IMG/VR virus record: IMGVR_UViG_3300025128_000292
Coordinates: 1 to 25,719 of that record
Origin: a virus
DNA length: 25,719 bases
Reading direction: 5' to 3' (one strand)
Shown here: piece by piece, positions 1 through 25,719 of the stretch
How positions within the stretch are numbered: position 1 is the first letter of the stretch
Layout: every line of letters starts with the position of its first letter
Program-made: the position numbers and the translations under genes
Notes under the pieces: model-generated
The model's database searches: none
Seen by the model: only the letters and a program-made list of their open reading frames with translations
Told to the model about the DNA's origin: nothing

Positions 1-811
1 ATGAGCCCTTGTCTGTTAAACAAAAGCGTGTCATGGTATCAATTGCATCCTGTCCTACAGGAACCGAAACTACGAGTTTTCCTGTATCTGACCAAACAAT
101 AACTCCCTTTTTTTCTGATATGATCTGGAAGTCCATGGCTTGCATTACACTAGTTCGTGCGTGAACAAGTGGGTTATCGAACATCTCGATAAACGTCTGT
201 GGTTTTTTCTTAGCGTATAATACCAAAGCTCTTTTTAGTTGAAGGTCTTTTTGATTTGTATTGATTTTCAAAGACATAGCTACAGGTAGAAGCTCCTCTA
301 TAGGTCTAGCTTTAATTAAAGATATAGCATCGTGTACTAAGAACTCGTCTTCTATTTCTTTTTCTACATCTACAGTTTTATCTATGAGCTTAAATGCACC
401 ACCACCATTTGCATAGTTGTCTGGGTGCTTATCTAAAAACTCTCTAAGTGTAGGTTGATCGTAACGAACAAGAAGCATTTTATTTCTAAACACTACATGT
501 TCTCTAACAGCTTGATCTGATTGCTCGTCTACATAAATAGATGGCTCTCCTGGGCAGTATCTAATTGCTCTTCTTTGCCCTGTCTCATCATCAAATACAG
601 TAAGTCTGTTTGCTCTTAGTTTAAAAAACACACCTCCCTTACCGCCGATAGTTTCATACAGCTTAGGTAGTTTTTCTTCATTAGGAAGTGTTCTTTTGAT
701 TGTAGACTTCTTAGCTTTTACAGCTTTCTTTGGCGCTGCCTCTGGAGCAGGGCTAGTCTCTTTGCGAGCTATAGGACGGCCTCGCTGTACCGTAGTTTTT
801 TCTTGTGTCAT
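1..811 (-). CDS. Partial phage protein, continues past left edge
   Basis: The reading frame opens at an ATG at 809-811 and stays open to the left edge, so at least 270 residues are coded and the C-terminus is missing. The first 45 residues are basic and low in complexity (lysines, alanines, prolines). A folded-looking part follows, starting near the stretch GGKGGVFFKLRANRLTVFDD, with later motifs YDQPTLREFLDKHPDN and TFIEMFDNPLVHARTSVM. I do not recognise the family. It lies downstream of the capsid gene and a small gene in the same direction, behind a possible terminator, so a virion or head-tail connection role is plausible but inferred from position only. Confidence 0.8.
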   Translation of the reverse strand, partial: MTQEKTTVQRGRPIARKETSPAPEAAPKKAVKAKKSTIKRTLPNEEKLPKLYETIGGKGGVFFKLRANRLTVFDDETGQRRAIRYCPGEPSIYVDEQSDQAVREHVVFRNKMLLVRYDQPTLREFLDKHPDNYANGGGAFKLIDKTVDVEKEIEDEFLVHDAISLIKARPIEELLPVAMSLKINTNQKDLQLKRALVLYAKKKPQTFIEMFDNPLVHARTSVMQAMDFQIISEKKGVIVWSDTGKLVVSVPVGQDAIDTMTRFCLTDKGS

Positions 812-830
812 AATTAAATCGTATTAAATT

Positions 831-863
831 AAAAGGAAAGTGGGGAGAGCCATTCCCTCCCCC
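831..863 (-). terminator. Possible intrinsic terminator or attenuator
   Basis: Read leftward, a GGGG-GAG arm (860-863, 857-859) pairs with CTC-T-CCCC (847-849, 842-845) around a seven-base loop, with one bulged T. It is followed by the T-rich CTTTCCTTTT (831-840). It sits between the small gene ending at 884 and the gene starting at 811. The U-run is broken by C residues, so partial termination is as likely as a full stop. Confidence 0.45.
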
Positions 864-883
864 TTTCAAAAATAGATTGCCTG

Positions 884-1276
884 TTACGAAACAGCAGCAG
901 AATCAGAAGTATTCAGGATGCTAACAGCCGTTACTTGCTCAACATCATAGTCTGAATTAACATCATCAAATTTAATAAATGCAGTTTTAGACTTGTTCAT
1001 AAGCGTAGCAATACGCTCAGCAGCCGTAGGGATGCTTGCGTTTGCTACTGTAAGAGTAACAACCAGCTTGGGGAAAGCCAGCTTCGCATCGGTACCATTG
1101 GAAAGAGCGTCCTTGTCCTTCGCATCATCGAAGAACAATTTTAAACCTCCGTTGGTAGCAGCCATCTTAGTCAACTTATGCTGTGGAATTACCAGATAAT
1201 CATTGTGCGTTGCAGCAGCATTTTCTGTAGCAGTATCACTATTAATAGTGTCTGAGTGAAATATAAATGTTTTCAT
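884..1276 (-). CDS. Small probable virion protein next to capsid gene
   Basis: A 130-residue protein starting at the ATG at 1274-1276. The frame also runs four codons further upstream to a TTG, but the ATG is the more likely start. It has no cysteine, no membrane segment and no signal peptide. It is rich in Ala, Thr, Asp and Ser with alternating hydrophobic stretches such as LAFPKLVVTLTVANASIP, which suggests a mostly beta fold. It lies 20 bases downstream of the probable major capsid gene, the usual place for a decoration or head-completion protein. That role is inferred from position. I do not recognise the family. Confidence 0.75.
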   Translation of the reverse strand: MKTFIFHSDTINSDTATENAAATHNDYLVIPQHKLTKMAATNGGLKLFFDDAKDKDALSNGTDAKLAFPKLVVTLTVANASIPTAAERIATLMNKSKTAFIKFDDVNSDYDVEQVTAVSILNTSDSAAVS

Positions 1277-1296
1277 ATGTTCTAGCAATTAAAAGA

Positions 1297-2784
1297 TTAA
1301 ACAGTACCTTGAATAAGAACGTGCTGGTTAGCAGATCTTGTTACTAGACAACACTCTGAACGGTAGTGAAACTTAGCAACGTCTTGAGTATCGTTAGTGA
1401 AACCAAGAACACCACCACCAGTTACCCAGTGCTCCATCTCACGGTTGTAACCGCCAGCAGCCTTAAAGTTCATTTCTAGAGCAGGAGCTCTTTCACCTGA
1501 ACGTGGATCTACTACGTTAGCAAGAGGGATCATCACACCAGCAGCTAGTCTGTTATGAACGTCGTCATTACCAAGAAGTGTTGGATCGTTAAGAAGCTTA
1601 AAGCTGTTCTTGTGGAACGTGTATCCGCCACGAGAGAAAGACTTAAACCCAAGGTTTAGAGCCATGTCTCTGTCGTTGTTGAAAGCTCCGAAGCTTGCAG
1701 CAACACCTGCAGTAACGTTAGCACCAGCACCAGCGCCAGCAACCATATCGTCAAGAAGAAGGTCTTGGCGAGTAGCTGAGTAAACAGCATATTCAGCAGG
1801 ACATCCGTTCTTATCCATCTCCTTAATTAGAGCATCTAGGTCAGTAAGACCAGCAGAACCGATAAGGTCTGAAGTTACCATACCACGATCTTCTAATGCT
1901 GAGAAGTATCCCTCAGTACCGTCGATATCAGTGATACCGTTTGAAATATCGATGTTAGTTACCTTCTGTCCAAGAAGCATTACCATCTCACGCTTATCCA
2001 TAAAGCGCTGACGAGTATCCATCTCAGACTTGATGTAGTAACGGTAGTCACCACCACCTACATCGATGTAACCGATGTTAGTAGCTTGTGATCCAGAAAC
2101 CTCGAAAGACTCCTTTACGATAGCGTAAGGATTAGTTCTCTTAACAACGTTAGACTCTAGGAAACGATCTGGTTGATCAGAACCTTGAGCGAACATGTTA
2201 CCGATAATAGGCATTGTGTATGCCGTCTCGTCAACTAAAGCTACAGTTGGGGCAGCAGCGCCGTCATTAGCGTTAGCTCCAAGAAGAGGCTTAGTAGTAA
2301 AGCCTGTTGTAGTAGCAGCAGTAACTAATAAGCGATCAACACCGTTGATAAGAAGAATATCTCCTACACGACAAACAACTTGAGCAGAAGAAGCGTCGTT
2401 AAAAGAAGCTTCACTTGTAGCAAGCACTGTGTCAAAGATTAATCCTCCAGCAATATCTGTAAGGTCAGATGCTTGAGCACTTCCATCTTTGTCAACAGCA
2501 CTAGCAATAGTAGCAGTTTGCGTTTGGTGTAGACGAGCTTCTTCGAAATACTGAACATTATCAGCAGTACCGTTAGACTTAATAGCTCCAGTCATTTTTA
2601 AAAATCCAGAAATGCCTTGATTACCGAAAGACTTCGATAGCTTAGCACGTACGTCTGGGGCGTTTACTTCATCAATGAAGTCGTACAACGAAGTATACTT
2701 CGTTGGATCAGCCAAATTGTACAGGTTGTTGTTGATGCCTTTAGGGGCAGAGCTAAACGTACCTGTAGATTGTGTAATAGCCAT
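1297..2784 (-). CDS. Probable major capsid protein
   Basis: A 495-residue soluble protein without signal peptide or membrane segment, of normal length for an HK97-fold capsid protein. The mixed sequence has an N-terminal arm (MAITQSTGTFSSAPKGINNN), a long middle region with motifs such as RQRFMDKREMVMLLGQK, and a C-terminal part with a Gly-rich turn (HWVTGGGVLGF). It lies 18 bases after a scaffold-like gene and between small beta-rich virion genes, the normal capsid position in phage head operons. Codon use looks more regular here than in neighbouring genes, as expected for a very highly expressed gene. I assign it from length, composition and order, not from a recognised motif. Confidence 0.7.
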   Translation of the reverse strand: MAITQSTGTFSSAPKGINNNLYNLADPTKYTSLYDFIDEVNAPDVRAKLSKSFGNQGISGFLKMTGAIKSNGTADNVQYFEEARLHQTQTATIASAVDKDGSAQASDLTDIAGGLIFDTVLATSEASFNDASSAQVVCRVGDILLINGVDRLLVTAATTTGFTTKPLLGANANDGAAAPTVALVDETAYTMPIIGNMFAQGSDQPDRFLESNVVKRTNPYAIVKESFEVSGSQATNIGYIDVGGGDYRYYIKSEMDTRQRFMDKREMVMLLGQKVTNIDISNGITDIDGTEGYFSALEDRGMVTSDLIGSAGLTDLDALIKEMDKNGCPAEYAVYSATRQDLLLDDMVAGAGAGANVTAGVAASFGAFNNDRDMALNLGFKSFSRGGYTFHKNSFKLLNDPTLLGNDDVHNRLAAGVMIPLANVVDPRSGERAPALEMNFKAAGGYNREMEHWVTGGGVLGFTNDTQDVAKFHYRSECCLVTRSANQHVLIQGTV

Positions 2785-2802
2785 GATTTACAATTTTTGT
2801 AG

Positions 2803-3879
2803 TTATACTTTAAATGTCATGCCAGTACCACCTCCGAGTGCGCTTAATAATTGTTCTTCAAGTTTATTTCTTTGATCTGGTTGTTGATTGATATTTGGTC
2901 TGCTTGCGTCAACATTAGCTGCTTGTGCTACAACACCTTTTCTCCCATCACTCAATCCTTGATTATAAATTGACGATACGATACTATCTATGTTGTCTAC
3001 AAGAGCCCTGTGTGCATTAAGCTTATCAAAGTTCCAATCTCCAGAATCACTTACGTAATCGTTGAAGTACTCATCAAGCTTTGAGTTTTTTTGTACAAGC
3101 TGCTTTCTGTAGTTGTCGTCAATACCAAACTTAAACGTTTCGCTTCCTGGTAAATCAAACTCTAAATAACCGAAGTTATTTGTTCTAGCAGACATGTTAT
3201 TAACCCAATTCTCGTCGATAGGACTATCCATGTTGCTCGTTTCTAGTGCAGGAGCTTCGTATGAAGATCTTAATTCTGTAATAGATTTACGAGCTTTTTC
3301 CGCATCCATTTTAAGCTGAAGCGTAGACAACTTTATTTCATCTTCACTGTGGTAATCCTGGTCTAGCTTGTACTTGTTTTTAAGTAACAGAGCTACATCA
3401 TCAGATGTAAGACTAGGGTTTTCAGCGGAAACTTGCAAACGCACTAAGGACATCTCATCCATTTCGGATGGATCTAATGATTGGTATCTATACCACTCCT
3501 CTGGTGTTCTACCAGTTTCTACGACGAATTTGTTGATTGCTGCTACACGCTCATCAATTTCTACGGGTTTATAAGAAATAGCTTCAGAAATAGAATCAAA
3601 ACTATCGAAGTCTTTACCAAGCCTTTCGCTTAGGAATTGAAGAACCTCGTGGTCTACATTTATATCTTCTGCTTTCGCTTCCTGTTGTACAGGCTGTTCG
3701 GCCTGCGGTGTTTCTACCTGTTGAGTTTGTGGCTCTGGGGTAGGTGCTGAAACCTCGGCCTCAGGTTGTGCCTGAACCTCGGTTTCTTGTGGCTCCTGCG
3801 TAGGAGCTTCTTGCGTAGGTGGCGCATCGCTAATAGCGAAGCCAGCTGACGCCATTGCTTCTTCTAAGTCTTTATTCAT
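2803..3879 (-). CDS. Scaffold-like head assembly protein
   Basis: A 358-residue acidic protein. Residues 18-75 are a disordered Pro/Gln/Glu/Thr segment with repeated TQEPQ and TPEPQ units. Predicted helical and charged regions follow (KLSTLQLKMDAEKARKSITE) and a Gly-rich tail ends at GGGTGMTFKV. A disordered N-terminus, helical core and position immediately upstream of the capsid gene fit internal scaffolding proteins, which guide capsid assembly and then leave the procapsid. No protease motif (such as Ser-His of ClpP-like or U35 proteases) is evident, so maturation is either protease-free or coded elsewhere. Confidence 0.65.
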   Translation of the reverse strand: MNKDLEEAMASAGFAISDAPPTQEAPTQEPQETEVQAQPEAEVSAPTPEPQTQQVETPQAEQPVQQEAKAEDINVDHEVLQFLSERLGKDFDSFDSISEAISYKPVEIDERVAAINKFVVETGRTPEEWYRYQSLDPSEMDEMSLVRLQVSAENPSLTSDDVALLLKNKYKLDQDYHSEDEIKLSTLQLKMDAEKARKSITELRSSYEAPALETSNMDSPIDENWVNNMSARTNNFGYLEFDLPGSETFKFGIDDNYRKQLVQKNSKLDEYFNDYVSDSGDWNFDKLNAHRALVDNIDSIVSSIYNQGLSDGRKGVVAQAANVDASRPNINQQPDQRNKLEEQLLSALGGGTGMTFKV

Positions 3880-3906
3880 ATTACATTAAATTTATTTATA
3901 TACGCT

Positions 3907-4410
3907 TTAGTACTCGAATCCCAAGTACACAACTAAGTCGCTTCCATCAGCATTTGTTCCTGCTAGGGTGCCAGCGGTACTTAAAACAACAATTTTACCC
4001 ATAACATATAGCTTGTCATCAGACTTGTCTTTAGATAAAATTACTGGACCTGCTATTGGTGCAGAACTCCCAGTTGCGCTATAGCTAGTTAAAATATTAA
4101 AATTCGTGCCAGTTCCTTCTACTTCGTGATTACATCTAACAGCAGCAATAGGCTGATTTAACACAGCGTTAGCGCTAGATAAACCTTCAGAAGAACCTGA
4201 ATCTCCAAAACTTCCCCCAGCATTATCATGATGAAATATAAGAGAAACATCTTCAGCTGTAAGTTTCTTTTGATAATCTACTATTGTAGCGCTAACTAGC
4301 TTACATGTATGAGCTGGAAGTACAACCTCTGTTGAATCAAATAATACCTCACCAAGAGCTAATTCAGCAGCTACTGTTGTCGGTGTTAATTTTATAAGTG
4401 AGTATGCCAT
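3907..4410 (-). CDS. Small beta-rich virion protein
   Basis: A 167-residue protein, no signal peptide or membrane helix. It begins MAYSLIKLTPTTVAAELALG and has alternating polar and hydrophobic residues typical of a beta sandwich, a Gly/Ser loop (GGSFGDSGSSEGLSSAN) and the end LVVYLGFEY. It stands 27 bases upstream of the scaffold-like gene and 13 bases after another small beta protein. This pair looks like head decoration or vertex proteins, but the evidence is position and composition only. Confidence 0.7.
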   Translation of the reverse strand: MAYSLIKLTPTTVAAELALGEVLFDSTEVVLPAHTCKLVSATIVDYQKKLTAEDVSLIFHHDNAGGSFGDSGSSEGLSSANAVLNQPIAAVRCNHEVEGTGTNFNILTSYSATGSSAPIAGPVILSKDKSDDKLYVMGKIVVLSTAGTLAGTNADGSDLVVYLGFEY

Positions 4411-4423
4411 AGTTTCTTAATTA

Positions 4424-4786
4424 TTAAACAGACCAAAATCCGTATTCTACAGATGTCGCCCCTCCGTATGATTCAGCTGTAATAGCTAAAGCGTTATACA
4501 GTGGGAAGAAAGCAAACTCTCCAACTCTAATTTTGAAGACTACGTTACCATCAATCTTTACTTGCAAGAAGTCCGTGCTGTTAGCTCCAGAAACAACTTT
4601 TATATACGCATATGAAAAAGCGCTGTTTGATGCAATCAATGCTTGCGCAGAGCCTGTAGCAATACTTGTTCTAGCAACATCAACCGTAGGAGCTCCTACA
4701 GTTAAGTTAGTAGTGACAGAAAAACTCAGAGTATCTGATGAGGTGTCTGAACTTGAAAATGATAAAGTCGGTGTTAGTGTCGCCAT
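4424..4786 (-). CDS. Small Ser/Thr-rich virion protein
   Basis: A 120-residue protein. The first half is a Ser/Thr-rich beta stretch (LSFSSSDTSSDTLSFSVTTN), and the second half ends FAFFPLYNALAIT...VEYGFWSV. The pattern (Ser-Thr start, DFLQVKI middle, EFAFFPL, final VEYGFW) matches, from memory, a small structural protein found beside capsid genes in uncultured marine phages. That is recall and was not checked by a search. It is the first gene of the capsid block, with its own TATATTTG box 29 bases upstream of the start. Confidence 0.72.
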   Translation of the reverse strand: MATLTPTLSFSSSDTSSDTLSFSVTTNLTVGAPTVDVARTSIATGSAQALIASNSAFSYAYIKVVSGANSTDFLQVKIDGNVVFKIRVGEFAFFPLYNALAITAESYGGATSVEYGFWSV

Positions 4787-4815
4787 CTTATTTTAATTTC
4801 TTCTTTTATATAGTG

Positions 4816-4823
4816 CAAATATA
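4816..4823 (-). promoter_or_regulatory. Leftward TATATTTG box before capsid block
   Basis: CAAATATA on the plus strand reads TATATTTG leftward, a full match to the Bacteroidota -7 element TAnnTTTG, followed by C. It lies 29 bases before the start at 4786. There is no clear TTG at the -33 distance. It would drive the small virion, scaffold and capsid genes separately from the upstream cassette. Confidence 0.5.
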
Positions 4824-4839
4824 GGGAATCTAGGAAATC

Positions 4840-5163
4840 TTATTTTTTGCCGAATGTCTTCTTCTGACTCTTTGGTGGACGCTTACTGTGCCCCCCTGCT
4901 TTCCATAAAAATCTGTTAGCCCAATATGCGGCACTACCTTTACGTTTAATATTTTTTGCGTGTCTACTCTTAAAAGCTTTTCGTGCTTCGGGGCTGTAGT
5001 TGTTCCCCATCTTCTGATCACCAAAACGCACTACCTTTCCTCCCTCTTGCCCAGGGCCTATCGTAGAAAGAACCACAGCCTTTTTAGTAGGGTGGTTTCT
5101 TGTAAGCTTTGGTTTGTTAACTCCTTTAAGCCCAAGCTTTTTTAATTTGTCTTTTATAGCCAT
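4840..5163 (-). CDS. Basic phage protein (DUF6321-like)
   Basis: A 107-residue very basic protein. The motifs GVNKPKLTRNHPTKKAVVLS, VVRFGDQKMG and FKSRHAKNIKRKGSAAYWAN match, from memory, a family of phage proteins recorded as DUF6321, whose hallmark is a HPTK segment, an IRFG segment and a KARHAKNI-(x)-SAAYWA segment. Function is unknown; its charge suggests nucleic acid binding or packaging with DNA. The start overlaps the stop of the thioredoxin-fold gene (TAATG), so translation is probably coupled. It ends the envelope cassette. The DUF number is from memory. Confidence 0.75.
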   Translation of the reverse strand: MAIKDKLKKLGLKGVNKPKLTRNHPTKKAVVLSTIGPGQEGGKVVRFGDQKMGNNYSPEARKAFKSRHAKNIKRKGSAAYWANRFLWKAGGHSKRPPKSQKKTFGKK

Positions 5164-5531
5164 TAGAAGTCGCTCATTATAATTTCGTCAACAGCACCCT
5201 GCACATCACTCTTGCTCGCCTCCATCGTCATCATAATATTCGCCTGAAAGCGATCCACTTCTTCTCCGTTGTTGAACACAACGATTGTTGGGACCACGAC
5301 GATCTTGTGCTCCATTTGTAACTCTGGAGCAACGGCAATGTCTACACGGGTTGTTGTGCAGTCGTTTAGCTTTTCTATCCAAGGCACACTGTTTTGAGAG
5401 TTGAACGAAGCGTTAAACTCTGCAACACATATGCCGTCTTTATTAATTCCTGGGGCACTCTCCAGAGGAGATACATGCACCACCATTAATAATGATAGAA
5501 GCGATAATACAGATACTAGAACAGTTTTCAT
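5163..5531 (-). CDS. Secreted thioredoxin-fold protein lacking CxxC
   Basis: A 122-residue protein. Residues 1-26 are a signal peptide (MKTVLVSVLSLLSLLMVVHV core, then SPLESA). Residues 33-118 follow the thioredoxin order: a strand ending in CVAEFNASFN, helix with VPWIEKL, a strand TRVDIAV, then VVVPTIVVFNNGEEV with the cis-proline at about residue 81, then a C-terminal helix. Where thioredoxin has WCGPC this protein has NASFNSQNS, so it should be redox-inactive. Cysteines 35 and 58 could form one disulfide. It should act in the periplasm, as a chaperone-like or binding domain. It overlaps the next gene by one base and follows the membrane coiled-coil gene by 9 bases. Confidence 0.75.
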   Translation of the reverse strand: MKTVLVSVLSLLSLLMVVHVSPLESAPGINKDGICVAEFNASFNSQNSVPWIEKLNDCTTTRVDIAVAPELQMEHKIVVVPTIVVFNNGEEVDRFQANIMMTMEASKSDVQGAVDEIIMSDF

Positions 5532-5540
5532 TTTTCATCA

Positions 5541-5822
5541 TTACAGGTTATCTATCTTTTCTTCGATACGTTTCATATCGTCTTTAATTTCGGTTACATC
5601 TTCTTGTGTAGTCATAATAGTCTGACGGATCAGTTGATCTTTCATATCAAACTCCATACGTGTAACTTCTGCAGGTAGTGGCTCAGGCAGTTCTTTAGCT
5701 AAAGCTATGTCTGCTTGAAGAGCAAACCACATCCCGATAAGGGCTGCTAGCCCTGCTACACCCATTCCTATTGTCTTTAGATCTAGTGTTACTTTAGTAT
5801 CCTCTCCAATTTGTTTTGCCAT
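5541..5822 (-). CDS. Membrane-anchored coiled-coil protein
   Basis: A 93-residue protein with one transmembrane segment at about residues 17-36 (IGMGVAGLAALIGMWFALQA). A linker with ELPEPLPAEVTRMEFDMKD and a charged heptad-like helix to the end (EDVTEIKDDMKRIEEKIDNL) follow. This layout resembles small phage inner-membrane proteins with a periplasmic or cytoplasmic coiled coil, and it could be holin- or spanin-like. No lysin gene is near, so a lysis role is only a guess. Its ATG overlaps the stop of the barrel-like gene (TAATG), which suggests coupled translation and a shared task at the cell envelope. Confidence 0.7.
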   Translation of the reverse strand: MAKQIGEDTKVTLDLKTIGMGVAGLAALIGMWFALQADIALAKELPEPLPAEVTRMEFDMKDQLIRQTIMTTQEDVTEIKDDMKRIEEKIDNL

Positions 5823-6919
5823 TATAGTATCACATAATTTAGTCCTACAGTAAAGTCATGCCATTCTCTATTCCAATACTTATTGTATTTACCTTCTAAG
5901 AAAACACCAAGACTTTTATTTAATCTCCACCCAAAGATAAGGCCTGCACCGTAATCGATCCATTGAGCCCCGTCAGTGGTTTCAAAGTAAGAGTACTCAC
6001 CCTCTGTCTTTAAGTGATATGGCATAACGCTAACCCAAGAATGCAGCCAGTAATCTTTTGTAAAGTGGTAATAGTCATAACCTAAAACAACAGAATAGTT
6101 CCATTGATTAGGCAGCTCGCTACGCTTACGATCTACATAGTCATCTATCACTTGAGGGATAACAACCTGCTCCCATACATCAGAACTATTTGCAATAAGC
6201 TCTCCGTTAGGAGTAAAGTATTCTTCTGCTTGTACGTCAACAGTATATCCCTCTTGTATAGCTAAACTTGTGTAGTGTAAATTTCCGTTAGGTAGTACCC
6301 ACTGGTCTAAGGGATTGTAACCATATGGCTCTGATATACGCTGAGCTATACCTACGTTAAAACTAAACTTACTATTGACGTTTAAACGTAAACGTTGAGA
6401 ACCCTCAAAGTATTCGACATCAGCAAAACCATCTTGCAGGTACTCAGCTTTAGCTATCCAGTTTTTTGCTACGTAACGGAGGAAGTAATCTTGATCTAGA
6501 AAGTTTCTACCCTGTTGTCTACGCCAATCAGCTTCAAACAAAAACTCAAACCCCTTTACCTTACCAATGTTTGCAGCATCACTATACGATCTTTCAGTAC
6601 CGTTGTAAAAAGTATTTGCTCTATTTTCATATCCAAACCTAGCAATCTTTCTAACGCCTAAAGTCATAGAGTAATCAAAAGGTGTTTCTACAACATCTGT
6701 TTGTAATCCATTTGTTACAGAATAAATATTATCATCAGCTACAGAATTACCGCCGCTAACAGCTGCATAAAAAGTAGCAAACTTAAATGTCTTCTTTAAC
6801 GTCTGTCCTTTTGCGTCTAAAGACGTACCAAGAATAAACACGACAAGCATTATTGTCATGTAAAGAAAAAACTGTAACCTTCTGTACTTACGGCAGTTAT
6901 TTAATTGCTCTGGTAACAT
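5822..6919 (-). CDS. Outer-membrane beta-barrel-like protein
   Basis: A 365-residue protein starting at the ATG at 6917-6919; a GTG one codon upstream is possible. A basic N-terminus (NCRKYRR) precedes a hydrophobic segment, about residues 17-34, and a likely cleavage near AKGQ-T, so it is exported. The rest is a string of amphipathic, aromatic-rich strands separated by polar turns: SVVLGYDYYHFTKDYWLHSW, IDYGAGLIFGWRLN, SLGVFLEGKYNKYW and a final DFTVGLNYVIL. Alternating Tyr/Trp, Gly and an aromatic-hydrophobic last strand are hallmarks of outer-membrane barrels. Cysteine is nearly absent. No TonB box or plug is seen, so a small porin-like barrel fits best. Phage genomes rarely carry such genes. 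Confidence 0.68.
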   Translation of the reverse strand: MLPEQLNNCRKYRRLQFFLYMTIMLVVFILGTSLDAKGQTLKKTFKFATFYAAVSGGNSVADDNIYSVTNGLQTDVVETPFDYSMTLGVRKIARFGYENRANTFYNGTERSYSDAANIGKVKGFEFLFEADWRRQQGRNFLDQDYFLRYVAKNWIAKAEYLQDGFADVEYFEGSQRLRLNVNSKFSFNVGIAQRISEPYGYNPLDQWVLPNGNLHYTSLAIQEGYTVDVQAEEYFTPNGELIANSSDVWEQVVIPQVIDDYVDRKRSELPNQWNYSVVLGYDYYHFTKDYWLHSWVSVMPYHLKTEGEYSYFETTDGAQWIDYGAGLIFGWRLNKSLGVFLEGKYNKYWNREWHDFTVGLNYVIL

Positions 6920-7068
6920 CACACTTCAAATCCTACATTTAAAACCATAAATCTAAACTTTTTTGCGTAACGTATTTCTAAGATGGTGATTGTTCCTAAC
7001 CTCCATTCTAAATGATACTTTTCTTTTTTGTTGTTAGCGTTCCAGCTATTAATCCAATTAACCTTCAT
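6919..7068 (-). CDS. Small basic protein, 49 residues
   Basis: A complete 49-residue frame between the secreted repeat protein and the barrel-like gene. Its ATG overlaps the upstream stop (ATGA, 7065-7068) and its TGA overlaps the next ATG (TGATG, 6917-6921), so it is tightly nested in the operon and very likely translated. Tryptophan-rich start MKVNWINSWNANNKKEKYHL, then GTITILEIRYAKKFRFMVLN. No signal peptide. The alternating residues at the end suggest a small beta sheet. Family not recognised. Its position suggests it serves the two exported neighbours or only keeps translation coupled. Confidence 0.72.
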   Translation of the reverse strand: MKVNWINSWNANNKKEKYHLEWRLGTITILEIRYAKKFRFMVLNVGFEV

Positions 7069-9278
7069 GATTTAATTATTTTCTTTTTAATAATTCTAGA
7101 GTTGTATTGTATAACGACCTCATACACACCGTTTGAAAGGTGTGAGAGGTCTATTGTTTTATCAGAAGTTTGTATAACAACTTCACCTAAATAGTTATAC
7201 AGAGATATCATAGCTGTTGATGGGGCTTGTATATACAATAATCCGTTTGTTGGGTTAGGGTATACACTGTATATATCGTGTATATCATATACGCCCTGCG
7301 GCCAGCCTTGCTCACAATAAGAGTATAGATCTACACACGCTTCATCCCAAGCGACTTCGCAGCAGTAAGGATCTATATCAATAATCCAAGCGTAACACCC
7401 ATCGTTAAGCCAATATGGCTCACCAGGTCCTGTGATACAACCTGCGTCATATAAGCAAGATTCTTCATCTGGAGTGTTTGCTAACTCATTGTAGTTATAT
7501 GCATCAGGATCCATACAGTCTGCTACTACCTCTACACAAGAATCCTCTAACTCTGTATTTGCATCGACGTTGTAGTTAAATGCATCTGGATTCATACACC
7601 CATATATATAAGCAATACAGCTTCCGTTTTCCGTATTAGCATCTGGGTTGTAATTAAACTGCGTTGGATCAGTACATCCGAATATTACTGGGATACACTC
7701 TCCAGCGTCTGTTGCTAAAGCATTATAATTAAACGCTGTAGGATCTTGACAGCCAACTATTTCTAACTCGTCACATACCCCATCACCATCGTAGTCATTT
7801 ACACAGCTATTATTGCAGTCGTAATACTCTACTGGATAATTGCAGTCAGAATTTGTGTTAGCTTCAGGGTTGTAGTTACAAGCAGCCGCATCCGTACAAC
7901 CATATATATAAGGTATACAACTGTCTCCGCAATACGGCGTAAAGTGATATACCGTCCAGTTAGGACCTGTAAATGGTTGAAGAGCACCCTGTCCGTTGTT
8001 TATAAATGGGTTACTGCCTTCAGACAATAAAGTGTCCCCAGCTTCGTTAAGGACATACACAGAGTTATGTAACGTCTGAAAGGCTAGCTCTTGAGATGAT
8101 TGCTGTTGATTACCAGCTTGGAAGTAGTATATATCGACTTCTTCATCAGAGTCTAGCACAATATCCCATGACTGAAAAAACTCGCCAGGACCTACGGTAA
8201 ACAGCCACTGCTGCTCACCCTGCACCATACCTATAGTAGAGTTACCCCATCCGTCAGCCGCATCATCCTCAAGAACAATCTGTATACTGCACGGGCCCAC
8301 AAGATCTGCTATCGTTGCAGTACTATCGTAATTCAAAGCTTCTGGGTTTGTGCACCCCCAGATGTGTAGTGTTTCGCAGGTATCTGGTAACTCGGCTTCT
8401 GGATTATAGTCTACATAATCATCATCCATACATCCGTAGATAGGAGGTGCTGGAGGGCACGGCTCTGTAAATATAGCGCCAGAGTACATCGTGTTTCCAT
8501 CAAACTCTGTAAATGCTAGATCTTCTAATTCCCATAACACACTATCGCAAGCCGTGATAACACAAGCTCCGTCCTGACCACCTGAAGCATAACCGTTTAA
8601 CCCATCTCCAAACTCGTCTGCCAATATTAATTCAAAACCTAAGCTAACACAAAAGTTGTAAGTATATGTAACAAGCTGATCGCCAAAGTCAAACTCACCA
8701 GGTATTACTTGATCATAAGGCTGTCCATCAGCTATATTAACTAAAGTAAACCCAGTTTCTCCAGGCCATGTATCTAACGTGAGATCCATTGACACTAGAG
8801 TTTCCGTAGAGTCACATTCAAATACATTACAACTTCCGTTATCAATGTTAGCCCATGGGTTGTAGTTGTTCGCAACAGGATTAGTACATCCAGGAAGAGG
8901 AGGTATGCAGGGATTTAAAGTAAAAGGTATAGTGTCTAAAGCTGTATCAAAATCATACACTGCTGTATCTAACCCACATGTATTGCTTATCCTATACCAC
9001 CCTTCTCCAAACTGACAGCATATCCCGTCACCAAAAGCATCCATCATTACAAACTCGTAATCTCCAGATGGTAGGAATACCATGTGATTTTGAAAGGTAT
9101 TGTTCTGATATGGAGGGCTTACTGCTACTACCTCAGAGTCTTCATTAAGTATTTCCCAAGAAGTCTCCCCAGCATACTGATCTGTTTGAACCTGCACATC
9201 CAACCAACTTCCTTGAGCTAATACACATGATGCTACCACCCAAAATAAAAAAACCAATAAGTAAGATTTGTTTTTCAT
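7065..9278 (-). CDS. T9SS-exported Cys-rich repeat protein
   Basis: A 737-residue exported protein. Residues 1-22 are a signal peptide ending VLAQ, typical of Flavobacteria. Three beta modules lie near 25-120, 160-245 and 330-445; the first two contain AFGDGICC and EFGDGLNG, as in surface proteins of marine Bacteroidota. Eight copies of a Cys unit of the form GC-T/M-(D/N)P-x-A-x-NYN-x-x-A-x(4)-C start near 130, 282, 308, 460, 509, 534, 560 and 587. NDYDGDGVCDELE (494-506) is a calcium-binding TSP3-like loop. Residues 671-737 are a type A T9SS sorting domain: YPNPTNG, ISLYNYLGEV, IDLSHLSNGVY, ending KKKIIKS. The product should cross the outer membrane and be released or anchored on the surface. 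Acidic and low in Lys until the tail. Confidence 0.85.
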   Translation of the reverse strand: MKNKSYLLVFLFWVVASCVLAQGSWLDVQVQTDQYAGETSWEILNEDSEVVAVSPPYQNNTFQNHMVFLPSGDYEFVMMDAFGDGICCQFGEGWYRISNTCGLDTAVYDFDTALDTIPFTLNPCIPPLPGCTNPVANNYNPWANIDNGSCNVFECDSTETLVSMDLTLDTWPGETGFTLVNIADGQPYDQVIPGEFDFGDQLVTYTYNFCVSLGFELILADEFGDGLNGYASGGQDGACVITACDSVLWELEDLAFTEFDGNTMYSGAIFTEPCPPAPPIYGCMDDDYVDYNPEAELPDTCETLHIWGCTNPEALNYDSTATIADLVGPCSIQIVLEDDAADGWGNSTIGMVQGEQQWLFTVGPGEFFQSWDIVLDSDEEVDIYYFQAGNQQQSSQELAFQTLHNSVYVLNEAGDTLLSEGSNPFINNGQGALQPFTGPNWTVYHFTPYCGDSCIPYIYGCTDAAACNYNPEANTNSDCNYPVEYYDCNNSCVNDYDGDGVCDELEIVGCQDPTAFNYNALATDAGECIPVIFGCTDPTQFNYNPDANTENGSCIAYIYGCMNPDAFNYNVDANTELEDSCVEVVADCMDPDAYNYNELANTPDEESCLYDAGCITGPGEPYWLNDGCYAWIIDIDPYCCEVAWDEACVDLYSYCEQGWPQGVYDIHDIYSVYPNPTNGLLYIQAPSTAMISLYNYLGEVVIQTSDKTIDLSHLSNGVYEVVIQYNSRIIKKKIIKS

Positions 9279-9282
9279 GTCA

Positions 9283-9290
9283 CAAATATA
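9283..9290 (-). promoter_or_regulatory. TATATTTG box 4 bases before a start codon
   Basis: Leftward TATATTTG followed by T, a full TAnnTTTGY match. Only 4 bases (TGAC) separate it from the ATG of the T9SS-exported protein, so a normal start point would fall on the ATG and the mRNA would be leaderless. No TTG at -33. It sits in the 18-base gap after the gene ending at 9297. Confidence 0.5.
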
Positions 9291-9296
9291 ATTTAT

Positions 9297-9968
9297 TTAC
9301 ACTCCTATTATTTCGCTTATATCACCACTAGCTACACCATTAACCTCACCTATGTTAGCACTAGCTACTAGATTAACATCATTACCATATCCTGCTAACG
9401 TAACCACTAAAGTTATTGTCCCAGAAAAATCTATGCCTACAGTTGTATTTCCGCTACCAGAAAGACTGTCAGTATCTTGGAAGTCACTATCATGATCTAC
9501 AACAGCACATATAAAACTATTATTATTTTGAATAGCTGTACGAGCTGCCGCATTTAATGTAATAGCATTATTTGCTCCGTTATCATTCCAAGTAGAAACT
9601 TGACTCGAATATGCAGTAGTAAAATCTACATTATTAAAATCGTCATTTATAAGATCATCACTTGCCCCACCAAAAGCATCACTTGCACAAACTATAACAT
9701 CAGCAGTGTCAGATGTACCTTCACTCTCTATATTTAAAACAGCAGTACCTACTGCAGATGTAATAGATGATGAATCAAATTGTAAAAAAGATCTTATATA
9801 TCTAAATGTACCTGCACCTCTACCTGTGTTTTTAAAGTATTGAACAGCACTAATTTGAGCTGTGCCTTGTGCTGTAGATGTACCAGAGGCTTCATCTCTA
9901 GCTGCTGCTTGAGATGAGTCTACTGTACCTATAATCCTACCACCTTTATTTAAGTTTATAGTAGGCAT
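9297..9968 (-). CDS. Beta-rich fibre or adhesin protein
   Basis: A 223-residue protein without signal peptide. Residues 1-110 include YIRSFLQFDSSSI and AVLNIESEGTSDTADVIVCA, a pattern seen in jelly-roll DNRLRE-like domains. Residues 120-175 contain VSTWNDNGANNAITLNAAA and ICAVVDHDSD. The end carries a double motif, NIGEVNGVASGDISEIIGV, resembling the I-x-x-V-N-G-V repeats I recall at the ends of marine phage and bacteroidotal surface proteins. It starts directly after the methyltransferase stop (TAAATG), in the fibre block. A tail-fibre tip or receptor-binding accessory is the likely role, inferred from fold pattern and position. Confidence 0.68.
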   Translation of the reverse strand: MPTINLNKGGRIIGTVDSSQAAARDEASGTSTAQGTAQISAVQYFKNTGRGAGTFRYIRSFLQFDSSSITSAVGTAVLNIESEGTSDTADVIVCASDAFGGASDDLINDDFNNVDFTTAYSSQVSTWNDNGANNAITLNAAARTAIQNNNSFICAVVDHDSDFQDTDSLSGSGNTTVGIDFSGTITLVVTLAGYGNDVNLVASANIGEVNGVASGDISEIIGV

Positions 9969-10535
9969 TTAAAATACTTTTTTAGGGAGGTAATATGTAG
10001 TCGAGTTAAAATACATATTAGAATCAGGGTTTACAGAAATACTTTCGTATAAAACATTATCTATGTTATGAATAGTATTAGCAGAAGTATTTGCATTCCA
10101 CCATGTAACTTTTGCTCCAGACTTACATAATGACGGTATAACAATAGCAAATAAACTCCAGTCATCTTCCCCCCATGTATCGTAAAATACTCCATCGTAA
10201 GTAGACAAAGAATCTTTTACTTCATACCAGTCTCCCTCTACTATGGTGACATTAGGTTTATCTGCAGCCCAAGCCTTAGCTTTTTCTATAACTTGAGGGT
10301 GGTTTTCTACTATCGTGTGGGATAATATAGAATTAGATTGAATATGCCCAGCAGATATACCCATACCAAAACCTATCTCTAATATATCTCCACCCCCTTC
10401 ACATACATAGTCAGCAGAGGCTTTCATTATAGGATCTTCCCAAGACATCATAACCTGCATTTCCCCTCCAAATGCCTCATCTGTATAATATATTTTATCA
10501 GAAGTAAATCTTAATGTTTTATCTATATAACCCAT
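9969..10535 (-). CDS. SAM-dependent methyltransferase, GAMT/PRMT-like
   Basis: A 188-residue class I methyltransferase. Motif I is DILEIGFGMGISAGHIQ (residues 50-66), followed by the acidic end of strand 2 (IVENHP, Glu77), then GDWYEV (101-106) and FYDTWGEDDW (117-126). The order WEDPIM, LEIGFGMGIS, a VEN/IEC acidic site and YDT is that of guanidinoacetate N-methyltransferase and the related Rmt2 arginine methyltransferases, rather than DNA methylases: there is no DPPY or NPPY. GAMT proteins are longer (about 235 residues), so this is a short form lacking parts of the C-terminus. It lies between fibre genes with TAATG coupling, so the substrate may be a virion protein or a host metabolite. 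The substrate is unknown. Confidence 0.82.
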   Translation of the reverse strand: MGYIDKTLRFTSDKIYYTDEAFGGEMQVMMSWEDPIMKASADYVCEGGGDILEIGFGMGISAGHIQSNSILSHTIVENHPQVIEKAKAWAADKPNVTIVEGDWYEVKDSLSTYDGVFYDTWGEDDWSLFAIVIPSLCKSGAKVTWWNANTSANTIHNIDNVLYESISVNPDSNMYFNSTTYYLPKKVF

Positions 10536-12850
10536 TATGCTATTTTCACAAATGTGTTATCAGGACAGAAATAAATTAGGTCGGAGCTGGGGCTAAGCAT
10601 ATAACCTATTATTCTTACAAAATGCCCGCTGCTTGTTGGTATATCCGTAGTACATGTTCCGTCCGTAGATCTTAGATAAACTTTTTTACCGTCATCATCC
10701 GTGCCTGCAGGAGCTGATGGAGTAACCATACCCCTTAATAACATACCGTCAGTATTTGATGCCGTGCCTAAAGATATAGCTAGTAAACCCGTTGCTGTAG
10801 CTTCAGCGCCAGCATTGGCTTCTGCCCATTGCCCGCCGTTAGTTAAATAATAAATCTTACCCGCAGTCATGCTTGTAGTGCTACCAAAGTACACTACGTC
10901 TCCAGCCGTATGATCACCGTCGTTAGTTCCAGGAATATCAAATACTCTTGAATCTATAGTGCATTTACCTGAAAACGTTTTGTCTCCACTAAACGTTTGA
11001 GTACCACTTAAGTGAGCTGTGTCGGCGTCTAAGTAAGCACTAGCGATAGCCGTACCTTGCCACGTTCCAGAAGATATAGTACCTACTCCAGTTACATTAG
11101 ATTGATTCGCTACAGAAAGTAAACCAGCATTTGTCATAGCTGCCGTACTACCCATGGTAAGAGTACCAGCTATAGTAGTTGTTGAAGCAGCACCTGCTCC
11201 TATTGTTACATCAACTTCTCCGTCTTGGTCTGCTCCATCGATCTGTAATCCTGTTGTAACAGTGCCATCAAATTCAGCGACTTTGAACCTAAGCCTACCC
11301 CTTTCTCCTCCAGATGCTGAGTCAAGAACATCTCCAAGTATTTCTGCGTATTGCTGATTGCCAGGAGATCCATCATCCAAGCCATGAAATGTAATTTTAC
11401 CTAGATTATCACCATCTACCATATCATTTAAAACGCCTCCACGAAGCTTTCTAAATAAAATTTCTGAAGATGTTGCGTCGTTTGTTAGGTTTTGTATTTC
11501 AACAACTGGCTTTGCACTGTCGGTGCTTTTCACATACATATTACCAGTACCGTTGTTCCATGAAAAGTTAGTAGTTGATGTAATATCGGCTGCGGAAGCT
11601 CCAATTAACACGCCGTTGAGCTCATGAGAACTACTTCCCGTACCACCGTTAGGAACAGGTAAAACTCCTGTTACATTAGATGTTAAATCACAATATGTTG
11701 TAGAAGTACTGCCTGTACCGCCGTTAGCAACAGGTAGCGTTCCTGTTACATCAGCTGTTAGGTCGATTTGATTTCTTGTAATCTCTTGACCTGATATAGT
11801 AATATAGTCTGGTGTACCAGCTAGAGTTACAGCTGGAGCATCTGCAAGAATTTGATCTTGAATAGCGGCAGACGTCATCAAGCTAGTGTCGTTATTAGCA
11901 AATGACTCAGCAGAAGTCTGTATTGTGGTTACATCAACGCTATCCAGTATAAGCCCTGTTGTTACTGAAAGATCCCCTGCCACCGTAGTAAGGGATGCTG
12001 CACCGTTACCTATGATAACATCTACCTCGTCCTCAGTATCACCATCGGAAATAACCAATCCTGGTTGTATTTCAGCATCATGTGAAGCTACACTTAAAGT
12101 AAGCTTACCACCTTCTTGACCATCTGCTGCTACTGCTACCTCACCTAGAATCTGAACAAACGTAGTTTGACTTTGCGCTGAGTCGTCCGACATAAAATCT
12201 ATTTTACCTATATCGTCACCATCAGCTCCAGCAGCACCCTTGTCCTTTCTAAAACGAATATAAGAAGGGTTTTCGCTTGCTGAGTTGCGGTTATCTAAAA
12301 TTATACCAGGCTCACCTTGATCGAGGCTTATTAATTGCAAAGCTTCACCGCCTGCTGTATCCCAAAGAGCCTTAGTCTCAGCGTTTAAAGTACCGTCAGC
12401 ATTTACTGTAACAAGCCTACCTGCAAAACCGCTACCTAGGTTTATAGCTATCTCAGAGGCGTCTATATTGAAAGAGTCTGAGTCTAAGCTTACGTTAACA
12501 AAATTTCCTGACGTAGCATCATAAGCCAACACTTGATTATTCGCAATAGAAGATATTGTTACATCAGTCAAAGCATTTAAATCAAAGTCAGAAGCTATAA
12601 AAGTATCACTAGAAGAGTCAAATTGTAAAATTTGAGTATTCGTAATAGACGACGCATTTACATCGGTAAGGCCTAATAAACTTGTTGGAGTAACAGAACC
12701 AACAAGATCTATAGAAATAGTATTTTGTGTTTGTATAGCTGTAGTATGCACATTGGTAGTGCTAGATAAAGCTAAGTTTACCTCATCACTGCCTACGGCC
12801 TGAGTGAGCACATTAGTGCCTGTCGATATGCTTAAGTTTATATCGCTCAT
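10535..12850 (-). CDS. Long tail-fibre protein with internal duplication
   Basis: A 771-residue low-Cys beta-fibre protein. Residues 5-125 hold short repeats (INLSISTGTNVL, VNLALSSTTNVH, LTDVNASSITNTQILQFDSS, LTDVTISSIANNQVLAYDAT). Two related blocks follow at about 182-291 and 449-563, each with a ...LRFRKxxG-like strand, ILGxV, Gly-rich GGKLxxxVAxxD and EVDVxIGxGAASxTTxAG. Between them are the fibre hallmarks GTLPVANGGTG (370-380) and GVLPVPNGGTG (395-405). The C-terminal domain (about 640-771: GDVVYFGSTTSMTAGKIYYL) is a beta domain common in marine phage fibres. It binds the host surface in the mature virion. Start and stop codons overlap both neighbours (ATGA and TAATG). Confidence 0.85.
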   Translation of the reverse strand: MSDINLSISTGTNVLTQAVGSDEVNLALSSTTNVHTTAIQTQNTISIDLVGSVTPTSLLGLTDVNASSITNTQILQFDSSSDTFIASDFDLNALTDVTISSIANNQVLAYDATSGNFVNVSLDSDSFNIDASEIAINLGSGFAGRLVTVNADGTLNAETKALWDTAGGEALQLISLDQGEPGIILDNRNSASENPSYIRFRKDKGAAGADGDDIGKIDFMSDDSAQSQTTFVQILGEVAVAADGQEGGKLTLSVASHDAEIQPGLVISDGDTEDEVDVIIGNGAASLTTVAGDLSVTTGLILDSVDVTTIQTSAESFANNDTSLMTSAAIQDQILADAPAVTLAGTPDYITISGQEITRNQIDLTADVTGTLPVANGGTGSTSTTYCDLTSNVTGVLPVPNGGTGSSSHELNGVLIGASAADITSTTNFSWNNGTGNMYVKSTDSAKPVVEIQNLTNDATSSEILFRKLRGGVLNDMVDGDNLGKITFHGLDDGSPGNQQYAEILGDVLDSASGGERGRLRFKVAEFDGTVTTGLQIDGADQDGEVDVTIGAGAASTTTIAGTLTMGSTAAMTNAGLLSVANQSNVTGVGTISSGTWQGTAIASAYLDADTAHLSGTQTFSGDKTFSGKCTIDSRVFDIPGTNDGDHTAGDVVYFGSTTSMTAGKIYYLTNGGQWAEANAGAEATATGLLAISLGTASNTDGMLLRGMVTPSAPAGTDDDGKKVYLRSTDGTCTTDIPTSSGHFVRIIGYMLSPSSDLIYFCPDNTFVKIA

Positions 12851-13206
12851 ACTGTAACATCCTCATTTACTTGCAACACACCTTGAAGCCATGTTTGAGT
12901 TACACCAGCTACTATCGTTTGTAGATCGTACGTGTACAATCCGCTAGTAATACCAGCCATAATGTTTGCTGGAATAGTAATTGTAATAACACCGCCAGAT
13001 GTTCCAGTAATGGTCAACTGATCATTTGTTATAACAGAATCCTCAGAAGTATCTGTAGCACGCACCTCCATTTTAAAAGAGTACGTAGTAAGATCTACTG
13101 CTGCGCCAGCAGCGTCAGTAACATTTATAACAAGATTAAACGTATCGCCCTTTCTGCAGGTGATATCTAATCTTTTGGATACATCGAGGTTTACTACTGA
13201 ACTCAT
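12847..13206 (-). CDS. BppU-like baseplate/tail domain protein
   Basis: A 119-residue single-domain protein. RKGDTFNLVINVTDAAGAAV, then VDLTTYSFKMEVRA, GGVITITIPANIM and SGLYTYDLQTI match the Ig-like N-terminal domain of phage baseplate upper proteins (BppU family), which attaches receptor-binding proteins to the tail. Here it is a stand-alone gene directly before the long fibre, coupled by ATGA overlaps to the portal gene upstream and the fibre downstream. It probably acts as the adaptor between tail and fibre. Family recall is fairly sure. The partner assignment is inferred from order. Confidence 0.75.
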   Translation of the reverse strand: MSSVVNLDVSKRLDITCRKGDTFNLVINVTDAAGAAVDLTTYSFKMEVRATDTSEDSVITNDQLTITGTSGGVITITIPANIMAGITSGLYTYDLQTIVAGVTQTWLQGVLQVNEDVTV

Positions 13207-15653
13207 ATCATTGATTGTAAAAAGTTTTGTATATCTTGATTGTCAGACTCTACATCTGCTAAGGGAGCACGCTCACCTTTTCTTTGAGAGATAAGTTTAG
13301 ATTGCTCTACAGCTTGCTTCTTTACCCTTTGGTCTTTTCTATCGTCCTTCATTGTTTCGAGCTTCTCTCTAAACATCTGCTCCCCAGAGCGAGTTCCCCC
13401 AACCATCTGAGCCTTTAACTGCTCTAGCTGCATACTCATCTGATGCATAGCCTGAGCTACCTGAACGTCTACCTGACCTTTAAGTTGTATTTTTTGTGCT
13501 TCGAGCTGAGCCTGCATCTGCATCTCTTGCTGCTTAGCTTGAGAAGCAGCTTGAGCTGCTTGAGCGTTAGCTTGAGACTGAGCCTGTATGTTTTGCTGCT
13601 GCTGCTGCTGAAGCATTTTTATCCTTCTCTTTCTTCTTACGATAAGAAGCTTTTGAGCTTGATCGATATCCTTTAACTGACGTACAGCCATAGCGTCCTC
13701 TAGATCTATTTCTTTCTGAGCTAAAGAAGCTTGAAGATTTTGCTCTAAGAAGATGCGGTCATCATCAGACATAGTTTTAACAACCTGTACACCGAAGTTG
13801 TACATAGGTAAATCCTTAAATGACGTAAGGATTTCCATACTGTGTTTACCTATAGCTTTTTCATATACCCCATAAAGAATAGATTCTTCTGGAATAATCT
13901 GTAAACACTTAACAATATCAGAGCATACCTTCTTATATAAAACAAGGGATGCGTTAGTAATATCGTACAATGCGTTATTACCTGCAGCGATAGCCTGCTG
14001 CTGAACACCAACAAGAGCGTCACCTTTTGGAGTAGAAGCATCCATAACTTCGTTAACACCAGTGGCGTCACGAATCATACGTAGGTAGTGATTGTATAAA
14101 CTAATAAAAGAGTTTATGTTTCTTATCTGATTTTCTATAGAACGTATCGGTGGGTTTTGGAAACCTCCCTCTGGATTCTTAGAGCGATAGTACATAATAC
14201 CTGTCTGCTCGTATATATCTTGAATCTCTAAAGGACTAAGCTCACCACCCCTACCTAGCTGCACGTTTTCTAAACCTTCTATATCTATAATCAATCCATC
14301 AGGCTTAGCTTTAGCAATAGCTTGTTGGATCTTGCAATGTGTTAATTGTAGTTGATCAGCAAATCCAGTAACGCTACCTACCAAAGACTTAGGCATCATT
14401 CTCCTAATATTTGTGCAGGCTATACTATAAGAAAGTGTACACTTAGATATATCATGAACATTTTTAGGAATGTTCTTTTGTTGACCGTAGTTAAACAACC
14501 TACCGCTATCTACAATATAGCACCCTCCGTATATCGTTTCTACATCCATCTTATATGGCTGCCTGTTGTATACAGAATCAGAAACTGGCTTGTACTCACT
14601 GCCCTTGAAGTAAAATCCTACATTGCCAAACTGAGATTCTTTACTCTCATAGAAAACTTCGTCTACGCTTTTAAACTCAAACTGTAAAACATCGATAAGG
14701 TAATCGTCATATCCATACGTCATCTTTCTACCACTTCTGTCGTAACCTCCGCTAGCAAACTTACCAGAATCGTTATAGCTTTTATGCATAACCTTCTGCG
14801 CCATTTCTTCATACTCCTTTTCTGTAAACTCGTCGCCAGCCATACGCTTTAGATCCATAATAGACATACGCTTTACATGACCTGCATAAACGATGTCATT
14901 CATATTGGGATCTTCAGTATAGCTATGTACGAAGAATGAAGGATCTACATACTCTTCAGTAATACCGTAGTTAGGATCGTTATTTCTTTTTACAACACCT
15001 ATACCGCACGTGACAAGATCATTGACAGAGCGTCTATATATATGCTCATCGAAATCATTCCAATCTAAAGTTAGAGACGTAGCCAACTGCGCTGCTATCT
15101 CTGCGCTAGTTTTTATGTTTTCGTCTAAGAATATTTCTGCTTCCTCAGTAGTATCTGGTACGCTTTCTGGATCAAGCTCCATAGTTAATCCAAGCTGCTT
15201 AGCCTCTGCAAACTCTGTTTTGTTTTTTATTGTAGAGTTTATCTTAGCCTTCTGCATTTCTTTTTCTTGCTTAGATATAGGATCTATAGCTTCGACAGCA
15301 GGGTACGGCTTACGGGAAAGTATTCTGTTTACAACAACCTTTACAAACTTAGGTACGATAGGTACAGGGGACCAATCTATATTAAGTAACGTCCCGTCAC
15401 CATTGTTAGGATCCAGAGAGTTAAGTATTTGTTTATAGATAGAAGTGTCCTGCGTTCCGTTAGCGTAGTCTCTATTTTTTTCAAACTCATACATCCTACG
15501 ATTTAGTAGTGATGAAGAGTCTTCACCAGAGCCCCACTGCCCGTGGATAGCTTTAGCGTATTTCAGTCCGTATTCATTTGAAGCCTTTTCTATGGGACTT
15601 GCAAATGGATCTGGGAAGTTGCCGTATGTTCCTTTACTTTGTCCGTACTCCAT
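13203..15653 (-). CDS. Portal protein
   Basis: An 816-residue protein, long for a portal and of the size seen in podoviruses and crAss-like phages. Residues 45-130 include LNRRMYEFEKNRDYANGTQD and DWSPVPIVPKFVKVVVNRIL, the N-terminal portal pattern. A central region of mixed alpha/beta has SQFGNVGFYF and FADQLQLTHCKIQQAIAKAK, and ATGVNEVMDASTPKGDALVG precedes the long helix; these fit portal wing and stem. Residues 640-790 are a very Gln/Lys-rich helix, with a poly-Gln run (682-687) coded by a GCT repeat at 13595-13610, probably barrel or internal crown. Function: DNA gate and motor docking ring. Its own TATATTTG box precedes it, and it follows the terminase gene. Confidence 0.85.
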   Translation of the reverse strand: MEYGQSKGTYGNFPDPFASPIEKASNEYGLKYAKAIHGQWGSGEDSSSLLNRRMYEFEKNRDYANGTQDTSIYKQILNSLDPNNGDGTLLNIDWSPVPIVPKFVKVVVNRILSRKPYPAVEAIDPISKQEKEMQKAKINSTIKNKTEFAEAKQLGLTMELDPESVPDTTEEAEIFLDENIKTSAEIAAQLATSLTLDWNDFDEHIYRRSVNDLVTCGIGVVKRNNDPNYGITEEYVDPSFFVHSYTEDPNMNDIVYAGHVKRMSIMDLKRMAGDEFTEKEYEEMAQKVMHKSYNDSGKFASGGYDRSGRKMTYGYDDYLIDVLQFEFKSVDEVFYESKESQFGNVGFYFKGSEYKPVSDSVYNRQPYKMDVETIYGGCYIVDSGRLFNYGQQKNIPKNVHDISKCTLSYSIACTNIRRMMPKSLVGSVTGFADQLQLTHCKIQQAIAKAKPDGLIIDIEGLENVQLGRGGELSPLEIQDIYEQTGIMYYRSKNPEGGFQNPPIRSIENQIRNINSFISLYNHYLRMIRDATGVNEVMDASTPKGDALVGVQQQAIAAGNNALYDITNASLVLYKKVCSDIVKCLQIIPEESILYGVYEKAIGKHSMEILTSFKDLPMYNFGVQVVKTMSDDDRIFLEQNLQASLAQKEIDLEDAMAVRQLKDIDQAQKLLIVRRKRRIKMLQQQQQQNIQAQSQANAQAAQAASQAKQQEMQMQAQLEAQKIQLKGQVDVQVAQAMHQMSMQLEQLKAQMVGGTRSGEQMFREKLETMKDDRKDQRVKKQAVEQSKLISQRKGERAPLADVESDNQDIQNFLQSMI

Positions 15654-15675
15654 TATGCTTCAGTTGTCATATCTG

Positions 15676-15683
15676 CAAATATA
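15676..15683 (-). promoter_or_regulatory. TATATTTG box before portal gene
   Basis: Leftward TATATTTG followed by C, with 22 bases to the portal ATG, and 7 bases after the terminase stop. The spacer upstream is AT-rich without a clear -33 TTG. It would allow portal, fibre and methyltransferase genes to be transcribed apart from the terminase. Confidence 0.5.
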
Positions 15684-15690
15684 CTGTTTT

Positions 15691-17829
15691 TCACTTTTTT
15701 AGAATTGAGGGGCCCGAAGAGTTGTATTTGTATTTTCTGAAAAAAGTTTTCTCTTCAAAATTAGTGCGTTTTATTTTCTTCTCTACCTTTTGAGAAGCGA
15801 GCAAAGCCAGGCCAGAACTTATCGTAAGGTCATACTTTGTTCTATCGTTTATTTTAAAACCTATCCAGTCTTCTAACGTGCGGTTGAAATACATCCTTCC
15901 CATATCCCCTTCCTCATTATACCCCACATGTTGATGGATATAATCTTCTACAGCTTGAGCATGAGCTTGGAGTACATCTTGTGAGTTAGACGGGATGCCT
16001 TTTGTTTTAACGTTACTACTGTAACTAGATGATTTTAAGTGATCTGGTCTATCCAATACATAACCGTCATAACCACGTTCTTCAAAATATCTAACGATCC
16101 CATATTTATTATTTTCTATAAGTAATGGATATCCGTAAAAGAAAGAAGCCATAAGTATATCCTCATAAAAAATCTTGGCCATAGGTGGTCGGCTCATATA
16201 TTCTGCAACAAACATATTAGAAGGATGCACCATATTAAACTTGTTAAACAAATGGCATGCACCTTTAGAGCCCCTCCCATCAACAGTAGCATCAAGATCG
16301 TAGGAGTCAACACCTCCGCAACCAAAAGCATGGTTTGGTGCAACAAGCTTTCCTCTTTCGTAAATTCTTTTGTTCTGCATTTCTGCTGGAGGCATCCAAG
16401 CTACCCTCCACCTTCCGTCAGCCATAGGCCTAAATGCAACCCTCCCGTCACGCTTTCCATCTACCCAAACAAAGTTTCCTTGAACAACAGGGTTAGGATA
16501 TAAGTTGTCATTGTTTTCTATTTGCTCATAAATCTTTCCTATATTAAATAGGCTGCCCTCTATACTATCTCTAAAAGCTTCTTCAGGAGAAAACGGGAAC
16601 TGACGTATAAACTCATTAAGCTCCCTAGCGTCAGTCTTCATAGCAGACCTCTCGTTTTTTAAAAAAGTCTTAGATCCAAAAGCTACAGCCTCCCCATCGA
16701 TACCGTCTATTGGAGACTTAGGATCTTCTATAACAGGATCTCCGTGAATATCAAAGAACCCTTCTAGCGCATCATAAGCTGGGATAAACAGTCTATACAA
16801 TCCAGACACAGTTCTTCCGTTGGCGTTACGCATACACGGATCAGAATCTTCCCATAACTTTTTATACTGCTTACCACCTTTGTCCATGGGATTTACTGTA
16901 CTACCAACCAAAGACTTACCCACTATCTTTCTACCTACAATAAGGCAAGTCCTTTGTATCCTCCAAGCTTCCTTTATATCGGTAGGTTTTTCCCACTTAC
17001 CTGCCTCATCGAGATACAGTAGATGCAGCTTCTCTCCGTCATACGCATTGTTAGTAGTGTTCTTCCAATTGATAATCGTATTTAACGCTTCACCTTTTGC
17101 AGAGGTTTTATTGTTTTTTGTTATACGTTTTGATGGCTCTCGGAAAGCTAGTTCCATACGTGGGTTTGTAGTACCGTCCTGTATAGGCTTAAAGAAGAAA
17201 GGGTACGATTTAAAAATCGGGACTACCTTTTTCATAAATATGTTTTCCTGAGCGTCTTTACCTGTTTTCGACTGGATCCCCAAAAGCTTGTCTTTAACCT
17301 GTGTAGCTTCGTCCACAAGAACAGAAGCACAGATATTGGTATAGCCAGAGCGACGACACTTAGTATATAGCTGACCGATACAACGAGGATCAGACTCGCA
17401 CGCAGCCATGTGTAGATAGATTTCACGTTGGTAAGAAAGATACGACGGGTAGCCGATATCTATTCTGGACCACTGTAAGAACATGTAATGACGCCCCGAT
17501 ATATATACAGGTGTGCCGTTATTATAAAACCAAAAACCCTGACGCCTACGTCTATATTCTTCTTCGATATACGGACGAAACCTTTTTCTAAATTCGCTCG
17601 GCGCCTCCATCCACTCGTCCATACTGCGAATCCTAAGCAGCTCTTTGGGTAGTTCTTGACGCCTCCAATATTGATCCTCCTGCGGAAGGTCGTGGAAGGC
17701 AATATCGGAATCGGCTGGTTGTTCGGGAAGCATAATGTGTAGACCACTGATTGTGATAACTTTACCCTGCGTGCCATCGGGGCATATACCAACAGCTTGT
17801 TCATTATATTCATTAACATCGATAAGCAT
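15691..17829 (-). CDS. terL: Terminase large subunit
   Basis: A 712-residue two-domain packaging motor. ATPase domain: a non-standard Walker A at 158-165 (CRRSGYTN, no GK[ST]), Walker B LLYLDEAGKWE at 270-280 with catalytic Glu275, and a coupling motif SLVGSTVNPMDKGG at 306-319. Nuclease domain: RNase H-like acidic residues in GVDSYDLD (506-513), AEYMSRP (542-548) and a further acidic-Asn site IENN (571-574). It cuts concatemeric genome DNA and pumps it into the procapsid through the portal, which is the next gene. ATG overlaps the stop of the small-terminase candidate (TAATG). The Walker A lysine seems replaced, as in several terminase families that use an arginine (here R159 or R160). Confidence 0.92.
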   Translation of the reverse strand: MLIDVNEYNEQAVGICPDGTQGKVITISGLHIMLPEQPADSDIAFHDLPQEDQYWRRQELPKELLRIRSMDEWMEAPSEFRKRFRPYIEEEYRRRRQGFWFYNNGTPVYISGRHYMFLQWSRIDIGYPSYLSYQREIYLHMAACESDPRCIGQLYTKCRRSGYTNICASVLVDEATQVKDKLLGIQSKTGKDAQENIFMKKVVPIFKSYPFFFKPIQDGTTNPRMELAFREPSKRITKNNKTSAKGEALNTIINWKNTTNNAYDGEKLHLLYLDEAGKWEKPTDIKEAWRIQRTCLIVGRKIVGKSLVGSTVNPMDKGGKQYKKLWEDSDPCMRNANGRTVSGLYRLFIPAYDALEGFFDIHGDPVIEDPKSPIDGIDGEAVAFGSKTFLKNERSAMKTDARELNEFIRQFPFSPEEAFRDSIEGSLFNIGKIYEQIENNDNLYPNPVVQGNFVWVDGKRDGRVAFRPMADGRWRVAWMPPAEMQNKRIYERGKLVAPNHAFGCGGVDSYDLDATVDGRGSKGACHLFNKFNMVHPSNMFVAEYMSRPPMAKIFYEDILMASFFYGYPLLIENNKYGIVRYFEERGYDGYVLDRPDHLKSSSYSSNVKTKGIPSNSQDVLQAHAQAVEDYIHQHVGYNEEGDMGRMYFNRTLEDWIGFKINDRTKYDLTISSGLALLASQKVEKKIKRTNFEEKTFFRKYKYNSSGPSILKK

Positions 17830-18113
17830 TATTTAGAAAAACGTTCTGCAAAGCCACTACTATAATCAGCCTCTTCTTCTATTTGCCCGTTGCTAGAAAG
17901 ATCCTTTAACATCTGCTCTAGCTTCTGACGTTCTATAAGAAGCTCCTTACAATCAATAGCAGTTTGCTTTATAGATTGTAATTCAGCTTTACGTGCGCTA
18001 CCATTTATTTCTTGATCAACAGGTTTTTTAATTTCACTAATCATATTATCTATGGCCTGCTCCATAGAAGACATAAGCCTTTTAGCTGCACTCGCTGTCG
18101 TAAACTTTGACAT
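17829..18113 (-). CDS. Candidate small terminase / coiled-coil protein
   Basis: A 94-residue mostly helical, charged protein without membrane segment. It has helix-rich stretches SAAKRLMSSMEQAIDNMISE and LLIERQKLEQMLKDLSS. It lies directly before the large terminase, overlapping it by one base (TAATG), the usual place of the small terminase subunit that recognises viral DNA and stimulates the ATPase. There is no clear helix-turn-helix motif, so the assignment rests on size, helicity and position. Its first 32 bases overlap the end of the GroES-like gene in another frame. Confidence 0.6.
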   Translation of the reverse strand: MSKFTTASAAKRLMSSMEQAIDNMISEIKKPVDQEINGSARKAELQSIKQTAIDCKELLIERQKLEQMLKDLSSNGQIEEEADYSSGFAERFSK

Positions 18114-18687
18114 AGCTTATATCATCTACCCTCATTCTATAAACAACATCACCATTATCTAGCTTTATTTTATAGTCAGAGTTTTTATCAAAACCTATAA
18201 TATCACCTGGCTTTACACCTTGAGCTTCTAACTCTGGATGAGGCATATATACTTCTGCCTCATCAGCAAGTTCTTTCTGTGTAGCAAGCTCCATTATAAT
18301 ACCGCTTTCAGAAACCTCATCCTCTCTTTCGTCTACAGGTAAAACAAACAACCAGTCAGAAAGCATATGCAACTCATCAGAGTCTTTATCTCTATATGCT
18401 ATTGCTTGACTCATCCTTCCGTTTTCTGGATCGTAAAGAACAAGATGCCTTTTGTCTCCTAAGTTTAACGCTGGGTTTGTTGTTACGTGATGGTGGAATA
18501 TAAGGGTATCACCAGGCTTACACTGTAGCTCTGGATGTTTCATAGGTGTAGCTATAATTTCTCCATAGGAGATCCTATGCTCAAACTCGTTAAATTTATT
18601 TTCTAGGAATATCTCTTTATCCCCAACCTTTAAAGTGTCCTCAAATTTCTTTGGGACACTTACAATAAAATGATATACGGCATTCAT
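18082..18687 (-). CDS. Double-barrel GroES-like co-chaperonin
   Basis: A 201-residue protein with two Cpn10-type beta barrels. Barrel 1 (about 5-105) has YGEIIATPMKHPELQCKPGD then TLIFHHHV. Barrel 2 (about 108-195) has DWLFVLPVDERE, a SESGIIM hairpin, VKPGDIIGFDKNSDYKIK and the end VVYRMRVDDISYVKV, which matches the GroES dome order ending ...(M/R)xxDI. GroES proteins cap GroEL and assist folding. Phages such as T4 (gp31) code their own to fold a capsid protein. Position just before the terminase and portal genes suggests use for virion proteins. The mobile loop is not clearly visible, so true GroEL contact is not certain. Confidence 0.72.
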   Translation of the reverse strand: MNAVYHFIVSVPKKFEDTLKVGDKEIFLENKFNEFEHRISYGEIIATPMKHPELQCKPGDTLIFHHHVTTNPALNLGDKRHLVLYDPENGRMSQAIAYRDKDSDELHMLSDWLFVLPVDEREDEVSESGIIMELATQKELADEAEVYMPHPELEAQGVKPGDIIGFDKNSDYKIKLDNGDVVYRMRVDDISYVKVYDSECS

Positions 18688-18689
18688 GT

Positions 18690-18929
18690 CTATTCAAATT
18701 TACAGTCATATTCAATTAATACTGGTTGATTCTCAACCGTTTTCCAAAGGTAAGTAGAATCTTGGTCTTCTATATACACTTCGTATCTACGAACATTGTA
18801 TTTGTATAAAGACCTTTCGTTTTCCATAATAGCTGACACCTTGCCGTCTCCTGCACGCATGCCTAGATAGTAAGCCATAGCGTCTTTAGGATTTGGGCCA
18901 ACAACTATTTTTCTAATAATGTTTGCCAT
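18690..18929 (-). CDS. Conserved small phage protein
   Basis: A 79-residue protein, beginning MANIIRKIVVGPNPKDAMAY and continuing YLGMRAGDGKVSAIM then ending VLIEYDCKFE. The pattern KIVVGPxPKDAM...YxxGxxxGxGKVSxI...YEVYI...LWK looks familiar from uncultured marine phage genomes, but no function is known to me. It starts 2 bases before the GroES-like gene ends upstream and is part of the same run of closely spaced genes. There is no signal or membrane segment. Confidence 0.7.
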   Translation of the reverse strand: MANIIRKIVVGPNPKDAMAYYLGMRAGDGKVSAIMENERSLYKYNVRRYEVYIEDQDSTYLWKTVENQPVLIEYDCKFE

Positions 18930-18941
18930 ATGTAATTAATT

Positions 18942-19220
18942 TTAATTTAGTGATATATTATTTAATAGCTCCCACTTTCCGTCATCACGGCTGTGGTAAG
19001 CGTTTTCTAGTATAGTGAGTATAGCATTAAACTCTGTTCTACCCATTGTGCTCCAAGAGTACCCTGCTGTGTATTCTGTTTCAAAAACATTGACTCCTAT
19101 AGGTACAGCACAACAGAAGATGTATGCAAAGTCATCTTCTAGTTCGTACTTAGATATAATTTCATTTAACGTATCTAATACTTCAGCTATCTCCTCTATG
19201 GCGTCGTGCTTGCTACTCAT
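18942..19220 (-). CDS. Small acidic protein of unknown function
   Basis: A 92-residue acidic protein with an N-terminal helix (HDAIEEIAEVLDTLNEIISK) and a mid-region carrying FAYIFCCAVPIGVNVFETEY and GYSWSTMGRTEFNAIL. It has two adjacent cysteines. No family recognised. Its ATG overlaps the stop of the fibre-like gene upstream (TAATG), so it is translated with it. Confidence 0.65.
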   Translation of the reverse strand: MSSKHDAIEEIAEVLDTLNEIISKYELEDDFAYIFCCAVPIGVNVFETEYTAGYSWSTMGRTEFNAILTILENAYHSRDDGKWELLNNISLN

Positions 19221-20092
19221 TATGAAGCGCCTATTATTGCTACACTTGATGGAGATGAGTTAGTTGTTCTTAAAATAGCCCTAACTAACCAAGCCGTAGT
19301 GCTTGTTCCGAAAATCTCTATAACGTCACCTACTACACCTCCACTTGTAGCAGAGTCCCCATCAAAAGAAAGGTTATCATGATTTTCTTCGTTAGCTGCG
19401 GCAGTAGAGGAAGTTACTCTTTGAGAAGCCGTCTCGTCATCTGTTAAGCTAATAATACTTACAGTACCATAAAAATATTGTGTTTGAGAACCTGCCCCAT
19501 GGTCGCTAGTAGATATTTTAAAAGCAGTGCCTGAGTCGCTTGTAAGAACAAACTTAAAATAAAGTCCAGCAGCACATGTTGGTAAAGTAATTCTTCCCCC
19601 AGCAAGAGTAGTAGCATCTACATAAATAACCTTACCTGAATCAGTTGCAGCAAGGCTGCTTGCCCCGCTAACAGTAGAAACTGTCTCCGATCCCTTTCCA
19701 ATCGTAATTACATTTGACGATTGTGTTATAGACAAACCGTTGCCAGCAACAAATTGAATTGCAGTAGAATTGCCTGCTCTATCAGCTATTGTGACCGTGG
19801 GATTTGAAGCGCCAGTTACAGTAGTTGTTATGGGATCAAATATTGGTAGGGCTCTTTTAGAGACTGTTTTAGCAGAGCTATCCCATACTAACACTGTGTT
19901 AGAAGATCCCTCAGATAAAGTATTTATCTGTAAAGTTTCAACTTTAACAGCTGCTGTAGAAAGTGATAAAGCACTATCCACTCCACTACCATCTTCTATA
20001 ACTTTTAATGAGGATGTTAAAGCAGCCGAATCAGAAGTCTTTAATAACCCCTGATAAGTATTTTTTATTGCATTTCCAGAAAGAGTTCCCAT
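19220..20092 (-). CDS. Fibre-like virion protein
   Basis: A 290-residue beta-rich, Ser/Thr/Ala/Val-rich protein. N-terminal anchor MGTLSGNAIKNTYQGLLKTS follows a form known from marine phage fibre proteins (K-x-T-Y-x-x-LLK-x-x-D). Middle repeats: VETLQINTLSEGSSNTVLVW, TTVTGASNPTVTIADRAGNS. C-terminal beta domain (about 150-285) contains TLAGGRITLPTCAAGLYFKF and EIFGTSTTAWLVRAI. It has no signal peptide. A head fibre or side-tail fibre is likely. It lies beside the winged-helix regulator on the opposite strand, with a shared 29-base gap, and has a TATATTTG box 16 bases upstream. Confidence 0.72.
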   Translation of the reverse strand: MGTLSGNAIKNTYQGLLKTSDSAALTSSLKVIEDGSGVDSALSLSTAAVKVETLQINTLSEGSSNTVLVWDSSAKTVSKRALPIFDPITTTVTGASNPTVTIADRAGNSTAIQFVAGNGLSITQSSNVITIGKGSETVSTVSGASSLAATDSGKVIYVDATTLAGGRITLPTCAAGLYFKFVLTSDSGTAFKISTSDHGAGSQTQYFYGTVSIISLTDDETASQRVTSSTAAANEENHDNLSFDGDSATSGGVVGDVIEIFGTSTTAWLVRAILRTTNSSPSSVAIIGAS

Positions 20093-20108
20093 ATTCTTAT
20101 TTTTACAG

Positions 20109-20116
20109 CAAATATA
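20109..20116 (-). promoter_or_regulatory. TATATTTG box in divergent 29-base gap
   Basis: Leftward TATATTTG followed by C, 16 bases before the fibre-like start. The 5-prime flank TGATTATATTTGC is identical to that at 22974-22981. The gap also serves the regulator on the plus strand, whose ATG is at 20122, so the regulator protein could bind here to control both, by inference. Confidence 0.5.
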
Positions 20117-20121
20117 ATCAA

Positions 20122-20553
20122 ATGAGTAGATATCATAAAGGACGTAAGATACGAGAGTTCAGTTATCTTAATGATAGGTATGTCGGGAAGAACTATATGA
20201 AGTACTATAAACACGCTATACGTGACATATCTAACAGTACAGATCTTACCATGAACGAGATCAACGTCTTAATATTTATGTACGACTACGAGTTTTTTAC
20301 AGCCGACCATATGGCTGATGCGTTATATCAGAGCCCACGTAAGTTCAAACAAAAAGTTCTGTATCCTTTACAGAAACGTGGGTGGATAGAAAAAGCCTTT
20401 GATAGAACCAAAGTCAACGAGATGTCTTTTTCTGAAGCTTTATTCCATGAAAGAAAAAACTATAAGAACAGGTACACTATATCCCAGCGTGCTAGGTTGA
20501 CAGTACAAAAGTTCTATAGGAAGCTAGAAGGGTTAGAGCAAATCGTTATTTAG
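20122..20553 (+). CDS. Winged-helix (MarR-like) transcription regulator
   Basis: A 143-residue basic protein starting at the ATG at 20122-20124; the frame is open further upstream but that part overlaps the fibre-like gene and reads as non-protein. After a basic N-terminus (SRYHKGRKIREF), residues 45-110 follow a winged helix: TMNEINVLIFMYDYEFFTAD, MADALYQSPRKFKQKVLYPL (recognition helix) and the wing GWIEKAFDRTKVNEMSF. A C-terminal helical segment follows (YKNRYTISQRARLTVQKFYR). MarR-type proteins bind short palindromes and often repress their own gene. The gene is one of two rightward genes set in a leftward block. Its target is unknown. Confidence 0.75.
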   Translation: MSRYHKGRKIREFSYLNDRYVGKNYMKYYKHAIRDISNSTDLTMNEINVLIFMYDYEFFTADHMADALYQSPRKFKQKVLYPLQKRGWIEKAFDRTKVNEMSFSEALFHERKNYKNRYTISQRARLTVQKFYRKLEGLEQIVI

Positions 20554-20555
20554 AT

Positions 20556-20834
20556 TTACATAGACTTTTTTACTCCTTCTAAAGTCTTGCCTGCCATCTT
20601 TGCCATTTGCCCTACTACCATACCCATCATACCTTTCTTTGGGTGAGTCACAACTTTAAACTTAGCTTTTTCTACAGCGCCGTCATGAGGCTGGTACTTT
20701 CCCTCCATGAGGTAAAATCTTCCAGACTCTTCCATCCAGTGATATCCTTCAGGGGCGTCTACCTTAACACTTTTGTTTGTCATGGTTAGCTTACCGCCTT
20801 CCTTTAATTTTTTACTTTTCTTACCGTACCTCAT
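20556..20834 (-). CDS. Small basic phage protein
   Basis: A 92-residue basic protein: MRYGKKSKKLKEGGKLTM, then DAPEGYHWMEESGRFYLMEG, KYQPHDGAVEKAKFKVV and a Met/Gly-rich end KGMMGMVVGQMAKM. The pattern APxGYHWM...G(K)YxPHxGA...KAxFxV appears familiar from uncultured marine phages, with no known function. The MRYGKKxKKxKxGG start is shared with a segment of the gene at 21255-22484. The gene runs towards the regulator gene; the two stop codons are 2 bases apart. Confidence 0.7.
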   Translation of the reverse strand: MRYGKKSKKLKEGGKLTMTNKSVKVDAPEGYHWMEESGRFYLMEGKYQPHDGAVEKAKFKVVTHPKKGMMGMVVGQMAKMAGKTLEGVKKSM

Positions 20835-20855
20835 TTGTTAAAAACATTTAAAAAC

Positions 20856-20887
20856 TTGACTCGTATTAAATAAAAACCATATACTTG
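20856..20887 (+). promoter_or_regulatory. Rightward promoter of secreted-protein gene
   Basis: TTG at 20856-20858 and TATACTTG at 20880-20887 (one mismatch to TAnnTTTG) are 21 bases apart, the spacing expected for the Bacteroidota housekeeping sigma factor. The expected start point leaves a leader of about 19 bases before the ATG at 20913. It gives the inserted gene its own expression, as is usual for moron genes. Confidence 0.5.
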
Positions 20888-20896
20888 AATCAAACA

Positions 20897-20904
20897 CAAA
20901 TATA
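20897..20904 (-). promoter_or_regulatory. TATATTTG box for leftward small gene
   Basis: Leftward TATATTTG followed by T. It lies 62 bases before the start at 20834, giving a longer leader than the other boxes, and it overlaps the rightward promoter zone of the secreted-protein gene, so the two could interfere. Confidence 0.4.
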
Positions 20905-20912
20905 TAAAAGCT

Positions 20913-21260
20913 ATGAAGAACTTATTTTTAACACTCGCCCTAGTATTTAGCGGCACACTTTTCTGTCAAGAAACAAACGTTAACGTAACTCTAAAAGGAG
21001 TAGAAGACTCTATGTGGATGTTTGGACTCTTAAGCGACAACTACTACAAAGGATATAACTACGAAGCAGCAGACTTTACTGGTGAAGGATTAATAAGAGA
21101 AGGCAAAACGATAGACTTCAATATTACAAAGCCAGGTGCTTATTTTGTAACAATGAAGACTTCAAAGTTTCAAAAAGTAACCTTGGTACACATCATTGTT
21201 GAAGAAGGTGAAGACTACAAAATTGTACAAAGAGTACGCAATAAACAGTTGTACTTATGA
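20913..21260 (+). CDS. Small secreted (periplasmic) protein
   Basis: A 115-residue exported protein. Residues 1-20 are a signal peptide (MKNLFLTLALVFSGTLFCQ) with the Flavobacteria-type end F-C-Q, without a proper lipobox. The mature part is about 95 residues, with likely beta strands (TNVNVTLKGVEDSMWMFGLL, IDFNITKPGAYFVTMK, VTLVHIIVEEGEDYKIV). No family recognised. It is rightward and has its own promoter, so it is an independent gene inserted in the leftward block; it may act on the host envelope during infection or lysogeny. The last 6 bases overlap the end of the leftward gene at 21255. Confidence 0.75.
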   Translation: MKNLFLTLALVFSGTLFCQETNVNVTLKGVEDSMWMFGLLSDNYYKGYNYEAADFTGEGLIREGKTIDFNITKPGAYFVTMKTSKFQKVTLVHIIVEEGEDYKIVQRVRNKQLYL

Positions 21261-22484
21261 TCTTGGGAATCTAAAGACAGTACGTCTAGCTTGTTCCGCC
21301 ATCTTTGCACCTTGATTAGCCATACGAAGTCTACCCCCTAAATTCATTTGATAAGGAACAGCGCCCTCTTCTCTTGTACGTGGAGGTGCGTCTGGTCCTG
21401 GGTTTGACGTTCCTTCTCCGAACCCTGGCGTTTGTACAGCGTCTGGTTTTACCTGAATAGTTTCTCCTTCAGGAGTAGTTATAGTTTGTCCAGTCTTAGT
21501 AGGATCTTCAGCAAATACTTGTCCAGAAACTATTTTAGATGGTTCATACGTTTTGCCTCCCCCCCTTATGTAATCTCCTGTTTTTTCATCACGATAACCA
21601 TCTTGAAATTCTTGTGAACGGAAAGTAACGCCTCTTTTTGTTACTTCTCCTGTTTCTGGATCCTTAGTATTTTGTGTATTTTCAACTCTGTCGATACCAT
21701 AAGGTGTAACACCTGATATTACATTTTTTGTTTTATCCGCATAAGGATTTAAAACAAGCCCCATAAGACCTGCATCCCCAGTATTCAAAGCTGTTTCTAT
21801 AATATGCATGACCTCAGATCTTCTACCTGCAGCCTTATTCATTCCTGAAGTATCCATAAAAATTCCCTTTTCTGCTAGCTCGTCTTCACTTATTATGCTC
21901 CCATCCCTTCCAATAGGTTCGCCTTGAAAATTAGTTTTGTATCCTCGTAGCCCAACATATTTCATCAAGGTCTCTTCGTCAATACCATCTACAGCTAAAC
22001 CTACACCTTCCTTACCTGCATTCTCTTCAATGTAATCATATATTACACGTGGACTTTTAACTCTTGCAGAATACGTTCCTTGCTGACCTTGTTGTACTTG
22101 GAAAAAACCAGCAGCGTCTGCGTCAAAATATATCTCACCTTTTGGTCTATCTCCAGGATCACTACCCTCTTGCTTTTTTACTTTCTTTCCTTTTTCACCA
22201 TACTTCATCCCATCTTCACCAATCTTAATAGTAAGCATAGGCTCTCCATCATTCATACCTCCATGCCCCATAGTCTTACCCCCGTACTCCATCTTGCCCT
22301 TATCGTCAGCTGCATAGAAAGGAACCATTTCGCCCTTATCATTTTTCACCATAGGTAGTTTACCCCCAGCTTTCATGTAATCATAAAGGCGTCCTCCACC
22401 TGGCATCTTAGGCATGACTCTAAGTCCTCCCATTCCTTTTTTTGGTCTTCCTGGTCTATCGTATGTTCCTGGTCCTTGTGGCAT
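21255..22484 (-). CDS. Large Gly/Lys-rich phage protein
   Basis: A 409-residue protein of unknown function. Residues 1-100 are Gly, Lys and Met-rich (PGGGRLYDYMKAGGKLPM, EYGGKTMGHGGMND, DGMKYGEKGKKVKKQEGS). Residues 110-260 look folded: GEIYFDADAAGFFQVQQGQQ, VIYDYIEENAGKEGVGLAVD, GRRSEVMHIIETALNTGDAG. The tail has a disordered part (TTPEGETIQVKPDAVQTPGF) and ends GGRLRMANQGAKMAEQARRT. It has no export signal. It may be a virion-internal or structural protein, inferred from its place among such genes. The end overlaps the rightward gene by 6 bases. Confidence 0.7.
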   Translation of the reverse strand: MPQGPGTYDRPGRPKKGMGGLRVMPKMPGGGRLYDYMKAGGKLPMVKNDKGEMVPFYAADDKGKMEYGGKTMGHGGMNDGEPMLTIKIGEDGMKYGEKGKKVKKQEGSDPGDRPKGEIYFDADAAGFFQVQQGQQGTYSARVKSPRVIYDYIEENAGKEGVGLAVDGIDEETLMKYVGLRGYKTNFQGEPIGRDGSIISEDELAEKGIFMDTSGMNKAAGRRSEVMHIIETALNTGDAGLMGLVLNPYADKTKNVISGVTPYGIDRVENTQNTKDPETGEVTKRGVTFRSQEFQDGYRDEKTGDYIRGGGKTYEPSKIVSGQVFAEDPTKTGQTITTPEGETIQVKPDAVQTPGFGEGTSNPGPDAPPRTREEGAVPYQMNLGGRLRMANQGAKMAEQARRTVFRFPRS

Positions 22485-22495
22485 ATCTATTTATT

Positions 22496-22969
22496 TTATA
22501 AGTCTGTATCGTGTTTTTTAGATCCTCGAATAAAGCTATTTACTCTACCCATAGCCCAAGCAGCCATAGGTATACCTTTTCTACTACCGCCAGACATCCA
22601 AGCTCCTTGGCCTCTGCGGTACACCTTAACTAAGGTGCTATATGATTTACCTGACTTCTTAGCTTTAGCTCTTAATGTTTTCTTTACTGCAGCACTCAAA
22701 GCTTTACGTGCAACCTTGCCACCCTTCTTCATCTCCCCAGCCTTTTCTTTTTTAGAAATAGCTATAGCTGCCTGCTGTGCAGGAGACTTACTCACCTTCA
22801 TGCCTAGCTTGGCTACTTTAGATAAGTCGATCTTCTTCCCTTCCTTGTATGCTTGTTTTCGTATATTCATTTTTCTTGCATGTGTATCATCAGAACCAGC
22901 ATCATCATCCCCCTCTGTAAAATATCTTTCAGGGAAACCTAGTCGATATGGCTGCGTTCTTTTGCCCAC
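22496..22969 (-). CDS. DUF5824-like basic phage protein
   Basis: A 157-residue very basic protein. GTG start is chosen because the frame opens there, with an ATG one base-shift away in another frame; Met34 is a later choice. The N-terminal and middle parts are Lys/Ala-rich. The C-terminal block SYSTLVKVYRRGQGAWMSGG, GIPMAAWAMGRVNSFIRG and the end KKHDTDL matches, from memory, the C-terminal domain recorded as DUF5824 in marine phages, with its VYRRG...AWAxxRVNSF...DxDL pattern. Function is unknown; the charge suggests DNA or RNA contact. A TATATTTG box lies only 4 bases upstream of the GTG. Confidence 0.68.
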   Translation of the reverse strand: MGKRTQPYRLGFPERYFTEGDDDAGSDDTHARKMNIRKQAYKEGKKIDLSKVAKLGMKVSKSPAQQAAIAISKKEKAGEMKKGGKVARKALSAAVKKTLRAKAKKSGKSYSTLVKVYRRGQGAWMSGGSRKGIPMAAWAMGRVNSFIRGSKKHDTDL

Positions 22970-22973
22970 ATCG

Positions 22974-22981
22974 CAAATATA
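22974..22981 (-). promoter_or_regulatory. TATATTTG box 4 bases before GTG start
   Basis: Leftward TATATTTG followed by C, within the 23-base gap after the gene ending at 22993. The flanking TGATTATATTTGC is identical to the site at 20109-20116. With 4 bases to the GTG, the transcript would be leaderless if the start point has the usual place. Confidence 0.45.
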
Positions 22982-22992
22982 ATCATATAATG

Positions 22993-23313
22993 TTAATACG
23001 ATTGGTGCATATGACCAGAGACATAATCGCCTTGAATGTTATAGTATCTGCTTATATTGTAAACTTCATTCTGCGTAAAGAGATACATAAACTTATCGTA
23101 TAAAGATATCTCGTTCCATAAAGAGTTGGCGTTAGTTTCTACAAACGCAAGCAACAGCTCCCTCCTTCTATTCCTAACTAGAGACTTAAGAAGCTTTCTT
23201 TCTGTATTGCTCATATTAAGGTATGAGGTTTGGAGATCTCTACAGTAAACTTTCTTTCCGTTGCGCAAAGCGTATATCGTTTGCTTAATACTTTTTGCTT
23301 TTGCCTTAGCCAT
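22993..23313 (-). CDS. Small basic protein of unknown function
   Basis: A 106-residue basic, mostly helical protein: KAKAKSIKQTIYALRNGKKV, NMSNTERKLLKSLVRNRRRE, LLLAFVETNANSLWNEISLY, ending YYNIQGDYVSGHMHQSY. No family recognised. Basic helices suggest nucleic acid contact. Its ATG overlaps the stop of the upstream gene (TAATG). Confidence 0.65.
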   Translation of the reverse strand: MAKAKAKSIKQTIYALRNGKKVYCRDLQTSYLNMSNTERKLLKSLVRNRRRELLLAFVETNANSLWNEISLYDKFMYLFTQNEVYNISRYYNIQGDYVSGHMHQSY

Positions 23314-23516
23314 TAGTACGCATCTTTAATACGTGAGTAAAATTCTTCATCGATATCTTTTATAGGGTTGATAAAGTTTACCCTACAGTGTCTATTGATT
23401 TCTTTCCTTTTTGTCTTAGAGTTTGTCACACAAACATTAGCTGCCTGATATGACGCATTCTTAGAAAGCAAAGTATCAACTCTTTTCTTTGTTGTCTTGT
23501 TCGTTTTGTAACTCAT
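23313..23516 (-). CDS. Small basic protein, 67 residues
   Basis: A 67-residue basic protein (MSYKTNKTTKKRVDTLLSKN start; ending DIDEEFYSRIKDAY) with two cysteines. Its first 41 bases overlap the end of the coiled-coil gene in another frame, and it is coupled by TAATG to the next gene. No family recognised. Confidence 0.62.
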   Translation of the reverse strand: MSYKTNKTTKKRVDTLLSKNASYQAANVCVTNSKTKRKEINRHCRVNFINPIKDIDEEFYSRIKDAY

Positions 23517-23727
23517 CTTTATTCAATTTAAAAAATTCTTCAACACGCTCTTTATCTATAGACTCTTGATTTTTCTGAAGATCGTCTAATTGTTTTTTGT
23601 ATTGTCCAGCCATGATCTCCCAAGCGATAGCTTTTTCTAGAAGCTGGCTTTTCGTATGTGCCTTAAGTAACGCTTTGATCTGATCTTTCTCTAAAACGTT
23701 TTTTAGTTTAAACTCTTGATCACTCAT
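23476..23727 (-). CDS. Small coiled-coil protein
   Basis: An 83-residue charged helical protein (LLEKAIAWEIMAGQYKKQLD then KNQESIDKERVEEFFK), rich in Lys, Glu and Gln, likely a coiled coil. The start overlaps the stop of the upstream gene by 8 bases and the end overlaps the next gene by 41. No function known. Confidence 0.65.
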   Translation of the reverse strand: MSDQEFKLKNVLEKDQIKALLKAHTKSQLLEKAIAWEIMAGQYKKQLDDLQKNQESIDKERVEEFFKLNKDELQNEQDNKEKS

Positions 23728-23998
23728 CGCTACCTTCTATTGTATATGCTGGATCAGTGCAGTAAACAAAGATCGGTGTCTTTGGTCCTACATAACTACC
23801 AGCAATGTTATAATCAAAATGCTCCATAGCATCTTCACGAGTCATCCCATCATCTCTTTGAAGGATATCTAAAACTTGATCTATATCGTAGACAGCTCTA
23901 GTTTCTAACCCATAACTGAAACCTATGATGGCTTCATCAAATCCAGTGGCGACAAGGCATTCGTTGTCTTCTAGGATCTCTAGTATGTATTTATTCAT
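23720..23998 (-). CDS. Conserved small phage protein
   Basis: A 92-residue acidic protein and the first recognisable gene of the leftward unit. The pattern EAIIGFSYGLETRAVYDIDQ, then DDGMTREDAMEHFDYNIAG and SYVGPKTPIF is well known to me from many phage genomes (AxYDxxxxxxxLxxxDGMxxxxAxExFxYNxxGxYVGxxTPxF), without assigned function. It follows a structured leader of about 170 bases from the strong promoter at 24178-24208. Confidence 0.78.
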   Translation of the reverse strand: MNKYILEILEDNECLVATGFDEAIIGFSYGLETRAVYDIDQVLDILQRDDGMTREDAMEHFDYNIAGSYVGPKTPIFVYCTDPAYTIEGSDE

Positions 23999-24041
23999 AT
24001 GTATTTAATTAAAGTATATAGCTAGCCCTAGTCACTACTTA

Positions 24042-24155
24042 TCATATACTAGACAAGTAATATAAGACTCTAATCGATAGTAGGAGGACCTGTAAGTTAC
24101 TTACGTAATCTCCCTCTGAACAACCAAGGTCAAAGTCTCTAAGACCTTTGGCCAT
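24042..24155 (-). CDS. Possible 37-residue leader ORF
   Basis: An ATG at 24153-24155, about 17 bases downstream of the predicted start of the strong promoter, opens a 37-residue frame: MAKGLRDFDLGCSEGDYVSN then a Leu/Ile-rich end (LQVLLLSIRVLYYLSSI). It stops 43 bases before the next gene. It may be a short peptide gene or a leader peptide. The hairpin at 24121-24162 overlaps its start. Short length makes chance possible. Confidence 0.4.
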   Translation of the reverse strand: MAKGLRDFDLGCSEGDYVSNLQVLLLSIRVLYYLSSI

Positions 24156-24162
24156 AAGGTTG
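24121..24162 (-). promoter_or_regulatory. Hairpin around leader start codon
   Basis: Plus-strand bases 24121-24131 (CAACCAAGGTC) pair with GACCTT (24143-24148) and, across a nine-base bulge, with GGTTG (24158-24162). The bulge contains the start codon of the 37-residue ORF. A competing shorter outer helix with GG at 24150-24151 leaves it outside. This could control translation or transcription of the leftward unit. Confidence 0.4.
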
Positions 24163-24177
24163 TGACTAAAGTCGTAG

Positions 24178-24208
24178 CAAAGTTACTACAAAAAATTTAA
24201 AAAGTCAA
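24178..24208 (-). promoter_or_regulatory. Main leftward promoter, two-box Bacteroidota type
   Basis: Read leftward: TTGAC (24204-24208), 20 bases, then TAACTTTGC (TAACTTTG at 24178-24185). Both boxes and the spacing match the Bacteroidota sigma factor consensus TTTG/TTG - N19-21 - TAnnTTTG. Of the leftward sites found this is the only one with both elements, so it is the best candidate for the host polymerase. Confidence 0.7.
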
Positions 24209-24213
24209 GCCCT

Positions 24214-24256
24214 AAAAAAAGAATCTGCGTGGTCGGCACGTTTTAGGTGCCTCCAC
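24214..24256 (-). terminator. Possible terminator after small membrane ORF
   Basis: Leftward: GTGG-A-GGCAC, seven-base loop, GTGCC-GA-CCAC (24229-24256), then T7 at 24214-24220. The T-run is 8 bases from the stem, longer than ideal. It would end the transcript of the 25-residue ORF just before the main promoter. Confidence 0.4.
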
Positions 24257-24333
24257 TACGATTCTTCGCTACACCATAACGTCATACCTATAATAAATAT
24301 TGCGTACACAGAAAATACAATTAAAGCTGTCAT
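24256..24333 (-). CDS. Possible 25-residue membrane peptide
   Basis: ATG at 24331-24333, stop TAG at 24256-24258. MTALIVFSVYAIFIIGMTLW is one hydrophobic segment followed by CSEES. A TAAATTTG box lies 20 bases upstream and a terminator-like hairpin starts at the stop, so it has the parts of a complete small gene. Single-helix peptides of this size in phages can be toxins, anti-holins or lysis regulators. That is inference. Confidence 0.42.
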   Translation of the reverse strand: MTALIVFSVYAIFIIGMTLWCSEES

Positions 24334-24353
24334 GTCTATTGAATTAGTACATG

Positions 24354-24361
24354 CAAATTTA
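24354..24361 (-). promoter_or_regulatory. TAAATTTG box for leftward membrane peptide
   Basis: Leftward TAAATTTG followed by C, 20 bases before the ATG of the 25-residue ORF. No clear -33 TTG at the right distance. Confidence 0.4.
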
Positions 24362-24597
24362 GTGAAAACACCGCTTCCTAAGTGTTAAAAAAAATCTAAG
24401 CTATACAGATCGTGGGGATTATACATACATGCAGCCGTTGGCGCACGCAAACCGAAACGCATCTGCAACCCTACCGCCCTCTACAATGCTGACAACCCGT
24501 CAAAACTTTCAGCGTTTTTCCTATACAACTTTACAGCGACTTAAACAAGTTTATTGTGTTAACAAACGCAAAGACATAAATCGTTGAGACAATACCA

Positions 24598-24631
24598 CCC
24601 CCCGAACCCATGAACCCGCCAAGCCACCCCC
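24598..24631 (-). other. G-rich patch on minus strand, G4 candidate
   Basis: Plus-strand C runs at 24598-24603, 24607-24609, 24615-24617 and 24627-24631. On the minus strand these are four G runs of 5, 3, 3 and 6 with loops of 9, 5 and 3, near the usual limits of a G-quadruplex. This is striking in AT-rich surroundings. Confidence 0.4.
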
Positions 24632-24732
24632 GACGGGGTACGCTATACAAAAACTATTTGACTTCTGCAACTATTTAACAAGTCTTTGCATTTGCACCCT
24701 CATACAACTTTTTTCTGACATATGCAAGGGCA

Positions 24733-24790
24733 TTAACATCTATTAACGTCAATTGTCTATTTATCGCCTGATATGTTAAATTACTGTTAA
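24733..24790. repeat. Symmetric TTAAC/GTTAA repeat set, operator candidate
   Basis: TTAAC at 24733-24737 and 24743-24747 (10-base step), then the reverse complement GTTAA at 24775-24779 and 24786-24790 (11-base step). The four units form an inverted pair of direct repeats centred near 24762, just before the weak rightward promoter. One-turn spacing suggests protein binding on one face. Confidence 0.45.
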
Positions 24791-24799
24791 AGTGTCGAT

Positions 24800-24807
24800 A
24801 ATATTTG
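24800..24807 (+). promoter_or_regulatory. Weak rightward promoter -7 box
   Basis: AATATTTG followed by C matches TAnnTTTGY but for its first base. A -33 TTG is not seen, and the repeat set lies where it should be. It would serve the rightward small genes, with the first ATG at 24857. Confidence 0.35.
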
Positions 24808-24856
24808 CTTTTATCGAAGTGATGTGCGTATATTAGTACAAGAAACAAACAAAGAA

Positions 24857-25048
24857 ATGAAAGTACTAAACACCATACTACACGACAAGCGCTACCGCCG
24901 TGAGTACTCTAACAAGACTTACAGTAGTAGCAAAGGTCAAAAGACTAGCCGAGCGATGGCATCGACTGACCGCCTAGAGTGTGCATACTCTGACCGCATC
25001 GAGCGAGCAGATGAGCAACGCAACCGAAGACGCCGAGCGAGAGCATAA
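24857..25048 (+). CDS. Small Arg-rich protein
   Basis: A 63-residue basic protein starting at the ATG at 24857 after AAACAAAGAA; a GTG 11 codons earlier is possible but less likely. It runs MKVLNTILHDKRYRREYSN, then SSKGQKTSRAMASTDRLECA, ending EQRNRRRRARA. Arg is frequent and GC is higher than its surroundings. First of the rightward early-type genes; it may bind nucleic acid. No family recognised. Confidence 0.55.
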   Translation: MKVLNTILHDKRYRREYSNKTYSSSKGQKTSRAMASTDRLECAYSDRIERADEQRNRRRRARA

Positions 25049-25063
25049 GCGCCGACTACATAC

Positions 25064-25085
25064 GAGCCCGCCGAGATACTCGGGC
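25064..25085 (+). other. GC-rich hairpin after the Arg-rich gene
   Basis: GCCCG (25066-25070) can pair with CGGGC (25081-25085), and CCGAG (25071-25075) with CTCGG (25079-25083), as alternative stems. There is no T-run, so this may be an mRNA stability or attenuation structure. Confidence 0.35.
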
Positions 25086-25100
25086 AAGTGGAGACCACAC

Positions 25101-25132
25101 GAAAAAAACGGACACGGTGTAAAGCCGTGCCC
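25101..25132 (-). terminator. Hairpin with T-tract, leftward orientation
   Basis: GGACACGG (25110-25117) and CCGTGCCC (25125-25132) form a stem with one mismatch and a seven-base loop. On the minus strand it is followed by GTTTTTTT (from 25102-25109 plus-strand A-tract), the form of an intrinsic terminator, but no leftward gene feeds it. On the plus strand only CTAAACTTT follows. It may block antisense reading or act as an attenuator in both directions. Confidence 0.4.
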
Positions 25133-25159
25133 TAAACTTTAATAAATAAACAAATAGAT

Positions 25160-25270
25160 ATGTTAGAAATACTTAACAACATAGCGCAGGACTTATTCGA
25201 TAAGGACTATTCAGACCTATCAGACGTACACGAAATTAAAATCGTATTGAGTACACTATTTAATAAATAA
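25160..25270 (+). CDS. Small acidic protein, 36 residues
   Basis: ATG at 25160, MLEILNNIAQDLFDKDYSD then DVHEIKIVLSTLFNK. A-rich leader (AATAAACAAATAGAT) as usual for Bacteroidota starts. A helical acidic small protein. It is one of a chain of similar small rightward genes and its function is unknown. Confidence 0.5.
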   Translation: MLEILNNIAQDLFDKDYSDLSDVHEIKIVLSTLFNK

Positions 25271-25285
25271 AAACCCTTTTCAATT

Positions 25286-25387
25286 ATGAATGAAAACCAA
25301 TTACCAAACGTGCAAGATATCGCACTACAACAAGCGCTCCTAGATATGGGTGCAGAGTTTGACTTAATTAATTTTGATAATGCATAA
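25286..25387 (+). CDS. Small acidic protein, 33 residues
   Basis: ATG at 25286, MNENQLPNVQDIALQQALLD then MGAEFDLINFDNA. It is a small acidic helix-forming protein, 15 bases after the preceding gene. The following ATG overlaps its last codons (ATGCATAA), so it is linked in translation with the membrane peptide. Function unknown. Confidence 0.5.
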   Translation: MNENQLPNVQDIALQQALLDMGAEFDLINFDNA

Positions 25388-25463
25388 TAATGTCAACAAC
25401 CCTAGCGTTTTAGAAATGACGCTGTTAGTTATAATTATGTTGCTATGCTGTTGTGTATGGTAA
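25380..25463 (+). CDS. Possible 27-residue Cys-rich membrane peptide
   Basis: ATG at 25380 overlaps the preceding gene by 8 bases. MHNNVNNPSVLEMTLLVIIM then LLCCCVW is a single hydrophobic segment with three adjacent cysteines. Such overlap and a clean hydrophobic segment favour a real gene. It could be a toxin-, holin- or membrane-blocking type. Function unknown. Confidence 0.42.
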   Translation: MHNNVNNPSVLEMTLLVIIMLLCCCVW

Positions 25464-25479
25464 CGAAAACCAATAAGAG

Positions 25480-25698
25480 ATGAAAATAGTAAACGACAAC
25501 CTAAGTTTAAGAAACTTTGAAGCGTGGAGTGGTGCAAAGAGCACTAAGCAATTAATCCTTGATAACAACAAAGAAGATGACTTTGAATTTATGATTGAGG
25601 ACTTATACCCCGATGGCATGACGGATACGCAACTAAACGATATCCTATGGTTCGAGGAAGATTGGATTTGTGAAATGCTTGGGATAGATAACGAATAA
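25480..25698 (+). CDS. Small acidic mobile-element protein family
   Basis: A 72-residue acidic protein: LSLRNFEAWSGAKSTKQLIL, then DLYPDGMTDTQLNDILWFEE and ICEMLGIDNE. The pattern F-x-x-WSGA...PDGM-T-(D/E)-T-x-LND-x-LWFE...MLG is familiar to me from small proteins of phages and plasmids in Bacteroidota and Firmicutes, with no assigned function. A highly acidic surface could mimic DNA, as anti-restriction proteins do, but this is speculation. Start has the A-rich leader AACCAATAAGAG. Confidence 0.68.
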   Translation: MKIVNDNLSLRNFEAWSGAKSTKQLILDNNKEDDFEFMIEDLYPDGMTDTQLNDILWFEEDWICEMLGIDNE

Positions 25699-25709
25699 AA
25701 CTAATTAAA

Positions 25710-25719
25710 ATGAAGAAAT
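25710..25719 (+). CDS. Partial gene start at right edge
   Basis: ATGAAGAAAT after an A-rich leader 11 bases past the preceding stop reads M-K-K and runs off the edge. Three residues only. The leader resembles those of the preceding small genes, so it is probably the next gene. Confidence 0.35.

Follow-up and report, generated by a model that had tools for sequence, protein, structure and literature searches.

The closest described counterparts of the gene set analyzed here are the spanins (Rz/Rz1 and gp11 of phage T1), the type A cargo that Bacteroidota export through their type IX secretion system (T9SS), the thioredoxins, the SprB/SprF-like pairs of cargo and barrel genes that occur in gliding Bacteroidota, and the XhlA-type accessory coiled coils. 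To our knowledge, the known spanins need no large surface protein. The breakage of the outer membrane by Bacteroidota phages is poorly known: one survey describes Bacteroidetes phages as using only unimolecular spanins (PMC12596118), and in another, phages of Bacteroides and Croceibacter count as spanin-less (PMC6139136). None of the publications listed in our literature searches concerned phage proteins sorted by the T9SS or the module described below.

The window, a stretch of virus DNA of 25,719 nucleotides (IMG/VR record IMGVR_UViG_3300025128_000292), contains six tightly overlapped ORFs on the minus strand at 9278-4840, denoted here T9, p49, OMP, coil, trx and basic (Table 1), which are located between fibre and capsid genes, all in a single late direction. 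The junctions between consecutive genes, in the order from T9 to basic, are -4, -4, -1, +9 and -1 bases, so that all pairs except one overlap. The OMP ORF opens at GTG 6922; relatives use ATG 6919, which is likely the true start. The TATATTTG box, a putative Bacteroidota -7 element, is present in six copies in the window, all on the coding strand, compared to 2.11 expected (six copies were reached in 1 of 100 shuffles), and two of these boxes bound the gene set. The T9SS domain of T9 and the TerL kin of the window, found in Flavobacterium and Cellulophaga phages, suggest Bacteroidota as the host group. An earlier note on this DNA had described six overlapping ORFs with a promoter-type box upstream, encoding among others a T9SS-exported repeat protein, an outer-membrane-barrel-like protein, a membrane coiled coil, a secreted thioredoxin-fold protein and a basic phage protein; the coordinates, junctions and box count agree with that layout, and the product assignments hold, the barrel at the moderate confidence of its model.

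Table 1. Genes and promoter-type boxes of the module locus in the window
Feature	Position	Strand	Length or remark
T9	7065..9278	-	737 aa
p49	6919..7068	-	49 aa
OMP	5822..6922 (GTG) or 5822..6919 (ATG)	-	366 or 365 aa
coil	5541..5822	-	93 aa
trx	5163..5531	-	122 aa
basic	4840..5163	-	107 aa
TATATTTG box	9283..9290	-	5 bases upstream of T9 start
TATATTTG box	4816..4823	-	precedes next gene (start 4786), marks the end of the unit

Judged by sequence conservation, T9, p49, OMP, coil and trx are a real five-gene module. Loci were collected from scans of IMG/VR and from a genome collection, each locus set comprising at most the best 80 of a scan, with many loci sharing a contig. The scans yielded 430 confirmed loci for OMP (57-98% identical), at least 466 for coil and at least 581 for trx. 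After removal of identical coil DNA, 148 loci holding coil were retained, and 127 of these coil-unique contigs encode all of T9, OMP, coil and trx, in orders that are cyclic permutations of a single one. The four genes lie on the same strand in all 222 loci that contain all of them, although these loci are partly redundant. Among near relatives for which dS could be estimated, dN/dS ranges from 0.04 to 0.17 in all five core genes, the exception being one swapped T9 (0.31). Such low values, together with hundreds of scan loci, indicate that the module is more than a chance assemblage. The sixth gene does encode a basic phage protein, with a net charge of +26 and a match to phrog_7595 (E 1.3e-16), but as it is matched in only 20 of the best 80 loci, it is a frequent neighbour outside the conserved set, contrary to the earlier note, and a six-gene unit was rejected.

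The spread of the module is patchy. OMP is a single-copy gene in 44 of 44 records and accompanies several unrelated packaging and capsid types. Among the 80 TerL loci, the 25 records of at least 20 kb were searched for OMP, which was found in 9 of them and in 7 of the 11 of at least 40 kb, so that 4 of 11 long records with a close TerL lack it. In the distant set, 27 of the 31 OMP loci have no T9-type protein. The INPHARED phages gave no match to OMP, coil or T9 and only weak matches of Streptomyces phage thioredoxins to trx; given this and the patchiness, lysis does not require the module. As to a host origin, the OMP profile detected four contigs in the genome collection, two of which carry phage genes for packaging or lysis as well, and 1 of the 296 genomes of the order of G027, namely G027 itself; remote bacterial barrels may escape such a peptide-seeded search. 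BFVD contains one matching protein of 342 aa (E 7.7e-21, 25% identity).

T9 begins with a signal-like hydrophobic stretch, pointing to putative export. It further contains three beta-sandwich domains, in which D-x-G-D-G motifs occur, and Cys-rich repeats of the form GCxDPxAxNYNPxA, and residues 672-735 at its C-terminus are a T9SS sorting domain of type A (PF18962, E 4.3e-11; TIGR04183, E 8.1e-11). The sorting domain is present in 35 of 36 aligned T9 sequences, and a hydrophobic N-terminal stretch, as judged by hydropathy rather than by a signal predictor, in 54 of 60 T9 ORFs as called. The predicted fold of the C-terminal domain (CTD) resembles the CTDs of RgpB (Z 9.5, rmsd 1.7 over 65) and of SprA-bound NucA (Z 9.0). 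Thus, in signal-like stretch, sorting domain, sequence and predicted fold, T9 looks like a type A cargo protein of Bacteroidota; it differs in being virus-encoded and locked into a four-gene module, and in having a passenger with no assigned enzyme, the sandwich domains giving only generic matches.

OMP has a signal sequence and is predicted to form a barrel of ~12 strands (AF2 model, pLDDT 71, pTM 0.62). Its best PDB matches are the barrels of EstA (Z 14.5), KdgM (13.9) and NalP (13.6), with OMPLA also among the fold matches (Z 11.5), an OMPLA-like lipase thus being a candidate reading; those listed are generic barrels, with no T9SS barrel among them. No Pfam family exceeded the cut-off and no PHROG fell under E 0.5. 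The succession of a T9SS cargo gene and a barrel gene recalls the SprB/SprF-like pairs; the differences are that the sorting domain of T9 is of type A rather than type B and that OMP has no PorP/SprF match in Pfam at E 1. Kinship of OMP with the 14-stranded barrels of T9SS partners (PorP/SprF or PorV) is a candidate reading, the moderately confident model having ~12 strands. The small p49 protein is conserved and lacks a signal; its orthologues are mostly 49-62 aa long, in part with an inserted four-Cys hairpin, and are present in 49 of the best 80 loci and in 41 of the 127 complete modules.

By hydropathy and heptad pattern, coil reads as a single-span predicted inner-membrane protein, with one hydrophobic 19-mer (residues 17-35) followed by a heptad-like, C-terminal coiled-coil tail. 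The hydropathy of the best 19-mer is at least 1.6 in 56 of 68 coil sequences, and the motif TRMEFDMKD is conserved (alignment, n=27). A short transmembrane segment with a coiled coil encoded directly after a holin is also typical of XhlA-type proteins, and a weakly XhlA-like 69-aa gene occupies the coil position in some relatives, but coil itself has no Pfam XhlA match at E 1. The trx product shares with thioredoxins the cis-Pro loop and the fold, the profile matching a solved PDB thioredoxin at E 2.2e-8; it differs in being predicted to be exported and in the replacement of CxxC by NxxN. The active-site positions are N..N in 199 of 209 distinct sequences and C..C in none of the 209, so no redox chemistry is expected.

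What decides the functional reading in favor of egress is the genomic position of the module. The earlier note regarded these genes as a cassette inside structural operons, whereas in most other lineages examined the module adjoins holin or endolysin genes; its direct neighbours include the phrog_3427 holin (E 1.6e-22), a PG_binding+Amidase_2 endolysin and Phage_holin_4_1. Of the 37 virus records that encode a phrog_3427 holin or Amidase_2, 26 have OMP no more than 5 kb away, compared to 7.1 expected and at most 18 in 20000 placement simulations, a random-placement null that ignores shared ancestry. When loci were selected by the holin, T9>(p49>)OMP>coil>trx was found downstream in 25 of the 61 assessable loci and part of it in 6 more (19 of 80 were left out for having less than 6 kb of downstream sequence). 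Of the 79 distant-coil loci, 73 have trx near coil and 57 have a lysis gene within 3.5 kb; coil>trx>M15 endolysin>holin is the commonest order, seen in 25. Against egress, the holin is 24-30 kb away from the module in the six window-type records, the kin of the window, and the module is patchy.

Because coil and trx are found linked to endolysin and holin time and again, we favor lysis or egress over the block of reinfection, change of aggregation or protection of virions proposed in the earlier note, whose view of the products as envelope-directed is supported. We would put at about even the chances that this is an envelope-breaching module of Bacteroidota phages that, in the lineage of the window, moved in between the fibre and capsid genes of the late operon. 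On the best reading of the sequences, coil and trx would be the core and T9 and OMP an outer-membrane and surface arm. From this arrangement we infer localisation, assembly, timing and the breach itself as follows. All four proteins would be made late, one per compartment (inner membrane, periplasm, outer membrane and cell surface), with T9 reaching the surface through the type IX secretion system of the host. The holin and endolysin would first open the inner membrane and remove the wall; coil and trx would then connect to the OMP/T9 arm, and the coupled proteins would break the outer membrane or surface layer.

Such a device would share with spanins a predicted inner-membrane coiled coil, a predicted outer-membrane part, linkage to holin and endolysin genes (as in the record and coil-locus counts above, the lineage of the window itself excepted) and, as proposed, a role in the last envelope step. 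It differs in that the outer part is a predicted barrel plus T9SS cargo rather than a lipoprotein, in the addition of trx, and in that no homology was found. A lipoprotein partner of the o-spanin or u-spanin kind does not emerge from the conserved set: lipobox ORFs occur in only 15 of the 148 loci and are not conserved, and u-spanin-like genes (lipobox plus C-terminal transmembrane segment) near the module amount to three candidates in the 148 loci, one probably spurious. Two loci, L178 and L182, have a u-spanin-like gene besides the module, which counts against the egress reading, and a few of the distant loci have ORFs of 183-190 aa adjoining OMP that resemble lipoproteins.

In four distinct sequences, coil and trx are followed by M43, an exported protease, with T9 and OMP absent and a holin in front wherever the sequence extends. 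We tentatively consider, with somewhat less confidence than the egress role as such, that coil and the catalytically dead trx form a generic phage lysis core to which Bacteroidota phages would add interchangeable outer executors, either OMP with T9SS-sent T9 or exported M43. In six contigs, the module coexists with a larger M43 gene of opposite orientation, so M43 and T9+OMP are not strictly exclusive.

The strongest competing explanation, which we consider unlikely, is remodelling of the host surface or superinfection exclusion, whereby OMP and T9 would mask or occupy receptors or keep progeny off debris, coil and trx would be assembly helpers, and the lysis neighbours would reflect late expression only. 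Phage-borne outer-membrane proteins that block receptors are known, e.g. Llp of T5; of all the parts, T9 and OMP lie furthest outward, close relatives differ by a swap of T9 (at locus L004, dN is 0.016 for OMP and 0.47 for T9), and phages can do without the patchily distributed module. However, coil and trx often partner endolysin and holin elsewhere without OMP or T9, and an exported protease where these are absent would be odd for receptor masking. Less probable still is that these are accessory exported genes hitch-hiking in late operons, with T9 as an adhesin that clumps cells or holds on to released virions. The sandwich domains, the variable number of Cys-rich repeats, the T9 length range of 175 to 1151 aa and the insertion of the module at two different late-operon sites would fit this, but four genes in fixed cyclic order under purifying selection are unlike loose hitch-hikers, and the coil-trx pair recurs beside lysis genes without T9. 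That the module belongs to the head/fibre block and serves virion structure or morphogenesis, as its position between fibre and capsid genes and the in-frame fusion of the phrog_7595 domain upstream of T9 in five contigs might suggest, is very improbable, given that it moves between phages whose TerL are unrelated and which lack the capsid family of the window, is distant from TerL and capsid genes elsewhere (in G007, OMP is >20 kb from the capsid gene), and that the fused ORFs contain an in-frame ATG giving a signal-like start. Accordingly, fixed structural genes were rejected: the refuting condition of the earlier note, an identical gene order among fixed structural genes whose tail roles are known, was examined at the level of sequence, where the gene order is fixed, yet not tied to structural genes, and this independence of capsid and packaging type supports the original impression that the set is not ordinary head/tail machinery.

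The trx proteins are a large virus family of thioredoxins in which both cysteines are lost, a loss that opens a role as chaperone or scaffold to testing, and T9+OMP versus M43 offers an exchange pair for comparison. With T9 as a type IX cargo encoded by a virus, an egress machine with interchangeable executors would, if real, be the first lysis system to hijack the T9SS. The linked set, found in uncultivated virus genomes by the hundreds and often adjacent to the host-lysis genes, points to a new exit route across the outer envelope, and the hundreds of contigs that carry the module suggest that it may be a common answer to the breach of the outer membrane.

In the window, a 25,719-base record from a virus collection, the late genes follow the order TerL, portal, fibre-like gene, methyltransferase-like gene, 223-aa gene, six-ORF set, small genes, putative scaffold and capsid, all on the minus strand. 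The six ORFs, whose positions agree exactly with those in the earlier note, encode a T9SS-sorted protein (T9), a small protein (p49), an outer-membrane barrel-like protein (OMP), a coil protein, a thioredoxin-fold protein (trx) and a basic protein (phrog_7595), with junctions of -4, -4, -1, +9 and -1 bases. The box TATATTTG occurs in 6 copies in the window vs 2.11 expected, on the coding strand every time; one copy lies 5 bases before T9 and another just past the sixth gene. A gene for a GroES-like co-chaperonin adjoins TerL, and a 115-aa ORF with a signal-like N-terminus (MKNLFLTLALVFSGTLFCQ), one of the few rightward genes of the window, might encode a further exported product.

Features of the window and of related loci, with positions and profile matches
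Feature	Source	Position	Strand	Match
TerL	window		-	phrog_6681, E 1.3e-209
Portal	window		-	phrog_6547, E 5.9e-193
Capsid protein	window		-	phrog_13704, E 2.4e-108
Six-ORF set (T9 to basic)	window	9278-4840	-	
GroES-like co-chaperonin	window	18082-18687	-	phrog_13932, E 4.7e-32
115-aa ORF	window	20913-21260	+	
Candidate u-spanin, 63 aa	locus L178	12939-13130		
Candidate u-spanin, 63 aa	locus L182	13263-13454		
Basic-T9 fusion	loci L049, L054, L062, L064, L069	about 7284-10025		phrog_7595 domain
Large exported M43 protease	locus L111	12605-14335	-	

Four of these genes, T9, OMP, coil and trx, travel as one module. The OMP query matched 430 viral loci, of which the best 80 (57-98% OMP identity to the window copy) were retained; further scans with an OMP profile, with coil and with trx yielded at least 540, 466 and 581 loci, respectively. 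All four genes are present, always on the same strand, in 222 of the 264 loci examined, and in 127 of 148 when loci are counted by distinct coil DNA. The orders among these 127, T9>OMP>coil>trx (107), OMP>coil>trx>T9 (15) and coil>trx>T9>OMP (5), are cyclic permutations of a single order, with the position of p49 varying where it is present. Incomplete modules mostly reflect losses at contig ends, the exceptions being L242, L254 and L265, which contain no T9 match despite ample flanking room. Against near relatives, all comparisons with an estimable dS give a dN/dS of 0.04-0.17 apart from T9 against locus L004 (0.31); in that case the T9 gene was exchanged (dN 0.47) but OMP was not (dN 0.016).

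The C-terminus of T9 is a type A T9SS sorting domain (PF18962, E 4.3e-11; TIGR04183, E 8.1e-11) that is kept in 35 of 36 aligned sequences, resembles solved T9SS substrate CTDs in sequence and has a predicted fold close to the RgpB CTD (Z 9.5) and the SprA-bound NucA CTD (Z 9.0). The OMP model is an outer-membrane barrel of about 12 strands (pLDDT 71); its nearest folds, autotransporter and KdgM-type barrels, match at low identity, which speaks for a barrel but not for any particular function. The coil protein combines a single hydrophobic span with a heptad-like tail. Profile comparison places trx among the thioredoxins (E 2.2e-8), with asparagines in place of the catalytic cysteine pair: N..N appears in 199 of 209 distinct sequences, a pattern-based tally that overlooked at least some N..N sites among the other ten, and C..C in none. 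The site in L352, FWAAWNKGN, is a plain thioredoxin site with each cysteine swapped out. The p49 gene is real, and its orthologues mostly encode 49-62 aa. In five loci, the basic domain is fused in frame upstream of T9; if translation began at an in-frame ATG within the join (MSAAYWANK..KW..LLPILSLQAQ), T9 would again have a signal-like N-terminus.

The module does not depend on any single virus lineage. Among 44 records sampled from across the whole set (42 virus records and 2 MAGs), each with a single OMP copy, the window TerL family is found at E <1e-160 in 20 and more weakly in two further groups (about 1e-130 and 1e-61), with little or no match in the rest, among which L058, L109 and L119 encode a Terminase_6N enzyme in its place. 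The window capsid family is present in 22 of the 44; some records, G007 and G010 among them, have >20 kb between capsid gene and module. The phrog_13704 matches in G002, G005, G037, G043 and G044 include a stop codon, probably because the end of the match overran.

Clustering of the flanking ORFs identified lysis genes as neighbors. A phrog_3427 holin (E 1.6e-22) frequently occupies the position upstream of T9, and in another group the module precedes an endolysin (PG_binding/Amidase_2) and a protein of the Phage_holin_4_1 family. A phrog_3427 holin or Amidase_2 gene is present in 37 of the 42 virus records, and 26 of these 37 have OMP no more than 5 kb away from it, compared with 7.1 (maximum 18 in 20000 trials) under random placement. 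Such placement ignores ancestry, but groups differ in which lysis gene adjoins the module and on which side (an upstream holin, a downstream holin or a downstream amidase). In a holin-selected sample of 61 assessable loci, a complete module follows in 25, a partial one in 6, an XhlA-like coil in 2 and none in 28, the latter including window-type records in which the module sits elsewhere in the late operon.

The coil-trx pair is typical of lysis cassettes. A profile built on more distant coils gave 79 loci with a recovered coil, and 57 of them have a lysis gene (M15 peptidase, amidase, holin or Phage_holin_4_1) within 3.5 kb; the commonest arrangement is coil>trx>M15>holin (25). Given that trx adjoins the coil in 73 of the 79, that OMP lies within 3.5 kb in only 27, and that a wider check of 31 OMP loci (these 27 and four from earlier scans) found a recognizable T9-type protein in only 4, coil-trx is the widest unit, with OMP as an addition and T9 as one more. 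A 183-190-aa lipoprotein-like gene lies between OMP and coil in L540, L543, L544 and L549, or nearby in L532, with T9 absent there.

Among 11 records of at least 40 kb whose TerL is close to that of the window, OMP is present in 7 and absent in 4. Three of these 4 encode an exported M43 metallopeptidase (PF05572, E 5e-18; HEVGH motif) downstream of the holin, directly or one gene on, and two of the 4 have a 69-aa XhlA-like coil downstream of the holin. No OMP was found in the available DNA of 38 M43 loci; six of these (four distinct sequences) retain the coil-trx pair, in the order holin>coil>trx>M43 wherever the sequence reaches the holin. Six contigs have a larger M43 gene with a T9-like sandwich domain close to the module, and in five it is on the opposite strand; M43 and T9+OMP are thus not strictly exclusive. 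These large exported proteases (L111, L158, L215, L095, L092, L099) carry a T9-like beta-sandwich and dockerin-like repeats.

Taken with its observed composition, conservation, lysis-gene linkage and sorting domain, the module is most likely a late egress module. From the inside outward, its proteins would be coil (inner membrane), trx (periplasm), OMP (outer membrane) and T9 (cell surface), presumably expressed late and forming a complex; the dead thioredoxin may serve as a scaffold or escort, not an enzyme, and the outer arm (T9 and OMP) or, as the alternative executor, the M43 protease would damage the outer envelope, up to its rupture, once holin and endolysin have acted. Counting against egress are the distance between module and lysis genes in the window lineage, the patchy distribution of the module, and the u-spanin-like genes that L178 and L182 carry downstream of the module. 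The predicted products of these candidates resemble lipoproteins and have a hydrophobic span at the C-terminus.

The layout of parts and the lysis-gene linkage resemble those of spanins, but the module does not share their lipoprotein feature and is therefore not classed as a spanin. In the open-access literature, we found neither T9SS-sorted phage proteins nor a T9-OMP-coil-trx module. The module is allied to phage lysis and egress cassettes, which are themselves known, and there is a real chance that it represents a new kind.

Follow-up and report, generated by a model that had tools for sequence, protein, structure and literature searches.

A cassette of uncultured marine viruses encodes a predicted T9SS type A cargo protein together with a phage-specific outer-membrane beta-barrel

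The window, meaning the whole stretch of DNA that was analysed, comprises the 25,719 bases of a single IMG/VR virus record, IMGVR_UViG_3300025128_000292, classed as linear. An open reading frame beginning with ATG and encoding 737 aa occupies exactly positions 7065-9278, as given in an earlier reading made from the letters alone (the sequence-only reading), and is encoded by the minus strand (9278→7065), a point that reading had left unstated. The gene had also been described as coupled to virion genes, and this holds: the end of the preceding gene is 18 bases upstream of the start codon, the same-strand genes upstream include those for the portal protein (phrog_6547) and TerL (phrog_6681), and the major capsid protein (phrog_13704) is encoded downstream. 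Promoter and terminator scans gave no signal above shuffles. The features are as follows.

1297-2784, minus strand: major capsid protein, context (phrog_13704, E 2e-108)
5163-5531, minus strand: exported thioredoxin-like protein of 122 aa with a signal peptide and without CxxC (PF00085, TIGR01068), kept in the cassette
5541-5822, minus strand: 93-aa protein with one transmembrane segment (residues ~18-36) and, C-terminal to it, a coiled-coil-like region; its start overlaps the barrel stop
5822-6919, minus strand: phage outer-membrane beta-barrel of 365 aa, ATG at 6919, N-terminal hydrophobic signal, ~12 long strands
6919-7068, minus strand: small ORF of 49 aa (MKVNWINSWNANNKKEK...VGFEV), found by reading the sequence; similar ORFs of 62-63 aa in loci L092 and L145
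7065-7265, minus strand: C-terminal T9SS sorting domain (CTD) of the cargo, including the stop codon (TIGR04183, PF18962, six-frame search, fold match)
7065-9278, minus strand: T9SS type A cargo of 737 aa (TIGR04183 and PF18962 above curated cut-offs, PF18962 in aligned relatives, AF2 fold match of the CTD)
Cargo residues 1-22: putative signal peptide
Cargo residues 23-124: N-terminal beta module
Cargo residues 125-612: NYNP Cys repeats and two more beta modules
Cargo residues 613-660: conserved Cys domain with DPYCCxxxWD
Cargo residues 668-737: CTD
13203-15653, minus strand: portal protein, context (phrog_6547, E 6e-193)
15691-17829, minus strand: terminase large subunit, context (phrog_6681, E 1e-209)

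Elsewhere in the window, a GroES/Cpn10-like gene (18082-18687, minus strand; PF00166, above the gathering score) lies near the terminase gene, as in elemo and Cellulophaga phages. The portal gene is followed by a gene with a weak match to the BppU N-terminal domain (12847-13206, minus strand; PF10651, below cut-off), and in many relatives, too, related proteins are encoded after the portal. A small methyltransferase-like protein (9969-10535, minus strand; PF13649, below cut-off) is encoded between the cargo and fibre-like genes, and a 115-aa protein with a signal-peptide-like start is encoded on the opposite strand (20913-21260, plus strand) and also in the close relative L302. No match to anti-phage defence families was obtained with PADLOC.

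The N-terminus of the cargo reads MKNKSYLLVFLFWVVASCVLAQ/GSW, with an A-x-AQ end and a hydrophobic core of mean hydropathy 2.35 across 17 residues. Signal peptides were assessed by eye and hydropathy without a dedicated predictor. Since the AQ/GQ end is kept in relatives and the cysteine at position 18 is not, the sequence fits a predicted Sec/SPase I signal better than a lipoprotein signal; the latter, considered at Cys18 (VASC), was ruled out by the absence of this residue from the conserved positions of the relatives. The description of the product as a large Cys-repeat protein was borne out by 38 cysteines and by modular acidic repeats that are rich in Cys and include a DxDxDG motif. Its composition is strongly acidic, with 114 D+E and just 9 K+R. 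A Pfam profile search revealed no enzymatic or lectin domain.

Residues 672-736 matched TIGR04183 with E 8e-11 and 41.7 bits (curated cut-off 23) and PF18962 with E 4e-11 and 43.4 bits (curated cut-off 27), and a six-frame profile search of the record recovered the CTD with E 1.1e-13. Judged on these profiles, the match is far beyond chance. The results agree with the sequence-only reading, which had placed a type A T9SS sorting signal at the C-terminus and would have been refuted by an end without a match to T9SS sorting models. The structure prediction proposed there as a check was also performed. The predicted CTD fold matched 8GLK_D (Foldseek probability 1.00, TMt 0.76), a solved translocon-bound CTD from an entry that the PDB lists as a NucA substrate-bound T9SS complex, and the CTD of RgpB (7PQ4, TMt 0.61). 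The AF2 model of the cargo was built on a 34-sequence alignment and had a pTM of 0.32, so that only the CTD match was used; Foldseek matches of the cargo body were discarded as low-confidence.

Downstream of the cargo gene lie the remaining members of a four-gene cassette consisting of the cargo, a phage-specific outer-membrane beta-barrel, a small membrane/coiled-coil protein and an exported thioredoxin-like protein. The 93-aa coiled-coil protein co-occurs with the barrel and cargo. The 122-aa protein matched PF00085 with E 9e-4, below the gathering cut-off, and TIGR01068 with E 1e-4, and its sequence contains no CxxC redox motif. This thioredoxin-like protein without CxxC stays with the cassette, adjacent to a cargo with 38 cysteines. 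Between the cargo and barrel genes, the ATG of the 49-aa ORF overlaps the cargo stop (ATGA) and its TGA overlaps the barrel ATG (TGATG). Because of these overlaps and that between the 93-aa gene and the barrel stop, translation is probably coupled along the cassette, as far as can be predicted from gene arrangement. The versions of the 49-aa ORF in L092 and L145 contain extra Cys, which suggests that the ORF is a decaying small gene. The gene order is variable (barrel, transmembrane protein, thioredoxin-like protein, cargo in L023, L152 and others), and the set remains together. In L110 (7402-7821) and L111 (6382-6801) an N-acetylmuramoyl-L-alanine amidase (PF01510) is encoded directly upstream of the cargo.

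A scan of IMG/VR for the cargo returned 90 relatives, of which 78 distinct loci with 31-98% identity were retained; all sequences are metagenomic and mostly fragments. PF18962 was matched by 30 of the 34 aligned cargo relatives, and most relatives with the C-terminus present end in the same CTD type. In the alignment, the cargos of L074, L078 and L079 have a shortened tail consisting of the second half alone (DILGR...YSDG...), without the YPNP motif. A 175-aa mini-cargo in L291 (7103-7630 of G259) has a signal peptide, an N-terminal beta module and a shortened CTD-like end similar to these tails, with a divergent barrel upstream, and loci L115 and L120 (G012:16019-17448 and G016:2-1425) contain two tandem CTD-bearing genes directly upstream of the barrel. 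The median dN/dS was 0.037 for the cargo body, 0.033 for the barrel and 0.31 for the CTD, the last value being a rough guide as pairs were partly saturated. The cargo body is under strong purifying selection. Neither cargo nor barrel relatives were detected among 50,697 records of isolate phages. A search of 198 Bacteroidota genomes yielded no full-length cellular homologue of the cargo, with one exception: the MAG of L156 (G051) contains a nearly full-length best match, which was taken as the cargo gene of the phage contig. In the remaining genomes, similarity was limited to the CTD, to the NYNP Cys repeat or to the N-terminal module. Since these matches are only partial, the cargo is considered to be put together from parts of the Bacteroidota surface proteome while being phage-specific itself. 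The cargo genes form a family of phage genes. The profile matches, the fold, conservation within the family and synteny all support the view that the phage encodes a T9SS type A cargo; export through the host T9SS is inferred in the absence of export data, and is held to be very likely.

The AF2 model of the barrel had a pLDDT of 73.6 with ~12 long strands and matched NanC, OmpG, NalP and other outer-membrane barrels in Foldseek searches. Relatives of the barrel were found in at least 578 viral contigs and in only four contigs of a cellular genome collection. Three of the four (L155, L157 and L158) are filed under MAGs of Nitrosopelagicus, an archaeon, and Maricaulis, an alphaproteobacterium, and are probably misbinned phage contigs; the fourth belongs to a Sphingobacteriales MAG and is 63 kb long. 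NCBIfam searches gave no match of the barrel to TIGR03519 (PorP/SprF) or NF033709 (PorV), and hhalign probabilities were 0.5 and 1.2, respectively. Homology of the barrel to PorP/SprF or PorV was ruled out by these comparisons. The criterion that an outer-membrane beta-barrel be encoded beside a T9SS cargo is met, which bears on PorP/SprF-like working and not on membership in that family.

The linkage of cargo and barrel was evaluated in two ways with contigs selected independently of the cargo, and is strong. When contigs were picked by the barrel alone, a TIGR04183 protein was present in 40 of 41, with every CTD on the strand of the barrel and 38 of 43 CTDs at most 400 bp from it. Among 30 contigs picked by the terminase alone (72-98% identity in the scan), the barrel was present in six and a CTD protein in six, with both in five (Fisher p 2.4e-4). 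The sole barrel-only contig of this set encodes the 175-aa mini-cargo described above, three genes downstream of the barrel, and the sole CTD-only match scored below the cut-off. Pairwise distances of CTD and barrel were correlated at 0.72 over 76 loci, compared with 0.41 for the CTD and the preceding 150 cargo residues (bootstrap range of the difference 0.19-0.41). The correlation of the barrel with the adjacent 93-aa gene was 0.60, that of CTD and barrel being slightly higher (difference 0.01-0.25). The seven loci with other gene order gave a CTD-barrel correlation of 0.53 from 21 pairs only, a weak test. Linkage of neighbouring DNA may account for part of the CTD-barrel correlation, although not easily for how abruptly the correlation falls immediately upstream of the CTD. 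Because CTD divergence follows that of the barrel more closely than that of the 150 residues preceding it in its own protein, the comparisons suggest, without binding data, that CTD and barrel are a cognate pair with recognition. A dedicated partnership of barrel and cargo, the pairing being inferred, is considered somewhat more probable than its absence.

The cassette is not confined to one phage lineage. In L020 the cargo is 72% identical and the terminase 24% identical to those of the window, its phage having the terminase and portal in the same PHROGs as the window and the capsid protein in another; in L023 the identities are 70% for the cargo and 80% for the barrel, and no terminase match could be detected. 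These values show movement of the cassette between divergent phages. TIGR04183 was reached by none of the five isolate terminase relatives (elemoF, phi13:2, phi38:1, Gundel_1 and MW202828), and in elemoF, phi38:1 and MW202828 scaffold-like and capsid genes directly follow the portal gene, results indicating that the cassette is an insertion in part of the phage group. The terminase kin are Flavobacterium and Cellulophaga phages, from which the host is inferred, and not directly identified, to belong to the Bacteroidota. A related phage contig occurs in a Sphingobacteriales MAG with PorP- and PorV-family genes, although this may be a binning link only. With the host so inferred, the four-gene cassette is present in numerous uncultured marine viruses that infect Bacteroidota. 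A search of 25 long contigs for a tyrosine integrase found none; therefore, a lytic setting is likely, and display during lytic growth is likelier than lysogenic conversion.

A mechanism is proposed in which a virulent marine Bacteroidota phage would produce a Sec-exported, Cys-rich, highly acidic repeat protein at a stage inferred to be late in infection. The type A CTD would route the cargo through the host T9SS, and the barrel encoded in the same operon would pair with it and, as SprB/SprF and PG1035/PorP suggest by analogy, either gather it at the translocon or keep it attached to the surface, while the small membrane protein and the periplasmic thioredoxin-like protein may assist. The predicted outcome is that the infected cell acquires a coat made by the phage, which would mask or block surface receptors, leading to superinfection exclusion and to fewer progeny virions lost onto host cells and debris. 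Receptor masking or superinfection exclusion would be the most natural benefit because phage receptors in Flavobacterium have been proposed to lie within the gliding surface machinery, as T9SS-dependent gliding proteins (PMC7345892). The virus probably redecorates the infected-cell surface, with export and function unproven. The explanation as a whole, from T9SS display with a barrel partner to receptor masking by a phage-made coat, is favoured by a narrow balance of judgement.

Receptor masking or superinfection exclusion, the likeliest role, is inferred without phenotype data and remains tentative. The neighbourhood of virion genes is not a classic site for an exclusion gene, which counts against such a role. 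A further proposal is that the phages possess a private cargo/shuttle pair, in which the type A CTD co-evolves with a barrel confined to phages and related to neither PorV nor PorP. The pair would divert the translocon of the host so that a modular and exchangeable phage protein is displayed on the infected cell, and would spread among distant phages as a mobile surface-conversion cassette. This proposal is plausible although held with less than even confidence.

The alternative that survives best is that the cargo is an ordinary type A substrate for which host PorV and PorU suffice, attached to LPS or released, the barrel being co-inherited with an independent function such as a porin or receptor blocker. 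It is consistent with the CTD being type A, with the use of PorV by type A CTDs in F. johnsoniae (PMC12618676), with the lack of a profile link between the barrel and known T9SS barrels, and with the common occurrence of phage-encoded outer-membrane barrels in BFVD. Host type A cargo relies on the general shuttle PorV and should need no barrel of its own, which counts against pairing (PMC12618676). The near-obligate adjacency, same-strand coupling, co-occurrence and excess CTD-barrel correlation nevertheless suggest pairing, and this alternative is considered unlikely without being negligible.

Function of the cargo as an adhesin or lectin that aids infected cells or virions on particles, by aggregation or attachment and not by exclusion, is regarded as improbable. 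The modular Cys-rich acidic repeats with the DxDxDG motif do resemble surface adhesins, and the N-terminal modules are also present in large surface proteins of Bacteroidota; against this, the absence of a tyrosine integrase leaves little time for a gain in host fitness, and the cargo has no enzymatic or lectin Pfam domain. A role in lysis or egress, in which the barrel, membrane coiled-coil and thioredoxin-like proteins would reach across the envelope and break open the outer membrane while the cargo helps release, is judged quite improbable. The four products are predicted in the inner membrane, periplasm, outer membrane and surface, the amidase gene directly precedes the cargo in two loci, and holin-like genes lie near many loci. 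However, the close relative G048 has an endolysin (phrog_894) and holin (phrog_3427) more than 20 kb away, and the absence of the cassette from most phages with related terminases indicates that it is not essential for lysis. A lysis cassette defined by the amidase was rejected, the adjacency being restricted to L110 and L111 and not general.

The location of the cargo gene between portal and capsid genes would also be expected of a virion component, for example a fibre or head decoration. This possibility is judged very improbable, as the predicted signal peptide and the T9SS CTD would steer the cargo away from cytoplasmic assembly, and the barrel is missing from 24 of 30 contigs with related terminases whereas 77 of the 79 terminase loci retain the portal. 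Chimeric assembly or host contamination, for which the host-like CTD and nothing else speaks, is hardly credible and was already ruled out by the viral relatives, given 78 viral loci with family-wide synteny and 198 Bacteroidota genomes without a full-length cellular homologue, bar one phage-bearing contig.

If display of the cargo with the barrel as its partner is correct, phages routinely use the Bacteroidota T9SS and supply their own outer-membrane partner, and PorV and PorP/SprF would be joined by a third T9SS barrel class. The cassette would then provide a natural minimal cargo/shuttle pair for studying how a CTD chooses its shuttle, and surface remodelling of infected cells by marine phages would be widespread, affecting coinfection, phage competition and particle adhesion.

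The sequence-only reading knew of no established phage use of T9SS, a statement that prior reports do not support. Three T9SS-CTD cargo genes were reported from 'Cryophage' by Bellas et al. 2020 (PMC7468147), who suggested that the phage hijacks the host system and named superinfection exclusion as one option; de Jonge et al. 2019 (PMC6949934) reported T9SS sorting-domain proteins beside the head genes of gut phages. No demonstration of export for phage T9SS cargo proteins was found in the literature searched. The idea of a phage T9SS cargo is thus not new; what is new is the translationally coupled four-gene cassette with its own outer-membrane barrel, which the sequence-only reading missed and which is more informative than the CTD signal. 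A conserved cassette, a phage-only barrel, co-occurrence tests and CTD-barrel covariation were not found in the searchable literature, mostly without subscription papers and preprints.

Cryophage resembles the viruses described here in being a Bacteroidetes phage that encodes type A T9SS sorting-domain proteins, although its cargos are three variable enzyme or PA14 genes (PMC7468147), whereas the cargo here is another kind of protein, with Cys repeats, and belongs to a conserved set of four genes that includes an outer-membrane barrel and occurs in many phages. The crAss-BACON cluster 2 gut phages likewise encode T9SS sorting-domain proteins near head genes, but with BACON domains in place of NYNP Cys repeats and with no outer-membrane barrel partner described in the part of the source available (PMC6949934). 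Phage genes for outer-membrane barrels are themselves represented in BFVD, for example by the outer-membrane protein of Aeromonas phage phiAS5, although none was found linked to a T9SS cargo. PorV (NF033709) is an outer-membrane barrel that receives type A CTDs, yet has no profile match to the phage barrel, for which ~12 strands are predicted. The PorP/SprF barrels of F. johnsoniae and P. gingivalis frequently have a cargo gene as neighbour; they bind the cargo and are required for its secretion or surface anchoring (PMC12618676, PMC9143113). SprB/SprF and PG1035/PorP share with the phage cassette the frequent placement of cargo by an outer-membrane barrel gene and similar barrel lengths (~320-365 aa), whereas the bacterial cargos have type B CTDs and barrels of TIGR03519, and the phage CTD is type A with a barrel unrelated by profile. 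By analogy, it is proposed that the phage cargo and barrel work like an SprB/SprF-type pair without the barrel belonging to either the PorV or the PorP/SprF family.
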